Positions 1-64,000 of a DNA stretch of 64,000 bases are shown one piece after another. Made by a program: the position numbers and the translations under genes. Within the stretch, counting starts at the first letter, position 1, and the number at the start of each line of letters is the position of its first letter. The notes beneath the pieces are model-generated. The model did not search any database and was not told the DNA's origin. It was given only the letters and a program-made list of their open reading frames with translations. Source of the stretch: Candidatus Woesearchaeota archaeon (lineage in GTDB: Archaea; Nanobdellota; Nanobdellia; Woesearchaeales; GW2011-AR9); assembly GCA_018696595.1 (NCBI GenBank), contig JABHQW010000008.1, positions 204,522 to 268,521 on the forward strand, written 5' to 3'.

Positions 1-717
1 CACTAAAGCGTCAAGATGATAATCTTCAGAAAATTTTTGGAACGCCGAAAAATCTTTAACAATTTTTAATTTAATTTCTTGTGGATAAAATTTTTGTAAC
101 AAAGAAATGTCTTTTTCAGAATATGCAACTGGAACCACAAAACAACCACGTTTCATAAACATTAGTCCAGCCAGAATACTAAATTTATTTTCAACTAATA
201 AAAATACTTTTCCTTCAACTCCAGTTGGTAAACCGCCAAAACAATCAATCTTTTCAATAAACAAATAAACTCCACTTTGGTTAATTTCTATATGTAAAGT
301 AATATCTTGATTTTTAAATTTAAATTCAAAATTTGAATTTTCTTCAATAAATTTCCCCACAGAAATGCTCAACTCAGGAGATTTTATAGGAAATGATTTG
401 TCAGATCTCTTAGTTTCAACCCTAAATGTTTTTTGACTCTTACATTCTGATTGTAACAATTTCAGGGCTTCTTTCTTGATTTCTTCAACATCTCGGTCAA
501 TTTTAATTGCTAAAGAATAAGAGGTCAAACCAAACACGTTTTTCAATAAATTATGGTTGTCAAAATAATCAACAATAAATCTGCCACGAAGTTTCTTTAC
601 TTGATCAATAAACGCTATTTTTTTGATATTACTAACTAACTTGTTCTCAAATAAATTACGATTTTTTCCCTTCAAAAATATCTCTCCGGGACGCAATAAG
701 ATAGTATTATAACCCAT
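1..717 (-). CDS. ThiI-like (tRNA 4-thiouridine sulfurtransferase family) protein, truncated by window edge, degenerate PP-loop
   Basis: Manual minus-strand translation MGYNTILLRPGEIFLKGKNRNLFENKL...GGLPTGVEGKVFLLVENKFSILAGLMFMKRGC; open through position 1. Confidence 0.75.
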   Translation of the reverse strand, partial: MGYNTILLRPGEIFLKGKNRNLFENKLVSNIKKIAFIDQVKKLRGRFIVDYFDNHNLLKNVFGLTSYSLAIKIDRDVEEIKKEALKLLQSECKSQKTFRVETKRSDKSFPIKSPELSISVGKFIEENSNFEFKFKNQDITLHIEINQSGVYLFIEKIDCFGGLPTGVEGKVFLLVENKFSILAGLMFMKRGCFVVPVAYSEKDISLLQKFYPQEIKLKIVKDFSAFQKFSEDYHLDALV

Positions 718-910
718 ATTTTGCAAAATAGGGGTTGTTTTTAAAAAAGTTGTTACAAATTTAACAAATATAGTTTTTGATTTATAAACACCCTTCATTT
801 CAAATGTAGCTGTTTTCGTCACTGTTTTCCGACGAATACTCCATAAGAAACGTACGTTATTTTAGTTTTGAAAATGTATATACATTAAATACATTCAAAA
901 AATCAAGGCA

Positions 911-972
911 TTTATAAAGGGAATATTTAAATACTTGACATTCATTTATAAAGGAAAATAGCGATTTATAAA
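911..972 (+). promoter_or_regulatory. Three TATA-box-like elements (TTTATAAA at 911, 945, 965) upstream of tbp
   Basis: Direct reading: catttataaaggg, catttataaagga, gatttataaata. Confidence 0.6.
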
Positions 973-994
973 TAAACTTGGGGGTTTAAAAAAA

Positions 995-1600
995 ATGGCA
1001 AAAAACGAATCTAAAAAGGAAGTTAAAAATCCTAAACAAGGAAGTAAAGGTTGGGGTAGAAAAGAAATTAAAATTGTAAATATAGTTGTTTCTACAGGAA
1101 TGGAAAAAGAAGTACCTTTAGAAAAAATGGCAGCAACACTACCAAATACTGAATATAATCCTGAACAATTCCCTGGATTAGTATTAAGAATTAAAGATCC
1201 AAAAACATCTGCATTAATTTTCTCTAGTGGAAAAGTTGTTTGTACTGGAGCAAGAACTATGGAAGATGTGGATAAGAGTATTCTAAGCATCATTAAAAGT
1301 CTTAAAAAACTCAATATTGTTGTTACTATCAAACCAGAAATTACTGTTCAAAACATTGTTGCTTCTGGTTCAATTGGCATGGATTTAAACTTAAATGTGT
1401 TAGGAATTAAATTACCAAACACAGAATATGAACCTGAACAGTTTCCAGGATTAGTTCATAAGTTAAAAGGTACTAATGCTACTTTCCTTCTATTTAGTAA
1501 TGGTAAAATTGTTTGTACTGGAACTAAAACCGAAGGCCAAGTTCATGAAGCTACAGATAAGCTAATTGAAAACTTAAAAAAGTTGATTGGAAAAAACTAG
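995..1600 (+). CDS. tbp: TATA-box-binding protein (two TBP repeats)
   Basis: Internal duplication LPNTEYNPEQFPGLVLRIKDPKTSALIFSSGKVVCTGA / LPNTEYEPEQFPGLVHKLKGTNATFLLFSNGKIVCTGT. Confidence 0.98.
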   Translation: MAKNESKKEVKNPKQGSKGWGRKEIKIVNIVVSTGMEKEVPLEKMAATLPNTEYNPEQFPGLVLRIKDPKTSALIFSSGKVVCTGARTMEDVDKSILSIIKSLKKLNIVVTIKPEITVQNIVASGSIGMDLNLNVLGIKLPNTEYEPEQFPGLVHKLKGTNATFLLFSNGKIVCTGTKTEGQVHEATDKLIENLKKLIGKN

Positions 1601-1650
1601 GCAATTAGACAACATAAATCTTTATATATTTCTTTTTTTATTTATCTCTT

Positions 1651-1745
1651 TATACTTAGAGCAGTTAAATATTTGAATTAAATAACTGCTCTTGTGTATA
1701 CCAAAGCACTACTTAAATATACGAAACATTAGTGCTTTTAGTATA
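1651..1745. repeat. Two tandem 45-bp hairpin units bounded by TATAC/GTATA
   Basis: AGAGCAGTTA/TAACTGCTCT (1658-1667/1683-1692) and AAAGCACTA/TAGTGCTTT (1703-1711/1730-1738); GTATA boundaries about 45 bp apart. Confidence 0.7.
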
Positions 1746-1763
1746 AGATCAAAGGGGGTAAAA

Positions 1764-1786
1764 ATTATTAGCTAATAGCTAATAAT
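1764..1786. repeat. Perfect inverted repeat ATTATTAGC-TAATA-GCTAATAAT upstream of mcm
   Basis: Direct reading. Confidence 0.8.
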
Positions 1787-1798
1787 CTTTGTAGTTAT

Positions 1799-3820
1799 AT
1801 GGAAGTTGATGAACAAATTAAGGTATTTCGTGAATTTATTGAACAAAATCGTTATCCACAATTGTTAGAAGCAGTTAGAAAAGGATTTACGCATTTGGTA
1901 CTAGATTTCTCAGAATTAATCAAATTTAATACTGAAATTACGGAAGAAATATTAGAAAACCCTGAAGAATTATTAAAAGCGGCAGAATTAGCAATCAAAG
2001 AATTTGATTTGCCAAAAAAGATTACTAAATTTACAGTAAGATTTACTAAACTCCCAGAATCTCAAAAAATTAGTATTTCTGAAATTAGAAGCAAACATTT
2101 AAACAAATTTATTTGGTGTGAAGGAATTGTTAGACAAAAATCAAATGTTCGGCCACATGTAACCGCTGCCAAATTTGAATGTCCTTCTTGTGGAAATATT
2201 CTTAGTGTACTTCAATTAGATCAGAAATATAAAGAACCAACAAGGTGTGGTTGTGGCAGAAAAGGTAAATTTAAAGAAATTTCTAAACAGTTAGTAGACG
2301 GCCAAGGATTAGTTTTGGAAGAATCTCCTGACGATTTGGATGGAGCACAATCAAAAAGAATTAACGTTTTTCTTAAAGATGATTTAGTAAGCCCGATGTC
2401 TGAAAGAAGAACTAGTCCTGGCGCAAGAGTAAAATTATGTGGATGGGTTACTGAAGTTCCAATCACGTTAAGAAGTGGTGGACAAGCAACAAAATATGAT
2501 TTAATTATTGAAGCTAATTATATTGAACCACTTGAAGATGATTTTACTAATCTTAAAATGACTGAAGAAGAACTTGATGAAATTAAAAGTATTGCTCGTC
2601 AAGAAAATGTTATAAATGTACTCGCCAAAAGTATTGCCCCCTCAATTTATGGACATGATAAAGTTAAAGAAGCTTTAGTTTTGCAATTGGCAGGAGGGTG
2701 TAGAAAAGTCCGACCAGATGGTGTAATTACAAGAGGAGACATGCACACTCTTTTAATTGGTGATCCTGGTTCAGGAAAATCTCAATTACTAAAAAGGATT
2801 AGTAAGGTTGCTCCAAAAGCAAGATTTACTTCAGGTAAAGGTGCTACTGCTGCAGGTTTAACTGCCTCTGTTGTTAAAGATGAATTTCTTGGTGGTTGGA
2901 GTTTAGAAGCAGGTACACTAGTTCTAGCTAACAAAGGTTTTGCAATTATTGATGAGATGGATAAAATGGGCAAAGAAGATCGTTCTGCTTTGCACGAAGC
3001 TTTAGAGCAGCAAAGTGTAAGTATAGCGAAAGCAAACATTCAAGCGACTTTACGTTGTGAGACTACTGTTTTAGCAGCAGCTAATCCAAAATTTGGAAGA
3101 TTTGACCCTTATGATTTAGTTGCAAACCAAATTAATTTACCTCCTACATTAATCAATAGATTTGATTTGATTTTTCCAATTAAAGATATGCCTAACAGAG
3201 AAAGAGATGATCAAACCGCTTCATTTATTCTTAGTTTACATAAAGACCCTAAAAAAGCGATTGCTGATATTTCTACAGAATTGTTAAGAAAATATTTTAC
3301 TTATGTTAGACAAAGAGCTCATCCTCAGATGACTGATGAAGCAATTGAAGAAATAAAAGAATATTATATTTCAATGCGTAATTCTGGAGCTGGAGATGAA
3401 GCAGGAATGAAAAGCGTCCCAATTACTGCTAGACAATTAGAAGCTTTGGTAAGATTATCGGAAGCTTCTGCAAAAATTAAGTTAAGTAAATTAGTTACAA
3501 AGAAAGATGCACTTAAAGCTATTGAATTAATTGATTATTGTTTGAACCAAATTGCTAAAGATAAAGATACTGGTCAAATAGATATTGATAGAATTGGAAG
3601 TAAAATGACTGCTACTCAAAGAGGAGGAATTAGTATTGTTAAAGAAGTTATTGCACAATTAGAAGGCGAACTTAGTGCAAAAATTATTCCTGTTGAAGCA
3701 ATTGTTGAAGCAGCACAACAAAAAAATATTGCAAAAGAACAAGTAGAAGAAGTTTTAGAAAAATTAAGAAGATCTGGAGATATATTTGAACCTAAACGAG
3801 GATTTATTCAACGACTATAA
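1799..3820 (+). CDS. mcm: Replicative DNA helicase MCM
   Basis: Zn-ribbon CPSCG...CGCG, Walker A GDPGSGKSQ, Walker B AIIDEMDKM, arginine finger INRFDLIF, C-terminal wHTH. Confidence 0.98.
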   Translation: MEVDEQIKVFREFIEQNRYPQLLEAVRKGFTHLVLDFSELIKFNTEITEEILENPEELLKAAELAIKEFDLPKKITKFTVRFTKLPESQKISISEIRSKHLNKFIWCEGIVRQKSNVRPHVTAAKFECPSCGNILSVLQLDQKYKEPTRCGCGRKGKFKEISKQLVDGQGLVLEESPDDLDGAQSKRINVFLKDDLVSPMSERRTSPGARVKLCGWVTEVPITLRSGGQATKYDLIIEANYIEPLEDDFTNLKMTEEELDEIKSIARQENVINVLAKSIAPSIYGHDKVKEALVLQLAGGCRKVRPDGVITRGDMHTLLIGDPGSGKSQLLKRISKVAPKARFTSGKGATAAGLTASVVKDEFLGGWSLEAGTLVLANKGFAIIDEMDKMGKEDRSALHEALEQQSVSIAKANIQATLRCETTVLAAANPKFGRFDPYDLVANQINLPPTLINRFDLIFPIKDMPNRERDDQTASFILSLHKDPKKAIADISTELLRKYFTYVRQRAHPQMTDEAIEEIKEYYISMRNSGAGDEAGMKSVPITARQLEALVRLSEASAKIKLSKLVTKKDALKAIELIDYCLNQIAKDKDTGQIDIDRIGSKMTATQRGGISIVKEVIAQLEGELSAKIIPVEAIVEAAQQKNIAKEQVEEVLEKLRRSGDIFEPKRGFIQRL

Positions 3821-3822
3821 AA

Positions 3823-4584
3823 ATGGAACAAAACAAATTTGAACGACACACTGCCGTAAAAACAATAATTAAAGAATTGTTAACTGGAGAATATGTACAA
3901 GAAAAAGAAAATAATCCTAATTATTTGTTATCTTCTTCTAAAGAAAAGATTCATAGATTAAATGTAATGGGTATTATTTTAACTAAAGAGATTTTAGGTT
4001 CTGTTGTAAACATTTTAATTGATGATGGTACTGGTCAAATCAATTTACGTTTTTTTGAAGAAAACAAAATAATTGATTCTTTAAATACGGGTGACGCCAT
4101 TTTAGTTATTGGAAGATTAAGAACTTATAATCAAGAAAGATATATTTCTTCAGAAATTGTTAAAAAAATTGATCATCTTTGGTTAAAATTAAGATCTTTA
4201 GAATTGAAGGAATTAATTAATAAAAAAGAAGAAATTGTTGTGGAAAAAGAGCCAGTTGTTGCAATAACTAACAAAGTACAAGAAACTAAAAAACTTGTTG
4301 TTGAAGCAATTACAGAAAAAGAAATTGTTAAAAATAAAAAAGAAGAAATTATTGAGAAAGAAGATAATACTGAAGAAGAAATAAGTGATAATGTTAAAGA
4401 AGATATTCTTTTACCAATAGAAAAAATTAAAAAAATTATTGAAGAGATGGATACAGGAGATGGCGTATTAATTGAAGAAATAATTTCTAAATCTCCTTTA
4501 AATGATACTGAAGAAGTTATTGAAAAAATGTTAGAAGCAGGAGATATTTTTCAAAACCTTCCTGGTAAAGTTAAAGTTTTGTAA
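3823..4584 (+). CDS. RPA32-like OB-fold single-stranded-DNA-binding protein with C-terminal winged helix
   Basis: OB-fold pattern VMGIILTKEILGSVVNILIDDGTGQINLRFF; starts 2 nt after mcm stop. Confidence 0.75.
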   Translation: MEQNKFERHTAVKTIIKELLTGEYVQEKENNPNYLLSSSKEKIHRLNVMGIILTKEILGSVVNILIDDGTGQINLRFFEENKIIDSLNTGDAILVIGRLRTYNQERYISSEIVKKIDHLWLKLRSLELKELINKKEEIVVEKEPVVAITNKVQETKKLVVEAITEKEIVKNKKEEIIEKEDNTEEEISDNVKEDILLPIEKIKKIIEEMDTGDGVLIEEIISKSPLNDTEEVIEKMLEAGDIFQNLPGKVKVL

Positions 4585-4604
4585 ATTAAATACTTCAATT
4601 ATTT

Positions 4605-5444
4605 TCAAAACATCAATGGCGTTACATAGACTTCTACTAATGCTGCTACAATTAAAATTCCTACACTGATCAAAATCATGTCTAAAGCGTCCATTAAGAC
4701 ACGATCCTCTTTCAAGTTGTGTTTGATTAATGCAATAGAAATAATCCCACCAGCCAAACCAGCAACGAAATATGAAGCCATTTCTAAAATACCATGAGTC
4801 ATATAACGTAAAAAACTGAATGAAGCAGCAGAAAAGTATGAAGAAATTGCAGGTAAACCAATTAAAGAAGCACCTTTAGCCAATTCCATCTTAAAAAAGT
4901 TACCCATTGCCGTAGCTACAACTGAAGCGTTCCAAGTTAAAATGAATATTGCTCCTGTTCCATATAAAAATGAAAAAGTTATACAGAAAAATAAAACTTT
5001 AAGATTGTTAAGAAATATTTTTGTTAATAAACCAAAATGAGTAATTCCTCCTTGAACATTATTGTTAGTGTTAACAATTGCTTTTTCTTGTAAAGAAAAA
5101 ATTACTGTCGAAGTCTCACTTGGTAAAAATACATAAGCTAGAGCTAAAGCACTAGTTATTCCCAAAAATAAGAAAACTAGAAAAATTAATACTTTGGCAT
5201 GCTCTTTAAGTAATTTCCATTCAGTATCATACTTTAAATCTATTTCTTCTTCGTTCTTAATTGTAGTGTAAAGCATTGGTAAAGTTGCCATTACAATTAA
5301 GAATACTGTTAATAACCCTGAAACTTCTCTAAAAACTAAATAAGATAAAGTTAATCCTACTAAAGCATATACAAAACCAGCTATAAACATTTCCCATGGT
5401 TTCTTCTTAACTGCAAAAGGATTGAATAAAGATTCTAAGACCAT
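4605..5444 (-). CDS. SpoIIM/DUF95-family integral membrane protein
   Basis: MVLESLFNPFAVKKKPWEMFIAGFVYALVGLTLSYLVFRE; multiple TM segments, family style. Confidence 0.7.
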   Translation of the reverse strand: MVLESLFNPFAVKKKPWEMFIAGFVYALVGLTLSYLVFREVSGLLTVFLIVMATLPMLYTTIKNEEEIDLKYDTEWKLLKEHAKVLIFLVFLFLGITSALALAYVFLPSETSTVIFSLQEKAIVNTNNNVQGGITHFGLLTKIFLNNLKVLFFCITFSFLYGTGAIFILTWNASVVATAMGNFFKMELAKGASLIGLPAISSYFSAASFSFLRYMTHGILEMASYFVAGLAGGIISIALIKHNLKEDRVLMDALDMILISVGILIVAALVEVYVTPLMF

Positions 5445-5513
5445 TAATAAATGAATAATAAAAATGTATTTAAAGCTTTTCTTTTGATTGTAATATTAAT
5501 TATTTTGTGTTAA

Positions 5514-5627
5514 CAAAAACACTACTGCTAATGGTGGCACATTTTGTTCATTTTTTATTCAATGAAAAACATAAAATAAAGTAAACTAAAATTAATGAAC
5601 AAAATTCTGGGTGCTGTAGTGGTTTTG
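5514..5627. repeat. Long imperfect inverted repeat in origin region
   Basis: CAAAAACACTAC(5514-5525)/GTAGTGGTTTTG(5616-5627) and ATTTTGTTCATT(5541-5552)/AATGAACAAAAT(5594-5605). Confidence 0.75.
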
Positions 5628-5761
5628 CTTTTATTAAATTAATTTAATATTACTTTTTTAAATTATATATTATGAAAATATTGTTCTGTATGTTTACGAC
5701 TGAATACAAAAAATTTTTACTCCTTAAAAAAAGATTAATGCATATATTCAATACCGTGACA

Positions 5762-5782
5762 CCTTAATTTCTTATGGAGAAT
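5762..5782 (-). promoter_or_regulatory. ORB-like origin recognition element 1
   Basis: CCTTAATTTCTTATGGAGAAT; reverse complement ATTCTCCATAAGAAATTAAGG resembles archaeal ORB (TTTCCAnnGGAAAnnAAGGGGT). Confidence 0.65.
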
Positions 5783-5894
5783 ATTTTCAAAGGAAAAAAT
5801 TCTTTGTGATGAAAAATTATTGAGGTTAATTAGTGATCAATGGTTTGAATCATCAAAAAGAAAGAGCGTGAGATAATCCTTCGGACGAGCTGAC

Positions 5895-5915
5895 CCTTAA
5901 TTTCTTATGGAGAAT
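5895..5915 (-). promoter_or_regulatory. ORB-like origin recognition element 2
   Basis: Identical 21-bp direct repeat of ORB-like element 1, preceded by GAC. Confidence 0.7.
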
Positions 5916-6213
5916 TATTTAATTTTGTTTGAGTTAATTTTAGTTCATGTCTGTGGTTGAATGTAATCCTTTAAGGTTATTTGATATTTTATTTAATTAA
6001 TCAGTATTGATCAATTAAAATCATTCATTATTTCTATTTAAGAGATTCATCAAAAGTAGTAGGGGGGGAAAGAATAAAATAAAGAATGAAAGGGAAAATA
6101 AAGAATCAAGATAAAGTATCATTGGATTATTATAAAAATAATTAAGAAAGAAAAATTACTTGGATAATTAAATTAATAGTTTGTTGCTGAAAGTAAGTTA
6201 GTATAGTAATAGA

Positions 6214-6405
6214 TTATATAATAATAATAATAATATATTAAATATAATATATAATAAGGTTAAACTTTTCATCTTCTTGTTCTTATTTGAGATCAAACAA
6301 CTTTCTTTTTTCATTGTTCTCTTTCTTTCTTCTTCTTTCTTTTCTATATTGAAAATATATATATATATATATATAATAAACTATTTAATAATAATAATAA
6401 TAATA
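6214..6405. repeat. AT microsatellite tracts, candidate duplex-unwinding element
   Basis: (TAA)n/(ATA)n and (AT)n runs at about 6214-6250 and 6353-6405. Confidence 0.7.
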
Positions 6406-6739
6406 TAAAACAAATACAAAAATTACTACTTCTTAATTTTTTTACTTATACCAAAACATTTTTTTTTGATTAACGAATAACAAAACAACTTAATCCTTTA
6501 ACTTCTATATTCTATATTATTACCTCATTATTACCTCATTAACTAAAATAAACCTATTAATTCATAATTCACTACTTAATAATCTTCAGATAACTATTTA
6601 TAGAAGTTCCACCCGTAATAGAGGTATTAAAGTATATTTGTTGTCTTATACTTTGAAGATGCAATTTCTTTATATAATTGCAAGCTTCAATGTATGAATA
6701 TAACAAAAAACAAACAATCTTTTTTTTTAAAAGATAAGT

Positions 6740-6761
6740 TTCCAACAGAAATGAGGGGGTA
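6740..6761 (+). promoter_or_regulatory. ORB-like element 3, opposite orientation, overlapping orc1 ribosome-binding region
   Basis: TTTCCAACAGAAATGAGGGGGT; ATG follows at 6765. Confidence 0.6.
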
Positions 6762-6764
6762 GGT

Positions 6765-7967
6765 ATGGCGCAAATAGGGGATTTTTTTGAGAACTTTTTA
6801 AAGAAAGAATCAATCTTTCTGAATAAAGCAGTTTTAATGTCAGCACACATTCCAACTGATATATTGTATCGAGAAGAACAAATTCAAGAAGTTGCTAACA
6901 TCTTGGCACCCTTATTAAGAACAGAAAGACCTTCTAATTTATTTATTTATGGTAAAACTGGAACAGGTAAAACTCTTGCTGTTAAACATATTATGGAATC
7001 TATGTTAGAAATTGCTAAAAAGAATAATGTTCCTTTAAAACCAATTTATGTGAATTGTAAGTTAAAACGTGTTGCTGATACTGAATATAGATTAATTGCA
7101 CAATTAATTAAGGATTTTGGCAGAGATATTCCTTCAACTGGTTTACCTACAGATGAGGTTTATAATATCTTTTACAAATTGTTAGATCAAGAAAAAAAGA
7201 TTGTTCTTTTGATTTTAGACGAAATTGACCAATTAACTAAAAAGATTGGTGATGAGATCTTATATAACCTAACTAGAATTAATGCTGAACTAAAACAATC
7301 ACAAATTTGTTTACTGGGAATTTCTAATAATTTAGTTTTCTCTGAAAACCTAGATCCTAGAGTTAAAAGTAGTTTATCAGAAGAAGAATTAATTTTCCCG
7401 CCTTATAATGCGATACAAATTCAAGAAATTTTAAAGAGTAGGGCAAAAGTTGCGTTTAAAGAAGAAGTAATTCAACCTGGAGTAATCGAAAAATGTTCAG
7501 CTTATGCTGCTAGAGAACATGGGGATGCTCGAAGAGCAATAGATTTGTTAAGAGTTTCAGGAGAACTTGCCGAAAGAGCAGGTTCAACAATAGTAAAAAT
7601 TGAACATTTGGATGATGCTGAAAGAAAAGTTGAATCTGACAAAATAATTAATGCTATTGTCAGTCAACCAAAACAATTTCAAAGTGTTTTATATTCAATT
7701 ATTTTAATTTCTCCACAAAAAAGACAATTTTACACTGGAGAAATTTATGAAGTTTACAAAAACATCTGTAAACAGACCAAATTTAATGTTTTAACTCAAA
7801 GAAGAATATCAGATATTCTTGCAGAATTGGACATGTTGGGAATAATTAATGCTAAAATCATTTCTAAAGGTAGATATGGTAGAACTAGAGAAGTTTCTTT
7901 ATCTGTTGAAGAAAACATTTTGATTAAACTAAGAGAAATTTTAGAAAAATCTTTACACATTAATTGA
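6765..7967 (+). CDS. cdc6: Orc1/Cdc6 replication initiator
   Basis: Walker A YGKTGTGKTLAV, Walker B LLILDEIDQL, C-terminal wHTH. Confidence 0.97.
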   Translation: MAQIGDFFENFLKKESIFLNKAVLMSAHIPTDILYREEQIQEVANILAPLLRTERPSNLFIYGKTGTGKTLAVKHIMESMLEIAKKNNVPLKPIYVNCKLKRVADTEYRLIAQLIKDFGRDIPSTGLPTDEVYNIFYKLLDQEKKIVLLILDEIDQLTKKIGDEILYNLTRINAELKQSQICLLGISNNLVFSENLDPRVKSSLSEEELIFPPYNAIQIQEILKSRAKVAFKEEVIQPGVIEKCSAYAAREHGDARRAIDLLRVSGELAERAGSTIVKIEHLDDAERKVESDKIINAIVSQPKQFQSVLYSIILISPQKRQFYTGEIYEVYKNICKQTKFNVLTQRRISDILAELDMLGIINAKIISKGRYGRTREVSLSVEENILIKLREILEKSLHIN

Positions 7968-8019
7968 ATATGAATTTATAATTTATTAATAAATAAATAA
8001 AAATAAAGTAAAACAAAAT

Positions 8020-9744
8020 ATGACTAAAAGCAAAGAAGAAATTATTGAGGAAATGTTTGAGAAAGGAGTTTTAATTAGTGAAGACTTCTTGAAAAAGGAA
8101 GAGAATCAATCCTCTGATAATAAATTTACTGGAAAAATAGAAGCAGAAGAAGATTTATTAGTTCTTAATTCTGATTATGCTGAAGTAATTAAACAACAAA
8201 CCAGTTTGGTAGATTGGCACGAATTAGATTCATTAAAAGTAGGATCCGAAAAAGAAAGAAACGACGATCTTTACCAAAATGAACTTCAACAATTAAAAAA
8301 GTCAGAATTAGTTTTACAAAACAGCAACACTTCTAAAGAAACTTCTAGTTTAGAAGTAGAACTAAATGTTGAAGAAAATGGAGCAACAACTTCAACCACT
8401 ACAGAAACAAAATCCGAAGAACTTATTGAATCAAGTATGAATGTAATTGAACTTAATGAATCCGAAAAAAATAATTTGGCAATGCTGAAGAATGTAGAAA
8501 TTGTTTTTTCTTATACAAATATTCCTTTCAAATACAAAATTAATGATTTTGGTAATATTTTCAGATCTCGTTATAAATGTTTAGAAAAATTGTTACGTAA
8601 TAGACAAGAATTACGAAGTACTTTAACAATTAATAGAATATTGGGAAAAAAAGAAAAAGAAAAAGTTTCTATTATTGGCGTTATTGAAGATGTTGGAACA
8701 ACAAGAAGTGGTCACATCATGTTAACTTTAGAAGATTTGACTGGAAAAATAAAAGTTCTTGTTTCTAAAAATAATAAAGACCTATTTCCTTTAGCAAAAG
8801 AATTAGTTTATGATGAAGTAATTGGCATTACGGGCAATTGTGGGGATAAAATAATTTTTGCTAACAATATTATTTGGCCAGATATTCCTGAAACTAATGA
8901 AATGAGAAAAGGTAATAAAGAAGAATATGCTATTTTTCTTTCAGATCTTCATGTTGGTTCAAATGTATTTTTAGAGGACGAATTCAATAAATTTTTACGT
9001 TGGATTCAAGGAGACACAGGTAATGATAAACAAAGAGAATTAGCCAATAAAGTTAAATATATTATTATTGCAGGAGATTTAGTTGACGGTATTGGAATTT
9101 ATCCTACACATGAAGAAGACTTAAAAATTAAAGATATAAAAAAACAGTACGAAGAGGTTGTCAGGTTAATTAAAAAAATACCATTAAACAAAAAAATCAT
9201 TGTTTGTCCAGGTAATCACGATTTAGTACATCTTGCAGAACCTCAACCAGTTTTCTATCCCGAATATACTCAATGTTTATACGACCAACCAAACGTAATC
9301 GTTGTTAGTAATCCTGCAATGATTAATATTGGAAAGACTGAAGATTTTTCAGGATTTAATATTTTAATGTATCACGGATGTAGTTTTGATTATTATGTTG
9401 CTAACGTTGAATCGATTCGTAATAACGGGGGATATCATCGAGCAGATTTAATTATGAAATTTTTGTTAAAAAGAAGACATCTTGCTCCGGCATTTAAATC
9501 AGTACCTTATTTTCCAGGTCATAAAGAGGATCCTCTATTGATAAAAACCATTCCTGACTTTTTTGTAACAGGACACATTCATTATTCCAAGGTCGCCAAT
9601 TATAAAGGTGTAACAATGATTTCAGGAAGTTGTTGGCAAGCAAAAACTTCGTTTCAAGAAAAGTTGGGACACGAACCAGAACCAGCAAGAGTTCCAGTTG
9701 TAAATTTAAAAACGAGAGAGGTAAAAATATTAAAATTTGTTTAG
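8020..9744 (+). CDS. polB: DNA polymerase D small subunit DP1
   Basis: OB fold plus calcineurin-like phosphoesterase motifs: LSDLHVGS, AGDLVDG, CPGNHD, GHIHY. Confidence 0.95.
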   Translation: MTKSKEEIIEEMFEKGVLISEDFLKKEENQSSDNKFTGKIEAEEDLLVLNSDYAEVIKQQTSLVDWHELDSLKVGSEKERNDDLYQNELQQLKKSELVLQNSNTSKETSSLEVELNVEENGATTSTTTETKSEELIESSMNVIELNESEKNNLAMLKNVEIVFSYTNIPFKYKINDFGNIFRSRYKCLEKLLRNRQELRSTLTINRILGKKEKEKVSIIGVIEDVGTTRSGHIMLTLEDLTGKIKVLVSKNNKDLFPLAKELVYDEVIGITGNCGDKIIFANNIIWPDIPETNEMRKGNKEEYAIFLSDLHVGSNVFLEDEFNKFLRWIQGDTGNDKQRELANKVKYIIIAGDLVDGIGIYPTHEEDLKIKDIKKQYEEVVRLIKKIPLNKKIIVCPGNHDLVHLAEPQPVFYPEYTQCLYDQPNVIVVSNPAMINIGKTEDFSGFNILMYHGCSFDYYVANVESIRNNGGYHRADLIMKFLLKRRHLAPAFKSVPYFPGHKEDPLLIKTIPDFFVTGHIHYSKVANYKGVTMISGSCWQAKTSFQEKLGHEPEPARVPVVNLKTREVKILKFV

Positions 9745-9771
9745 TTAAATAAAATGAAATAAAATAATAAA

Positions 9772-12700
9772 ATGTCTAAAGCATCCCCAGAAATAAAAAA
9801 GTACTTTGCCGTATTAAATGATGAAGTTAAACGTAGTTATGACTTAGCTGCAGAAGCACATAAAAAGAATCTTGATCCTGATAAAATTGTTCCAATTCCA
9901 TTAGCAAAGAATATGGCCGAAAGAGTTGTTGGATTAATTTCAGTAGTAGCTCCACAAGTTTTAGAAACAAACATTACTGATAGAATTATGGAATTAGAAA
10001 AGGAATACGGTTTATTAGATTGGCGAGTAGGATTTAAAATTGCTGAAGAAGTTGCTAAAGAAACATTTTGTAAATTTAAAGATAAACAGGAAGCAATTGA
10101 AATTGGAATTAGAGTAGGATTTGCTTATTTAACTTTAGGTATTGTATCTGCACCGTTGGAAGGTTTTATTGGAATTAAGATTAAAAAACGAAAAGATGGA
10201 AAAGAATATTTTGCTTTACAATATGCTGGGCCAATTAGAGCGGCAGGAGGAACAGCATCTTCTGTTTCTGTCATTTTAAGTGATTATGTTCGAGTAAAAT
10301 TAGGTTATGCTCCTTACGATCCCGATGAAACAGAAATTAATCGTTACAATGCAGAAGTTCATGATTACCATGAAAGAATTACTAATTTACAATACCATCC
10401 TTCAGATGAAGAAGTAAAATTTATGGTTTCTCATTTACCTGTAGAAGTTGATGGTGATCCTACAGAAAAATTTGAAGTTTCCAATTTTAAAGATTTACCG
10501 AGAATTGAAACAAATTTAATTCGTGGCGGAGTTGCTTTAGTGTTAGCAGAAGGTTTATCTCAAAAAACACCTAAATTATGGAAAAGGTTATCTAAATGGG
10601 GTAAAGATTTTGGGTTAGGGCATTGGGATTTCTTGAAGGATTTTTTAGATTTAAAAGATAAACTTCATGCCGAAGAGGATGATGGGAAATCCGAAGCAGG
10701 TAAGGACGAAAAAAAAACAGTTAAAGCAAATAACACATTTATTATGGACTTAGTTGCTGGAAGACCCATATTAACTCATCCTTTAGCAGTGGGAGGTTTT
10801 AGATTAAGATATGGCAGAACTAGAGTTACTGGTTTTTCTACTTGTGCTTTACATCCTGCAACCATGATTGTATTAAACAAGTTTATTGCTATTGGAACCC
10901 AAATTAAAACGGAGAGACCAGGAAAAGCTGCAACAACAACAGTTTGTGAAAGTTTAGAAGGGCCAATCGTAAGATTAAATAATGGGTCTGTTAAACAATT
11001 AAAGACAGATATTGAAGCAAAAGAAGTTCTTAAAGACGTAGAAGAAATTGTTTTTTTAGGAGATATTTTATTTAATTATGGGGATTTTTCTGAGAATGGA
11101 CAAGATTTGGTTCCTGCTGGTTATTGTCACGAATGGTGGGCTTTAGAAGTCGAGAAAGCAATTAAAAATTTATATTCAGAAGATGAAATTAAAAAAGCTT
11201 CTGATTTATTGGAAATAGATCCAGAAGAATTAAAAAACTTTGTTGAAAAACCATTATACTTTTCTCCTGATTGGAACCAATCATTAACACTTAGTAAGAA
11301 ACTAAAAGTTCCTTTACATCCCGATTATACTTTTTATTGGAAATTAGTTTCCGGTAAAGATTTACTGATTTTAATGGAATGGTTTAACGAAGGAAAAGTT
11401 AAGATTGATGAAAAGGGAATTAAAAAAATAATTTTTCCTTATGATGAAAAGATTGAAAAATACAAATTAGCAAAGAAAACATTAGAAAATTTAGGGGTTA
11501 CCCATCAATTAATTAACAAAGAAAATTTAGTTTTAGCTAGGAAAGAAGCGAACATTTTTGCTTTTTGTTTAGATTTTAAGGATCAGAAAGGACTAGAAGG
11601 AACGAAATTAACTAAGGAACTAGTTGAAAATAAAGATGGTTTAGAAGTTATTAATTATATCTGTGATGTTGAAATAAGAGATAAAGCTGGAACTTTTATT
11701 GGGGCAAGAATGGGCCGTCCTGAAAAAGCTAAAATGAGAAAAATGACTGGATCTCCCCAAGTAATGTTTCCTGTTGGTGAAGAGGGAGACCGAATGCGAA
11801 GTTTTCAAGCTGCTCTTAAAGTAGGAAAAATAAGAAACACTTTTCCTCATTTTTATTGTACTAAATGTAAAAAAGAAATGATTTATTCTAATTGTGAAGA
11901 ATGTAATAACGAATGCGAAAAAAAGTATCACTGTCGATTTTGCGGCGATTTAGAAAAAGAAACTTGTCGTCATGGTGATGCAAATCCTTTCAGAACAACA
12001 GATATTGACATTAAATATTATTTTAATAAAGCTAAAGAAAGGATTGGAGAAAGATTACATCCAGACTTAATCAAAGGTGTACGCGGTACATCAAACAAAG
12101 AACACGTCATGGAACATTTATCTAAAGGGATTCTGAGAGCTAAACATAATATTTATGTGAATAAAGATGGCACTACTCGTTATGATGGAACAGAAATGCC
12201 TATCACTCATTTTAAACCAAGAGAAATTAAAACTTCTGTTGAAAAGTTAAAAAAATTAGGCTACAATAAGGATGTATATGGAAATGAAATAGAAAATGAT
12301 GATCAAATAATAGAAATAAAACCACAAGATGTTATTTTGCCAGGGTTCAATTCTTTGGAAGAATCAGGGCCACAAGTATTGTTTAGGGTTGCAAATTTCA
12401 TTGATGAATTATTAGTTAAATTTTATGGATTAAAACCTTTTTATAATTTAGAATCTGAAGAGGATTTAGTTGGACATTTAGTTATTGGCTTAGCACCACA
12501 TATTTCTGCAGGATTAATAGGGAGAATTATTGGTTTTTCTGAAACCCAAGGATTATTGACCCACCCAATGTATCACGCTGGAATGCGTAGAGACTGTGAT
12601 GGCGATGAAGCGGCAGTACTACTTTTAATGGATGCTTTGTTGAATTTTTCTCGTCAGTACTTGCCCGAGAGACGTGGAGCAAAAACAATGGATGCCCCAT

Positions 12701-13365
12701 TAGTATTAACTTCAACTTTAGTGCCTTCGGAAGTAGACGACCAAGTTCATGGAATGGATGTTGTTTGGAAATATCCTTTAGAACTTTATGAAGCCGCTTT
12801 AGAAATGAAAAAACCATGGGAAGTTTTAGTTGATGGAAAGAAGATTGAACAATTGGGTGATCGATTAGAAACTGCGGCACAATATGAAAATTTTGGTTAT
12901 ACTCATTGGGTAAATAATTTTAACAAAGGAGTTCTTTGTTCTGATTATAAAACATTACCTACAATGGAGGCAAAATTGTTTGGACAGATGGAAATTGCTC
13001 AAAAAGTACGTGCAGTTGATATGGATGATGTTGCTAAGTTAGTTATTCAAAAACATTTTTTGAAAGATATTAAAGGTAATCTTCGTAAATTCAGTATGCA
13101 ACAATTCCGTTGTGTTGGATGTAACACTAAGTTTAGGCGTCCTCCTTTGTCTGGAAAATGTCATGAATGTAAAACCGGAAAAATAATATTTACAATTTCA
13201 CATGGATCGGTAATAAAATATTTGGGTCATTCAATGAGATTGGCGGAGGAATATAACTTTTCTCCATATTTGAAACAAACACTTGATTTGTTACAATTGA
13301 ATGTAGAAGATGTTTTTGGCAGAGAGAAAGAGAAACAAGCAGGATTAGGGGATTTTATTGGTTAG
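9772..13365 (+). CDS. polC: DNA polymerase D large subunit DP2
   Basis: Conserved PolD motifs including AGPIRAAGGTA, MRRDCDGDEAAVLLLMDALLNFSR; no intein. Confidence 0.97.
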   Translation: MSKASPEIKKYFAVLNDEVKRSYDLAAEAHKKNLDPDKIVPIPLAKNMAERVVGLISVVAPQVLETNITDRIMELEKEYGLLDWRVGFKIAEEVAKETFCKFKDKQEAIEIGIRVGFAYLTLGIVSAPLEGFIGIKIKKRKDGKEYFALQYAGPIRAAGGTASSVSVILSDYVRVKLGYAPYDPDETEINRYNAEVHDYHERITNLQYHPSDEEVKFMVSHLPVEVDGDPTEKFEVSNFKDLPRIETNLIRGGVALVLAEGLSQKTPKLWKRLSKWGKDFGLGHWDFLKDFLDLKDKLHAEEDDGKSEAGKDEKKTVKANNTFIMDLVAGRPILTHPLAVGGFRLRYGRTRVTGFSTCALHPATMIVLNKFIAIGTQIKTERPGKAATTTVCESLEGPIVRLNNGSVKQLKTDIEAKEVLKDVEEIVFLGDILFNYGDFSENGQDLVPAGYCHEWWALEVEKAIKNLYSEDEIKKASDLLEIDPEELKNFVEKPLYFSPDWNQSLTLSKKLKVPLHPDYTFYWKLVSGKDLLILMEWFNEGKVKIDEKGIKKIIFPYDEKIEKYKLAKKTLENLGVTHQLINKENLVLARKEANIFAFCLDFKDQKGLEGTKLTKELVENKDGLEVINYICDVEIRDKAGTFIGARMGRPEKAKMRKMTGSPQVMFPVGEEGDRMRSFQAALKVGKIRNTFPHFYCTKCKKEMIYSNCEECNNECEKKYHCRFCGDLEKETCRHGDANPFRTTDIDIKYYFNKAKERIGERLHPDLIKGVRGTSNKEHVMEHLSKGILRAKHNIYVNKDGTTRYDGTEMPITHFKPREIKTSVEKLKKLGYNKDVYGNEIENDDQIIEIKPQDVILPGFNSLEESGPQVLFRVANFIDELLVKFYGLKPFYNLESEEDLVGHLVIGLAPHISAGLIGRIIGFSETQGLLTHPMYHAGMRRDCDGDEAAVLLLMDALLNFSRQYLPERRGAKTMDAPLVLTSTLVPSEVDDQVHGMDVVWKYPLELYEAALEMKKPWEVLVDGKKIEQLGDRLETAAQYENFGYTHWVNNFNKGVLCSDYKTLPTMEAKLFGQMEIAQKVRAVDMDDVAKLVIQKHFLKDIKGNLRKFSMQQFRCVGCNTKFRRPPLSGKCHECKTGKIIFTISHGSVIKYLGHSMRLAEEYNFSPYLKQTLDLLQLNVEDVFGREKEKQAGLGDFIG

Positions 13366-13656
13366 TTATTCTGCTACCAACAATACTTCTGCATGAGGAA
13401 TATCTTTAATTGTAATCACTTTATCAACCAAGTCTAATTCTTTACCGAAAGCTACTGCTTCTTTGCCAGTTAAATGTAAAACATAAGCATCGTTAAGAAG
13501 TTGTTTAATTTCTTCAACATTCTTTTCTTCACCTTGATAGAATTCTTTAGTTAAATCTAATTGCTTTTTTCCTTCTTCAAAGATTTTTCCAACTAAATTA
13601 GAATCTGTAATAATTAAAATAGTTCCATTAGGGGTATTTTTTTGATTAACAATCAT
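13366..13656 (-). CDS. DUF424-family protein
   Basis: Sequence style and position directly downstream of aIF2-beta. Confidence 0.65.
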   Translation of the reverse strand: MIVNQKNTPNGTILIITDSNLVGKIFEEGKKQLDLTKEFYQGEEKNVEEIKQLLNDAYVLHLTGKEAVAFGKELDLVDKVITIKDIPHAEVLLVAE

Positions 13657-14063
13657 CTTAAACTCTTAACTGGTTTTTTAACACCGCAAGCTAAACATTT
13701 CAAATAAGTAATTTCTTTTTCTTCACTTAATTCTGTGTCTGGCTTATTACATTCAGAACAGAAAACAAATTCAGAAGCATATTTTTTTATTTTTTTATTA
13801 ATTTTCGTAGCAGAAACTTTTGTTCCTAAAAGAACCCGGTCCCTAACAACCTTACCAGGAGTAGCTAATTCCTTTAACAAATATTTTAACAAATGTTGCA
13901 CATCTCTGCCTAAAGTTTTAGCGATTGCGTGTAAGTTTACTAATACTGTTTTTTTACCTTCTAGGTGGCCTTTGATTTTTTCAATAGTAAATCTTTCTCC
14001 ACCAGCAACATTTTCAGGCAATTCTTCCTGTGCTTTTTTCAATAATGCTTCATAATCTTCCAT
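13653..14063 (-). CDS. Translation initiation factor 2 subunit beta
   Basis: LLKYLLKELATPGKV, C-terminal zinc ribbon CSECNKPDT...CLACG. Confidence 0.95.
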   Translation of the reverse strand: MEDYEALLKKAQEELPENVAGGERFTIEKIKGHLEGKKTVLVNLHAIAKTLGRDVQHLLKYLLKELATPGKVVRDRVLLGTKVSATKINKKIKKYASEFVFCSECNKPDTELSEEKEITYLKCLACGVKKPVKSLR

Positions 14064-14140
14064 GTTTACCTTAATTTAGAGGTGAATTTATAAAGTTTTA
14101 GTTAGATTTTTATATTATTAACTTTATTCTACTTTTACAA

Positions 14141-15040
14141 ATGAAAGTATTTCCATTTATTAAGATTGAAAAGAAGAATTATCCTACAGTAATTATGGGT
14201 GAAGACCACTTTACTGGTTGGTTTAAGAAGTGTAAACCATACAACTCTGAAAAAGAAAGAGAAGAAGATTATAAAATTACTCTTGAAACTGCTTATTCTA
14301 AAGGCGTAAGAGGGTTTAGTATGTCTCCCCACTTGGGATTAATCAAAATTCTCAAACAATTTAAACAAAAACATCCAGAAATTGTTTGTATCTCCAATCA
14401 TCATTGGAAATCTAGTTATTATGTTGGAAAAGAATCATTGTGGGAAGAAAAAAACATGAAAAAACTTGTTAATTTCGCTGCATCTAAGGTAGATAAAGAA
14501 ATGTTGAACAAATACTATTGGTTCAAAAACAATGATCATGATTTTTTTTCTAAAAAGGAAATTAATCAGTTCAGGTTAGACGAAAAAGAATATAAGGTTC
14601 AATTGAAACAGTTTAAAGGTTTTTGTGATTTTTGTCTTGTTGGCAACTTAGGAATTAGCTCTTTGATTTTACACAAAAGAACAGATATTATCAAAAGAGA
14701 AATTGAGTTAGCTAGAAAAGAAGGATTAATTCCCTTATTAATGTGCGAAGGAGGGGGGCTTGCATTACCTGCTGCGGAGAATTTAGATGTTGCGGGAAGT
14801 TGGTTATGTATTAATCAATCTTGTGTATTTCCAAATTTTGAGGTTACTTTAGAAACTATCAAGAAATCAACCAAGCCAATTACAGCATATAAAATATTAA
14901 CTAATCCAGAAGGTTTTAATTTAAAAAAATCAATCTCTTTCATAAAAAATATTAAACAAATTAAATCAATAGTTATTGGTGTAGATGGAAAGAAACAAGC
15001 AGAAGAAACGTTTACTGGGCTAAGAGATTATTGGCAGTAA
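14141..15040 (+). CDS. Uncharacterised, possibly TIM-barrel (aldo/keto-reductase-like) protein
   Basis: TVIMGEDHFTGW near N-terminus; KPITAYKIL...IKSIVIGVDGKKQAEE near C-terminus. Confidence 0.4.
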   Translation: MKVFPFIKIEKKNYPTVIMGEDHFTGWFKKCKPYNSEKEREEDYKITLETAYSKGVRGFSMSPHLGLIKILKQFKQKHPEIVCISNHHWKSSYYVGKESLWEEKNMKKLVNFAASKVDKEMLNKYYWFKNNDHDFFSKKEINQFRLDEKEYKVQLKQFKGFCDFCLVGNLGISSLILHKRTDIIKREIELARKEGLIPLLMCEGGGLALPAAENLDVAGSWLCINQSCVFPNFEVTLETIKKSTKPITAYKILTNPEGFNLKKSISFIKNIKQIKSIVIGVDGKKQAEETFTGLRDYWQ

Positions 15041-15079
15041 ACTTTTTTTAGTAAATTATATATGATCAGAAAGAATAAT

Positions 15080-16135
15080 TTAATTAATATTTCTCTTCAA
15101 TCTTTGAATTAAAGAAAGTTTAATCTTCCTAAGTTCGGATTTATTTAACGTTACTCTTTCTGTTTTAGCTTCATAAACCTTAGAAAACAGTTTAGCTAAT
15201 TTTTTCTTTTCAAACGGAGCACCAGGACAAATATAATCTAAACATAAAGAAATTTTTGCTGGTTTGTATTTTTCATTTAATTCTGAACAAACTCTTTTTA
15301 CAGTATTACCATTAAATAAATTATTATCAATAATAAGAATCTTCTTTCCAGCAATTTGTCTAAGACTGCTAATCTCTTTAAAACTCAAATCGTTTTCCGT
15401 TTTTGCATGTTTACCATGAATTCTTCCACATTTGACATATTTAATCTTATTCTTAGAAAAATCTAATAATTCAAACAGTAAAGTTTGTGTTAAACCACCT
15501 CTTAAAATACAAATAATATAATTATAATCTTTTTTAGAAATGATTGATTGGGTTGAAGAAAGAATATAACTGGGAAATCCTTTTAATCTATGATCACGAT
15601 GAAACTGATCTACAAAACTTTTCAAATCATTTTTGAAATATTTATGGAACTTTTTTTTGTAATTAATAAAAGTGTACTTGGCCAACAATAAGATTAATTC
15701 TTTATCTAGAGAATCTAACTTAGCTAATACTTTCTTTTTATATTCTGTTCTTAAATATTCAATTTTATTTCTGAGAAACAAAAGATTAATAAAAATAGCC
15801 ATCGCTAACTTTTTATCTTTTTTTTTAATATATTTCTTAGAATTTTTAATATGGTGTTTCAAGTAAAGGTTAATCTCAGAAAATTGATAATTATATCTTA
15901 ACCATTCTTTTTCATCTTTATTAAATTTTTTATAATTGGAAATTATATTTTTACATAAATCATAAAGATAAATTAAATCTTTTTTTTGGAATGTTTTGTA
16001 CTTTAATAATTTACTAATTTTTTCTTGCTTTATATTTATTTTATTTTCTAAAATTAACTTTAATTTGTTGTTATTGTGGGTCTTGTTTATTTGTTCAATA
16101 CTTACAACAATTTCTTTAATTTCTTTTAACATCAT
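15080..16135 (-). CDS. Protein with divergent C-terminal phosphoribosyltransferase domain
   Basis: ILRGGLTQTLL and ILIIDNNLFNGNTVKRV (variant PRPP loop). Confidence 0.55.
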   Translation of the reverse strand: MMLKEIKEIVVSIEQINKTHNNNKLKLILENKINIKQEKISKLLKYKTFQKKDLIYLYDLCKNIISNYKKFNKDEKEWLRYNYQFSEINLYLKHHIKNSKKYIKKKDKKLAMAIFINLLFLRNKIEYLRTEYKKKVLAKLDSLDKELILLLAKYTFINYKKKFHKYFKNDLKSFVDQFHRDHRLKGFPSYILSSTQSIISKKDYNYIICILRGGLTQTLLFELLDFSKNKIKYVKCGRIHGKHAKTENDLSFKEISSLRQIAGKKILIIDNNLFNGNTVKRVCSELNEKYKPAKISLCLDYICPGAPFEKKKLAKLFSKVYEAKTERVTLNKSELRKIKLSLIQRLKRNIN

Positions 16136-16213
16136 TTAAAATAAATTCAAAGTAATATATAAAACTTAACTTTCATCAAAAGACTTAAAAGGAATAACAT
16201 AAACTTAATTAAG

Positions 16214-17596
16214 ATGAGTTTAATTAATACTTCGGAGTCTCAAAACGAAAAAAGACCTTTAAAACGTGCAATGTCTGGTTTTGAAGTTGAAATGCATATT
16301 CTTAATTCTGATGGTAGTATGAGTTACAAAGGATTTGAATTAACACAAAAAGTTAAAGAAAAATATCCTGAAGTGGATGTTGTTAAGGAATGTGGAAAAA
16401 ATATGTTAGAACTAGGATGTTATCCTTGTGTCAATTCTTATAACCCGGCTTTAGAAATGATTGATTCTATTGAAAAGGTTATTGAAGTTGCTAAAGAAAA
16501 TAATTTGATTGTATTCCCTTTTAGTACTTATCCTGGCCATATAAAAACAAAGTTCACCCCAGATATTACTGGAAAATATAAAATCCAAGAAAAAATATTT
16601 GGAAAAGAAAAATTTAGCCTAGCTACAAAAGTGGTGGGATTTCATCATCATTATGCATTTCCTAAAGGGGTTTTTGACAACAATAAAAAAGAATTAAAAT
16701 TATTGATTGATAGTAAACTGAAAAGAAGTCTTATCAACAGTTATAATTTTGAAATTGCAATTGATCCCATTCTTACACTTTTAACCCAATCTTCTCCTTT
16801 TTTTGAGGGAAAAGTATTTGCAAAAAATTCTAGAATTGTGGTTTATCGGGGAGGAAAGAAATTAGACCATCCTGGCTTTTATGATGAGTGTCAAATTATG
16901 GGCGCACTTCCCCCTTACAAACAAACCGAAACAGATTTACTGAGCAGTCTTAAACTTAAGGAAAGAAAATGGGAGAAGTTGATCAAAAAAGTTAATCCCA
17001 ACATAAATTTTCGAGAATTATATCCTTATAGTTTAGATATCTCTTGGAATCCTGTTAAAATAAACAAACATGGGACTTTAGAACAGAGAGGATTAGATGT
17101 AAATTATATGAGTACTATGTTTGCAGTCTCTGCGTTAATTAAATTTACACTTAAAAAAATTCAACGTGATTTTATTGAAGTAATACCTGCAGACTTAGGC
17201 ATATCAGACTCCTTCAAAATCAGAAAAGGGATTATGTTTATTCCACCTCATACTTATGTTAGAAAGAAATTACAAAAGGCAAGCGCATACGAAGGTTTTG
17301 CAAATAAAGAACTTTATGAGTATACTAAAAGATTTTTCAGACTTGCCAAATCTCTTGCTCCAAAATATTACTTGCCTTTGATAAAAAAAATAGAAATAAT
17401 GATAAAGAAAAAACGTTCTTTGTCTGATGAAATGTTAACTTTGGCGAAACGTAAAGGGTGGGTTGATAAAAAAGGAAAAATTTCTTATAAACATGCAAAG
17501 GAGTTTGGATGTTATTATTCTGAAAAGTTCGAAAAAGATCTTATTGAAACTAAACAAATTGTAACAAAAATCATGGAAGAACATAAGAAAATATAA
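16214..17596 (+). CDS. Glutamate-cysteine ligase type 2 / carboxylate-amine ligase-like (GCS2) protein
   Basis: GFEVEMHIL...ECGKNMLELGCYPC, late ISWNPVKINKHGTLEQRGLDVN. Confidence 0.65.
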   Translation: MSLINTSESQNEKRPLKRAMSGFEVEMHILNSDGSMSYKGFELTQKVKEKYPEVDVVKECGKNMLELGCYPCVNSYNPALEMIDSIEKVIEVAKENNLIVFPFSTYPGHIKTKFTPDITGKYKIQEKIFGKEKFSLATKVVGFHHHYAFPKGVFDNNKKELKLLIDSKLKRSLINSYNFEIAIDPILTLLTQSSPFFEGKVFAKNSRIVVYRGGKKLDHPGFYDECQIMGALPPYKQTETDLLSSLKLKERKWEKLIKKVNPNINFRELYPYSLDISWNPVKINKHGTLEQRGLDVNYMSTMFAVSALIKFTLKKIQRDFIEVIPADLGISDSFKIRKGIMFIPPHTYVRKKLQKASAYEGFANKELYEYTKRFFRLAKSLAPKYYLPLIKKIEIMIKKKRSLSDEMLTLAKRKGWVDKKGKISYKHAKEFGCYYSEKFEKDLIETKQIVTKIMEEHKKI

Positions 17597-17680
17597 TCTT
17601 TTTACTTCTCCCGTCCAAAACGTTTATATACCTTTAAGTAATTATTAAGGTATCATATTTAAAAAAGAGGTGAAAATAAA

Positions 17681-17908
17681 ATGGCAGGTTTAGAATTAGC
17701 TGAAGTGATTCTTGCAGTGATTATTGGAACATTAGCAGCAATCGTTTATTCACTAAGAGTGTTAATACTTTTAGAGAGAAGAGTTGCGTCAATGGAAATG
17801 AATATCCAAAAAATGACTAGTAGGGTTCTCAAAGAAGAAATGGTTATCGAAAGAATAATCAAGAAGAAAAGAGCTTCTCCAAAAAAATCTAGAAAGAGAA
17901 AAAGATAA
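17681..17908 (+). CDS. Small membrane protein with basic C-terminal tail
   Basis: Single N-terminal TM helix, KKKRASPKKSRKRKR tail, TATA-like promoter upstream. Confidence 0.55.
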   Translation: MAGLELAEVILAVIIGTLAAIVYSLRVLILLERRVASMEMNIQKMTSRVLKEEMVIERIIKKKRASPKKSRKRKR

Positions 17909-17910
17909 AT

Positions 17911-18735
17911 TTATTTTTTCTTTTTATTAACTTTCTTTTTAATTGTTTTTTTAACTGTTTTTTTTTTAGCAACAGTTTTTTTCTTACCTCTTAAAGAGGT
18001 ACCAGAAATCTTAGATTTCTTAGTAATAACTTTCTTTTTAATTGGTTTCTTTTTAGTTACTTTTTTCTTAGTAACTGGTTTCTTTTTTATTGTCTTTTTC
18101 TTTACGACCTTCTTCTTAACAACTTTCTTTTTTGCTTCTTTTTTCTTTTCTTTAATTATGACTCTTTTAACATCGCGTTGTTCTTTTTTCAGATCTTCTT
18201 CAATCTTTTCAATTACTTTCTTAATTTTAGCAATATTAGCTTCATTACTAGTATCTTGAGTAATCAGTTCACCACATTCAGGACAATGGAATTCAAAGTC
18301 CATTCCTTGATCAAAATTTAATCTTACACAATCGTTCGGACAAATAAAGAATAGCTCTTTTTCTTCTTCTAACATCTTTTCATTTAATCTTACTAATTGT
18401 TCTCTTTTCCTTTTGAAGTAAATGAATCTGATACTTTCAGGAATAAGAGTCCAATAATAAATGTACCAACCTTTTTCTTTGTCTTTTTTACGATTAAACC
18501 CGACTAAATTATTATTATAAAGAAGATAAAGCATTTTTCTAACAATCTTAATGTCATATTTGGTTCTTTTAGCTAAATCAAACTCAGAAACATTTTCTTT
18601 TCCATAGAGCTCTTTAATCAAAAGTAATCCTTCTTCTCCAAGAATTGGTAAAGTGATCTCTTCAATCTTATTTTGAGTTAAACGCATAGTCTTATATTGG
18701 TATTTGTCCCTTTTAAACCTTTCGGTTTTCATCAC
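17911..18735 (-). CDS. tfe: Transcription factor E (TFIIE-alpha homologue) with long lysine-rich C-terminal tail
   Basis: N-terminal wHTH, zinc ribbon CPNDCVRLNF...FHCPECGELI; about 85-residue K-rich tail. Confidence 0.85.
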   Translation of the reverse strand: MMKTERFKRDKYQYKTMRLTQNKIEEITLPILGEEGLLLIKELYGKENVSEFDLAKRTKYDIKIVRKMLYLLYNNNLVGFNRKKDKEKGWYIYYWTLIPESIRFIYFKRKREQLVRLNEKMLEEEKELFFICPNDCVRLNFDQGMDFEFHCPECGELITQDTSNEANIAKIKKVIEKIEEDLKKEQRDVKRVIIKEKKKEAKKKVVKKKVVKKKTIKKKPVTKKKVTKKKPIKKKVITKKSKISGTSLRGKKKTVAKKKTVKKTIKKKVNKKKK

Positions 18736-19126
18736 TATTTTGCAGTAATTCCTCTTTAGTTAAGCCTCTAATCTTGGCTTTTTCCAAAGAAGCGAGCCAA
18801 CATTTGCCTGTATTCTCTAAGTCTTCTAACATTAAGAAATACCAATCGTGATCGGGGAATTTAATTGCGGCCCAAGCTTCTGCACCAAAATTATTAGAAA
18901 ATGTTCTTAGTTGTTCTATTTCTGAGCCCGAGAAGTACTTTTTTTTATCTTTGGTAACTTTACATTCAATTGCTAATCTTCTGATAGCGTTCCCCGCAAG
19001 AATGTCTGGAGAGGGATATTGAGAAGATCCACTGCCTGCTGCCCTGATGCAACTGAATTCATTTTCATTGAAGAATTTAACTAGTTCTCTTTCTCCTTTA
19101 CTACCTTTGGCCTTACGATTTTTCAT
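18713..19126 (-). CDS. hjc: Holliday junction resolvase Hjc
   Basis: KGSKGERELVKFFNENEFSCIRAAGSGSSQYPSPDILAGNAIRRLAIECKVTK. Confidence 0.92.
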   Translation of the reverse strand: MKNRKAKGSKGERELVKFFNENEFSCIRAAGSGSSQYPSPDILAGNAIRRLAIECKVTKDKKKYFSGSEIEQLRTFSNNFGAEAWAAIKFPDHDWYFLMLEDLENTGKCWLASLEKAKIRGLTKEELLQNSDENRKV

Positions 19127-20013
19127 ACCCGAACCTTCATAAAATCTTCAGCAACAATAGTTTCATCAAAATGATCACGAGCTTCTTTAACAATCTCCGC
19201 AGTACTTTTATACCTGGGACTAATATGAGTAATAATTAATTTCTTAGCATTATTTTCAGAAGCAATTAAAGCAGCATCCTTAATTGTTAAGTGCATATAT
19301 TTCCTTGTTTTTTCTTTAATATCACTAAGATGTGTTCCTTCAGAAATTAATAAATCTGCATTCTTGGCTAGTTTGTTTGCACCATTACAAGGTAATGTGT
19401 CAGCAACGTAACTAATTTTTTTCTCTTCTACCAAATAAGTTACATCTTTAGATTTAATTTTCTTGCCGTTATGAATTACATCTTTACCAGCTTGTAACTG
19501 TCCTAAAATGGGACCTGATAACTTTAACTTCTCAGCCTTACCTATATTGATTCTTAATCTTTCTTTCTCAATAAAACTAAATCCGATACAATCAGCAGAA
19601 TGTTTTAATGGTTCCGCTCTTAAAATAAAATCATCATTTTCAAAACAAATTCCGGATTTAACTTCTTTAACTTCATAAGGGATAATATCTTTTGCTGCGA
19701 ATGATTTAAACATATGTTCCAAATATTTTTTACTTCCTTTCGGACCATAAATATATAATTTCTTGGCAAATTGATCTGCACCCATAGAACTCATTAATCC
19801 TGGAATTCCAAACACGTGGTCTCCATGCCAGTGACTGATCAATAACCTAGTAATTTTTGCTGGTTTGATTCCAGTAAGACGCATTTGTCTTTGTACATTT
19901 TCTCCACAATCAAACAGAATATTTTCAGTTTTATATTTAAGCATAAAGCTAGGATGATTACGTTTCTTAGTTGGTTGCATACAACTTGTTCCCAGGAAAA
20001 TTATTTCTACCAT
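19123..20013 (-). CDS. rnz: Ribonuclease Z
   Basis: LGTSCMQPTKKRNHPSFMLKY, ISHWHGDHVFGIPGL, late HISPRY. Confidence 0.95.
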   Translation of the reverse strand: MVEIIFLGTSCMQPTKKRNHPSFMLKYKTENILFDCGENVQRQMRLTGIKPAKITRLLISHWHGDHVFGIPGLMSSMGADQFAKKLYIYGPKGSKKYLEHMFKSFAAKDIIPYEVKEVKSGICFENDDFILRAEPLKHSADCIGFSFIEKERLRINIGKAEKLKLSGPILGQLQAGKDVIHNGKKIKSKDVTYLVEEKKISYVADTLPCNGANKLAKNADLLISEGTHLSDIKEKTRKYMHLTIKDAALIASENNAKKLIITHISPRYKSTAEIVKEARDHFDETIVAEDFMKVRV

Positions 20014-20061
20014 TATATTCTGTAATATATGGGTTCAGTTAATAAATTTAATGGAGAAAAA

Positions 20062-20415
20062 TCAATTTCCTTTGTATCCAAATTTCTGATCATACTCTTT
20101 ATGGTTAATAATATCAAGAACAAAAGCAATTATTTCAATTTTACTTTCTCCGTCAGTTAGTGTATATAACATTCGCCAATAAGCAGGAAGTTCTACACGA
20201 AATAAATTTGCAACGTTGTAATTTATAACATATTCTTTTGGAATTAATTTTTTTGCAATCGGATCTCCAAAATGAGGATTATCTTTAATCAATTCAACTT
20301 TTTGATTTACAGATTTAAGAATCATTCGTTCTGTTTTTGAAGTGGATGCTTCTTTGTTAAGGTATTTGTAAATTTCTTCTGCTTCGGGAGAAAGAACTAA
20401 TCTTACTGTTTTCAT
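20062..20415 (-). CDS. RelE/ParE-like toxin
   Basis: NLFRVELPAYWRMLYTL; paired with small wHTH gene by 4-bp overlap. Confidence 0.6.
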   Translation of the reverse strand: MKTVRLVLSPEAEEIYKYLNKEASTSKTERMILKSVNQKVELIKDNPHFGDPIAKKLIPKEYVINYNVANLFRVELPAYWRMLYTLTDGESKIEIIAFVLDIINHKEYDQKFGYKGN

Positions 20416-20681
20416 AATTCTAAACCTTTAGCAATAGCTTTTTGTAATTTCTTATTGGGGTTATGAATCCAAGTAATGCCTTTCATGGTTACCAAGATTT
20501 TATTACTATATTCTAAATATTCTAAAATTCCTTTCAAAGTATTATGATTGACTTGTTTAGGTAACTTTCTTTTTAGTTCTGCAATCGTCATTACACTATC
20601 TTCAGAATTTTTGATAGTATCTTCTACCATTAATACAGTGTTTAATGTTGGGGAATGTTCCATTTGTAACATATTTATCAC
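20412..20681 (-). CDS. wHTH antitoxin-like protein
   Basis: Small protein directly upstream of and overlapping the RelE-like gene. Confidence 0.55.
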   Translation of the reverse strand: MINMLQMEHSPTLNTVLMVEDTIKNSEDSVMTIAELKRKLPKQVNHNTLKGILEYLEYSNKILVTMKGITWIHNPNKKLQKAIAKGLEL

Positions 20682-20791
20682 CTATTGTTATTAGTTGATA
20701 ACTATTGTTTACTTACTGATATATAAAGATTTTGGTAATAAATCAAGAAAAATAATGATTTTTGGTTAACAAAAGGAGAATATTGTTTTCA

Positions 20792-21430
20792 TTAAATATC
20801 TAACACACTATCTAACTCATGCAAACTTTTAATCTTGGGGTGATACTCCCTAGAATTTCTACGATCAATTAAAACAGATTTCATGTCAATCTTTTTGGCA
20901 GCCATAATGTCTGACTGAATACTATCTCCAACCATTACGGCATCATCAACCGTTAAACCCAAATCAGATAACACGTGTTTAAAGAAATTTTTATCGGTTT
21001 TAATTAAACCCACTTCACAAGATAAATACGTTTTATCAAACAACTCTTCTAATTGAAATTTTTCCATTACTTGTTTAATTGAAAAACAATCAGTGTTAGA
21101 AACTAAAATCACTTTATACTTTTTTCTTAACTCTGTTAAAATTTCTTTAACTTCTTTATAAGGTTGCGCAAGCATCCAGTTTTTGTTCCACATCCCTACA
21201 AGAGTTTCAATTTTATGGTTCTTAATTTCAATCTGAAATTCTTTACAAATATTTTCAAAAGATTGTTTCAAGTTTTCAAACTTAGAAGTCATCATTGCTC
21301 GTTCCATCCTGACAACATATTCGGGGAATGGCAATTTAATCTCAAGGATGTTCTTCACTTGTTTAATCGGACTCCAGACTCCGTTTTCTACTAAAGTTCC
21401 CCAGAAGTCGAATAGAATGGCTTTTGTCAT
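20792..21430 (-). CDS. HAD-superfamily hydrolase
   Basis: ILFDFWGTLVENG, VSNTD, GLIKTDKNFF, MVGDSIQSDIMAAK. Confidence 0.9.
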   Translation of the reverse strand: MTKAILFDFWGTLVENGVWSPIKQVKNILEIKLPFPEYVVRMERAMMTSKFENLKQSFENICKEFQIEIKNHKIETLVGMWNKNWMLAQPYKEVKEILTELRKKYKVILVSNTDCFSIKQVMEKFQLEELFDKTYLSCEVGLIKTDKNFFKHVLSDLGLTVDDAVMVGDSIQSDIMAAKKIDMKSVLIDRRNSREYHPKIKSLHELDSVLDI

Positions 21431-21539
21431 CTAATAAACTAAATTAGCTTTAATCTATATATATTTTACTGAATTACAGACGTTATTTAAACTAGAAATC
21501 ACAAAAACGTTTATAAATTCCACTCAATTCTTCTTTAAC

Positions 21540-22556
21540 ATGACACCAGAAGAGAAATTCGAACTGATCAAAAGAAATACACAAGAAATTGTTACAGAAG
21601 AAGAAATGCTTGCTTTATTAAAGAAAAAGAAGCAACCAGCAATTTATTTAGGTACTGCAGTTACTGGCAGACCACACATTGGATATTTTGTTTGGGTTCT
21701 TAAAATGGCAGATTTTCTTAAAGCTGGATTCAAAGTAAAATTATTATTAGCAGATATGCATGGTGCTTTAGATAATTGTCCTTGGGATGTTTTAGAAAAA
21801 AGGTTTAATTATTATTCAACTGTAATTCCATTAATGTTTAAAGCAATTGGTGCAGACATTAAAAACTTTCAAATCGTTAAAGGATCCTCTTTCCAATTAA
21901 AAAAAGAATACACTTTAGATTTGTTAAAAATGTCTACCTTCGCTTCTATTAACGATGCTAAACGAGCAGCTTCAGAAGTTGTTAAGTTTGGTAACAACCC
22001 TAAACTATCTGGTTTGATTTATCCGTTAATGCAAGCTTTAGATGAAGAATATTTGAAAGTAGATGTTCAATATGGGGGAGTAGATCAAAGAAAAATTTTA
22101 ATGTTTGCTCGTGAAAATTTGCCCAAAATTGGTTACAAACCAAGAGTTGAAGTAATGACGCCTTTACTGCCGGGATTAACTGGTAAGAAAATGTCCGCTT
22201 CAGATTTAAAATCTAAAATTGATTTATTAGATACTAATAAGGAAGTTGAAGATAAGTTGAAGAAAGCTTTCTGTGAAGAAGGTGTTGTTGAAGAAAATGG
22301 CGTTTTGGCCTTTTTGAAACATGTGGTTATGGTTCTTAAACAAGATGCGGGGAAGAAATTTGTAATTGATCGGCCAGAAAAGTTTGGTGGTAAATTAGAA
22401 TTCTCTACTTATGAAGAAATTGAGAAAGTTTTCGTTAAGAAAGAATTACATCCATTAGATCTGAAAATTGCTTTGGCTAAAGAAGTCAATAATCTTCTGA
22501 AAGTGTTTAAGGATAAGAAACTGGAAAAGATCTCTAAAGACGGTTATGGTGAATGA
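21540..22556 (+). CDS. tyrS: Tyrosyl-tRNA synthetase
   Basis: AIYLGTAVTGRPHIGYF, GGVDQRKI, KKMSAS (KMSKS-like). Confidence 0.95.
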   Translation: MTPEEKFELIKRNTQEIVTEEEMLALLKKKKQPAIYLGTAVTGRPHIGYFVWVLKMADFLKAGFKVKLLLADMHGALDNCPWDVLEKRFNYYSTVIPLMFKAIGADIKNFQIVKGSSFQLKKEYTLDLLKMSTFASINDAKRAASEVVKFGNNPKLSGLIYPLMQALDEEYLKVDVQYGGVDQRKILMFARENLPKIGYKPRVEVMTPLLPGLTGKKMSASDLKSKIDLLDTNKEVEDKLKKAFCEEGVVEENGVLAFLKHVVMVLKQDAGKKFVIDRPEKFGGKLEFSTYEEIEKVFVKKELHPLDLKIALAKEVNNLLKVFKDKKLEKISKDGYGE

Positions 22557-22565
22557 TTTATTTAT

Positions 22566-23768
22566 TCACTTCCCTTCTAACACAACCAAGGTATGATAAT
22601 TAAAATACTTGTTAATCACTCTTCTAACATCAGCAATAGTAACCTCTTTGATCTTCTTGATATAAGAATTCATCAAATCTACAGATTTAACCTGTTCCCA
22701 ATAAACTATTTGATCTGCAACTTTCTGAGGGTCTTCAATATCTAATAAATAATCTCCTTCGATATAATCTTTAGCTTCTTTTAAATCGATAGTATTAATT
22801 TTTTTCAATTTTTCAATCTCTGCAAAAATCATTTTTTTAACTAAAGGAAGATTCTTTTTGTCAATCGTAGCGTAAACTGCAAAGTAACCATAAGTTGAAT
22901 CATTCAAGTTTTGTGTTCCCACATCATAAGCTAATCCTTTTTTGCCACGAATCTCTGTAAACATTCTTCCACTTTGACCACGGCCAAGAATTCCATTGAT
23001 CACATCTAAGATATAACTGTCTGGATGGCTTCTAGGAATTGTTTTAAATCCCATTGCTGCATAAGTACTAGCAATCTTGCGTTTTTCTTTTTTCAAAGTG
23101 TTAGATTTAGCTACTGGTTCATTTACTTTTTTCAAAGTTACATCTTTTCCTTTTTCAAAAACAAATTTGTCTTCCAATTCTTTTTTCCATCCTTTAACGT
23201 CCCCAACTACAGAAATGATCATGTTATTTGGAACGTAATATCTGTTAAAATAATCCATTACTTTTTCTCTATTTAGGTTCTTAATAACATTCTTAGAACC
23301 ATAAACTGGATTTTTGCTGGGGTGTTTCTTGAAAATTGTTCTTTGTAATAAATCCCATTGATAATATCTTGGTTCATCATGAACCAAATCAATTTCTTTA
23401 ATTACAATATTTTTTTCTTTATCTAAATCCTTAGGGTCAAATAAAGAGTTTTGTAAAATATCTGATAAAACATCTACTCCTTTAGTGAAATGTTTCTTTA
23501 AAACTTTAACATAAAAGCAAGTTCTTTCATTGGTAGTGTAAGCGTTAAACTCTCCGCCAATTTTTTCAATTTCGTTAGATATTAACCAGTTATTAGGTCT
23601 CTTCTTAGTACCTTCAAAAACCATATGTTCAATGAAATGAGAAATACCTCTTTCGGTCTCAGTTTCGTTATTACTGCCTACTTTAACCATTACTTCAATA
23701 ACTACAGCATTACTCTTATTTTGCTGAAAATATACAGTTAAACCGTTATCTAACACTACCTTTTTCAT
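22566..23768 (-). CDS. M16-family (pitrilysin-like) zinc peptidase
   Basis: Inverted zinc motif HFIEHMVFEGT and downstream NAYT...R. Confidence 0.9.
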   Translation of the reverse strand: MKKVVLDNGLTVYFQQNKSNAVVIEVMVKVGSNNETETERGISHFIEHMVFEGTKKRPNNWLISNEIEKIGGEFNAYTTNERTCFYVKVLKKHFTKGVDVLSDILQNSLFDPKDLDKEKNIVIKEIDLVHDEPRYYQWDLLQRTIFKKHPSKNPVYGSKNVIKNLNREKVMDYFNRYYVPNNMIISVVGDVKGWKKELEDKFVFEKGKDVTLKKVNEPVAKSNTLKKEKRKIASTYAAMGFKTIPRSHPDSYILDVINGILGRGQSGRMFTEIRGKKGLAYDVGTQNLNDSTYGYFAVYATIDKKNLPLVKKMIFAEIEKLKKINTIDLKEAKDYIEGDYLLDIEDPQKVADQIVYWEQVKSVDLMNSYIKKIKEVTIADVRRVINKYFNYHTLVVLEGK

Positions 23769-23830
23769 ATATAATAGTATATATTTAAGGTTTATAAATG
23801 ATTTGGTGAAGTGTAATAAAAAGAAGATTT

Positions 23831-24097
23831 TTATTCGAAATATCTGGTGTCCATTTCATTTGAATCTGCTTCAATTATAACATCACATCCATAAATGCTT
23901 TGTGAAGAATTTGGCGTATAAATTGTTGCAGGATTAACATTTTTTATTATTGCTGTTTCTGGAATTGTTGCAAATTGATCTTTGATATAAAAATAACTGG
24001 TGGCTAACGAAAGTGTTGCTAATACTCCAATAAAGGTATAAAATTTCCCCAATCCAGAACTAACTCTTTTTTCTAAAGGTTCGTTTTTTCCATTCAT
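23831..24097 (-). CDS. Small single-TM hypothetical protein
   Basis: ORF with one TM segment. Confidence 0.4.
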   Translation of the reverse strand: MNGKNEPLEKRVSSGLGKFYTFIGVLATLSLATSYFYIKDQFATIPETAIIKNVNPATIYTPNSSQSIYGCDVIIEADSNEMDTRYFE

Positions 24098-24192
24098 AAA
24101 TATTATTTATTATTTCACCTTTATATTTATTTCTCCATTAAAGAATATAAAAAAGACAAAGTTTTTAACTTAAACCTCCATTACAAAACAAC

Positions 24193-25224
24193 ATGAAACT
24201 AAAACAGTTCCAATCATACTTAAAAAAACAGAAAATTGACTTAGCAATTCTTAATGAGTCAGACGTAAATACGACTTATTTTACCCAAATTAAGCCCAGT
24301 TATTCATTATTATTGATTGGACAAAGAACCGCTAACTTATATTTAACAAAATTAGATAAAATTCCAGATTTAAAAGAGTTCAAAGTTAAAGTTTTAGAAA
24401 AAGGTTGGGAAAAGAAACTTAACAAAAATGTAAAAAGAATTGGTTTAAATTATGCTTCTGTAACAATGAATGGTTCTAGAAGAATTAAAAGATTATTTCC
24501 AAAAGCTAAATTTAGTGACATTTCTAAACAATTGAACAAATTAAGAACAACTAAAACAGAGCAAGAATGTAAGTGCATTAATCAAGCTTGTAAAATAACT
24601 GACTATGCGTTTAGTGAAATGTTAAAAAACATAAGAAAACTAAAAACAGAACAACAAGTAGCAGACTTTATTGACAGAAAATTCAAAGAAAAAGGAGCAG
24701 AATCAGCATTTCCAACAATTGTCGCTATGGGGAAGAATGCTGCAGTCCCTCACCATTTAACTTCTAATCAGAAACTTAAACGAGGATTCTTATTATTAGA
24801 TTTCGGTGCCAAGTATAAATATTACTGTGCAGATATGTCGAGAACTATTTTTTTAGGCACTCCTAAAAAACAAGAAATTGAAATGTATAACCTATTATTA
24901 AATGCTCAAGAACAAGCAATTAAGGAATCAAGCCAAGTTAAAACATTTTTTGAATTAGATCAATTAGTAAGAAAACAATTAGGGAAATATTCTTCTCACT
25001 TTATTCATTCATTGGGACATGGCTTAGGGTTAGAAATCCATGAAAGTCCTTCATATATTAAAGAATCTAAGCAAGAAATCAAGCCGGGACATGTATTTAC
25101 AATCGAACCAGGAGTCTATTTTCCGGGCAAATTTGGCATCAGGATTGAAGATACTGTTATTTATAATGATAAAGTTAAGGTTTTGACCAAAAGTAAGAAA
25201 GAATTGGTTTGTGTTAAAATCTAA
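24193..25224 (+). CDS. M24-family aminopeptidase / Xaa-Pro dipeptidase
   Basis: LLDFGAKYKYYCADMSRT, HSLGHGLGLEIHESP, FTIEPGVY, GIRIEDT. Confidence 0.93.
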   Translation: MKLKQFQSYLKKQKIDLAILNESDVNTTYFTQIKPSYSLLLIGQRTANLYLTKLDKIPDLKEFKVKVLEKGWEKKLNKNVKRIGLNYASVTMNGSRRIKRLFPKAKFSDISKQLNKLRTTKTEQECKCINQACKITDYAFSEMLKNIRKLKTEQQVADFIDRKFKEKGAESAFPTIVAMGKNAAVPHHLTSNQKLKRGFLLLDFGAKYKYYCADMSRTIFLGTPKKQEIEMYNLLLNAQEQAIKESSQVKTFFELDQLVRKQLGKYSSHFIHSLGHGLGLEIHESPSYIKESKQEIKPGHVFTIEPGVYFPGKFGIRIEDTVIYNDKVKVLTKSKKELVCVKI

Positions 25225-25286
25225 CTTTTAAACCAAAAGCTTTTAAAATAAACCCAAATATAACATAACATTTATAAATACACAGC

Positions 25287-25361
25287 GGGGCTGTAGTGTA
25301 GCTTGGTCTAGCATTGGGCGTTTGGGACGCTTAGACCCCAGTTCAAATCTGGGCAGCCCCA
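25287..25361 (+). tRNA. tRNA-Pro(TGG)
   Basis: GGGGCTG/CAGCCCC acceptor, anticodon loop TTTGGGA, T-arm CCCAG-TTCAAAT-CTGGG, upstream TTTATAAATA. Confidence 0.93.
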
Positions 25362-25391
25362 CTTATATTCAATTACAAGGAGAAATTAAAC

Positions 25392-25583
25392 ATGCCAACA
25401 AAAAGATTTGGAGCCCGATATGGGAGAAAACCGAGAAAGAAACTAACTAAAGTTGAATCTCAATATAAAGGTAAACAGAAATGTCCTTACTGTAACAAGG
25501 AAGGTATAAAGAGAGTTGCTATTGGGATTTGGCAATGTAGGAAATGCGAAGTAAAGTTTGCCGGTAGGGCGTATACTATCTAA
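25392..25583 (+). CDS. rpl37ae: Ribosomal protein L37Ae (eL43)
   Basis: MPTKRFGARYGRKPRKK...CPYC...WQCRKC. Confidence 0.95.
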   Translation: MPTKRFGARYGRKPRKKLTKVESQYKGKQKCPYCNKEGIKRVAIGIWQCRKCEVKFAGRAYTI

Positions 25584-25597
25584 AAGGTGCTTAAAAA

Positions 25598-25732
25598 ATG
25601 TATTATGTCTGTTTTGATTGTGGAAAGAAAGTTAATGATGAATATCTTGGAACTAAAGTAAGATGCCCATACTGTGGCGGAAAAGTTCTTTACAAAGATA
25701 GAAGAACCGTCAATAAAATAAAGGCACGATAA
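25598..25732 (+). CDS. rpoP: DNA-directed RNA polymerase subunit P (Rpo12), 44 aa, absent from the ORF track
   Basis: Manual translation MYYVCFDCGKKVNDEYLGTKVRCPYCGGKVLYKDRRTVNKIKAR. Confidence 0.93.
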   Translation: MYYVCFDCGKKVNDEYLGTKVRCPYCGGKVLYKDRRTVNKIKAR

Positions 25733-25733
25733 A

Positions 25734-26060
25734 ATGTCTGAAAAAGTTCAACAAATACAAATTCTTCAACAGAATTTACAACAGCTCGGGATGCAAAAAC
25801 AGCAAGTTCAATCTCAGTTAATCGAAAGCGAATCTGCAATAAAAGAATTAGAGTCTACTTCTCAAGCTTATAAAATTGTTGGGAAGATTATGATTGCTTC
25901 TAATAAAGAAGATTTGATTAAAGATCTTGAAGAGAAGAAACAAACTAACGAAGCTCGTCTGAAAACGTTTATTGAGCAAGAAAATACTCTTAAACAAAAT
26001 ATTGAATCTTTACAGCAAGAAATTGTTTCTGAGATGAAAAAAGATAAAGAAGAAAATTAA
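25734..26060 (+). CDS. pfdB: Prefoldin beta subunit
   Basis: Coiled coil with central hairpin YKIVGKIMIASNKEDLIKDLEEKK. Confidence 0.9.
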   Translation: MSEKVQQIQILQQNLQQLGMQKQQVQSQLIESESAIKELESTSQAYKIVGKIMIASNKEDLIKDLEEKKQTNEARLKTFIEQENTLKQNIESLQQEIVSEMKKDKEEN

Positions 26061-26064
26061 TCAT

Positions 26065-26182
26065 TTTAGCAACCTTGTCAAAGGAGGCGATTTTTCTAAT
26101 TTTTTTAAATAAATAGTACGAAACAAAGTGTAGTGGCCAAAATACAATTAGAAAAATAATAAACGCCGTGCAGGTTGCTAAA
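26065..26182. repeat. 118-nt long imperfect hairpin between convergent genes
   Basis: TTTAGCAACCT(26065-26075)/AGGTTGCTAAA(26172-26182); GGCG/CGCC; ATTTTTCTAATT/AATTAGAAAAAT. Confidence 0.75.
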
Positions 26183-26740
26183 TTAATCATTACTTTTTCT
26201 TAATTTAAATTTTGATTTTAAAAATAAATTGTTAGGAACATAAAGAATATCTCCACTATCAGTTTTAATTTCTGTTTCTAAATAACCAATCTTTTCAACT
26301 CTACCAGAAATTTCTTTTACTTCTACTCTTCGTCCTTCTTTAATTTGTCCTTTTCTTAAAATGTAAATCCAACCAATTAAATTAGGAATAACGTCTTTTA
26401 AACCCACTAAGAAAGTAAGTATAATTAACATTAAAACCGCCCCTAGGACTAAGTAAAGCACGATTGAAGTGATTCCAAGATGATTTAAGAAAACTACAAT
26501 AAAGACCAAATAGATTACCCATGAAATAATGTTACTTACCCATTTATCGATATTTTGTGTGATTCCTACTTTTCCTAGTAATTTATTTAGTTCAATTTCT
26601 CTTAGTAATCTATATACTAATTTCTGAGCTAAGATACCTAAACCAAAGCCAGCGATTAAAATTACTATTCCTACAATGATTGTGTAAATGTATGATTGAG
26701 CTGTTTGAACAACCCCACTTACACCTGTTGCATTAACCAT
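26183..26740 (-). CDS. MscS-like mechanosensitive channel protein
   Basis: TM segments then SGRVEKIGYLETEIKTDSGDILYVPNNLFL. Confidence 0.75.
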   Translation of the reverse strand: MVNATGVSGVVQTAQSYIYTIIVGIVILIAGFGLGILAQKLVYRLLREIELNKLLGKVGITQNIDKWVSNIISWVIYLVFIVVFLNHLGITSIVLYLVLGAVLMLIILTFLVGLKDVIPNLIGWIYILRKGQIKEGRRVEVKEISGRVEKIGYLETEIKTDSGDILYVPNNLFLKSKFKLRKSND

Positions 26741-26819
26741 AATCTTCTAAGCACTTCTTTCATTTATAAAAATTGCGAAAAACTATATAAAGCAGACTAA
26801 GATTGTACCATTTAGTATT

Positions 26820-27917
26820 ATGGTTGATTACAATAAGAAAATCAAGGAATTGCAGGATGAGTTAAAGAAAACCAAGTACAATAAGGCTACTCAAGGCCAT
26901 ATTGGGATAGTTAAAGCTAAAATTGCTCAGCTTAAAGAAAAACAAGAATCTCGTGTTTCTAAAAAAACTGGAAAATCTGAACATGGTTATACTGTTAGAA
27001 AGTCCGGTGATGGGACTGTTTTATTATTAGGATTTCCTTCTGCGGGAAAGTCCACATTATTAAACGCATTAACTGGAGCAGATTCTGAAGTTGGTGCTTA
27101 TGAATTTACAACTTTATCTGTCGTTCCAGGAATGATGGAATATAAACAAGCTAAGATTCAGATCTTAGATGTTCCTGGAATTGTTTCTGGAGCAGCTTCT
27201 GGTAAGGGGAGAGGAAAAGAAGTTCTTACAGTTATTCAAAACGCTGATTTGGTTCTTATTGTTATTGATGTTAATCATCCTGAACATTATCCTGCGATAT
27301 TAAGAGAAGTTTGGGAATCTCGAATTCGTCTTAATAAAAAGAAACCACAAGTTTGGATTAAGAAAAAAGCTCAAGGTGGAATCCAAATAGGAAAAACTGT
27401 TGAGTTAAATGTTGATGATGAAACAATTAAAAAAGTTCTTCGCGAATTTAAGTTAGTTAATGCCGAAGTGTTAATAAGAAGTCCAATTGATATTGATGAT
27501 TTTATTGATTGTATTGAAGGAAATAAAAAATATGTGCACTCATTAACTTGCGTTAGTAAAGTTGATTTAGCCTCTGCTTCTAAAGTTAGTAAGGTAAAAA
27601 AAGAATTGAATGCTGACTTATTAGTTTCTGCAGAAGATGGATTAAACATTAATCAGTTGAGAGAAATGATTTTTCAAAAATTAGATTTTATTAGAATTTA
27701 TATGAAAGAACCCCGTAAAGAAGCAGACATGAAAGAACCAATGATTATCTATCGCGGAGCAACTATAAGGGATGTTTGTTCAAAGACGCATAAAGATTTT
27801 GTAAAGAAATTTAGGTTTGCTCGAGTGTGGGGAAAGTCCGCTAAACATCCAGCACAGAAAGTATCTTTAAGACATAAACTTCAAGATGAAGATATTCTAG
27901 AATTGCATTTGGATTAA
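26820..27917 (+). CDS. DRG/Obg-family GTPase
   Basis: LLGFPSAGKSTLLNALTGADSEVGAYEFTTL, LDVPGIV, C-terminal TGS-like domain. Confidence 0.95.
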   Translation: MVDYNKKIKELQDELKKTKYNKATQGHIGIVKAKIAQLKEKQESRVSKKTGKSEHGYTVRKSGDGTVLLLGFPSAGKSTLLNALTGADSEVGAYEFTTLSVVPGMMEYKQAKIQILDVPGIVSGAASGKGRGKEVLTVIQNADLVLIVIDVNHPEHYPAILREVWESRIRLNKKKPQVWIKKKAQGGIQIGKTVELNVDDETIKKVLREFKLVNAEVLIRSPIDIDDFIDCIEGNKKYVHSLTCVSKVDLASASKVSKVKKELNADLLVSAEDGLNINQLREMIFQKLDFIRIYMKEPRKEADMKEPMIIYRGATIRDVCSKTHKDFVKKFRFARVWGKSAKHPAQKVSLRHKLQDEDILELHLD

Positions 27918-27918
27918 A

Positions 27919-28812
27919 TCATAAACTATCAATCCAGTCTTTCTTTAATTTAAAACCATTCTTTCTAGCTAATTTAGAAATCGCTTTATCGAAACAACTC
28001 CCGTATTGAGCAGCTTTCTTTTTTCGCCAAGCGAATTCTCCCAAAAAATCTTCGGCAATCTCTCTCAGAATAACCTTCTTCTTTTCTTCTACAATTTTCC
28101 AATCTCCCGGAAGTTTCATTGCATATTCAATTAAATCTTTGTCCAAGAAAGGTGTTTTTATTTGAATGTTAAGTTCTTTAGCTAGATTAAAATCTCTAAC
28201 TAAATCTCGGTCCCACATATATTTTAATCCCTGCCAACATTCATGATTGATGTTAGCAACTTTATCGTGTCGGTCATAACCAGCAAAAATCTCTTCTGAA
28301 CCTAATCCACCAAGAAAGTAATTAATATTATCTTTTATTCCTAATTCTGCTGCCGCCATAACTACTGCACCAACACCAATATTAACTACATCGGTTTTGT
28401 TTACTAGTTTTAGAATTGCTACTGTTTTCTTAATAATTTCTTCGGCTTCTTCTAAATTATAAACTTTAAACTTCAAATTGAGGTTTAATTTCTTGGCAAC
28501 TTTCTGAGCTTCGATAATATCTTCTGGTTCTTTAGTAATGTCATCTTGAAATCCAACGGCGTAACAAGTAAAATCCTTATGAAATATTTTTGCAACTGCC
28601 GCAATGAAAGAACTGTCTACTCCGCCTGAGAAAAAAATACCAAACTTTCCTTCTGGTAATCTTGACTTAACTGCTTGAAGTAATTTTTCTCTTAGAACTT
28701 TTTTTGCTTCTGATTTGTCAGCAATAGTTTCTTTTGTATGAAAAGTATCAATCAACTTACCCCAATCTACTTTGTGGATTAATTCATTGTTTTGGATAAA
28801 GATTTCTTTCAT
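27919..28812 (-). CDS. Asparagine synthase C-terminal-domain-like ATP-PPase
   Basis: FFSGGVDSSF, GGLGSEEIFAGYDRH; no glutaminase domain. Confidence 0.85.
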   Translation of the reverse strand: MKEIFIQNNELIHKVDWGKLIDTFHTKETIADKSEAKKVLREKLLQAVKSRLPEGKFGIFFSGGVDSSFIAAVAKIFHKDFTCYAVGFQDDITKEPEDIIEAQKVAKKLNLNLKFKVYNLEEAEEIIKKTVAILKLVNKTDVVNIGVGAVVMAAAELGIKDNINYFLGGLGSEEIFAGYDRHDKVANINHECWQGLKYMWDRDLVRDFNLAKELNIQIKTPFLDKDLIEYAMKLPGDWKIVEEKKKVILREIAEDFLGEFAWRKKKAAQYGSCFDKAISKLARKNGFKLKKDWIDSL

Positions 28813-28863
28813 GGTTCTATAATTTCCTATAAATTTATAAAATATTGCACTAAAAAGAACATT

Positions 28864-29544
28864 ATGAAATTAGCAGCTTTATTCACCGGCGGAAAGGACT
28901 CTGTTTATGCTATTCATTTGGCTCAGAAACAGGGACATGAGATCACTTGCCTAATCACAATTAAATCTGAGAACCCAGATTCTTATATGTTTCATACTCC
29001 AGCAATAGAGTTAACTGAATTGCAAGCAGAAGCAATGGAGATGCCACATGTAATTGCTAGCACAGAAGGAGAAAAAGAGAAAGAGTTAGAAGATTTAGAA
29101 TTAGCGATTAAAACCACAAAAGAAAAGTTTGAATTTGAAGGTGTGATTACTGGTGCTTTATTCTCTGAATATCAAAGTTCAAGGATTGAAAAGATTTGTA
29201 ATAAATTAGGGTTGAAATGTGTTAATCCATTATGGCATAAAAAACAGGAAGAAGAAATGCAAGAGTTAGTTGACAATGGTTTTGAGTTTATCTTCACTTC
29301 TATTGCTGCTTATGGTCTAAATAAGAATTGGTTGAATAAAGTAATTACTAATGAAGATTTAGAAAAGCTAAACAAATTAAAAGATAAAATTGGTTCTAAT
29401 GTTGCTGGCGAAGGCGGGGAGTTCGAGAGTTTAGTATTGGATTGTCCATTATTCAAAAAGAAACTAGTTATTGAAGAATTTGAAATTCAAGAAGAGAATG
29501 AATGTACTGCTAGAATGATTATTACAAAGGCAAAGTTAGAATGA
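28864..29544 (+). CDS. dph6: Diphthine-ammonia ligase family (Dph6) ATP-PPase
   Basis: MKLAALFTGGKDSVYA..., GVITGALFSEYQSSRIEKIC, NVAGEGGEFES. Confidence 0.9.
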   Translation: MKLAALFTGGKDSVYAIHLAQKQGHEITCLITIKSENPDSYMFHTPAIELTELQAEAMEMPHVIASTEGEKEKELEDLELAIKTTKEKFEFEGVITGALFSEYQSSRIEKICNKLGLKCVNPLWHKKQEEEMQELVDNGFEFIFTSIAAYGLNKNWLNKVITNEDLEKLNKLKDKIGSNVAGEGGEFESLVLDCPLFKKKLVIEEFEIQEENECTARMIITKAKLE

Positions 29545-29933
29545 CTACAGTAATCTGCTTTGGAACATTCGATCATTTACATCAAGGCCATTTAAACTAT
29601 TTCTTACAAGCAAAAGAACTGGGAGACTATCTTATCGTTGTTGTTGCTAGAGATAAGAATACAAACAAAGAAACAACTTATAATGAAAATCAAAGATTAA
29701 AAGAAGTAAAACAACAACAGATTGTTGACGAAGCTGTTCTAGGGGATTTAGAAGACAAGTATAAAATAATCAAAGAAAAGAATCCAGACTTTCTTTGTTT
29801 GGGATACGATCAGGAGATTGATGAAAATAAACTAAAAGAAGAATTAGTTAAACTTAATTTATTTCCAGAAATAAAAAGAATGAACCCTTATCAGGAAGAT
29901 AAATATAAAAGTAGTTTGATTAGAAACAAATAA
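29541..29933 (+). CDS. Cytidylyltransferase-like nucleotidyltransferase (RibL/FAD synthase-like)
   Basis: CFGTFDHLHQGHLNYF (HxGH), LCLGYDQ. Confidence 0.8.
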   Translation: MTTVICFGTFDHLHQGHLNYFLQAKELGDYLIVVVARDKNTNKETTYNENQRLKEVKQQQIVDEAVLGDLEDKYKIIKEKNPDFLCLGYDQEIDENKLKEELVKLNLFPEIKRMNPYQEDKYKSSLIRNK

Positions 29934-30752
29934 TTATTTTTTCTTTTTAGCAGTTAAATAACTTTTAAAGATATAAACGTGTTCCCACACAGAAACAGAA
30001 ATTTCTATCAACAAGATAAAAGTAACTACCACTATTGCAATTCCATAAATTTGATTAACTAATAATTCGCTTAAATTCTGAATATTGTTTTTAACAACAG
30101 AAACAAAGATTAAGATTGCTAATACAACTAACCAGGTAACTAAAGATTGATGCCCGTGGGTTTTAACAAAATGGAAATCCTTTTTCAAAGAGTTGTATGC
30201 CCCTTTTTTTTCAAATGTCATTACAGGATAGACAAAGAGTAATCGAATTGAAATAAATACTAAATAAACAAGCATGACTGGGAGGAATATTGCTGCCGCC
30301 AATAAAGCATTTGAAGGTAATAAGAAAAATAACACAATCCCTAAAAGTGTTAATGGTACAAAAATAATCAAATAACTTAAAATGTGAATCCCTAAAGTTG
30401 TTAAGTAATGTTTGTTAGCAAATTTAACCCCTCGAATAAAATCTGTTTTTCCTTTCAAAAGAATATCTTTGATCATGCCATATTTAGCAGTTAGTAAATA
30501 ATTGTCAATTAGTACTACTAGAATCACATAAATAGCTAGGAAAATCCAAGAACTGGGGGTTTGTAAGACAATCTTAAGTAATGAGTATTCACTACTAATA
30601 AAAACATCAAGAATACCAGTAACTAACAAGAATAAGTAAACTAAAATTAGATTTACAGTTAAGATTAAAAGATTAGGAAGAAAAAGTATTTTGTTATTTT
30701 TAACAATTCTCCAACTTACTTCAAACGGGTTTTCCCTCTTTTTTCTCTTCAT
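29934..30752 (-). CDS. Multi-pass membrane protein, unknown function
   Basis: Several hydrophobic helices. Confidence 0.6.
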   Translation of the reverse strand: MKRKKRENPFEVSWRIVKNNKILFLPNLLILTVNLILVYLFLLVTGILDVFISSEYSLLKIVLQTPSSWIFLAIYVILVVLIDNYLLTAKYGMIKDILLKGKTDFIRGVKFANKHYLTTLGIHILSYLIIFVPLTLLGIVLFFLLPSNALLAAAIFLPVMLVYLVFISIRLLFVYPVMTFEKKGAYNSLKKDFHFVKTHGHQSLVTWLVVLAILIFVSVVKNNIQNLSELLVNQIYGIAIVVVTFILLIEISVSVWEHVYIFKSYLTAKKKK

Positions 30753-30878
30753 AGCTTAAAAGAAAGGATTTGGGTTATATATAGTTTTTGTTTGCGGTTG
30801 TGCATTAATTCCCTCGTGATTCCCATTATTTCACATTATTTATATACTAATTAACTATTGTTAACTTAGGTGATAAAA

Positions 30879-31058
30879 ATGGGCTGCAAGGTTTGCGATA
30901 TTGAATTAACTGCAAGTGATTTATTTTATTGCAATTCTTGTGAAAATATCAGAAGACGATGGGAAGTGTATTGTGAGGGTAATAATTTTTATAAGAAAAA
31001 CGGAAGAAACGGGCAACCGGGAAGGAAAAAAAGTACAAAATGGAATCAAACGAACTAA
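30879..31058 (+). CDS. Small CxxC...CxxC zinc-ribbon-like protein
   Basis: MGCKVCDIELTASDLFYCNSC; in-frame Met at 30879. Confidence 0.55.
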   Translation: MGCKVCDIELTASDLFYCNSCENIRRRWEVYCEGNNFYKKNGRNGQPGRKKSTKWNQTN

Positions 31059-31615
31059 AAATAAATGAACAAGCACCAAAGTTTACAGCTGAAGCGTTAC
31101 ATCAAGGAGAAATAAAAAAAGTTAATTTAGATGACTATAAGGGAAAATGGGTGGCCTTAGTTTTTTATCCAGCAGATTTTACTTTTGTTTGTCCAACTGA
31201 GTTAGGAAGCTTAGCTGATAAATATGAAGAATTCAAGCAAGTAAATACAGAAATAATTAGCATTAGTACAGACACTGTTTTTGTCCATAAAGCGTGGGCA
31301 GACAATTCTGAAACAATTAAAAAAATTACTTATCCAATGTTAGCGGATCCGACTGGAAAGATTTGTCGAGCTTATGGGACTTATTTGGAACACGAAGGCC
31401 TAAGTTTAAGGGGGACATTTATTGTTGATCCTGACGGAGTTCTAAAAGCTTACGAATTACATGACAATAGTATTGGTAGAAATAGTGAGGAGTTGATGAG
31501 AAAAATCAAAGCGGCTCAGTTTGTCTATGAGCATGGAGATAAAGTTTGTCCAGCTAATTGGCAACCTGGAAAAGAAACATTAAAGCCAGGATTGGATTTA
31601 GTGGGAAAACTTTGA
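31040..31615 (+). CDS. 2-Cys peroxiredoxin (AhpC-type)
   Basis: VFYPADFTFVCPTELG, resolving-Cys region DKVCPANW. Confidence 0.95.
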   Translation: MESNELKINEQAPKFTAEALHQGEIKKVNLDDYKGKWVALVFYPADFTFVCPTELGSLADKYEEFKQVNTEIISISTDTVFVHKAWADNSETIKKITYPMLADPTGKICRAYGTYLEHEGLSLRGTFIVDPDGVLKAYELHDNSIGRNSEELMRKIKAAQFVYEHGDKVCPANWQPGKETLKPGLDLVGKL

Positions 31616-31650
31616 TTTTTTTAATTTATGTTTTTGAGGGGGTGTTTTAA

Positions 31651-31782
31651 ATGAAAAATGTATGCGAACTATGTGATGAAATGTTAGAAAAAAAAGACAC
31701 AGAAGCAATAGATTATTGTGATCTGTGTAATGATGAGAAAGGAAAAGAGAAAAGATTAAAAAGTTCTTGCTCTTGGTGTTAA
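31651..31782 (+). CDS. 43-aa CxxC...CxxC...CSWC mini-protein, absent from the ORF track
   Basis: MKNVCELCDEMLEKKDTEAIDYCDLCNDEKGKEKRLKSSCSWC; preceded by gagggggt RBS-like tract. Confidence 0.6.
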   Translation: MKNVCELCDEMLEKKDTEAIDYCDLCNDEKGKEKRLKSSCSWC

Positions 31783-31804
31783 TTAAAACAAGAGGTGTAA
31801 TAAA

Positions 31805-32407
31805 ATGAATGAATTTAAACCATTACCTTATGGATACAATGCTTTAGAACCGTTTATCGATGAACAAACAATGAAGATTCATCATAACAAACATCATCAA
31901 GCTTATTTTGATAAATTTACAGCAGCAATTTCTGGAACAGATTTAGAGAATAAAGACGTTAAAGAAATTTTGTCTGATTTAAATCAAATTCCAGAAGAGA
32001 TTAAGACAGCTGTGATTAATAACGGTGGCGGTTTTTATCACCATAGTTTCTTTTGGGAAATCATGAAAATAGATGTTTCTTTTGAAGGCGAAATAGCAGA
32101 AGCTATTAAAGAAAAGTTTGAAAGCTTTGAAAGCTTTAAAGGACAGTTTTCTAAAGCTGCACTCACTGTTTTTGGATCTGGTTGGGCTTGGTTAGTTCTT
32201 AATGAAAATAAAGAATTAGAAATTGTCCAAACAAAAAATCAAGATTGTCCGTTAAGTATAAACAAAATTCCTCTTTTGGCGATTGATGTTTGGGAACATG
32301 CCTATTATTTGAAATACCAAAATAAAAGAGCCGAGTATGTTGAAAACTTTTTTAATGTGATTGATTGGGATAAAGTAAATGAGTTATATAAAGAGGCAAA
32401 ACAATGA
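31805..32407 (+). CDS. sod: Fe/Mn superoxide dismutase
   Basis: LPYGYNALEPFIDEQTMKIHHNKHHQAY, DVWEHAYYLKYQNKRAEY. Confidence 0.97.
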   Translation: MNEFKPLPYGYNALEPFIDEQTMKIHHNKHHQAYFDKFTAAISGTDLENKDVKEILSDLNQIPEEIKTAVINNGGGFYHHSFFWEIMKIDVSFEGEIAEAIKEKFESFESFKGQFSKAALTVFGSGWAWLVLNENKELEIVQTKNQDCPLSINKIPLLAIDVWEHAYYLKYQNKRAEYVENFFNVIDWDKVNELYKEAKQ

Positions 32408-32988
32408 AAATAAATAATCGAGAAATACAATTTCCTTTAAACAAGATTTTTCCAAAACGTTGGTCTCCAAGATCATTTAATGGTAAAAAATTAACCAAAA
32501 CACAAATCATGACCTTATTTGAAGCTGCTCGTTGGTCTCCAAGTGCGTTTAATGGGCAACCTTGGAAATTTGTTTACACTGAAAGAGGAGATAAGAATTG
32601 GAAAAGATTGTTGAATTTACTAATTCCATTCAACCAAATGTGGGTTAAGAATAGCTCTCTGTTAGTTTTTGTAATCTCTAATAAGAAGTTTGAGTATAAT
32701 GGTAAATCAAATAAAACCCATTCTTTTGATGTTGGTGCTGCATGGATGTCTGTTGCTTTACAGGCATCATTAATGGGTCTTGCGGCCCATGGGATGAGTG
32801 GTATTAATTATAAGAAAGCAACTGAAGTACTAAAAATACCAAAAAACTACAAATTGGAAATGGCTTTTGCTGTTGGTAAGAAAGATTTAAAATCAAAATT
32901 ACCCGCGGATTTCCAAAAAATGGAAGTTCAATCAGATAGAAATAAAGTTAATAAATTCATATCTAAAGGAACATTTGTTTGGAAATAA
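32404..32988 (+). CDS. Nitroreductase-family protein
   Basis: RWSPRSFNGKKLT, ARWSPSAFNGQPWKFVY. Confidence 0.93.
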   Translation: MKINNREIQFPLNKIFPKRWSPRSFNGKKLTKTQIMTLFEAARWSPSAFNGQPWKFVYTERGDKNWKRLLNLLIPFNQMWVKNSSLLVFVISNKKFEYNGKSNKTHSFDVGAAWMSVALQASLMGLAAHGMSGINYKKATEVLKIPKNYKLEMAFAVGKKDLKSKLPADFQKMEVQSDRNKVNKFISKGTFVWK

Positions 32989-33059
32989 AGAAAAATAAAA
33001 TTTAATTTTAATAGTAATTTTTTTAATTTTTTAATAAGTCTAAATGGAGGTAGATTAAA

Positions 33060-33341
33060 ATGGAAAAATGTAATGAAAATAAATGTGGTAGTGAGAAAGA
33101 ATCTTGTTATAGTACTGGTTGTGATATGACTGATGCTATGTTAAGATTGGCAGATAAAGCTTGGGAAGAGCTAATGCTTGAAAAAATGAAAAAAGTTTTT
33201 GAAGAACATAATGGGGAAAGGATGAATAAAGTTGCTCAGGTGACTGTTGATTCTGCCAATGCGCATTGGAAAACTAAAATGGAAGCAATGGGAAACAAGC
33301 ATAATGCAAAAATTAAATTACAAGAAGCTTTTAGGGGTTAA
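33060..33341 (+). CDS. Cys-rich small helical protein, unknown
   Basis: ORF with RBS-like ggagg upstream; N-terminal CNENKCGSEKESCYSTGC. Confidence 0.5.
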   Translation: MEKCNENKCGSEKESCYSTGCDMTDAMLRLADKAWEELMLEKMKKVFEEHNGERMNKVAQVTVDSANAHWKTKMEAMGNKHNAKIKLQEAFRG

Positions 33342-33356
33342 AAACCCCTTTTTTTT
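33333..33356 (+). terminator. Rho-independent-like hairpin plus U tract
   Basis: AGGGGTT-AAA-AACCCCT followed by T8, overlapping stop codon. Confidence 0.65.
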
Positions 33357-33357
33357 A

Positions 33358-35541
33358 TTACAACCTTTTTCTTTTCAATAACAAACTATTTGTAATTACA
33401 CTTACGCTAGACAAGGCCATTGCTCCGCCCGCAATCATCGGACTAAGTAACCAGCCAGTCCAGGGATATAATACTCCTGCAGCAACGGGGATGCCTAAAA
33501 CATTGTAAAACAAAGCCCAGAACATATTCTGTCTGATTTTACTCATCGTCATCTTGCTTAACTTTATTGCTTTAGGAATATCTAACAAAGAATCTCGCAT
33601 TAAAACAATGCTACCAGTTTCCATTGCTACATCTGTTCCTGAACCCATAGCGATACCAATATCTGCTTGTGCTAACATTGGCGCATCGTTAATTCCGTCA
33701 CCAACAGCAGCAATCTTGCCTTTACGTTGTAACTTTTTAACATGCTTAGCTTTCTCACCAGGAAGAACTTCAGCAAAGTAATTCTTTATGCCAGCTTTCT
33801 TAGCAATAGCTTTAGCAGTTCTTTCATTATCTCCAGTAATCATATAAACTTTTATTCCTAATTTTTGTAAAGCCCTGATTGCTTTAGGAGAATCTTCTTT
33901 AATTTCATCAGCAACAGCAATAACTCCTAACACTTTCTTCCCTTGAGCAAGAATCATCGCAGTTTTACCTTCAGTTTCTAAATTTTCAATTCTCTTTTTG
34001 AAAGTGGACAAATTAACTTTCCTTTCTTGCATTAACCTTAGATTTCCTAAATAGTATTCTTTTCCAGCAAATTTTGCTTTTACACCTTTTCCAGTAATTG
34101 ATTTAAAGCCAGTAATTTTTTTAATTTTAATTTTCTTGGCTTTAGTTTTATTAACAATCGCTTCCCCTAAAGGATGTTCAGAACTGTTTTCAATACTGCC
34201 CGCAATTTCTAACAGTTTGTTTTCAGTTAATCCTTTGCTAACAACTAAATCAGTAACTTCGGGCTGTCCTTTAGTAATTGTTCCGGTCTTATCAAAAACA
34301 ACATATTTTAATTTGTGAGCAGTTTCTAAAGCATCTCCACCTTTGATTAGGATCCCTCGTTTAGCGCCTTTACCTGTACCAACCATGATTGCTGTAGGGG
34401 TAGCTAATCCTAATGCACAAGGACAAGCAATAACTAATACTGCTACAGCAGCAATGATTGCAAAACCAACTTCTGCTTTAATGATAGAAAACCAAACTGT
34501 AAAAGTTAAGAGAGCAATAAAAATAACTATTGGCACGAAGTAAGCAGAAACTGCATCAGCAAATCTTTGAATTGGCGCTTTCTTAGTTTGTGCTTCTTCA
34601 ATTAATTTAATTATTCTTGAAAGAGTAGTTTCTGACCCCACTTTAGTTGCTTTAAATCTAAAACTGCCAACTTTGTTAATTGTTGAACCAATAACTGGAT
34701 CACCTTTCTTCTTTTCTACAGGAATACTTTCTCCCGTAACTAGGGATTCATCAAGTGTAGAATGGCCTTCTGTAATAACTCCATCAACAGGAACTTTTTC
34801 TCCTGGTTTAACAATAACCACATCCCCTTCTTGAACTTCATCAATAGGGATTTTCATTTCTTTTCTGTTTCTAATAACTGTAGCAGTTTTTGCACCAATC
34901 TTCATTAACTTAGAAATTGCTTCAGAGGTTCTTCCTTTTGCTTTTGCTTCTAAATATTTTCCAAATATTACTAATGTGATCAATACAGCAGAAGCTTCAA
35001 AGTATTGGTGGCCTGTTCCCGAGAGAACAACATAAACTGAATAAAAATAAGCTGCACTTGTTCCTAAGGCAACTAAGGAATCCATGTTAGCAGATTTGTT
35101 TTTTAATGCCATCCAACTTCCTTGATAAAATTGCCAACCAATATAGAATTGAATTGGTGTAGCTAAAAACCACATCAAATAATCTTGAAATGCAAACAAT
35201 GGTGTTTTCATGAAAAACATTCCTAAGATGAATGCGGGTATAGCGAAGATTGCACTTAAGATAACTTTATTTCTTAATTTTTTCAAATCATCCTTGCCTT
35301 TCTTTTCTTCCTTTCTGAAATCTTTTTCTTTAGAAATATAACCAGAATAACCTTTATTTTTAATACTCTGAATTAATTTCTGTTCATCAGTAATGTTTGG
35401 ATTAAATTCGATCGTAGCTTTTTCTGTAGAAAAGTTTACGTTAGCAGACTTCACTCCTTTTTCTTTATTGAGTGCTTTATCAATTATCTTTGCACAACTC
35501 GCGCAAGTCATTCCTGAAATCTTTATGTTAGTTTTCTTCAT
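33358..35541 (-). CDS. copA: Copper-translocating P1B-type ATPase
   Basis: HMA GMTCASCA, CPCALGLATP, DKTGTITKG, GDGINDAP, TGES. Confidence 0.96.
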   Translation of the reverse strand: MKKTNIKISGMTCASCAKIIDKALNKEKGVKSANVNFSTEKATIEFNPNITDEQKLIQSIKNKGYSGYISKEKDFRKEEKKGKDDLKKLRNKVILSAIFAIPAFILGMFFMKTPLFAFQDYLMWFLATPIQFYIGWQFYQGSWMALKNKSANMDSLVALGTSAAYFYSVYVVLSGTGHQYFEASAVLITLVIFGKYLEAKAKGRTSEAISKLMKIGAKTATVIRNRKEMKIPIDEVQEGDVVIVKPGEKVPVDGVITEGHSTLDESLVTGESIPVEKKKGDPVIGSTINKVGSFRFKATKVGSETTLSRIIKLIEEAQTKKAPIQRFADAVSAYFVPIVIFIALLTFTVWFSIIKAEVGFAIIAAVAVLVIACPCALGLATPTAIMVGTGKGAKRGILIKGGDALETAHKLKYVVFDKTGTITKGQPEVTDLVVSKGLTENKLLEIAGSIENSSEHPLGEAIVNKTKAKKIKIKKITGFKSITGKGVKAKFAGKEYYLGNLRLMQERKVNLSTFKKRIENLETEGKTAMILAQGKKVLGVIAVADEIKEDSPKAIRALQKLGIKVYMITGDNERTAKAIAKKAGIKNYFAEVLPGEKAKHVKKLQRKGKIAAVGDGINDAPMLAQADIGIAMGSGTDVAMETGSIVLMRDSLLDIPKAIKLSKMTMSKIRQNMFWALFYNVLGIPVAAGVLYPWTGWLLSPMIAGGAMALSSVSVITNSLLLKRKRL

Positions 35542-35602
35542 TTTATCTTCTCCGTTTTATGATAATATAAACATTTTATTTAATTCTTTCTAAGGGAGTA
35601 GT

Positions 35603-37042
35603 TTAACCACCGCAACCACATCCCCCTCCAGAAGAGCCACAACTGCCCCCCTTAGGAACTTCTACTTCATTTAAAGCTTGATTAGCAGAACTACCATCCA
35701 CTTCATCTTGGACAATGAAAACACCAGGAATCATTCCCATCCAACAGCTCCAGGAAATAGTACCTGTTTCTGTAGGTGTAAATTCAATAGTTTGTTCTCC
35801 TTGTTTAATATCAAACTTTAATCCTAATTTTGGAACCTGAATTGCGTTATTACAACCATTAAGTTCTTTTGCATTAATGATCCATTTTACTGGGACGCCT
35901 TTCTTGAGAACAAATTTATCAGGACTCCAACCATAACGATTAACTTCCATTCTGATTTCTTGATAACCATCTTTGAAAACTAAAGAACTTTCAACACCAT
36001 CAATTCCTGAATCTCCATTACCAAAAGAATCAAAACCAGCAGTTAAAGAATTGTAATCATAACCAGTACCAGTTAAAGATATTCCTCGGTTAATCATTAC
36101 TAATCCTAAAACGATTACAATTACTCCAGAAGCTTTTAATATCTTATGTGTTGCTTTTTTACTAATGATGCTTGTTAAATAACCAAAGCCGAGCATTACT
36201 GGTAAAGTACCAAGAGCAAAAATAAATAATAATTTAGCACCTTCAACCATACTTCCTGTTCCGGCAGCCATAATGTAAATGGCTTGTAAAGGTCCGCAAG
36301 CAATCATTAATCCGTTAAGTAAACCGATTATTAAAGGATTATTGGAATGTTCTTTCTTTCCTTTCCTTAAAAATTTGTTTAAGAATTGAGGCATTGCTAT
36401 TTTGAATTTTCTTAATCCAGGGAAGACATTTAACATCTTCAGTCCAAAGATTACTAAAAACAATCCAGCAAGAATTCCCGCCCATCCTCTAATTGCAGGA
36501 GTAAAAGCGATAATACTTCCCAATAATCCAAAAATTGCTCCAATGACCGTATAAGAGATCAATTTTCCAATTGCATAAGATAAATGTAACTTAGCTGGCT
36601 TCTTTCCTTCTTTAACGCCTTTAGCAGTATAAGAAACAACAAAGCCACCACACATTCCTACACAATGAAATCCTGTTAATAATCCAACAACAAATAGTAA
36701 TCCATAACCCATATTTTGACTGATTGCTGGAATTTCAATTCTGCCATACAATTGCCAAGCAAAATACATGACTAAAATAAACCCAATAGCTGCAAAACTC
36801 CAAGCTAACCAATTTGTTTTTTTAGTTTCTTCTCCCAACTCACAAAGATAACCCTTTTCTTCGATTACTTTTTTAATTTCTGAATAATTAGTTTTGTTAC
36901 TATCAAACTCAACTTCAGCTTTTTCTGTGGCATAATCAATATCAATACCTCTCACACCTTCTAATTTTAAAACTTGTTTAGCAATAATATTTTCACAGCT
37001 ATTACAAGTCATTCCTTTAGTTTTAAACTTCTTTTTTATCAT
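35603..37042 (-). CDS. HMA + UreH/SafE-like transmembrane + cupredoxin-like fusion with CGCGG tail
   Basis: GMTCNSCE N-terminus; GFHCVGMCGGFVVSY; C-terminal WSPDKFVLKKGVPVKW...WSCWMGM. Confidence 0.8.
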   Translation of the reverse strand: MIKKKFKTKGMTCNSCENIIAKQVLKLEGVRGIDIDYATEKAEVEFDSNKTNYSEIKKVIEEKGYLCELGEETKKTNWLAWSFAAIGFILVMYFAWQLYGRIEIPAISQNMGYGLLFVVGLLTGFHCVGMCGGFVVSYTAKGVKEGKKPAKLHLSYAIGKLISYTVIGAIFGLLGSIIAFTPAIRGWAGILAGLFLVIFGLKMLNVFPGLRKFKIAMPQFLNKFLRKGKKEHSNNPLIIGLLNGLMIACGPLQAIYIMAAGTGSMVEGAKLLFIFALGTLPVMLGFGYLTSIISKKATHKILKASGVIVIVLGLVMINRGISLTGTGYDYNSLTAGFDSFGNGDSGIDGVESSLVFKDGYQEIRMEVNRYGWSPDKFVLKKGVPVKWIINAKELNGCNNAIQVPKLGLKFDIKQGEQTIEFTPTETGTISWSCWMGMIPGVFIVQDEVDGSSANQALNEVEVPKGGSCGSSGGGCGCGG

Positions 37043-37548
37043 TGTAATTTTAAATCACCCTCTTTTTCTTTTATTTTGATTAATTTGTTTAATTTTAAGT
37101 TATAATAACTGCTAATTGTAATCCCCAAGATTGTTATTTGTGAAACTAAACAGAAAATACAAAGTGCTTTGATCAGAAAAAATTCTGCATAAGTTAAATA
37201 TAAAGAAACCCCTAATGCAATAACTGAAAAAGCCAACAAGTTTTCTGCTGAAATAGTTTTTCTTAATATTTTTTTCTCTTTTATCTTTTTCAATAAGTTT
37301 TCTTTTGACAAACTAAAACTTATCAATCCTAAAAATGAGTACCCTAATAATCCTAAAAACGCAACGGGAATTCCAAACACTTCTGCATATTTGCTTTGTT
37401 TAACTATACTACATTGAAATGTTCCGTTTAAATCACAAGGGCTATTTAATGTTGAATAATGAAGATATGTTAAATAACCAGAAAGAACGATTCCCAAAAT
37501 AGAAAGAAAAAAAATAAATTTCAGTAAGTTCTGTTGTTTTATTCTCAT
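37039..37548 (-). CDS. VKOR-family disulfide oxidoreductase
   Basis: FQCSIVKQSKYAEVFGIPVAFLGLLGY and CIFC. Confidence 0.85.
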   Translation of the reverse strand: MRIKQQNLLKFIFFLSILGIVLSGYLTYLHYSTLNSPCDLNGTFQCSIVKQSKYAEVFGIPVAFLGLLGYSFLGLISFSLSKENLLKKIKEKKILRKTISAENLLAFSVIALGVSLYLTYAEFFLIKALCIFCLVSQITILGITISSYYNLKLNKLIKIKEKEGDLKLQ

Positions 37549-37742
37549 TCTACTTTGTAACCTTCTTTTTCAATTGCTTTTTTGATTTTTTCTTCAGTAA
37601 TTTTACTTTCATCAAATTCAATTGCAGCAGTACCTTTCTCACTATCAACTTCACTCTTTACATCTAAGTCATCTAGTGCATCTTCGATTAACATTTTACA
37701 ACTTTTACAATGCATTCCTTTAATTTTCAGATTTATTTTCAT
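37545..37742 (-). CDS. HMA-domain metallochaperone (CopZ-like)
   Basis: IKGMHCKSCKMLIEDALDDL. Confidence 0.9.
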   Translation of the reverse strand: MKINLKIKGMHCKSCKMLIEDALDDLDVKSEVDSEKGTAAIEFDESKITEEKIKKAIEKEGYKVE

Positions 37743-37755
37743 TTTATTTTTACCT

Positions 37756-38598
37756 CTACTTACTTAGTTCTGCTTCAATCACTTGTTCAAACACAGAGAA
37801 AGGTTGTGCTCCAGAAACAAGATTGCCATTAATGAAAAATGCTGGTGTTCCTGAAACTCCTAATTGTTGACCAGCAATGAAATCATCTTGTACTTCTTTA
37901 GCCATTTCTCCAGAATCTAACATCTTATCAAATTTTCCACCATCTAAACCGATTTCTCGAGCATATTGTTTGAATGAAGCTACTCCGCCAGCTACGCCTT
38001 TCTCAAACAGTAAGTCATGCATTTCAAAATATTTCTCGTCTCCGCCTAATTCTCCAGCAACTTCAGCGGCTTCTGCTGCTTTCTGAGCATTCTGGTGGAA
38101 ACTTAATGGGAAATCTCTGTAAATGAATTTTACTTTTCCAGTATCAATATAGTTCTTTTCAATTTGTTGTAAAGATTGATCATAAAATTTAGTACAAAAT
38201 GGACATTCATAATCACTGAACTCAACTATGGTTACGGGTGCATCTTTATCTCCTTTAATGGAGTCATCATCAATGTAAGTGGCCATATCAACTGCAGGTG
38301 CGTTATTATTAGATGGAACGGCTGCCTGACTTGGAACATCAACAACTTCATTATTCTCAACTGCAACTCCTGAAAGTGCAGAAATCTTTACAGCAACAAA
38401 TAGTAACAATAAAACTTGAATCACTACTGCAACTGCTAAAAACTTTTGGAAACTATTTAGTTTTGTTCCACAACAAGAATCTTTCACTTTCTTGTGTTCT
38501 TGTTTATTTTCTACATGTGCTTCTTTATGGGCTGTATGTTCCTTATGGGCATGATGTTCAGGTTTCTTTTCTTCATGTTCCTTTTCATAGTGTGTCAT
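37756..38598 (-). CDS. DsbA-family thiol oxidoreductase with His-rich cytoplasmic N-terminus and TM anchor
   Basis: VTIVEFSDYECPFCTKFY, GVSGTPAFFINGNLVSGAQPF. Confidence 0.9.
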   Translation of the reverse strand: MTHYEKEHEEKKPEHHAHKEHTAHKEAHVENKQEHKKVKDSCCGTKLNSFQKFLAVAVVIQVLLLLFVAVKISALSGVAVENNEVVDVPSQAAVPSNNNAPAVDMATYIDDDSIKGDKDAPVTIVEFSDYECPFCTKFYDQSLQQIEKNYIDTGKVKFIYRDFPLSFHQNAQKAAEAAEVAGELGGDEKYFEMHDLLFEKGVAGGVASFKQYAREIGLDGGKFDKMLDSGEMAKEVQDDFIAGQQLGVSGTPAFFINGNLVSGAQPFSVFEQVIEAELSK

Positions 38599-38666
38599 TT
38601 TGTTTAAAACCTCCAGTTTTTAACATGCAAAAATCATGTAATGATTTTTTAGCATATTTACCTCTT

Positions 38667-39122
38667 TTATGCAAACCTAAACGCTCCTTGTTCAAGTTCA
38701 GCAGTTTTAATCATTATATTACCATTTTCAATCGTATGGCTCAAATAACTTGGCCAACAACCGTAACCTTTATTTTGTGTTCCTAAACCATCAATCTTAA
38801 ACACCTTACCACAATTGATACAAGCAATATCTGTACCTTGTTGTTTGTAACCTTTATTTCCACCACAAACATCACAAGCGTCAAATGCAGTTCTTACATT
38901 GCCATCAGACCCTCTTACTGCGAAATAGGTTACTGTAACACCATTAGCATTATAATCAAACTTTTGTACGCTGTTTGTTATTGAATCTAAAGGTATTTCT
39001 ACCAATCCTTCACTAGTTGTTGCTGTTGTCGGTTCTTTATTATTAGTATCATCATTTGAACAGCCTACGATAAACAAAGCTGTTATCAAAATTAATCCCA
39101 AAATCATAATTGTTTTTTTCAT
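38667..39122 (-). CDS. DUF2318-like lipoprotein
   Basis: Lipobox FIVGCS; FDACDVCGGNKGYKQQGTDIACINCGKVF. Confidence 0.75.
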   Translation of the reverse strand: MKKTIMILGLILITALFIVGCSNDDTNNKEPTTATTSEGLVEIPLDSITNSVQKFDYNANGVTVTYFAVRGSDGNVRTAFDACDVCGGNKGYKQQGTDIACINCGKVFKIDGLGTQNKGYGCWPSYLSHTIENGNIMIKTAELEQGAFRFA

Positions 39123-39210
39123 TGTACCTTTATTAGAACTGTAACAACTTATAAAAGAAGCAGTGAAACTAGTTTCGAGGAGATCAAAAAGGCAATGATT
39201 CTTCTGAACT

Positions 39211-39690
39211 TTACTTCAGAATAACCACATTACTCATTCCTCTTCTTTTACGTTCAATTAGAGATTTTCCTTCTAATCGGTCCAAGATACGAGTAACTTT
39301 AACTTTACTTAACTTAGTTTCTTTAACAATAGAACTTTGAAATACTGAACCATCTTCTCTGATAATAATGTTCATCATACCTCTTTCTTCATCATCTAAA
39401 TGTTCTAACTTTTTTTGTTTTTCTTCTTCGGATATTTCCTTTTTAGATTCTTGAATAATAGTTTCATCTTTCATAAAGAAAATGATGAATAAACTAACTA
39501 ATGCTAATAATCCCATTAATCCATAACTAATAATTTGTTGCGTTTGTACCGTAGCGTGCATCGGACACAATGTTCCATGAGTGCAGGAAACTTCAACAAT
39601 ACTTTGTAATGCATAATTGAAAGACATAACTACAAAAAAGAAAACTAGCGTAAGTCCCAGTACCAAATATCCAACATGTTTATTTTTCAT
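39211..39690 (-). CDS. Membrane-anchored winged-helix regulator
   Basis: Two TM helices with CTHGTLCPMH segment, C-terminal MarR-like wHTH SSIVKETKLSKVKVTRILDRLEGKSLIERKRRG. Confidence 0.7.
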   Translation of the reverse strand: MKNKHVGYLVLGLTLVFFFVVMSFNYALQSIVEVSCTHGTLCPMHATVQTQQIISYGLMGLLALVSLFIIFFMKDETIIQESKKEISEEEKQKKLEHLDDEERGMMNIIIREDGSVFQSSIVKETKLSKVKVTRILDRLEGKSLIERKRRGMSNVVILK

Positions 39691-39765
39691 CTTATGCTTA
39701 AAACTAGGCTTGCATTATATATTTTGTGGTATTAATGCAATTCTACAGAATATTTTACATTTTTC

Positions 39766-39886
39766 AATATAGCACCGAACTCACTCTTTTGTTTGTGGTT
39801 CTTATTGTGGTCCCTCCCGGATGGAGCATCCCCAACCACAGACTAATGCCCATTTAATTATATCGTTCGTAACTTGGTGCTATATT
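39766..39886 (-). ncRNA. Candidate structured RNA: 121-nt hairpin with GGGGATGCTCCATCCGGGA motif
   Basis: AATATAGCACC(39766-39776)/GGTGCTATATT(39876-39886); GAAC/GTTC; inner TGTGGT/ACCACA-type helix around the motif. Confidence 0.45.
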
Positions 39887-39895
39887 AATAATAAT

Positions 39896-40117
39896 TTACC
39901 CTAAATAAAACCCTAACAGTTTCATTCTGTATAAAGCGAATCCTAACCACAACACCAGAAACAGATAGAAAATACTAAAGAATTTATTCAATGGAAACCA
40001 ATTAGATGTCCAGTGACTAACTTTTTGATGTAGTTTTCCCTCAGTAAAACTCAAAAAGATATAGCTCAAACAATCTATTAATATCAAGTACCAAATAATT
40101 CCTTCTGCGTATATCAT
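39896..40117 (-). CDS. Small membrane protein, unknown
   Basis: Hydrophobic ORF, DPANN-style. Confidence 0.4.
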   Translation of the reverse strand: MIYAEGIIWYLILIDCLSYIFLSFTEGKLHQKVSHWTSNWFPLNKFFSIFYLFLVLWLGFALYRMKLLGFYLG

Positions 40118-40148
40118 AAAGAAAAAGAAAATTTAAAAATATATAAAC

Positions 40149-40895
40149 TTAATCATTATCCACTCGAGGAGCTAAGATAAAACTTAAGGATAACCGATCA
40201 ACAATCTTATACTCAACTTTCATTGGATAATCTGTGTTGAAGTTTAAACTAACTCTATCACTAAGTTTGTTTCCCGTAATCATCTTCTTAAGATATTCCA
40301 AAGAGAATTTGGCTTTAAACTTATCATCAGAATCTGTTCTAATTAAAGTTTGTTCATCCGGTTTAATTTCAATGAAAGCTTTACTTAAATCTCCTTCAGC
40401 TTTAACAGAAATTTGTGTTTTTTCTCCTAGAAACGTAACAGATTCAGAAACAACAGAAACGTCTTCAATAGATTCTGTAAGTAATCCAGAATTCATTTCT
40501 ACTGAAATTGGAAATGTTAATTCGGGAACTTTTTGTTCTTTATCTTCAACATCTAATGTTGGGATAGAAAAAGATCGAGTAGTGTTACTTTTCATCTGAA
40601 TTTTTAATTTACTATCTTCGGTTGTTTCCAAAGTAAGAACATCATCAGATTTTGCTCTTCTTAGAATTTGTTTTAAGTTATTTAGATTGATTGCAATCTC
40701 TTCTGCATCTTTAATTTCGTATTTTGTGAAGCAACTGCTCAACATTTTGAAAATCACCATTGCTACGTTAGCAGGATCCATAGCGATTAACTCTAATCCA
40801 TTATTATTTACCTTGAATTTTGCTTCTGTGACTAATTCTGAAATGATTGAGATACTATCTTTAAAATATTTAGGTTCAGCTAAGACTAATTTCAT
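40149..40895 (-). CDS. pcn: Proliferating cell nuclear antigen (sliding clamp)
   Basis: GLELIAMDPANVAMVIFKM, PMKVEYKI...LSFILAPRV. Confidence 0.97.
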   Translation of the reverse strand: MKLVLAEPKYFKDSISIISELVTEAKFKVNNNGLELIAMDPANVAMVIFKMLSSCFTKYEIKDAEEIAINLNNLKQILRRAKSDDVLTLETTEDSKLKIQMKSNTTRSFSIPTLDVEDKEQKVPELTFPISVEMNSGLLTESIEDVSVVSESVTFLGEKTQISVKAEGDLSKAFIEIKPDEQTLIRTDSDDKFKAKFSLEYLKKMITGNKLSDRVSLNFNTDYPMKVEYKIVDRLSLSFILAPRVDND

Positions 40896-41035
40896 TTTAA
40901 TACACCCTCCAAAATCTCGATGCTTATTTTCTTTATAAAATTTATTGTAATAGAGTGGTGGTTTGAGATTCTTTTAAAAAGGAATATTCTTAAAGATATA
41001 AATTATTATTAATAACTGTTCATTCTTAATATTCT

Positions 41036-41353
41036 ATGAGGTTGGAGTATAGTACGCAAGATGGCGGTTTTATGTACAACGGCAACAGAGTAAAGTTACC
41101 TTCAGCGTCTTTTTGGAAAGGTGGTTTAAATGCTCATGCAATCATTACTGATGATTTTTCTGAATTGTGTGACATTGTAAAAGATAAAGGATATAATCCC
41201 GCCAAAATCCCTGCAGAAATTCCTGGTGAAGATATAGTTAATCTTGAAAAACCAGGGCTTGAAGGTAAAATATTTTCTATTCCTAGAGAATTTCGGGGAG
41301 TGAGTGAACCTGGTTGTTTCTATGTTTTTAATGAGACAGAGAAAAAAAATTAA
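41036..41353 (+). CDS. Hypothetical protein (105 aa)
   Basis: ORF with TATA-like sequence upstream. Confidence 0.45.
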   Translation: MRLEYSTQDGGFMYNGNRVKLPSASFWKGGLNAHAIITDDFSELCDIVKDKGYNPAKIPAEIPGEDIVNLEKPGLEGKIFSIPREFRGVSEPGCFYVFNETEKKN

Positions 41354-41355
41354 AT

Positions 41356-42696
41356 TTATTTCAAAACAATTCTTTTTCCGTTTTCCATCATATGGATACT
41401 TTTACCTTGAGAATAACCCATCTCTTCAGCTAAACTAGCTAAATTAAGGGCTTTTTCATGACCTGCATGAGAGGGAATAATGTGTTTTGGTTTTACTAAT
41501 TCAATCAAATCACGGTGATCTTCTCTGGCAGCGTGACCAGACATATGAATATCTCTGAAAATTCTTGCGCCTTTGGCTCTTATTGATCTTTCCAACTTAT
41601 CGCGATTATCTTTATTTAATTCAACTGGAATTACTGAACAACTGAAAATAACTACATCACCATTATCAAACTTGAAAGGTAATTCGTTCCTAGCTAATCT
41701 AGAAAGTACTGCTTTTGGTTCACCTTGATGGCCAGTACAAACAATCAAATATTTCTCTTTACCTTCTTTCATAATTTTCTTAAGAATTTTTTCTCTGCGA
41801 TCATTATGTTTAACTAAAGTAATATCTTTTTGAAAATCAATTAAATTAATTCTTTCTCCGGCAGAAACATATTTGGATAAAGATCTTCCCAAGAATACTA
41901 TTTTTCTGTTTAATCTTCTTCCTAATTCAATAATACTTTTCAATCTTGCTAAGTGAGAAGAGAAGGTTGTTACAACCATTCCTTTTCCGTCAGTGTAAAC
42001 TCCTAACATAACATCCTTTAACATTTGTTTAGCAACAGATTCGGACGGCATTTTTCGATGTTCATGAGCATATAATGATTCTACAATTAACAAAGTTACG
42101 CCTTCTTCACCAATTTGTTTTAATCTTTCAAAGTTTGGTTTTTTACCTAGAGTTGGTTGTCGATCAAATTTGTAATCGTTAGCATAAACAACTTTACCAT
42201 AAGGGGTATGAAGAACAATCATTGACGCTTGTGGGATTGAATGAGTAATATTAACCAATTCCACTGAAAGTTTTTCAGATAATTTGTATACAGAATTTAA
42301 ATTTGATGCAATTAACTCATTTGGTATTTTTATTCTTTCATCTCTAAAAATACTTTTCAAAACTTCAGCAGTGTATGGTGTGCAAATAATTGGTGCTGTT
42401 GGAAATATTCCTGCTGAGAAAGGAATTGCACCAATATGATCTAAATGGCCATGACTAGGGACAATGGCAATAACTTTATCTTTCCAATCTTTGATTAAAC
42501 CGTAATCCGGAACAGCATTAACTTCTAATAATTCTTCATAATGCATGGCTGAGATGTCTTCATCTTCAGTGTGTCTGATATAATTTTCCATGTGTAATCC
42601 CATATCTAAGATTACAACTTCATCATCGACTTTAATGGCAGTAGAATTCTGACCTGTTTCTGAATAACCACCGATTGTACATATTTCTATTGGCAT
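41356..42696 (-). CDS. rnj: RNase J (metallo-beta-lactamase/beta-CASP)
   Basis: IVPSHGHLDHIGAI, NRKIVFLGRSL, MSGHAAREDHRDLI, IIPSHAG. Confidence 0.93.
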   Translation of the reverse strand: MPIEICTIGGYSETGQNSTAIKVDDEVVILDMGLHMENYIRHTEDEDISAMHYEELLEVNAVPDYGLIKDWKDKVIAIVPSHGHLDHIGAIPFSAGIFPTAPIICTPYTAEVLKSIFRDERIKIPNELIASNLNSVYKLSEKLSVELVNITHSIPQASMIVLHTPYGKVVYANDYKFDRQPTLGKKPNFERLKQIGEEGVTLLIVESLYAHEHRKMPSESVAKQMLKDVMLGVYTDGKGMVVTTFSSHLARLKSIIELGRRLNRKIVFLGRSLSKYVSAGERINLIDFQKDITLVKHNDRREKILKKIMKEGKEKYLIVCTGHQGEPKAVLSRLARNELPFKFDNGDVVIFSCSVIPVELNKDNRDKLERSIRAKGARIFRDIHMSGHAAREDHRDLIELVKPKHIIPSHAGHEKALNLASLAEEMGYSQGKSIHMMENGKRIVLK

Positions 42697-42738
42697 AAGG
42701 CTAGAAAAGAGTTGTTGGTTTAAAAAGGTTTGGAGAAA

Positions 42739-43890
42739 TTACTGATTATCTCTAATATAATCTTTCACTCTTTCTTGAAATTCATGAGGACCTATTGGTT
42801 CTAAACCAAGATTACTAATTATTTGTTTTAAGTTTGGAACATGAATATGAGAATCATCAACAGAACTCATTTTTTCCACTTCTAAAAGATATCCAAAGTT
42901 TTCAATCTCTTGTAAACAAATAACATAATCATATCCACCCATCTGTGCGGCAAACTCTTGTTTATGTTTAACCCATTTTGGATCTGTACCCATTCCTTCT
43001 GAAGCAAAACCTTCTCTTACTTGTTCAGCCATAATCTCATCTTCTAAATGAATTGAATATTCTGTTCTAACATGGTCCACAACATCACCTTCTTTAATAA
43101 CAACTTCATATTTGGTTGTTTCTCCTTCTCTAATTCTAACTCGATGATCGCCAGGAGTGAATTTTAATGTTTCTACAGTTTCTTTACATAATGGTTGATA
43201 CCCTTCATTTAATTCTCTGTCTAAACATCTATATTCTTCTGGAGTAAGTAAACATTTGATTTCAATCTCATGCACTTTTTTTGGAGCTTCTTCACTTTGT
43301 CCAAGTTGATGGGCCAAATAGCGATCAATGAACCATACTTGTGCGGTTGGGGATGAAGGTAAGAAAATATGAGGGAAATCATGTCTAGCAAAAACATTTC
43401 TAAAAGTGTCTTCCACCTTTTTTTGATATTTAGGGTCAACATCTCTTTTACCATCATCAACTAAAAATTCTAAATTACCTGGAATTATAAAAGAAAGGTT
43501 TTGGGGGACAAGGGCACAATATTCTTTAACAAACTCTGCAATATGTTCGTCACAAGATCCTTTTATTGCTTCGGGATATACTAATTGAGATAAAGGATTT
43601 ATGTCTTGGAGAATAGTAGTTGGCCCTTCGCCAATTCTTGGACCAATAGCATCAATCTGTGCTTTTATCATTTGACAAGTCATCCATGTGGTAACTAGGT
43701 TACCCAGCTCAGGGTATTGGTGAAGTTTTTTTTTATCAGTCAAATCAATTGGGCATTCTTCAGCAATATCCGGGAGGAAAATGGCATTTTTATCCCATCT
43801 TTGTCTCAACTTTTTAAAAACTGTACTTTTACCAGAACCTTGTGGTCCGAGAATACTTAATACAACAATATCATCCAATAGTTTACTCAT
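42739..43890 (-). CDS. P-loop NTPase fused to CYTH-like domain
   Basis: Walker A LGPQGSGKSTVF; C-terminal EIEIKCLLT...HRVRIREGETTKYEVVIKEG...LQEIENFGYLLEVEKM. Confidence 0.7.
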   Translation of the reverse strand: MSKLLDDIVVLSILGPQGSGKSTVFKKLRQRWDKNAIFLPDIAEECPIDLTDKKKLHQYPELGNLVTTWMTCQMIKAQIDAIGPRIGEGPTTILQDINPLSQLVYPEAIKGSCDEHIAEFVKEYCALVPQNLSFIIPGNLEFLVDDGKRDVDPKYQKKVEDTFRNVFARHDFPHIFLPSSPTAQVWFIDRYLAHQLGQSEEAPKKVHEIEIKCLLTPEEYRCLDRELNEGYQPLCKETVETLKFTPGDHRVRIREGETTKYEVVIKEGDVVDHVRTEYSIHLEDEIMAEQVREGFASEGMGTDPKWVKHKQEFAAQMGGYDYVICLQEIENFGYLLEVEKMSSVDDSHIHVPNLKQIISNLGLEPIGPHEFQERVKDYIRDNQ

Positions 43891-43961
43891 AGTTTCGCTT
43901 AAGAAAGTTTCATCTTTTTAATTATTTGTTTAATGAAGAATACACAATTAAGAATAAAACA

Positions 43962-44045
43962 TGTGGGTGGCAGGACTCGAACCTGCGTAAGCACTAAGCT
44001 AATGGATTTTGAGTCCATCCCGATTGACCACTACGGCACACCCAC
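43962..44045 (-). tRNA. tRNA-Leu(CAA)
   Basis: GTGGGTG/CACCCAC acceptor, anticodon loop CTCAAAA, long variable arm, T-arm GCAGG-TTCGAGT-CCTGC. Confidence 0.93.
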
Positions 44046-44124
44046 ATACAAATACTAAACTAATCCCTATTTTATAAAAGTTTCTCACAAATATTTATAA
44101 ATGAAAAATCTTTACTAATACAAT

Positions 44125-45084
44125 ATGAAAAAGAGGTTAGCTTTACTTGTATTAATTCTATTAATGCCATTAGCTTTAGCAGATGTTGAATTAAACTTTA
44201 TTTCTCCAGAGGGTGATAGTTTCAACGGCTATCTCTTAAACTTAAATTTTGGAGATGCGTTATATCAAGAAGTTATGGATAATAATAATGTAAAAGTAGC
44301 TTTTTCAGAAAGCACATCATTTTTAGTAACAATGGATTCTTTAGAAACTCCGGCAACAGATTATTTTGGAGTGAAAGAAATATCAAAAGAAGGAATTACT
44401 GATTTTTTGGTTTACCCAGTTGGTTATTTACAAGGTAAAGTATTAGATCCAAACGGAAATTTAGTGCCAACCGCAGAGTTAAATTTTAACTGTTTTTCTG
44501 ATGTAATCGGAGATTATCCTTCCAAAGCAGACAAAACTGGTTTTTTTTCTGTAAAAAATATGCCGGTTGGTAGTTGTTCAATTATAGCTTCTACTGAAAG
44601 TTTAGCTGGAAGTGTAGAATTTAAGCTTGAAAAAGGTCAAGTTACAAAGATAGAAGTAATTTTGGGTGAAGTATTTGTAAACAAAAAATCTTTATTATTT
44701 CCAATTATTGCCATTTTAGCTTTAATTATTGTTGTTTTATTAGTTATTTTGTTCTTAATTAAGAAGAGAAAACAATTCAATAAAGAAGAAACGAAGATTG
44801 ATAAAATCGAAACTGAAGTGAAAACGGGCAAATCTGAACTTGAACATTCTAAACAAACATTAGCAATATCAAAGACATTATCTGAAAAAGAGCGAAAAAT
44901 AGTTGATTATTTGCTTGCAAATAAGAATAAATCTTCCCAGGCTAAGATTAGACATGCCACTAAAATACCCCGAACTAGCTTATCAAGAGTTTTGAAAAGT
45001 TTAGAGAAGAAAAAAATAGTTGAAATTGAGAAAGACGGCAAAATGGTTTCTGTTTCTTTAAGTGACTTCTTTTTAGGCAATTAG
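44125..45084 (+). CDS. Secreted/membrane sensor with cytoplasmic C-terminal wHTH
   Basis: Signal peptide, carboxypeptidase-regulatory-like GKVLDPNGNLVPTAELNF, TM helix, wHTH SSQAKIRHATKIPRTSLSRVLKSLEKKKIVEIEKDG. Confidence 0.7.
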   Translation: MKKRLALLVLILLMPLALADVELNFISPEGDSFNGYLLNLNFGDALYQEVMDNNNVKVAFSESTSFLVTMDSLETPATDYFGVKEISKEGITDFLVYPVGYLQGKVLDPNGNLVPTAELNFNCFSDVIGDYPSKADKTGFFSVKNMPVGSCSIIASTESLAGSVEFKLEKGQVTKIEVILGEVFVNKKSLLFPIIAILALIIVVLLVILFLIKKRKQFNKEETKIDKIETEVKTGKSELEHSKQTLAISKTLSEKERKIVDYLLANKNKSSQAKIRHATKIPRTSLSRVLKSLEKKKIVEIEKDGKMVSVSLSDFFLGN

Positions 45085-45196
45085 TTATATTTGGAGGATA
45101 AATGTTTCTTTTTACACATTTTGGGCATTATATTGGCCCCATCTTGGTTCTTCTTCCCGCCCAACCTTTAAGTATTTGTTTGATCTTTAGGTAGAT

Positions 45197-46912
45197 ATGA
45201 TTACTCAAAACGTATGGAGGTACGTCAAAATGAATTGGAAAAACATGATCCTGTTTGCAGTATTGTTATTATTCGTAAGTTCAATATCTGCAGTTGCAGA
45301 ACAAGAAATAGTAGTGGGAAAAGACATCGCAGTTACATCATATAGTGTTATGCCTAAACCTGCAGTTTTAAATGAAGAAGTACAAGTAACATTAAAAATA
45401 GTAAACCAAGGTAATGAAGCTATTGCTGAAAGTTTTCAAGTAGAATTTCAAGTATGTCAACCCGGCGGTTGGTATTGTCATATTCCTGAAGGAGCAGAAG
45501 TAAATGGATTAGGGGTGGGAGAAGAAAAATCTTTCCTTAAGAAATTTACTATTAAAGACTCAGATGTAGTTAATGGCAAATCTTTAGTTAGATTTGTAGT
45601 TGATGGCGATGCTAATGTTGAAGAAGTTGATGAAGTTAACAATATTTACAGCATGCTTATTTCGGTAGTTGAGGAAGCCCCTGTAGAAATTGTTGAAGAA
45701 GTAACTGAAGAAGATGAAGAAGAGATTGTTGAAGAAGAATTATTTTCTGGCGATCCTGTTACATTTTCAGTTTCTGTAAATGATTATCCTAATCATAAGG
45801 ATTATAGCAACTTAAAGAAAATAGCTAATGGTTACGTTAATGTGTATACTGTTAAAAAGATCGGACAAACATTCAAAGTAATGAACACTGAAACTAAATT
45901 TACTGGTAGTGATGGGGTTGCAGAAGTTGTAATTCAACCTGGCCAGATGGTTTATTTTGAAGGTTTTATTACTCCTGGCGGTGCAGCTAGTGGAGCAACA
46001 AAAAAAGAATCCTTACTTTGGACCGCTCCCCCTTTCAAGAATTTTGGTCTTGGAAAAATTTGTCAAACAAATTACTTGGCAACTAACAAATACTTAAAGA
46101 ATAGTCAAAGTTATGCTTGTGCACAAGCTTTGAGTACTCCTTACAAAGACGTTGGAAAGTTCACCTTAGTTCCTGGAGAAACAGTTGCTCCTGAAGAAAT
46201 GGTTGAGATTCTTCCTGCGGCTGACAATCATGATTTGAAGGTAACTTCTGTTGGTTACGGAAATCAAGGATTTAAAGCAACAATTTGTAATGCTGGAACT
46301 ACTGACCAATCTGGATTTAAAGTTAAGTTTACTGCAAATGGTAAAGATAACACTTTAACCTATGCACCAACTTTAATGTCTGGAAAATGTGTAACTATTG
46401 GTTCTTGGGGCTATAGTTATTTTGGAATTGAGAAAGAAGATTTTTCTGAAGTAACTGTAATGGTTGATCCTTTGAATGAAATTGTTGAGTTTAATGAAGA
46501 CAACAATGAAATGGGTTTAGCAGAAGATAAGCCAATGTTACCTGCATACGACGAAACAAAAGTTGATAACAAACCAATGCTTCCTGCATATGACGAAACT
46601 AAAGTTGAGAATAAACCTATGCTTCCTGCATATGATGATTCTAATGGAAAATGTTTGAATGGTTGCGATTTCCAAAACAAATGTTTACCTGTTGGAACAA
46701 AGATTAAGTCTGGAAGAGATGGTTTGTTTTGTAATTGGAATAATGAGATGGCTCCTCAGTTAGTTGAAGGAGAATCTTGTCAGAACAATTATGAATGTGA
46801 AAGTAACAGTTGTATGAGCGGAAAGTGTATGGACTTAGAGAAACAGTTGCAAGAACAACAAAACTTACTTAACAAGATTTTATCTTGGTTAGATAACTTC
46901 TTTGTAAGGTAA
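45197..46912 (+). CDS. Secreted CARDB-like domain protein with MLPAYDETKV repeats
   Basis: VTSYSVMPKPAVLNEEVQVTLKIVNQGNEA...VDEVNNIY; three KPMLPAYD repeats. Confidence 0.65.
   Translation: MITQNVWRYVKMNWKNMILFAVLLLFVSSISAVAEQEIVVGKDIAVTSYSVMPKPAVLNEEVQVTLKIVNQGNEAIAESFQVEFQVCQPGGWYCHIPEGAEVNGLGVGEEKSFLKKFTIKDSDVVNGKSLVRFVVDGDANVEEVDEVNNIYSMLISVVEEAPVEIVEEVTEEDEEEIVEEELFSGDPVTFSVSVNDYPNHKDYSNLKKIANGYVNVYTVKKIGQTFKVMNTETKFTGSDGVAEVVIQPGQMVYFEGFITPGGAASGATKKESLLWTAPPFKNFGLGKICQTNYLATNKYLKNSQSYACAQALSTPYKDVGKFTLVPGETVAPEEMVEILPAADNHDLKVTSVGYGNQGFKATICNAGTTDQSGFKVKFTANGKDNTLTYAPTLMSGKCVTIGSWGYSYFGIEKEDFSEVTVMVDPLNEIVEFNEDNNEMGLAEDKPMLPAYDETKVDNKPMLPAYDETKVENKPMLPAYDDSNGKCLNGCDFQNKCLPVGTKIKSGRDGLFCNWNNEMAPQLVEGESCQNNYECESNSCMSGKCMDLEKQLQEQQNLLNKILSWLDNFFVR
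46530..46640 (+). repeat. About 48-bp in-frame tandem repeat
   Basis: Encodes KPMLPAYDETKVDN / KPMLPAYDETKVEN / KPMLPAYDDSN. Confidence 0.85.
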
Positions 46913-47043
46913 GTTTCTTTTTTTTATTTTTATTTTTCTTCTAAATTTTTCAGTTAAGGTTTTCCTCTTTAAAGGCGTTTTAGACTAGTAATATTTATTA
47001 AGGATTAAATAATCACTTGATTATTAAAAATGAGGTGTTTATT

Positions 47044-48015
47044 ATGAAAAAAATATTTTTAGTCATGTTAAGTTTACTTGTTATTCTTATATTTTTAGTT
47101 GGTTGTACAACCGAAGAAGTTTCTGATGAAGAATTGGAATCATTGTCGGATGAGGAATTAAAAATAATAGTTGCAGAAGGAGAACAGGACAGCGGGGTTA
47201 ATGAAGCAATAGCGGGTCAAGCATATATTTATCAATCAGTTCAGAACCCTTCTAAAAGAAAAGTTAGCAGAGCTGCATCAATTCTTAAAACAAGATTGAA
47301 TGAGCAAACACAAAAACAAATTAATGTTGCGCAACCGTTTAATTCAGAGATTAAAGAATTATGTCCTCTTAGTTGTTCAAATGAAGATAAAACTTATCTC
47401 TTGTTTCGAAGTGGTCAATTATTCAAAAAGATTACACCTCGATGCACAACACAAGGGTTATTGTGGTATCGCTGTATTAATGGGAAATCTACGCAAACGG
47501 TTTTAGAAGATTGTCCTGGTTCTGATTGTGATTCAGTTACAAAAAAATGTAAAAATGAAAATAATTTTGATGAAGAGTTGCCTGCTGGTTCGGCATCTAC
47601 TGGATCTGTCTCTACAGAATCATCTCCAACTGAATCAGCATCTACCTCATCAGTTTCCACAACGCCTACCGATTCACCAAGCGTGATAAACGTTGATGGA
47701 ATAATTTCTCAAACTCTTGAATTAGCAGAGGACGGTGATGTGGTTTGTATTGATGAAGATGGTCTTGGGTTAGATGGTCTAAATCCAAAAGTTAAGGGAA
47801 GAACTTATTATTATATCAAAGGTGTCGAAGAACAACCAGAACCAATTGGATATTATAGGATTAGAGAAGATTATTGCTACGATGGAATTCATAATGTTGT
47901 TCCAGTAGAAGAAGGTCCAGCTTTGGCAGAATTTATCTGTTTGTATGGAGAAAAAGTTTATCCTAATTACGATTCTCCTTGTCCAAATGGTTGTAAAAAT
48001 GGGGTATGTGTTTGA
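47044..48015 (+). CDS. Lipoprotein with Ser/Thr-rich linker
   Basis: MKKIFLVMLSLLVILIFLVGCTTEE; STGSVSTESSPTESASTSSVSTTPTDSPS. Confidence 0.65.
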   Translation: MKKIFLVMLSLLVILIFLVGCTTEEVSDEELESLSDEELKIIVAEGEQDSGVNEAIAGQAYIYQSVQNPSKRKVSRAASILKTRLNEQTQKQINVAQPFNSEIKELCPLSCSNEDKTYLLFRSGQLFKKITPRCTTQGLLWYRCINGKSTQTVLEDCPGSDCDSVTKKCKNENNFDEELPAGSASTGSVSTESSPTESASTSSVSTTPTDSPSVINVDGIISQTLELAEDGDVVCIDEDGLGLDGLNPKVKGRTYYYIKGVEEQPEPIGYYRIREDYCYDGIHNVVPVEEGPALAEFICLYGEKVYPNYDSPCPNGCKNGVCV

Positions 48016-48123
48016 TTTTTAAAACATTTTTTTAAATCTTTACTTATTCTGGGTAATATTGCTCATAACAATAATTGACCCATATAAATAAAAACAAAGT
48101 AAAAACAAAACAAAACAAAGAAT

Positions 48124-48600
48124 TCAATTCATACTTCTCAACTGCCCTTCAATGTCTTTTAGCTGAGCTTCTAATTCATCAAGTTCAGAAGTAGTTTTCT
48201 TAACAGGAACTTCTAGTTGAGGTTCTTCTGCCATCTCTGGAACTGGTGCTTCAACTTGAACTTTCTTAACCGGTTCAGGCTTAATTCCAAGCGCTTTTAA
48301 CTTTCCTTTTGGGAAATGAGACTTAAGTTGTCCTTCAACTAACCGATTAATTTCAGTAATACTTGTTTTAAGCTGATTAAAAGTAGCGACCTTTTCTTCT
48401 TGAATTTTTTTAAATTTTTCATAACTTTGCATGAAAATGATAACTTCTCTTAATGATTCAAGAATATTCTTTCGTGCATTCTTTGGGTCGTTAACTTGTA
48501 CCATATACTCTGGTTCTTTTTCCCTACTGACTGTTTTTCTCTTTACTGCTTTCTTAGTCCGTTTGGTACTAGTTTTCCTTACTACTTTTTTCTTAGCCAT
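48124..48600 (-). CDS. Lysine-rich N-terminus coiled-coil protein
   Basis: MAKKKVVRKTSTKRTKKAVKRK...coiled coil. Confidence 0.5.
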   Translation of the reverse strand: MAKKKVVRKTSTKRTKKAVKRKTVSREKEPEYMVQVNDPKNARKNILESLREVIIFMQSYEKFKKIQEEKVATFNQLKTSITEINRLVEGQLKSHFPKGKLKALGIKPEPVKKVQVEAPVPEMAEEPQLEVPVKKTTSELDELEAQLKDIEGQLRSMN

Positions 48601-48609
48601 TTTTTATTG

Positions 48610-48846
48610 TTAAAATTGTTCAGGTTCATTCAAGGAATGGTCAATAAAATCAACCTTCTTTTCAATTTCACCTAAAGCACTTTGCCACATTTCTAATTGG
48701 TGGTCTTCTTCATTTTTCAAATCATTTATTTTTAACAATGTTTCTTTAGCGTCGTCAATTTTTTTCCTAATTGTCTTGACTAAATCAAGTACATTGTCAT
48801 ATTCATCTATTTTTACGAAAACAGGCATACGATCCATTTCAATCAC
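48610..48846 (-). CDS. Small coiled-coil protein (paralogous domain with next gene)
   Basis: VFVKIDEYDNVLDLVKTIRKKIDDAKETL. Confidence 0.55.
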   Translation of the reverse strand: MIEMDRMPVFVKIDEYDNVLDLVKTIRKKIDDAKETLLKINDLKNEEDHQLEMWQSALGEIEKKVDFIDHSLNEPEQF

Positions 48847-49330
48847 CTTTAAAGATTATTTTGTCAACTTGTAACAATTTATCATGAGCAGACTTGGTTG
48901 TTCTTCTTAATTTACTAAAGTTCTTGTCTTCATTATACTCAGAATGTTCAAGACTTTTACTAGCTTCTCTTAACTCGGAAATATTACTTTTAATTGCACT
49001 CAATTCATTTAATATCTTTTGGTAAACCTCAACTTTAATGAATAAGGGTTCATTATTTGCAGCTGTTGAAAAAGGATTTTTGGGAGGTACAAATTCATTT
49101 GCACCCATTTCTTTATTCAACTCTTCAGTTTTTGGTTCTTCATCCATTGGGGCTTGTTCGGGAGTACTTATTGGTTCATTAACTCCAACCGCAGCATGAA
49201 CTTGCTCTGGCTCAAAAACTTTTTCAGAAGGAGCCCTTCTATTAAATTGCAATGCTTTCTCGTTAAAGTTTTTCCCCTCAGGGAACGGAACTTTAGGAGT
49301 AATTTTCTTTTTTCCGAATAACCAGCCCAT
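48839..49330 (-). CDS. Coiled-coil protein with conserved MGWLFGKKK start
   Basis: PLFIKVEVYQKILNELSAIKSNISELREAS; 8-bp overlap with next ORF. Confidence 0.55.
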   Translation of the reverse strand: MGWLFGKKKITPKVPFPEGKNFNEKALQFNRRAPSEKVFEPEQVHAAVGVNEPISTPEQAPMDEEPKTEELNKEMGANEFVPPKNPFSTAANNEPLFIKVEVYQKILNELSAIKSNISELREASKSLEHSEYNEDKNFSKLRRTTKSAHDKLLQVDKIIFKGD

Positions 49331-49431
49331 TTTATTCTTCTTAGGTAAGAAACGTTTAAAAACTTTGTTTAGTATTATATAATAGTGAATGGAAAAGTAT
49401 TTAACCTAACTTCTATTATTTTGTTCTTAAA

Positions 49432-51636
49432 ATGAGGTTTTTTATTTTATTTGCATTGGTTTTTGTAATTCTTTGTACAGTTTGTAGTGCAGAATTATTA
49501 ATTACTGAAATAATGTATAATCCTTCTTCAGAAATGGGTTCTGATTCTGATTTAGAATGGGTAGAAATTTATAATTCTAATAATCAAGAATTTGATTTAG
49601 CTGGTTTTACAATTAATAATAAAAAAATTGATTCTGTTAAGATCCCCGCAAACTCTTATTTAGTAATCGCAAAAGAACTTATTGATGGCAAAGATAAAGA
49701 CCTAGATAGTTTTGAATCTTGTTATGGGAATTCAGATCGTGCTTGGAATAGTTCTGATTTGAGTATCAATATAGTTGATTCTCAATCGTTTAGTTTAAGT
49801 AATACAAAAGGAACAATCACTCTTTCTGATAGCAATTATGAAATTGCAACTTATTATGAAGATGATTTTGCGGATGGAGATGGTTATTCTTTAGAATTGA
49901 TTAATAATACCTGGGTTCAGAGCAAGGAACTTTATGGAACCCCTGGAAGAAAAAATACTGGCAGTTTAGTTATTGAAGAAACTGTTAAAACCATTCCAGA
50001 AGAAATTCAATTAAGTGTTCATTTGGATGACACCATTTATACTAACTTATTGTATGATGATTTGTTTAAATTAAAGTTAGTTAACAAAGATAATTGTTCT
50101 AAAAAGAATTATGTTACTGTTGATTATTATTTAACGGATGAGAATCAAACAACAATACAAGAAAACACTTTTACAAGAGAGAATATTGGTTGTTCCTCTT
50201 ATTCTAGTACTGGAAAAATTGTTTTATCTTCTGGTGGTACGTTTAATTTATGTGGCAAAGTTGTTAATTCTGACTTTGGTAATAGTTTTAATTCTGATTT
50301 TATTTGCAAACAGGTAAAAGTGATTGATGTTTCAAAGATTCCTTGCGAAGTTTTTATCTCAGTATTAACTGAAAAAGTTTTTTACCAAGATGGCGAGAAA
50401 GTAAGTTTTTACAATCAACTTAATGAAAAGACATATCCTTATTCAATTGAGTATTGGGTAGAAGATTTATTTGGCAATTCTATTAAGAATAAGGTGACAA
50501 CAACTAACACTAATAAAAAGTCTTATACTCCAAGAATTGAAGAAGAAGATCGTGTTCTTTTCCTTAAAGCTAGAGTTACTCCAGCTTGCAAAGATTATAA
50601 TCTTACTAATAACTATTTTGAGAAAATGTTGATTATTACTAATCCTCAAATTACTTCTAGCGAAAATGTTGGTGGGGAAGAAGATTCAACAATTGAGATT
50701 AAGAAAGTCACTCCTGCCAATAAAAAGTTTGGCAGTGTTGTTAAAGCAGAGGTCGGAATCTATAAAGGTAGTACTAGCAAATATTCTCTTTCAGCATATG
50801 TAGAAAAGTCTGGAAAGAAGATTAGTGAAATTACTAAAATTAATCTGAAAGATAAACATACTAATTACAAAGTGACCTTGCCCATCCAATTGGACCCTAA
50901 TTGTAATTTAAAAGTCAAAGAAGGAAAAGCAAAGTTAATTGTTGAAGGTTTGGGGACGGAAGATTCTGAAACTATTGAAATTGAAGGGGTTGATAAAACT
51001 TTATGTAGGGATTATTTGTCTTACGTTAAGGAGCTAGAAAAAGATTCTTCTAATTCTGATACTTCTGGAGGCGCAAACAAATTTGCTTATACTTTTGTTA
51101 ATTTCCCCCAAAAAGAGAAATCAGGAAAAGAGTTTGATTTACAAGTAAAGTTTACGGGAGACAGTTCAGATCATGAAATAAAGGTTTGGGCTTATTTGTA
51201 CAGGGGAAGTAAATGTTATTCTTGTTGTAACGATTGCGAATCTGCAAGGGAACGAGATGATAATTTAATTGAGTTTGACTTAGATTCTGGAAAAGAGAAA
51301 GTGGTTTCTTTGCCTGTTTCGATTGATTCTGGTTTAGAATCTGGTGATTATAATCTGAAACTGAAAATAATTAAGGATAATCAGAAAACTGTTAAGGAAT
51401 TGACTGGGCCGATTAAAATTGAAACAGAAGCGGCTATAAAACAAACAGTTTCTACTCAACAAGTTTCTGTTGATAGTGGTAGTTCTGGAGAAACTGTAAC
51501 AACTCCTTCCAAAGGTTATTCCTCAAAAGGCTTGGTAGTTTATGAATCTAGTTCTGAGAAAGCCAAGAAAGTAATTCCTTATTTGTTGGTTGTTGTTTTT
51601 GTGTTGATTTGTTTTGTACTGGTAAAGAAGCAATAG
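49432..51636 (+). CDS. Secreted lamin-tail-domain protein, C-terminal TM anchor
   Basis: ELLITEIMYNPSSEMGSDSDLEWVEIYNSNNQEFDLAGFTINN. Confidence 0.75.
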   Translation: MRFFILFALVFVILCTVCSAELLITEIMYNPSSEMGSDSDLEWVEIYNSNNQEFDLAGFTINNKKIDSVKIPANSYLVIAKELIDGKDKDLDSFESCYGNSDRAWNSSDLSINIVDSQSFSLSNTKGTITLSDSNYEIATYYEDDFADGDGYSLELINNTWVQSKELYGTPGRKNTGSLVIEETVKTIPEEIQLSVHLDDTIYTNLLYDDLFKLKLVNKDNCSKKNYVTVDYYLTDENQTTIQENTFTRENIGCSSYSSTGKIVLSSGGTFNLCGKVVNSDFGNSFNSDFICKQVKVIDVSKIPCEVFISVLTEKVFYQDGEKVSFYNQLNEKTYPYSIEYWVEDLFGNSIKNKVTTTNTNKKSYTPRIEEEDRVLFLKARVTPACKDYNLTNNYFEKMLIITNPQITSSENVGGEEDSTIEIKKVTPANKKFGSVVKAEVGIYKGSTSKYSLSAYVEKSGKKISEITKINLKDKHTNYKVTLPIQLDPNCNLKVKEGKAKLIVEGLGTEDSETIEIEGVDKTLCRDYLSYVKELEKDSSNSDTSGGANKFAYTFVNFPQKEKSGKEFDLQVKFTGDSSDHEIKVWAYLYRGSKCYSCCNDCESARERDDNLIEFDLDSGKEKVVSLPVSIDSGLESGDYNLKLKIIKDNQKTVKELTGPIKIETEAAIKQTVSTQQVSVDSGSSGETVTTPSKGYSSKGLVVYESSSEKAKKVIPYLLVVVFVLICFVLVKKQ

Positions 51637-51643
51637 TTTGGAT

Positions 51644-52426
51644 TTACCACAATAAATCTGAAGAATCTTTTTGCATCATAAACATTTGATCATTAAAATA
51701 CCAAAAAACTAATGTTTTATCTTTTGGTTTAAGTTTTGTTAAAAGGGTATAATTCTTCATATTTATACCATGTAACATGATGTAATCTACGCCCATCTCT
51801 TCCATCTCTTGATAGAATTTTTCAACTAAATATTCGGAGGGCAAATAAGTTACTGGATGCAATAAGTAAATTTTTCCTGTTTTTAATTCTGGGTAATGTT
51901 CAGAGACATAATTAATAACCTCTGAGGAAATTGAACTAATTAAAATTAGATCCAAAATTCCTCTTTCTTTACAATCTTTAATAATTAAATCTACTATTTC
52001 TTTATCATCTTCAAAATTTCCTTGAGATTTGATTTCAATATTGACTCTTTTCTTGTTGCCTATTAAGTTCATTACTTCTTCATAAAGAGGGATGTGATAT
52101 GTACTAATCTCAGAAAGTTCTAAGTAAGTTAAATCTGAAATCTTAGCGTGATTATTTTGCATACGAAATAAAGTTAGATCATGAAAAACTACTATTTGTT
52201 TATCTTTGCTATATTGTATATCAAATTCGATAAATTCATATTTTGAATCTTCTAATGCATTGTTTATGGCAGAAATGGTGTTTTCAGAATAATCTACAGA
52301 GTTGCCTCTGTGGGCCCCTAAAACCAAAGGAAATTCACTCTCGGCATTTATACTAGGCACATATGATAACGTCATGGCTAGATAAATTACGATAACTAAT
52401 GTTGCAATTTTAATATTTTTCTTCAT
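51644..52426 (-). CDS. Glycerophosphodiester phosphodiesterase
   Basis: GAHRGNSVDYSENTISAI, FIEFDIQYSKDKQIVVFHD; N-terminal signal/TM. Confidence 0.9.
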   Translation of the reverse strand: MKKNIKIATLVIVIYLAMTLSYVPSINAESEFPLVLGAHRGNSVDYSENTISAINNALEDSKYEFIEFDIQYSKDKQIVVFHDLTLFRMQNNHAKISDLTYLELSEISTYHIPLYEEVMNLIGNKKRVNIEIKSQGNFEDDKEIVDLIIKDCKERGILDLILISSISSEVINYVSEHYPELKTGKIYLLHPVTYLPSEYLVEKFYQEMEEMGVDYIMLHGINMKNYTLLTKLKPKDKTLVFWYFNDQMFMMQKDSSDLLW

Positions 52427-52535
52427 AATAGTATTAATGGCTTCTCCCTTTATAAATGTTTTGTATTTTAGTCCTTGTTCAGTAGTAACAAGGAGTTCAG
52501 AAACACTTAAAAACCAATTCAAATTATCATTAATT

Positions 52536-53108
52536 ATGGTTAAAAATATATTATTTAGGGCTGTAATTGAGGTTTTAGGAAAGCCAGAAGAACATGTAGA
52601 AAAATCTCTTAAAAAGTTTGTTGGTAATTTAAAGAAAGATGAAGATTTTAAAGTTACTAGTGAAGATTATGCTCAAATAAAAAAACAAGATGAACAAGAA
52701 CTTTGGGCAGGATTTGCTGAAATCGAAGCATCAACTAATAACATTGACAATTTAGTACGTTTTTGTTTTGATTATATGCCTTCAATGATTGAAATCATTG
52801 AACCAAAAGAATTGAAACTTAGTGAAACAGATCTTTCTCATTTTTTGAACAGTTTACAAGCAAGATTACATAATATTGATATGGTAGCTAAGCAAGTTAA
52901 GTTTGAAAATGATCAACTGAAAAGAAACATGACTGGATTGTTAAGAAATTATTTACTTGTTTTATTAAATAATAAAAGTTTTAGTTCTGAGCAATTAAGT
53001 AAATTTACAGGAGTAAAGCAAGAAAAATTAGAAGATTATTTAGATCAATTAATTGATGAAGGAAGGGTTGAATTAAAAGATGGTGTTTATTCAGCTAAAA
53101 AAAAATAA
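52536..53108 (+). CDS. Unknown protein with C-terminal wHTH, upstream of scpB
   Basis: MVKNILFRAVIEVLGKPEEHVEKSLKKF... SSEQLSKFTGVKQEKLEDYLDQLIDEGRVELKDG. Confidence 0.55.
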   Translation: MVKNILFRAVIEVLGKPEEHVEKSLKKFVGNLKKDEDFKVTSEDYAQIKKQDEQELWAGFAEIEASTNNIDNLVRFCFDYMPSMIEIIEPKELKLSETDLSHFLNSLQARLHNIDMVAKQVKFENDQLKRNMTGLLRNYLLVLLNNKSFSSEQLSKFTGVKQEKLEDYLDQLIDEGRVELKDGVYSAKKK

Positions 53109-53138
53109 ATTAAATTTTTTAAAAAGAGGGTACACAAA

Positions 53139-53756
53139 ATGACTAATCAAAAAAAAGTAGAAGCAGTTCTATTTGCAGTTGGTAAAGAAATAACTTCTGA
53201 ACGAATTGCTAATCTTTGTTCTTTAGAAATTAAAGAAGTAAATAAAGTTATGAAAGCGCTTACTAAAGATTATGAACAAAGCGATAATGCTTTAAAAATT
53301 GAAGCAAGAGATAATGGTTGGAAATTAACTGTTCAAGATAAATATGTTCCTCTTGTTAGTAATTTAGTTTCTTCATTAGAATTAGAGAAACCATTAATGG
53401 ACACGTTGGCAGTCGTTGCTTGGAAATATCCAATCGTGCAATCAGAAATTATTAAGTTGCGTGGTTCTGGCGCTTATGATCATATGCGAGAATTAGTAGA
53501 AATGGGTTTTATTGCTAAAGAGAAGTTTGGCCGAACCTATAAAGTTAAATTATCTCAGAAATTCTTTTCTTATTTTGATCTCCCTTCAGAAGAGGCTAAG
53601 CAAGCCTTTTTGAAAGAAGTCCCTGCAGAGGTTTTAGAAGAAGCTGGTGCTGTTGAGAAAGAAGCAGAGGAAGTAGAACGGCTAGTTGAACTTGAAGGAA
53701 AAGAAAAGGCTGGGAAGGACGAGATTGGTTCTGCTATGGATGAACTTCAAAAGTAG
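53139..53756 (+). CDS. scpB: Segregation and condensation protein ScpB
   Basis: VEAVLFAVGKEIT...MDTLAVVAWKYPIVQSEIIKLRGSG. Confidence 0.88.
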   Translation: MTNQKKVEAVLFAVGKEITSERIANLCSLEIKEVNKVMKALTKDYEQSDNALKIEARDNGWKLTVQDKYVPLVSNLVSSLELEKPLMDTLAVVAWKYPIVQSEIIKLRGSGAYDHMRELVEMGFIAKEKFGRTYKVKLSQKFFSYFDLPSEEAKQAFLKEVPAEVLEEAGAVEKEAEEVERLVELEGKEKAGKDEIGSAMDELQK

Positions 53757-53865
53757 ATTAGTTTTCTTGTTTTTTATTCTATAAAACCACAACATTTATA
53801 AAGCCCCCTACTCTATTATTTTTAGGGTTTTATCGTCGATAAAAGAGGAAAATCAATTATTAACA

Positions 53866-56469
53866 ATGGAAGAAACAGCACCACAAAAAAGTGAGAAAAT
53901 TGTACCTAAAGTCATCGAAGAAGAGATGAAAGAAGCTTACGTTAATTATGCCATGTCTGTAATTATTGGCCGGGCACTTCCAGATGTGAGAGATGGATTA
54001 AAACCGGTTCACCGAAGAATTCTTTATGCAATGCACGATCTGGGAATGTTTTACAATAAATCATCTAAGAAGTGTGCCCGAATTGTTGGTGATGTTTTGG
54101 GTAAGTATCATCCTCATGGTGATGCTTCGGTTTATGACGCTTTAGTTCGGATGGCTCAAAGTTTTTCTTTACGTTACCCTTTAATTAAAGGTCAAGGTAA
54201 TTTTGGTAGTTTAGATGGGGATAAAGCAGCAGCTTACAGATATACTGAAGCAAAATTACAAAAGTTAGCTAATGAAATGCTTAAAGATATTGAGAAAAAT
54301 ACTGTTGATTTTAAAGATAACTTTGATGGTTCATTAAAAGAACCAGTAGTTTTACCTAACAAATTACCTAACTTATTAGTTAACGGTTCTACAGGAATTG
54401 CAGTTGGAATGGCTACAAATATTCCTCCTCATAATGTTGGCGAGATTTGTGAAGCAACAATTGCAATCATTGACAATCCTGAAATTAGTGTTGAAGACTT
54501 AATGGAAATTATTCCTGGCCCTGACTTTCCAACTGGTGGAGAAGTTTCATGTGGAAATGCTTTATGGCACGCTTATGCAAAAGGTAAAGGTAAAGTTGTA
54601 ATTAAAGCGGTTGTTGAGATTGAAGATGATAAAATTATTGTTAAAGAAATTCCTTACATGGTTAACAAAGCGGAACTGATTGAACATATTGCTTTGTTAG
54701 TTAGAGATAAAAAGATTTTAGGAATTAGAAATATTAATGATGAATCTGATCGGGAAGGTATCCGGGTTGTTATTGATTTGAAAAGAGATGCTGATTCACA
54801 GGTGATTTTGAATCAGTTGTACAAATATAGCAGATTAAAAGTTTCTTTTGGAATTAATTTACTTGCTTTGGTAGACAATCAACCAAAAGTATTAGGAATA
54901 AAAGAAATAATGGAACTCCACATTAAGCATCGGAAAGAAGTTATTGTTAGAAGAACCCAATATGATTTAGATCAAGCTGAGAAAAAAATTCACATTTTGG
55001 ATGGGTTATTAGTTGCTTTAAATAATATTGATGCAGTGATCCCGGGAATTAAGAACAGTAAAACCGTTGAAGAGGCTAAACAGTTTTTAATGACAAATTA
55101 TGACCTTTCTGAGATTCAGGCTAAAGCAATCCTTGAAATGAAATTACAAAAGTTAGCTTCTTTAGAACAGGAAAAAATTAGGTCTGAACATAAAGAATTA
55201 TTGGAAAGAATTGCACATTATCAATCAATTTTATCTTCAGATGAAAAAGTATTAAATTTGATTAAAGAAGAATTAGCTGAGATAAATAGTAATTATGATG
55301 ACGGAAGAAGATCAAAGATTGTTCAGGGAGAAGATGAAGATATTGATATGGAAGAATTGATTGAAGAAGAAACTGTTGTTGTTACTATGACTAATTCTGG
55401 TTATGTTAAAAGATTGCCTTTAGAAACTTACAAAGTTCAACATCGGGGTGGTAGAGGCGTCAAAGCAACGGGGATGAAAGATGAAGATTTTGTTGAGAAA
55501 TTTTACGTAACCTCAACACACGCTTATATGTTATTTTTTACAGATCAAGGACAAGTTTATTGGTTAAAAGTTTACAATCTTCCTGAAGGGAGTAGACAAG
55601 CTCGAGGGAGACATCTTGCTAACTTATTAGAACTTAACGAAGGAGAAAATATTAATGCCGTAATTCCTGTAAGAGACTTTAAAGAAGGTTATTTATTCTT
55701 TGCAACTAAACAAGGAACTGTTAAGAAAACAGAATTATTGAACTTTTCTAGGCCTCGAAAAGGTGGAATTAGGGCGATAAGTTTAGATGAAAATGATTCT
55801 TTAATTGGTGTTAAATACACTGGTGGCGATAAAGAGATTCTTTTAGCTACTAAGAACGGGCTTGCTAATCGATTTAGAGAGAAAGATGTTCGTTCAATGG
55901 GTAGAACTGCTCGAGGGGTTAGAGGAATTAAGTTAAGAGAAAATGATGAAGTTATTGGTATGTTAGCAGCAGAAGAAGGTAAAGAAATTTTAACTTTAAC
56001 TGAGAAAGGTTATGGTAAAAGAACCCCCGTTTCTGATTATCGGTTATGTAATCGTGGTGGAAGAGGGGTAACCAACATTAAAGTTACTGATAAAAACGGC
56101 CCCGCTAAAACTGTAAAGTTAGTTGACGGTTCTGAAGGATTAATGATTATGTCCAAGAATGGTATCGCGATTAGAATGAAATGTACAAGCATCTCTGTAA
56201 TTGGAAGAGCAACTCAAGGAGTAAGGGTTATGCGTTTAAGTGAGAGTGACGAATTGGCGGCCGCTGCAAAGATTATTGATGAAGATAATGATGATAAAGA
56301 ACTTCCTTTAGTTGAAGAAGAAGAAAATAGTAATGGTGGTCCTGATGAAAATAGTGAAGATGACTTAGTTAATGATGAATCTGCAGAAAGTGAAGGCCAA
56401 GATGATGAAGAAAATGAAGAGAGTAATGAAGATAATGAAGAATTAAATGAAGAGGAAAATAGTTCTTAG
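53866..56469 (+). CDS. gyrA: DNA gyrase subunit A with acidic C-terminal tail
   Basis: [29 protein letters not shown], catalytic RYTEAKL, GyrA-box-like QHRGGRG. Confidence 0.97.
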
Positions 56470-56472
56470 ATT

Positions 56473-57417
56473 ATGAAAATATTTATCTTAGTCAATCCCG
56501 GAATGGAAGAAGTTGCTCAGCAAGAAGTTAAAGAGTTAGCTAATGTTTCTGCTAAGGTTTATGATTCTGTTTTAGAAGTTGAAGTTGATGATTATTCTAA
56601 ATTAAAAAAATTACAATCAGCAAGAAGAGTTTTAGTTTCTTTAGGTAAAGGATTAGAAACTTTTGATAATGATGATTGGAAAAATCATTTTTCTGCTGAC
56701 AAATTGTTTAAAGTTGAGATTGAAAATGTTAAGGGTCAAGAAAATCGTTTAGAACTTGCTAGAAAAGTTGCAGGGATGGTTTATGCTGAATTAGATTTTG
56801 AACCAAAATTAGAATTGAAAAAGCCAGAGATGTTGGTTATAGTTTATTTTAATGGTAAAGATTATTTTGTTGGGGTCGATGAGAATGTTGAAGAATTAAA
56901 TTCTCGTTCTTATCGGGTGTTTGCTCATTCTGCTTCCTTTAAGGGTGATCTGGCTTATTATTTTGTTAGAAAGTCTGGGTTTAAGAAAGGTGAGAAACTA
57001 CTTGTTGGTTTTTGTAAAGATGGCACTTTAGCAATTGAAGCTGCTTTGTTTTCTGGGGAGAAGGTTTTTTCTTTTGATGAAAGCAGACAGAACATTACTG
57101 CTTCTAGGAAGAATGCCCAACTTGCTACTGTAAAAGATTTAGTTGAATCCCAAAAATATGCTTTGGATGAATTAGATGTTCGGTTTTCTGAAAAAGAGTT
57201 TGATTGTTTTATTTTACAAATTACTACTAAAGATGAGGGCAAATTGAATGAGATTTATTATCAAGCTAGTTATATTCTTAAGAAAGGCGGACGAATATTT
57301 ATTATTGGTAGGGAAAATTGGGAATTATCTGTTTCTGAAAAGTTTAAGTTAATTTTTGAAGACACGGTTAAGAAAGGCGATAGTGTGCATAAGTTCTGGC
57401 TAATGGAAAAGAAGTAG
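56473..57417 (+). CDS. THUMP-domain SAM-dependent RNA methyltransferase-like protein
   Basis: MKIFILVNPGMEEVAQQEVKEL, YRVFAHSASFKGDLAYYFVRKSG, LVGFCKDGTLAIEAAL. Confidence 0.75.
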   Translation: MKIFILVNPGMEEVAQQEVKELANVSAKVYDSVLEVEVDDYSKLKKLQSARRVLVSLGKGLETFDNDDWKNHFSADKLFKVEIENVKGQENRLELARKVAGMVYAELDFEPKLELKKPEMLVIVYFNGKDYFVGVDENVEELNSRSYRVFAHSASFKGDLAYYFVRKSGFKKGEKLLVGFCKDGTLAIEAALFSGEKVFSFDESRQNITASRKNAQLATVKDLVESQKYALDELDVRFSEKEFDCFILQITTKDEGKLNEIYYQASYILKKGGRIFIIGRENWELSVSEKFKLIFEDTVKKGDSVHKFWLMEKK

Positions 57418-57428
57418 GTTGTAGTTAT

Positions 57429-57570
57429 TATAAAACCCTCACCATTGCCATAAGGTCAAAATTCTAACAAATTTAACATTTAGTGCGTTACGAGGGGACG
57501 CTCCATCCGGGAACGTAGCACTATCAAAAACCAAAACGAGAATTTTGAAGGCAAAGAAGAGGGTTTTATA
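57429..57570 (+). ncRNA. Candidate structured RNA: 142-nt hairpin with GGGGACGCTCCATCCGGGA motif
   Basis: TATAAAACCCTC/GAGGGTTTTATA (12 bp), TTGCC/GGCAA, CAAAATTCT/AGAATTTTG, TAGTGC/GCACTA nested helices. Confidence 0.55.
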
Positions 57571-57622
57571 TTTACCTTGAAAAACAAATTATTTATATAG
57601 CTAAACCTTTTTATTTATAGTA

Positions 57623-58363
57623 ATGGTTAGCACTAAAGAGAATATTGAAAGATTGAAAGAATACTTTCGTTACAGCAAACAAGAATTAGTAGGAATAATT
57701 GTAGCGATTATTGTTTTTGGTTTTCTGTTTTCATTTAGAGATTGGGGTGAAGAACAGTTCGATTTAATGTTTGGGTTGAAAAACTTGTTCCTAGCACTTC
57801 TTGTTGTAGCAATATCATTCTTCTTCAGATTATCCAGTCAAAAGATTTATGCTCTAACTCAAGGCCAGAAAGCAGAATATAAAGTTTGGTGGGCAGGAAT
57901 AGTAGTTTCTTTAATTATTGGTTTTATTACTTTAGGAAGAGTGCCTTTGGTTTTAGCAGGGGGAATGATTTCTGCTTTTATGGTTAAACAAAGGTTGGGA
58001 GAATTCAGATACGGTTTCTCACATTGGGTAATGGCGATAACCGCAATGTGGGGTTTATTTGGGAATTTAATTTTAGCGATTTTATTTGCAGTTGGATTAT
58101 ATGCTATGCCCCAAAGTTATTTCTTTTTGTTAGGGATGCAATTTAATTTAATGATGGCTTTCTGTGCTTGGTTACCATTCCCACAACAGGATGGATTAAG
58201 TTTATTTTTTGGTTCAAGGAAAATGTTTGCGATTGGAATTGTAATGGTTCTTTTAGCTGCAGTATTATTATTAACAAGAACAAAGGGGGGATTGATCGCT
58301 GCAATTGTAATAGGTTTAGCTGTCGCTATTGGTTATATTGCAATCGGATCTGAAAAAGATTAA
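57623..58363 (+). CDS. M50-like membrane protein with degenerate zinc motif
   Basis: FRLSSQKIYALTQGQKAEYKVW where HExxH is expected; MQFNLMMAFCAWLPFPQQDGLSLFFGSR. Confidence 0.6.
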   Translation: MVSTKENIERLKEYFRYSKQELVGIIVAIIVFGFLFSFRDWGEEQFDLMFGLKNLFLALLVVAISFFFRLSSQKIYALTQGQKAEYKVWWAGIVVSLIIGFITLGRVPLVLAGGMISAFMVKQRLGEFRYGFSHWVMAITAMWGLFGNLILAILFAVGLYAMPQSYFFLLGMQFNLMMAFCAWLPFPQQDGLSLFFGSRKMFAIGIVMVLLAAVLLLTRTKGGLIAAIVIGLAVAIGYIAIGSEKD

Positions 58364-58364
58364 A

Positions 58365-58709
58365 ATGGGTCTTAAATTAGATGAAAATTGGGCAGAAGTT
58401 ATTGCAGTGTTCTTTTTAGTTCTCGGCTTTGTTATCTCTGCTTTACTACATAATGCAATTATTACTTTCTTATCTGTTGTAATAGCTGGTTTTTTAGCGG
58501 GGAGAATTTATTATTTGAAACGGTTTGCAGAACCAACATTACCTCTTATTTTGATTATTCTTGGTTTCTTTATTGGTTATCTGTTGGGCAGTTTTTGGGC
58601 TAGTAGGTTATGGGTAATCATCTTTTTTGTTGTTTCTTTTGGGTTGTCCTATTACTTACATCTGAAAGGAATTTTCGTAACATTTAAAAGTGAGAAGTTC
58701 ATCAAGTAA
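58365..58709 (+). CDS. Small multi-TM membrane protein
   Basis: ATG at 58365 directly after upstream stop; hydrophobic. Confidence 0.6.
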   Translation: MGLKLDENWAEVIAVFFLVLGFVISALLHNAIITFLSVVIAGFLAGRIYYLKRFAEPTLPLILIILGFFIGYLLGSFWASRLWVIIFFVVSFGLSYYLHLKGIFVTFKSEKFIK

Positions 58710-58713
58710 GGAT

Positions 58714-59007
58714 ATGGAAACTTACAAAGCAAAAAGTATTACGATTAGTAGAAAACCGGGCACGGACAAAGATGGGTTTTGGACCGCATTTATTGGTTTA
58801 TTTGAAGATAATAACCCTCATTTGAAAGCTAAAGCCCCAATTAAAGTTTTAGAGATTGAAGAAGTAGAGAAAGTACGTCTTCATGACTTACGTAATGTTT
58901 CTTATTATCTTCTGGGAAATGATATTGTAATTAACAATCTTGTAGAATTAAATACTGAGTATAAAGATAATATTCTTACTTTAACAGGGAAACAGAACTT
59001 GAAATAG
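58714..59007 (+). CDS. Hypothetical soluble protein
   Basis: ATG at 58714; tightly spaced operon member. Confidence 0.5.
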   Translation: METYKAKSITISRKPGTDKDGFWTAFIGLFEDNNPHLKAKAPIKVLEIEEVEKVRLHDLRNVSYYLLGNDIVINNLVELNTEYKDNILTLTGKQNLK

Positions 59008-59080
59008 GATGTACTTGTAGATGCGCTGAGTTTATTCACTGGCCAATAATCTTATAAAATAATAATTTATTCTATCACCT

Positions 59081-59827
59081 ATGGATATAATTACTTTACT
59101 AATAGTCTTTGTAATTGGATTTTTTGCTAGATTGCTTTCTAATCTTGCTGGAGGGGGGGCTGGTTTAATAGAGGCCCCGTTATTGTTGATGTTAGGTGTT
59201 CCTCCCAAAATGACCGTTGCAACAAGAAAATTTTCTGCCATTGGTGGTCATGGGATTGCTGCATATCAATTTCATAAATTTAAGAAGATACATTGGAAAG
59301 TTGCTATCATTCTTGCTGTAATTACTGTTTTTGCTACAATTATTGGAGCCAATATCTTAATCTCAGTTAATGAAGATTTAGTAAAAAATCTTATTGCTAT
59401 AATGATGTTGGTTGCATTACCATTTACTTTTTTTAAGAAATCATTTGGAATGAAAAGAAAAATATTTTCTAAATCAAAAGAGATTATTGGTTATGTTGTT
59501 AATTTCTTTATTTTTATTATTGATTCTTTTATTGGTGTTGGGGGCGGTCTTCTTTCCAGTTTATCTATTATTATTTTTATGGGTTTAACTTATTTGGAAG
59601 TAAATGCAATAAGAAGAATAACTGGTTTAACATTAGCCATTGTTGGCAGTATAATTTTCGCATTCTATGGATTAATAGATTGGGTTGTAGGGTTCTCTTT
59701 AATGATGGGCGGCATTTTAGGGGGGTATTTGGGCGCTAACATTGCAATTAAAAAAGGTAGTGCATTAGTAAAAGTAGTGTTTACAATTGTGGTAGTGGTA
59801 TCCGTAATTAAATTATTATTTTTCTAG
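59081..59827 (+). CDS. TauE/SafE-family sulfite exporter-like permease
   Basis: GGGAGLIEAPLLLMLGVPPKMTVATRKFSAIGG, GVGGGLLSSLSII. Confidence 0.88.
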   Translation: MDIITLLIVFVIGFFARLLSNLAGGGAGLIEAPLLLMLGVPPKMTVATRKFSAIGGHGIAAYQFHKFKKIHWKVAIILAVITVFATIIGANILISVNEDLVKNLIAIMMLVALPFTFFKKSFGMKRKIFSKSKEIIGYVVNFFIFIIDSFIGVGGGLLSSLSIIIFMGLTYLEVNAIRRITGLTLAIVGSIIFAFYGLIDWVVGFSLMMGGILGGYLGANIAIKKGSALVKVVFTIVVVVSVIKLLFF

Positions 59828-59858
59828 AATAATTGTGGTTTTCATTATCCAGCCAGAT

Positions 59859-60272
59859 CTATTTATTTTCCAAAAAAATATTGATCTTATATTGCAAATA
59901 ATAGAACGAGAAGAAAAAAGTAGCAGCAGCTGAAAGATTTGTTTTGTAATGTTCATTCATGATTCTTCGAACTTTAAATGCCATAACCAACATAGTAATT
60001 CCACCTACTAAATTAATTATGGAATCAGCCCCATCAATCATAGCTCCTATTTCTGTTCCCATAAACAATATTGAAGGGATTAATATTATTGCGGATATTA
60101 TAAAAAGAACTAAAACAAAGATAATTGGGCCCTTGTTAATTTTTTCTTTTGAGTTTAGATTATTAAATACATTTTTACGATTTAAAAACCAAACTGGGAT
60201 ATAAATTCCATAAGTAATGATTGTGAGAAAAATCATTAGTAACACACTTTTTTTTTGTAATTGTATATCCAT
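59859..60272 (-). CDS. DUF4234-like small membrane protein
   Basis: MIFLTIITYGIYIPVWFLNRKNVFN. Confidence 0.6.
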   Translation of the reverse strand: MDIQLQKKSVLLMIFLTIITYGIYIPVWFLNRKNVFNNLNSKEKINKGPIIFVLVLFIISAIILIPSILFMGTEIGAMIDGADSIINLVGGITMLVMAFKVRRIMNEHYKTNLSAAATFFFSFYYLQYKINIFLENK

Positions 60273-60300
60273 AAAAGCTATATTAACTTTGAATTTATAT

Positions 60301-60486
60301 AAATGTTTTGAAAATATTCTTTTAATAGAATGGTGGGTTGTTAAGAATGGACATTACACTGGCTTCTTCTCAAAAAAAGATATTCAAGAATTTTTCGGTA
60401 AAGATTTCAAAATAATTAAAACATACGAATTTAAGAGTGAAGGATCACCTTTAGTTGTCAGAGCATTTTATATGCAGCGACGTTAG
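60301..60486 (+). pseudogene. C-terminal remnant, possibly of a SAM-dependent methyltransferase
   Basis: KCFENILLIEWWVVKNGHYTGFFSKKDIQEFFGKDFKIIKTYEFKSEGSPLVVRAFYMQRR lacks a methyltransferase core. Confidence 0.45.
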
Positions 60487-60563
60487 TGCGTGGCACTCTT
60501 GAACTCATTCTAAATTAAGCTTATACTATTGTTATAGGCTAATTCTGACCCACTCCCGCACTA
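60484..60563. repeat. Nested inverted repeats (dif-like) upstream of xerA
   Basis: TAGTGCG-TGG/CCA-CTCC-CGCACTA outer; AATTAAGCTTATA-CTATTGT-TATAGGCTAATT inner (60513-60544). Confidence 0.6.
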
Positions 60564-60611
60564 GACAACCTTGGAAAGAATATATAAATAAGTTCTAGCA
60601 CTAGATATAAC

Positions 60612-61436
60612 ATGGATGTTCAGAATTTAGTGAAAAAGGAAGCTCTCAGAAGAGGATTAAGCAAAAAAACGATTGATACTTACAATAATTGTTTAAGTAA
60701 ATTTTTTAGAATAATCAGAAAGGATCCTAAAAAACTAACTAAGAAAGATATTTTAAATTATATTGATGGGTTGGTTGAAAGGAAAGCGCCAGGGAATACA
60801 ATTAATGTTTATCTTAACGCCTTAAAATTCTTTTATGAACAAGTGTTAAAAAGAAAACTAACAGTAAACATTAAATTTCATAAAAAAAGGAAATATCTCC
60901 CCACTTTTTTAACAAAGGAAGAAGTAAATTTATTCTTCTCAAAAATAAAAAACAGAAAACATCTATTAATGGTAACCTTACTTTATTCTGCAGGATTAAG
61001 AGTCGGGGAACTAGTTAAACTAAAAGTGCAAGATTTAGATCTTTACAATAATTATGGGTGGGTCAGACAAGGGAAAGGTAACAAGGATCGATTGTTTATA
61101 CTTTCACAAAGAATTAAAGACGAACTGATTAACTGGATCCAAGAAAAAGAATTAGAACAAAAAGATTACTTATTCACTGGAAACAATAAACACATAAATT
61201 ATAGTATTGAAAGCATCCAGCAAATAATCAAGAAAGCAGCAAAAATTTCTAGAATCGGAAAAAACATCCACCCTCATACTTTAAGACACAGTTTTGCTAC
61301 TCACTTGATCCAGAACGGCAATTCTGTATTTGAAGTACAACAACTATTGGGCCATAATAATGTTAACACTACAATGATATACTTACATATGGCTTCTCCA
61401 GACCTATTAAAAATAAAAAGCCCTTATGATAATTAG
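60612..61436 (+). CDS. xerA: XerA-like tyrosine recombinase
   Basis: Catalytic residues AGLRVGEL, HPHTLRHSFATHL, LGHNN, TTMIYLH. Confidence 0.93.
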   Translation: MDVQNLVKKEALRRGLSKKTIDTYNNCLSKFFRIIRKDPKKLTKKDILNYIDGLVERKAPGNTINVYLNALKFFYEQVLKRKLTVNIKFHKKRKYLPTFLTKEEVNLFFSKIKNRKHLLMVTLLYSAGLRVGELVKLKVQDLDLYNNYGWVRQGKGNKDRLFILSQRIKDELINWIQEKELEQKDYLFTGNNKHINYSIESIQQIIKKAAKISRIGKNIHPHTLRHSFATHLIQNGNSVFEVQQLLGHNNVNTTMIYLHMASPDLLKIKSPYDN

Positions 61437-61472
61437 GTAAAATGGAAAAAATATTTGGACTCAAAATAAAAA

Positions 61473-63695
61473 ATGATTAAAGATTTCACACCAAGACTGT
61501 ACCAGCAGACAATCTTAGGCACTGCCGCAAACAAAAACACTTTAGTAGTTTTACCAACAGGATTGGGAAAAACGGCCCTAGCATTTCTACTAGCTGCTCA
61601 ACGTTTACATTTTTATCCTAACTCTAAAATCCTAATGTTGGCCCCAACCAAACCATTATGTGAACAACATGTTCAGACTTTCAAGAAACATTTAGAAGTT
61701 CCCGAAGAGAAAATTGTTTTGTTTACTGGCAGTATCGCTCCCAAAAAAAGGGAAGAGATGTGGAAAGATGCTCAAATAATAGTTTCAACACCACAAGGAT
61801 TAGAAAATGACTGTATTAACAATAGAATACAATTAAAAGATATCTCTTTATTAATTTTTGACGAAGCCCATCATGCTACAGGGGATTATTCTTATGTCTG
61901 GTTAGCCCAACAATATGAAAAAACTTCACTAAAAGCAAGAATTCTTGCACTTACCGCTTCTCCTGGAAGCGATATAGAAAAAATACGAGAAGTTTGTAAC
62001 AACCTTAAGATTGAGAAAGTGGAAGTCCGGACAGAAACAGATTCTGATGTTAAACCTTACATTCAAAATGTTAAAGTTAACTGGATTAAGTTAGATTTTC
62101 CTGAAGAGTTAAAATCAGTCCAAAAACATTTACAAAATTCAAGAAAAAGTAAACTAATTGAGGCCCAGAATTATGGTTACTGTAACTCGGCAGATTTACA
62201 TAAAGGTCAATTACTAAAACTACAGGGAGAGTTACAAAGAAAAATATCTTCGGGAGAGAGAGATTTTGAAATTCTTAAATCTGTTTCTTTGACTGCAGAA
62301 GCGTTAAAGATTGACCATGCATTAGAATTGCTAGAATCGCAAGGGGTTAATCCATTACAGACTTATTTCAAGAAAATTCAATCAGAATCTCTCACTTCAA
62401 AAGTTAAAGCCGTTAAAAACTTGATGTTAGATCAATATTTCAAATCGGCAATGTACCTCACAGAAGAACTTGCCGATAAAAATTTTCAACATCCTAAACT
62501 TGTTAAATTAAAAGAAATTGTTGGTGAACAGATTGAAAAAGATCAACAAGCAAAAATAATTATCTTTACTCAGTTTAGGGATTCTGCTGAACAAATTGTC
62601 CAACAAATAGATAAATTAAATATTAAAAATCATATCTTTTTTGGGCAAGCTAAAAAGAATGGGGTTGGCTTCTCACAAAAACAACAGAAAGAAATCTTAG
62701 ACCAATTTAGAAATGGAGAGTTTAATGTTCTTATTGCAACTTCCGTTGCTGAGGAAGGATTAGATATTCCGAAGGTAGATAAAGTTATTTTTTATGAACC
62801 AATACCTAGCGCGGTAAGATCTATTCAAAGAAGGGGCAGAACTGGAAGATTAGAAGAAGGGACAGTAACAATTCTAGTTACTTCTAAAACAAGAGACGAA
62901 GTTTATCGTTGGAGTTCTTTCCATAAAGAAAAAAGAATGTATACTAACTTAGACAAAATCAAAAAAGAGTTTTCCTTTTCAACGTTGGATGAAAGACAAG
63001 AAACCAATAATGGCAATAACACTTTGGATAAATTCATTCCTGAAGAAAAAGTTGTCGCTATTCTTGCTGACCATCGTGAAAAAGATAATAAGATTGTCAA
63101 AGAATTAATTGATTTAGGAGTTTCAGTTAGAACTAGCCAGCTAGAAGTTGCAGATTATTTAGTTTCAGGTAGAGTTGCAGTAGAACTGAAAAAAGTTCCT
63201 GATTTTGTTGCTTCTATTATTGATGGCAGATTAATTGATCAAGTTAAAGGATTAAAAAACAATTTTGAGAAATCAGTTCTGGTGATTGAGGGTGAAGAAG
63301 ATATTTATTCTGTTAGGAAGGTTCATGCTAATGCGATTAGAGGCATGTTAGCTTCGATTACTTTAGACTTTGGAGTCCCTGTATTGTATACAAAAAGTCC
63401 CAAAGATACCGCTTGTTTATTAGCTGTAATGGCCAAACGTGAACAAAACAAAGGGGGAGACATCTCTTACCATTCTTCTAAACCACAATCTATGAAAGAA
63501 CAGCAAGAATTTATTGTTAGTTCTTTTCCCAATATCGGTGTTCTTAATGCTAGAAAACTTCTTGAACAATTTGGTTCAATTAAGAATTTAGCTAATGCCA
63601 ATAAAGTTGAATTGATGAAAGTAGATAAGATTGGAGATAAGATTGCAGATAGATTAGTTGGAATGTTTAATGAGGAATATAAGAAAAAGAATTAA
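61473..63695 (+). CDS. hef: Hef helicase/ERCC4-type nuclease
   Basis: PTGLGKTALA, FDEAHHA, QRRGRTGR; ADHREKDN...VAVELKKVPDF nuclease; C-terminal HhH. Confidence 0.95.
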   Translation: MIKDFTPRLYQQTILGTAANKNTLVVLPTGLGKTALAFLLAAQRLHFYPNSKILMLAPTKPLCEQHVQTFKKHLEVPEEKIVLFTGSIAPKKREEMWKDAQIIVSTPQGLENDCINNRIQLKDISLLIFDEAHHATGDYSYVWLAQQYEKTSLKARILALTASPGSDIEKIREVCNNLKIEKVEVRTETDSDVKPYIQNVKVNWIKLDFPEELKSVQKHLQNSRKSKLIEAQNYGYCNSADLHKGQLLKLQGELQRKISSGERDFEILKSVSLTAEALKIDHALELLESQGVNPLQTYFKKIQSESLTSKVKAVKNLMLDQYFKSAMYLTEELADKNFQHPKLVKLKEIVGEQIEKDQQAKIIIFTQFRDSAEQIVQQIDKLNIKNHIFFGQAKKNGVGFSQKQQKEILDQFRNGEFNVLIATSVAEEGLDIPKVDKVIFYEPIPSAVRSIQRRGRTGRLEEGTVTILVTSKTRDEVYRWSSFHKEKRMYTNLDKIKKEFSFSTLDERQETNNGNNTLDKFIPEEKVVAILADHREKDNKIVKELIDLGVSVRTSQLEVADYLVSGRVAVELKKVPDFVASIIDGRLIDQVKGLKNNFEKSVLVIEGEEDIYSVRKVHANAIRGMLASITLDFGVPVLYTKSPKDTACLLAVMAKREQNKGGDISYHSSKPQSMKEQQEFIVSSFPNIGVLNARKLLEQFGSIKNLANANKVELMKVDKIGDKIADRLVGMFNEEYKKKN

Positions 63696-63973
63696 TCCAT
63701 TTCCTCAATTTTCTTTTTATTCTTTCCAATTTTCGCTAATTCTTCACTAGATAACTTTTTCTTGATAAGCCAATAAGTTCCTTTATATGGATCTCTTTGT
63801 AAGTATCCAAAGTTAATTAACTCTCTTCTTATCATGACATGATCATCAACATCAAATGAATTTATAATTTCATTAACTTTTATTTCGTTATAGATTTGGT
63901 TTTTTATGAACTCTTGAGCGATTTTCTCTAAAATCTCTTGTTTCTTCAAATCATCTTTTGGTAACGAGATCAT
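63692..63973 (-). CDS. DUF2087-like winged-helix protein
   Basis: VDDHVMIRRELINFGYLQRDPYKGTYWLIKK. Confidence 0.65.
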   Translation of the reverse strand: MISLPKDDLKKQEILEKIAQEFIKNQIYNEIKVNEIINSFDVDDHVMIRRELINFGYLQRDPYKGTYWLIKKKLSSEELAKIGKNKKKIEEMD

Positions 63974-64000
63974 TGTTTAATCTTACCGGTTTGCCAATCT

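What the first reader, a model, noticed from the sequence alone, without database searches (positions are those of the whole stretch)
39766..39886. Candidate structured RNA A, sharing a 19-nt motif with the 57.4-kb element
Seen: 11-bp perfect terminal helix AATATAGCACC/GGTGCTATATT, GAAC/GTTC, and on the minus strand GGTTGGGGATGCTCCATCCGGGAGGGACC. The 57.4-kb element has GAGGGGACGCTCCATCCGGGAACG (plus). Both also have GTTACGA 5' of the motif. In each case the motif strand matches the strand of both flanking genes. GC-rich islands like this are striking in such an AT-rich genome.
Basis: partly seen in the sequence, partly recalled or inferred. Interest (0 to 1): 0.75.

Follow-up and report, generated by a model that had tools for sequence, protein, structure and literature searches.

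The report
Mobile DNA hairpins in Woesearchaeota
The two look-alike "RNA" elements in this archaeal genome are copies of a widespread family of small jumping DNA palindromes that share one tightly conserved folded hairpin tip, seemingly undescribed before, which may show how very small elements keep moving through these tiny-genome archaea.

Summary
The sequence observation holds; the RNA reading is only partly supported. The shared 19-nt motif (GGGGNNGCYCCMTNCGGGR) is the tip of a 120-170 nt palindrome. The genome carries 7 copies. The exact tip occurs in about 71 of 212 sampled genomes of the same order (Woesearchaeota), in 1 of about 170 genomes of other orders, and up to 45 times per genome; a reversed-pattern control is near zero. 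Rfam has nothing. Many copies end in terminal inverted repeats flush with 8- or 9-bp target-site duplications (20/135 and 10/56 copies; controls about 0). One genome holds more than 40 near-identical copies, and congeners lack both window elements at the orthologous sites. This is therefore a MITE-like family of non-autonomous mobile palindromes, not a conserved host RNA gene. Unusually, unrelated terminal-repeat families share the tip, not the ends. Tip positions 0, 9 and 19 covary as a triple (A-T-A or G-C-G: 118/135; replicated 56/60; tree-independent, p about 0.008), so the tip folds beyond a simple stem. Stem mismatches show no G·U excess and there is no strand bias. This favours folded single-stranded DNA; RNA is not excluded. 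Partner transposases were not found.

The parts
39766..39886 (-). Element A: type-A palindrome, one of 7 copies in this genome
39815..39833 (-). Conserved tip of A, GGGGATGCTCCATCCGGGA
39835..39840 (-). Tip-proximal helix P3 of A, 5' side (TGTGGT)
   Evidence: sequence; covariation of P3
39806..39811 (-). Tip-proximal helix P3 of A, 3' side (ACCACA)
   Evidence: sequence; covariation of P3
39876..39886 (-). Terminal arm of A, 5' side (AATATAGCACC)
39766..39776 (-). Terminal arm of A, 3' side (GGTGCTATATT)
39734..40117 (-). About 384-bp segment (element A plus a 74-aa ORF) missing between PCNA and the MarR-like gene in both congeners
57429..57570 (+). Element B: type-B palindrome, 142 bp
57494..57512 (+). 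Conserved tip of B, GGGGACGCTCCATCCGGGA
57483..57492 (+). P3 of B, 5' side GTGC-GT-TACG
   Evidence: sequence; same layout with compensatory changes in other type-B copies
57514..57521 (+). P3 of B, 3' side CGTA-GCAC
   Evidence: sequence

Best explanation
Elements A and B are copies of a large family of MITE-like, non-autonomous mobile DNA palindromes of Woesearchaeota. Shown: 120-210 bp palindromes with no transposase gene of their own; terminal inverted repeats of several unrelated sequences (GGCTCTGT..., GGCTTCATCC..., GGCTAAGTC... with 9-bp target duplications; GTATGTGCATAGC, GTATTTGTTTAGC with 8-bp ones); copy numbers of 0 to 45 between related genomes; no element at the orthologous sites in congeners; and one invariant tip shared by all. 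Inferred: transposases recognise the ends in trans and make the 8- or 9-bp staggered insertions. The palindrome can fold back as single-stranded DNA, for example on the lagging strand. The tip then forms a short stem (YCC/GGR with an MUNCG loop) against which the upstream R-GGGG tract docks, giving the base triple R0.(Y9-R19). This folded tip is read by a common, unidentified host or transposase-associated factor, which would explain why it is kept while the ends change. My confidence in the mobile-palindrome part is about 0.85-0.9; in the single-stranded-DNA tip mechanism about 0.4.
For: Tip in 6-7 places in its own genome. Exact tip in about 71 of 212 genomes of the order vs 1 of about 170 in other orders, reversed control 1 genome. 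Target duplications flush with inverted repeats: 20/135 vs 0.05 expected; 10/56 vs 0 in an independent set. In G061, 20 copies picked by their ends rather than by the tip all carry the tip or a variant of it, several with exact 9-bp duplications, and three different bodies share one end family. Sites without the element in both congeners. P3 plus tip covariation 0.575 vs 0.19 shuffled and at most 0.18 slid. Triple covariation at 0/9/19: 118/135, 56/60 in new genomes, follows 7.6 of 8 tree-independent switches, p about 0.008, with position 12 as a negative control. No G-U over A-C excess, 135 vs 148; no strand bias.
Against: No partner transposase found: IS1595, IS4/IS5 DDE_Tnp_1, IS256, IS6 and Y1 models are all absent from G061 and from the window's genome. 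The window's own copies have no clear target duplication or shared terminal repeat, so they are old or moved otherwise; A lies in a 384-bp segment rather than a clean 121-bp insertion, and deletion in the congeners' ancestor is not excluded. In the G061 burst the tip (mean minor fraction 0.055) is not clearly more conserved than the ends (0.050). The DNA-versus-RNA argument is indirect. The triple could also reflect two alternating pairings (R0-Y9 or Y9-R19).
Confidence: 0.85

Rival explanations
1. The tip works as RNA: transcripts carrying the hairpin bind a conserved RNA-binding protein or act as a small RNA, and transposons have spread or captured the RNA module. (This competes with the single-stranded-DNA mechanism of the tip, not with the mobility of the elements.)
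For: Strict covarying tip shared by rod-like and three-way-junction bodies; triples of the A.A-U / G.G-C kind are known in folded RNA (own knowledge: tRNA 9-12-23); strong RNA folding; elements are mostly intergenic (19 of 115 cores overlap an ORF of 100 aa or more).
Against: No G-U excess in stems; no orientation bias to genes; positions not conserved within the genus; no copy found in congener G001; no Rfam match.
Confidence: 0.25
2. Ordinary MITEs: the tip has no function and is merely an ancestral central sequence inherited by diverging families.
For: Young copies in G061 do not show a clearly calmer tip than ends; MITEs often form full palindromes with stable secondary structure (PMC10969869).
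Against: Ends, arms and overall architecture have diverged beyond recognition while 12 of 19 tip columns are invariant among 77 distinct rows (sample chosen by a tip pattern); the triple switches together repeatedly.
Confidence: 0.2
3. Recombination sites of another kind: integron attC sites or REP-type hairpins moved by Y1 (RAYT-like) transposases.
For: Single-stranded hairpin recognition is known for both (own knowledge); archaeal integrons exist (PMC9668308).
Against: Ends do not match the RYYYAAC/GTTRRRY boxes recalled for attC (no dedicated pattern search was run); scattered singly; target duplications are present; Y1 transposases are not associated (9 of 18 genomes with the tip, 5 of 14 without, none in G061 or the window's genome).
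Confidence: 0.03

Closest known systems
Prokaryotic MITEs (e.g. Sulfolobus SM1-SM4, Correia/NEMIS, MITEAba12)
   Same: Under 500 bp, terminal inverted repeats, target duplications, multicopy, mostly intergenic, no transposase gene (PMC10969869)
   Different: One invariant, triple-covarying tip is shared by families with unrelated ends and two target-duplication lengths; not reported from DPANN archaea in the library searched
ERIC/IRU elements
   Same: About 127-bp intergenic palindromes spread across a higher-rank clade, copy number variable between relatives (PMC10969869)
   Different: Different sequence and host domain; ERIC has no known shared tip across different terminal-repeat families (own knowledge)
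REP/BIME hairpins moved by RAYT (Y1) transposases
   Same: Extragenic hairpins with a conserved recognition part (PMC2817692 abstract; own knowledge)
   Different: Here 8-9 bp target duplications and no Y1 association
Integron attC sites
   Same: Imperfect palindromes with conserved extra bases, active as folded single strand (own knowledge)
   Different: Conservation is at the tip, not at the base; no arrays seen; ends differ

Membership tests
MITE | Short (under 500 bp), no transposase gene | tested here: met
   Elements of about 120-300 bp; no ORF of transposase size inside
MITE | Terminal inverted repeats | tested here: met
   for many family members; window copies have palindromic arms but no shared end family
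MITE | Target-site duplication flush with the ends | tested here: met
   20/135 and 10/56 copies vs about 0; not seen for the two window copies
MITE | Autonomous partner with the same ends | tested here: inconclusive
   Not found in loci searched; five transposase models negative in G061 and the window's genome
MITE | Mobility (polymorphic sites, multicopy) | tested here: met
   Sites without the element in congeners; burst in G061
Known Rfam RNA family | Covariance-model match | tested here: not met
   only tRNAs, at gathering threshold over the window and at E<=1 over 11 loci with copies
Structured RNA under RNA-level selection | G-U tolerated over A-C in stems of the functional strand | tested here: not met
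   G-U 135 vs A-C 148, p=0.48; tRNA comparison only 6 genes, G-U 4 vs A-C 0
Structured RNA | Discrete transcript | not testable with these tools
   No RNA-seq available
Integron attC site | RYYYAAC / GTTRRRY core boxes at the base | tested here: inconclusive
   Ends defined by target duplications read GGCTCTGT..., GTATGTGCATAGC... etc. and do not resemble the boxes by eye; boxes recalled from memory, no dedicated search run
RAYT/REP | Associated Y1 transposase | tested here: not met
   9 of 18 genomes with the tip, 5 of 14 without; none in G061 or the window's genome

The most novel reading that the evidence does not exclude
The tip is a portable folded module, probably single-stranded DNA with an intramolecular purine-type triple (R-GGG lying on the YCC/GGR stem), that several unrelated transposon families of one archaeal order carry because a common host or transposase-associated factor reads it. 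This would be a shared mobility or tolerance signal that does not lie in the transposon ends.
Probability: 0.3. Interest if true: 0.82.

Novelty: new variant of a known kind. Interest (0 to 1): 0.62.

Why it matters
Mobile elements normally keep their ends and let the middle drift; here the middle is kept while the ends change. A 19-nt folded tip common to elements with 8-bp and 9-bp target duplications implies a shared recognition step that, to my knowledge, is not known for any transposon. Woesearchaeota have small genomes and few described mobile elements, so a family with up to dozens of copies per genome bears on their genome plasticity. It also warns RNA-discovery pipelines: covariation and folding energy alone would have filed this as a structured RNA.

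Tried and rejected
Known Rfam family: rejected. Cobalamin riboswitch, suggested by one copy lying between an apparent AdoCbl-dependent ribonucleotide reductase and a cobO-like gene (L006, named from short translated stretches): rejected because other copies lie by unrelated genes and positions are not conserved. Cis-acting mRNA element: no orientation bias. Partner transposase by shared ends within loci and by Pfam models PF12762, PF01609, PF00872, PF13610, PF01797: none linked; the IS6-type loci carry neither the ends nor the tip. Palindrome boundaries by free extension of arms over-extended and were discarded; stricter extension and target-duplication-anchored ends replaced them. Contigs with a single inverted-repeat end in G061 were all assembly breaks at the repeat, not long elements. 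Bacterial hits of the tip pattern are taken as chance matches in GC-rich genomes. Viral contigs: only 4 pattern matches among 2.9 million, not followed further.

Full report
Observation. Their common part is a 19-mer, GGGG(A)(T/C)GCTCCATCCGGGA, with one difference. It is well beyond chance for the window, and both elements fold better than shuffles. Rfam has no match in the whole window at gathering thresholds other than tRNAs, nor at E<=1 across eleven loci with copies.

Copies and range. The window's genome (8 contigs, 1.19 Mb) has six places with the tip at up to 3 mismatches and a seventh at G000:C7:19750. Type A (L001, L003, L006, L218) and type B (L002, L004, L005) differ in body but share the tip. 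Among 61 relatives 25 have matches, with the reversed-pattern control almost empty. In a phylum-wide sample of 382 genomes the exact pattern is in 72: about 71 of 212 in the same order (counted from the table), 1 of about 170 in other orders of the class, with up to 45 copies (G145); the reversed control hits one genome. Named archaeal records with these copies are mostly Woesearchaeota or Nanoarchaeota MAGs. Copy number within the genus, by the tip pattern, is 0, 1 and 7.

Mobility. Extending the palindrome outward from the tip gives bodies mostly of 120-180 bp. Many end in inverted repeats flush with direct repeats of 8-9 bp. In 133 copies, 10 had an exact 9-bp duplication and 20 had at most one mismatch, against 0 of 665 swapped controls. 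A second scan found 20/135 vs 0.05. A further set of 60 copies from nine genomes (56 with enough flank; G243 and G064 appear to be one genome, so a few overlap with earlier copies) gave 10/56 vs 0. Ends fall into classes: GGCTCTGT..., GGCTTCATCC..., GGCTAAGTC... with 9-bp and GTATGTGCATAGC, GTATTTGTTTAGC, GTATGTATTAAGC with 8-bp duplications. A GTAATACTTCAGC class of about 299 bp can hold two tips in opposite orientation. In genome G061 the ends GGCTTCATCCAAAAA occur about 96 times at up to 2 mismatches. Twenty whole copies chosen by their ends all carry the tip or a variant of it, several with exact 9-bp duplications such as CCAGCAAAG, GGCTGGGCT and GCTTCACGT, and three different bodies share this one end family. 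In both congeners the PCNA to MarR-like gap is about 80 bp instead of about 460, and the methyltransferase to next gene gap is 53 bp instead of 206. The window elements are therefore not at conserved positions even within the genus. Clear target duplications were not found for the window copies; the site comparison cannot by itself separate insertion here from loss in the congeners.

The tip. In 77 distinct 31-mers, the stem next to the tip and the tip stem covary strongly: covariation 0.575 vs 0.19 shuffled and 0.10-0.18 when slid, with 0 of 500 shuffles reaching it. The tip stem is Y9-C10-C11 with G17-G18-R19 around the loop MUNCG. Position 0, the base before GGGG, covaries with both partners of pair 9-19: A-T-A in 75 and G-C-G in 43 of 135 copies, and 56 of 60 in the later set. 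On a tree built from the flanks without the tip, 8 supported independent switches of 9/19 are followed by position 0 in 7.6 on average and never contradicted (p about 0.008), while position 12, inside the same block, does not follow. Block conversion of the tip is therefore unlikely. The simplest physical reading is a base triple with R0-G1-G2 lying antiparallel on the purine strand of the stem (a mirror repeat; in DNA terms a purine-motif triplex, from established nucleic-acid chemistry). Alternation between R0-Y9 and Y9-R19 pairs would leave the same trace. Copies in G039 with C8 changed to G weaken the pairing version, because its second pair would be G1-C8. The tip pattern was used to collect most copies, so invariance of the fixed letters is partly by construction; position 0 was free, and 9 and 19 were only loosely constrained by it.

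DNA or RNA. Among stem mismatches flanked by good pairs, G-U and A-C are equally frequent (135 vs 148). An RNA under selection should favour G-U; the tRNA comparison (4 vs 0) has only six genes and serves as a sanity check. The tip strand has no preference relative to neighbouring genes. This leans to DNA but does not settle it; an RNA role of the tip alone remains possible.

Mechanism. Shown: mobility, ends, target duplications, a conserved folded tip. Inferred: trans mobilisation by at least two transposases (two duplication lengths), fold-back of the palindrome as single strand, and recognition of the tip by a shared factor. The transposases remain unknown: models for IS1595, IS4/IS5 (DDE_Tnp_1), IS256, IS6 and Y1 are absent from G061, where the family has recently expanded, and from the window's own genome.

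Known or new. The family meets the structural tests for MITEs (features as in PMC10969869) except an identified partner. That review lists archaeal MITEs from Sulfolobus, haloarchaea and others. No paper in the held library joins MITEs with DPANN, repetitive elements and transposases with Woesearchaeota, or riboswitches with Woesearchaeota; the library is incomplete, so this is absence in that library only. New in kind is the constancy of the tip across unrelated ends; I rate it a new variant of a known kind.

Noticed in passing
L061, L173 (about 299-bp elements with GTAATACTTCAGC ends): One element with two tips in opposite orientation, i.e. two hairpins within one pair of ends and 8-bp target duplications.
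   Followed up: partly
L007, L040, L192, L227 (type E); L380, L381, L389 (permuted form): Junction-type bodies: the tip hairpin plus a second variable hairpin and a conserved UAGG after the tip stem; in the permuted form the second hairpin precedes the tip. The permuted form has target duplications; for type E none was seen.
   Followed up: partly
G061 (MAG NC_groundwater_1391, Candidatus Woesearchaeota): Massive recent amplification: about 96 occurrences of one end sequence in 1.1 Mb, many contigs broken at copies.
   Followed up: partly
L320 (G061:C13:7977-8188): A 211-bp variant carries an extra hairpin inserted within the tip between GGGGAT and CCTACGGGA.
   Followed up: no
window 39886-40117: A 74-aa, membrane-like ORF next to element A lies in the same 384-bp segment missing from the congeners.
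   Followed up: no
L006 (G000:C5:48977-48995): A type-A copy lies between genes resembling an AdoCbl-dependent ribonucleotide reductase and cobO, a place where a riboswitch could be suspected; other copies do not support it.
   Followed up: partly
L028 and other GGCTCTGT copies: The right arm often holds a small CGAGCGNAGCGAG hairpin just inside the end.
   Followed up: no

What the first reader, a model, noticed from the sequence alone, without database searches (positions are those of the whole stretch)
57429..57570. Candidate structured RNA B: 142-nt hairpin with four nested helices
Seen: TATAAAACCCTC/GAGGGTTTTATA (12 bp), TTGCC/GGCAA (5), CAAAATTCT/AGAATTTTG (9), TAGTGC/GCACTA (6), capped by GGGGACGCTCCATCCGGGA. 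All helices are perfectly complementary and in nested order, separated by short internal loops, which is very unlikely by chance. Lies between a THUMP methyltransferase and an M50-like operon. The apical motif is conserved with element A while the stems differ in sequence, as expected of a functional RNA family.
Basis: partly seen in the sequence, partly recalled or inferred. Interest (0 to 1): 0.8.

Follow-up and report, generated by a model that had tools for sequence, protein, structure and literature searches.

The report
Decayed mobile hairpin element (MITE), Woesearchaeota
The hairpin is real, but it is an old copy of a small jumping DNA element found in dozens of copies across one group of tiny archaea; its unusual point is that the elements' folded centre is preserved pair by pair while the sequence of its stems changes.

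Summary
In detail: nested perfect helices at 57429-57570 (RNA z -4.3; as DNA about -5.3 on either strand). The interpretation as a stand-alone structured RNA is not supported. The hairpin belongs to a family with 13 copies in this genome, almost restricted to one order of Woesearchaeota/Nanoarchaeota (89 of 359 genomes of the order). In 42 of 100 relatives the hairpin ends are terminal inverted repeats flanked by 8- or 9-bp target-site duplications (chimeric control 0.2). Both other genomes of the genus keep the same gene order with about 50 bp where B lies: an empty site. B is therefore a decayed miniature transposon (MITE), about 57423-57576; its own duplication is no longer visible. What remains remarkable is a multi-helix core with strong covariation, shared by elements with different ends and different duplication lengths, conserved while loops diverge, yet with almost no G-U pairs (0.65%, equal to A-C at 0.59%; tRNA control 8.8%) and no orientation bias toward genes. 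This points to selection on, or template-switch repair of, folded DNA rather than a transcript. One end class has an IS5-like autonomous partner; none was found for the other.

The parts
57423..57576 (+). Element B: decayed miniature inverted-repeat transposable element (about 154 bp)
   Evidence: Ends match the TIR GGCTAATATGAAACCCT of L016 (perfect TIR, 9-bp TSD) at 13/17 (left) and 14/17 (right); absent from the same place in both congeners; covariance model hit 122.6 bits.
57423..57440 (+). Left terminal inverted repeat, degenerate (AGTTATTATAAAACCCTC)
57559..57576 (-). Right terminal inverted repeat, degenerate (GGTAAATATAAAACCCTC on the - strand)
57445..57449 (+). Inner part of helix 1, 5' arm (TTGCC; 3' arm 57550-57554)
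57450..57456 (+). Conserved asymmetric internal loop (ATAAGGT type; one A opposite)
   Evidence: alignment A1
57457..57465 (+). Helix 2, 5' arm (CAAAATTCT; 3' arm 57539-57547); its TCRAA/TTYGA core covaries
57481..57486 (+). Helix 3, 5' arm (TAGTGC; 3' arm 57518-57523); covaries across the family
57490..57492 (+). Helix 4, 5' arm (ACG; 3' arm 57514-57516)
57494..57512 (+). Apical motif GGGGACGCTCCATCCGGGA: GGGGNNGY strand, then helix 5 (57502-57504/57510-57512) closing N + TMCG
   Evidence: the T-A/C-G pair at 57502/57512 covaries through the family
39766..39886 (-). Element A: second copy in the window, type 1 core, same apical motif
   Evidence: the interval between PCNA and the MarR-like gene is about 56 bp in both congeners

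Best explanation
[quoted passage not shown] Shown: relatives carry terminal inverted repeats with 8-bp (GTA... ends) or 9-bp (GG... ends) target-site duplications; the same folded core sits inside both end classes; the B site is empty in both congeners; one GG end class is shared with an autonomous IS5-like transposase element. Inferred: the elements are moved in trans by DDE transposases that recognise the ends. Also inferred, with less certainty (about 0.5): the core is kept because the element must fold as DNA (a hairpin on a single strand during replication or transposition, or a cruciform), since pairing is strictly Watson-Crick on both strands alike, inner helices stay nearly unchanged while loops diverge, and orientation toward genes is random. 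In B the ends and the duplication have decayed and no PF01609 transposase was found in the genome, so B is probably a relic without present mobility.
For: TIR (13 bp, at most 2 mismatches) plus 8/9-bp TSD (at most 1 mismatch) in 42 of 100 relatives, 0.2 expected from chimeras of different elements; TSD length follows end class. Empty site in G015 and G016 with gyrA - methyltransferase - next gene conserved. B's ends match the TIR class of L016 at 13/17 and 14/17. More than 30 near-identical dispersed copies in G001. Autonomous element: L074, 888 bp, TIR GGCTCTGTCCTAAA, IS5-like DDE transposase. Core covariation: 93.2% of cells paired, 27 of 34 pairs with double changes, 0 of 500 shuffles, slides at most 42% paired. 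DNA-level pairing: inner helices 1642 Watson-Crick, 11 G-U, 10 A-C in 91 distinct copies, against 26 G-U of 296 pairs in tRNAs of the same loci, p about 3e-14. Among close copies loops differ by 19% but inner pairs changed in 4 of 399. Orientation random: upstream gene + 45, - 50. No PF01609 match in the own genome.
Against: B itself has no recognisable target-site duplication (left GTAGGTTGT, right TTGAAAAAC), and its ends match the TIR class only at 76-82%. No autonomous partner was found for the GTA-end class or for the exact GGCTAATATGAAACC ends. The apical N + TMCG loop (T, C and G fixed, second position free) is what an RNA UNCG loop would show. G-U scarcity can also come from template switching and is not proof of selection on DNA. 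Inner helices of B are intact although its ends decayed, which could mean a retained role.
Confidence: 0.85

Rival explanations
1. A functional structured RNA carried by a transposon: the core is transcribed and folds as RNA, for example to bind a protein, and the transposon ends only spread it.
For: Strong covariation in five helices; UNCG-like loop with free second position; conserved asymmetric loops.
Against: G-U 0.65% and equal to A-C 0.59%, against 8.8% G-U in tRNA; random orientation toward genes; the elements begin and end at their inverted repeats, so room for an own upstream promoter is small (inference); no Rfam family.
Confidence: 0.2
2. No function of the fold: the arms are kept complementary by template switching between arms during DNA replication (quasipalindrome correction), and the loops by common descent.
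For: Concerted Watson-Crick changes without G-U intermediates; the mechanism is documented for hairpins of RNA genes (PMC8794818).
Against: It should also erase asymmetric internal loops, which are conserved; inner helices are far more conserved than loops among close copies (4 of 399 pairs changed at 19% loop divergence); the 19-nt motif is kept across many genera and core types.
Confidence: 0.25
3. A REP/REPIN-like or IS200/IS605-like hairpin moved by an HUH Y1 transposase acting on single-stranded DNA.
For: Hairpin form and extragenic spread resemble REPINs (PMC3116915); one Y1 gene lies next to an element (G209:C97).
Against: Inverted ends with 8/9-bp duplications, which Y1 enzymes are not known to make; Y1 not found in the own genome nor in element-carrying G023, G029, G032, G039, G044, G264, G309.
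Confidence: 0.04

Closest known systems
Prokaryotic MITEs (review PMC10969869; e.g. Correia elements, Chunjie, Sulfolobus MITEs)
   Same: Short, non-coding, intergenic, multicopy, inverted ends, target-site duplications, ends shared with an autonomous IS in one class, stable stem-loop.
   Different: A multi-helix core with a fixed 19-nt loop motif is conserved by covariation across elements with different ends and different duplication lengths; the passages of the review that I read do not describe such a core.
IS5-type insertion sequences
   Same: L074 carries an IS5-like DDE transposase and the GGCTCTGTCCTAAA ends of one class of these elements, whose duplications are 9 bp.
   Different: L074 has no trace of the folded core; no IS5 partner was found for the GTA-end class.
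REPINs / REP elements with RAYT (PMC3116915)
   Same: Small, extragenic, hairpin-forming, many copies.
   Different: REPINs are linked to Y1 tyrosine transposases; here there are inverted ends with 8/9-bp duplications and Y1 is often absent.
Covariation-supported structured RNA families of Rfam
   Same: Nested helices, compensatory changes, conserved loops.
   Different: Almost no G-U pairs, mobile, no orientation bias, no Rfam match.

Membership tests
MITE | Terminal inverted repeats | tested here: met
   Relatives. B: 12-bp perfect arms plus degenerate ends, 13/17 and 14/17 to the L016 TIR.
MITE | Target-site duplication, family level | tested here: met
   42 of 100 elements, control 0.2.
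MITE | Target-site duplication, this copy (B) | tested here: not met
   GTAGGTTGT versus TTGAAAAAC. Duplications fade with age (PMC10969869), so this lowers the claim for B alone, which rests on its ends, family and empty site.
MITE | Empty site in close relatives | tested here: met
   G015 and G016 lack B with gene order conserved.
MITE | Non-coding, under 500 bp, dispersed multicopy | tested here: met
   121-172 bp; 13 copies in the own genome, more than 30 in G001.
MITE | Ends shared with an autonomous transposase element | tested here: inconclusive
   Met for GGCTCTGTCCTAAA ends (L074); not found for GTA ends or B's own end class.
Structured non-coding RNA | Covarying helices | tested here: met
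Structured non-coding RNA | G-U pairs accepted, A-C not | tested here: not met
   11 G-U, 10 A-C of 1696 cells.
Structured non-coding RNA | Transcript | not testable with these tools
   No expression data.
Structured non-coding RNA | Match to a known RNA family | tested here: not met
REPIN / IS200-IS605 | Y1 HUH transposase in element-carrying genomes | tested here: not met
   Not found in the own genome and seven other element-carrying genomes.
TnpB guide (omega) RNA | TnpB in element-carrying genomes | tested here: not met
   PF07282 in 1 of 30 genomes.

The most novel reading that the evidence does not exclude
A transposon family in which the folded DNA strand itself is the conserved, recognised part: one structured core reused with different transposase ends (8-bp and 9-bp duplication classes), so that a host or transposition factor reading a DNA hairpin, not the end sequence alone, decides which miniature elements spread.
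Probability: 0.3. Interest if true: 0.8.

Novelty: new variant of a known kind. Interest (0 to 1): 0.5.

Why it matters
It is a clear example of a strongly covarying multi-helix structure that is very probably not an RNA gene: covariation alone would have passed it as one, and the near absence of G-U pairs with equal A-C counts is what tells it apart. It also describes a large mobile-element family of DPANN archaea for which I found no report, and raises a testable question: why a folded core is shared by miniature transposons with unrelated ends.

Tried and rejected
Rfam at gathering and relaxed thresholds: only two tRNAs in the window and a chance plant miRNA hit. RNAalifold's first apical pairing (GGGG with YYCC): rejected because those pairs vary on one side only while YCC/GGR covaries on both. 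TnpB guide RNA and Y1-based movement: transposases mostly absent. Autonomous partner of the GTA-end elements: looked for by end-sequence pairs, PF01609 hits and flanking ORFs, none found. Viral source: no exact core match in viral contigs. Own target-site duplication of B: not recoverable. Literature: no paper found on such elements in Woesearchaeota or DPANN, within an open-licence library only. H/ACA, C/D and K-turn readings were considered from memory only and not pursued: no ACA box beside the stem, and the ends are transposon ends.

Full report
Observation. The sequence at 57429-57570 contains the four nested helices as described, with no mismatch. It folds far better than dinucleotide shuffles as RNA (z -4.31, 0 of 200) and as DNA on either strand (z -5.27 and -5.34). 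The apical 19-mer is found at B and, on the other strand, at element A (39815-39833), against 0.01 expected.

Family. The motif GGGGNNGYYCCNTMCGGGR (up to 1 mismatch) has 13 copies in the own genome (1.19 Mb) and occurs in 32 of 51 genomes of the same family; the reversed control pattern gives one match in all of them. An exact pattern of the type 2 core found 47 stretches in a collection of one genome for each of 85,488 species: nearly all are labelled Nanoarchaeota or Woesearchaeota, a few only 'archaeon', one 'Euryarchaeota archaeon SM23-78', none bacterial. A covariance model from 34 type 2 copies found 89 of 359 genomes of the order; in a sample of 380 genomes across the phylum, 50 of 51 positive genomes were of the same order and one of the same class. 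Exact core patterns gave nothing in viral contigs. The copies fall into at least three core types that share the apical motif: type 1 (element A), type 2 (element B) and a third with GACAA...GUC flanks.

Mobility. For 100 relatives with 150-bp flanks I asked for inverted ends of 13 bp (at most 2 mismatches) directly flanked by an 8- or 9-bp direct repeat (at most 1 mismatch). 42 passed; joining left and right halves of different elements gave 0.2 on average. Duplication length follows end type with few exceptions: GG... ends (GGCTCTGTCCTAAA, GGCTCTGTAGAAA, GGCTAATATGAAA, GGCTTCATCC) give 9 bp, GTA... ends (GTATGTGCATAGC, GTATTTGTTTAGC, GTAATACTTTAG) give 8 bp. G001 holds more than 30 near-identical dispersed copies, several at contig ends. 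The same type 2 core sits inside both end classes (L035 and L119 with GGCTCTGT ends, most others with GTAT ends). In G022 an 888-bp element with GGCTCTGTCCTAAA ends encodes an IS5-like DDE transposase (Pfam DDE_Tnp_1, E 9e-11; NCBIfam IS5 family, E 3e-36, below its cut-off) and contains no core. No partner was found for GTA ends.

B at its own site. gyrA, the THUMP methyltransferase and the downstream gene keep their order in both other genomes of the genus (75% and 74% identity for the methyltransferase), where the gap is about 50 bp without B. Element A's interval shows the same: about 56 bp in both congeners against about 460 bp here. B's ends match the L016 end class GGCTAATATGAAACCCT at 13/17 and 14/17; the own-genome copy L039 keeps more of it. 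B's duplication is not recognisable. The own genome has no PF01609 match. So B is an insertion of this lineage, or less likely a precise loss in both congeners, and is no longer a complete mobile element.

Structure under constraint. On alignment A1, 93.2% of pair cells form standard pairs, 27 of 34 pairs show changes on both sides, no shuffle of 500 reaches the observed covariation and slid controls pair at most 42%. Apical helices 3, 4 and 5 are paired in 100% of cells. Among close copies whose loops differ by 19%, inner helix pairs changed in only 4 of 399 cells; at divergences of 0.15-0.40 double changes outnumber single ones 5- to 9-fold. So the inner helices are conserved as sequence at short distance and as pairing at long distance.

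RNA or DNA. In 91 distinct model hits the inner helices hold 1642 Watson-Crick, 11 G-U and 10 A-C cells. A selected RNA helix accepts G-U and rejects A-C (established knowledge); 13 tRNAs from the same loci have 26 G-U in 296 pairs (ARAGORN's own structures; p about 3e-14). Equal, tiny numbers of G-U and A-C mean that neither strand is preferred, as expected for folded DNA, for both strands folding, or for arms corrected by template switching (mechanism: PMC8794818). Orientation toward flanking genes is random (upstream + 45, - 50; codirectional, divergent and convergent neighbours all common) and 95 of 110 elements are intergenic by a crude ORF caller. Against this, the loop N-T-[A/C]-C-G with T, C and G fixed resembles an RNA UNCG loop. 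I weigh DNA-level constraint about 0.5, template switching 0.25, RNA 0.2.

Limits. The tRNA control is small. Model-fitted alignments lean toward the structure, though this should not create the G-U/A-C symmetry. Cells count sequences, not independent events. The ORF caller is crude. E-values of the model are rough. Genomes are mostly metagenome assemblies. No expression data exist here.

Known kinds. By ends, duplications, size and copy number the family is a MITE; the individual copy B lacks its duplication. It is not a REPIN or IS200/IS605 element nor a TnpB guide RNA, and it matches no Rfam family. The new aspect is the conserved folded core shared across unrelated ends.

Noticed in passing
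L106:5538-5804, L159:1045-1306, L122:7595-7860, L197:207-472, L198:241-504, L207:103-368: Twin elements: two cores back to back in opposite orientation, often a type 2 and a third-type core, in several cases inside one pair of GTAATACTTYAGC ends (about 265-300 bp).
   Followed up: partly
window 39896-40132 (-): A 78-aa membrane-like ORF lies directly upstream of element A and is missing together with it from both congeners between PCNA and the MarR-like gene.
   Followed up: partly
type 2 cores, in window 57500-57519: CCCTACGGGGACGCAGC of many type 2 cores differs by one inserted base from the archaeal 16S rRNA primer-site segment CCCTACGGGGYGCAGC (recalled from memory). Probably chance plus a shared UNCG-type hairpin; not tested.
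   Followed up: no
G209:C97:911-1252 and 1364-1501 (L237): A Y1 (HUH) transposase gene lies about 110 bp from one element; the only such neighbour noticed.
   Followed up: no
G032:C11:95703-95832: One element carries two different ends, GTATTTGTTTAGC on one side and GTATGTGCATAGC on the other, suggesting recombination between subfamilies.
   Followed up: no
L062:1501-1663, L076:1501-1697: Elements with GGCTCTGTCCTAAA ends whose apical motif is degenerate (GGGGAAGCCCTATGGGAA on the - strand), showing that the core can drift in some lineages.
   Followed up: partly
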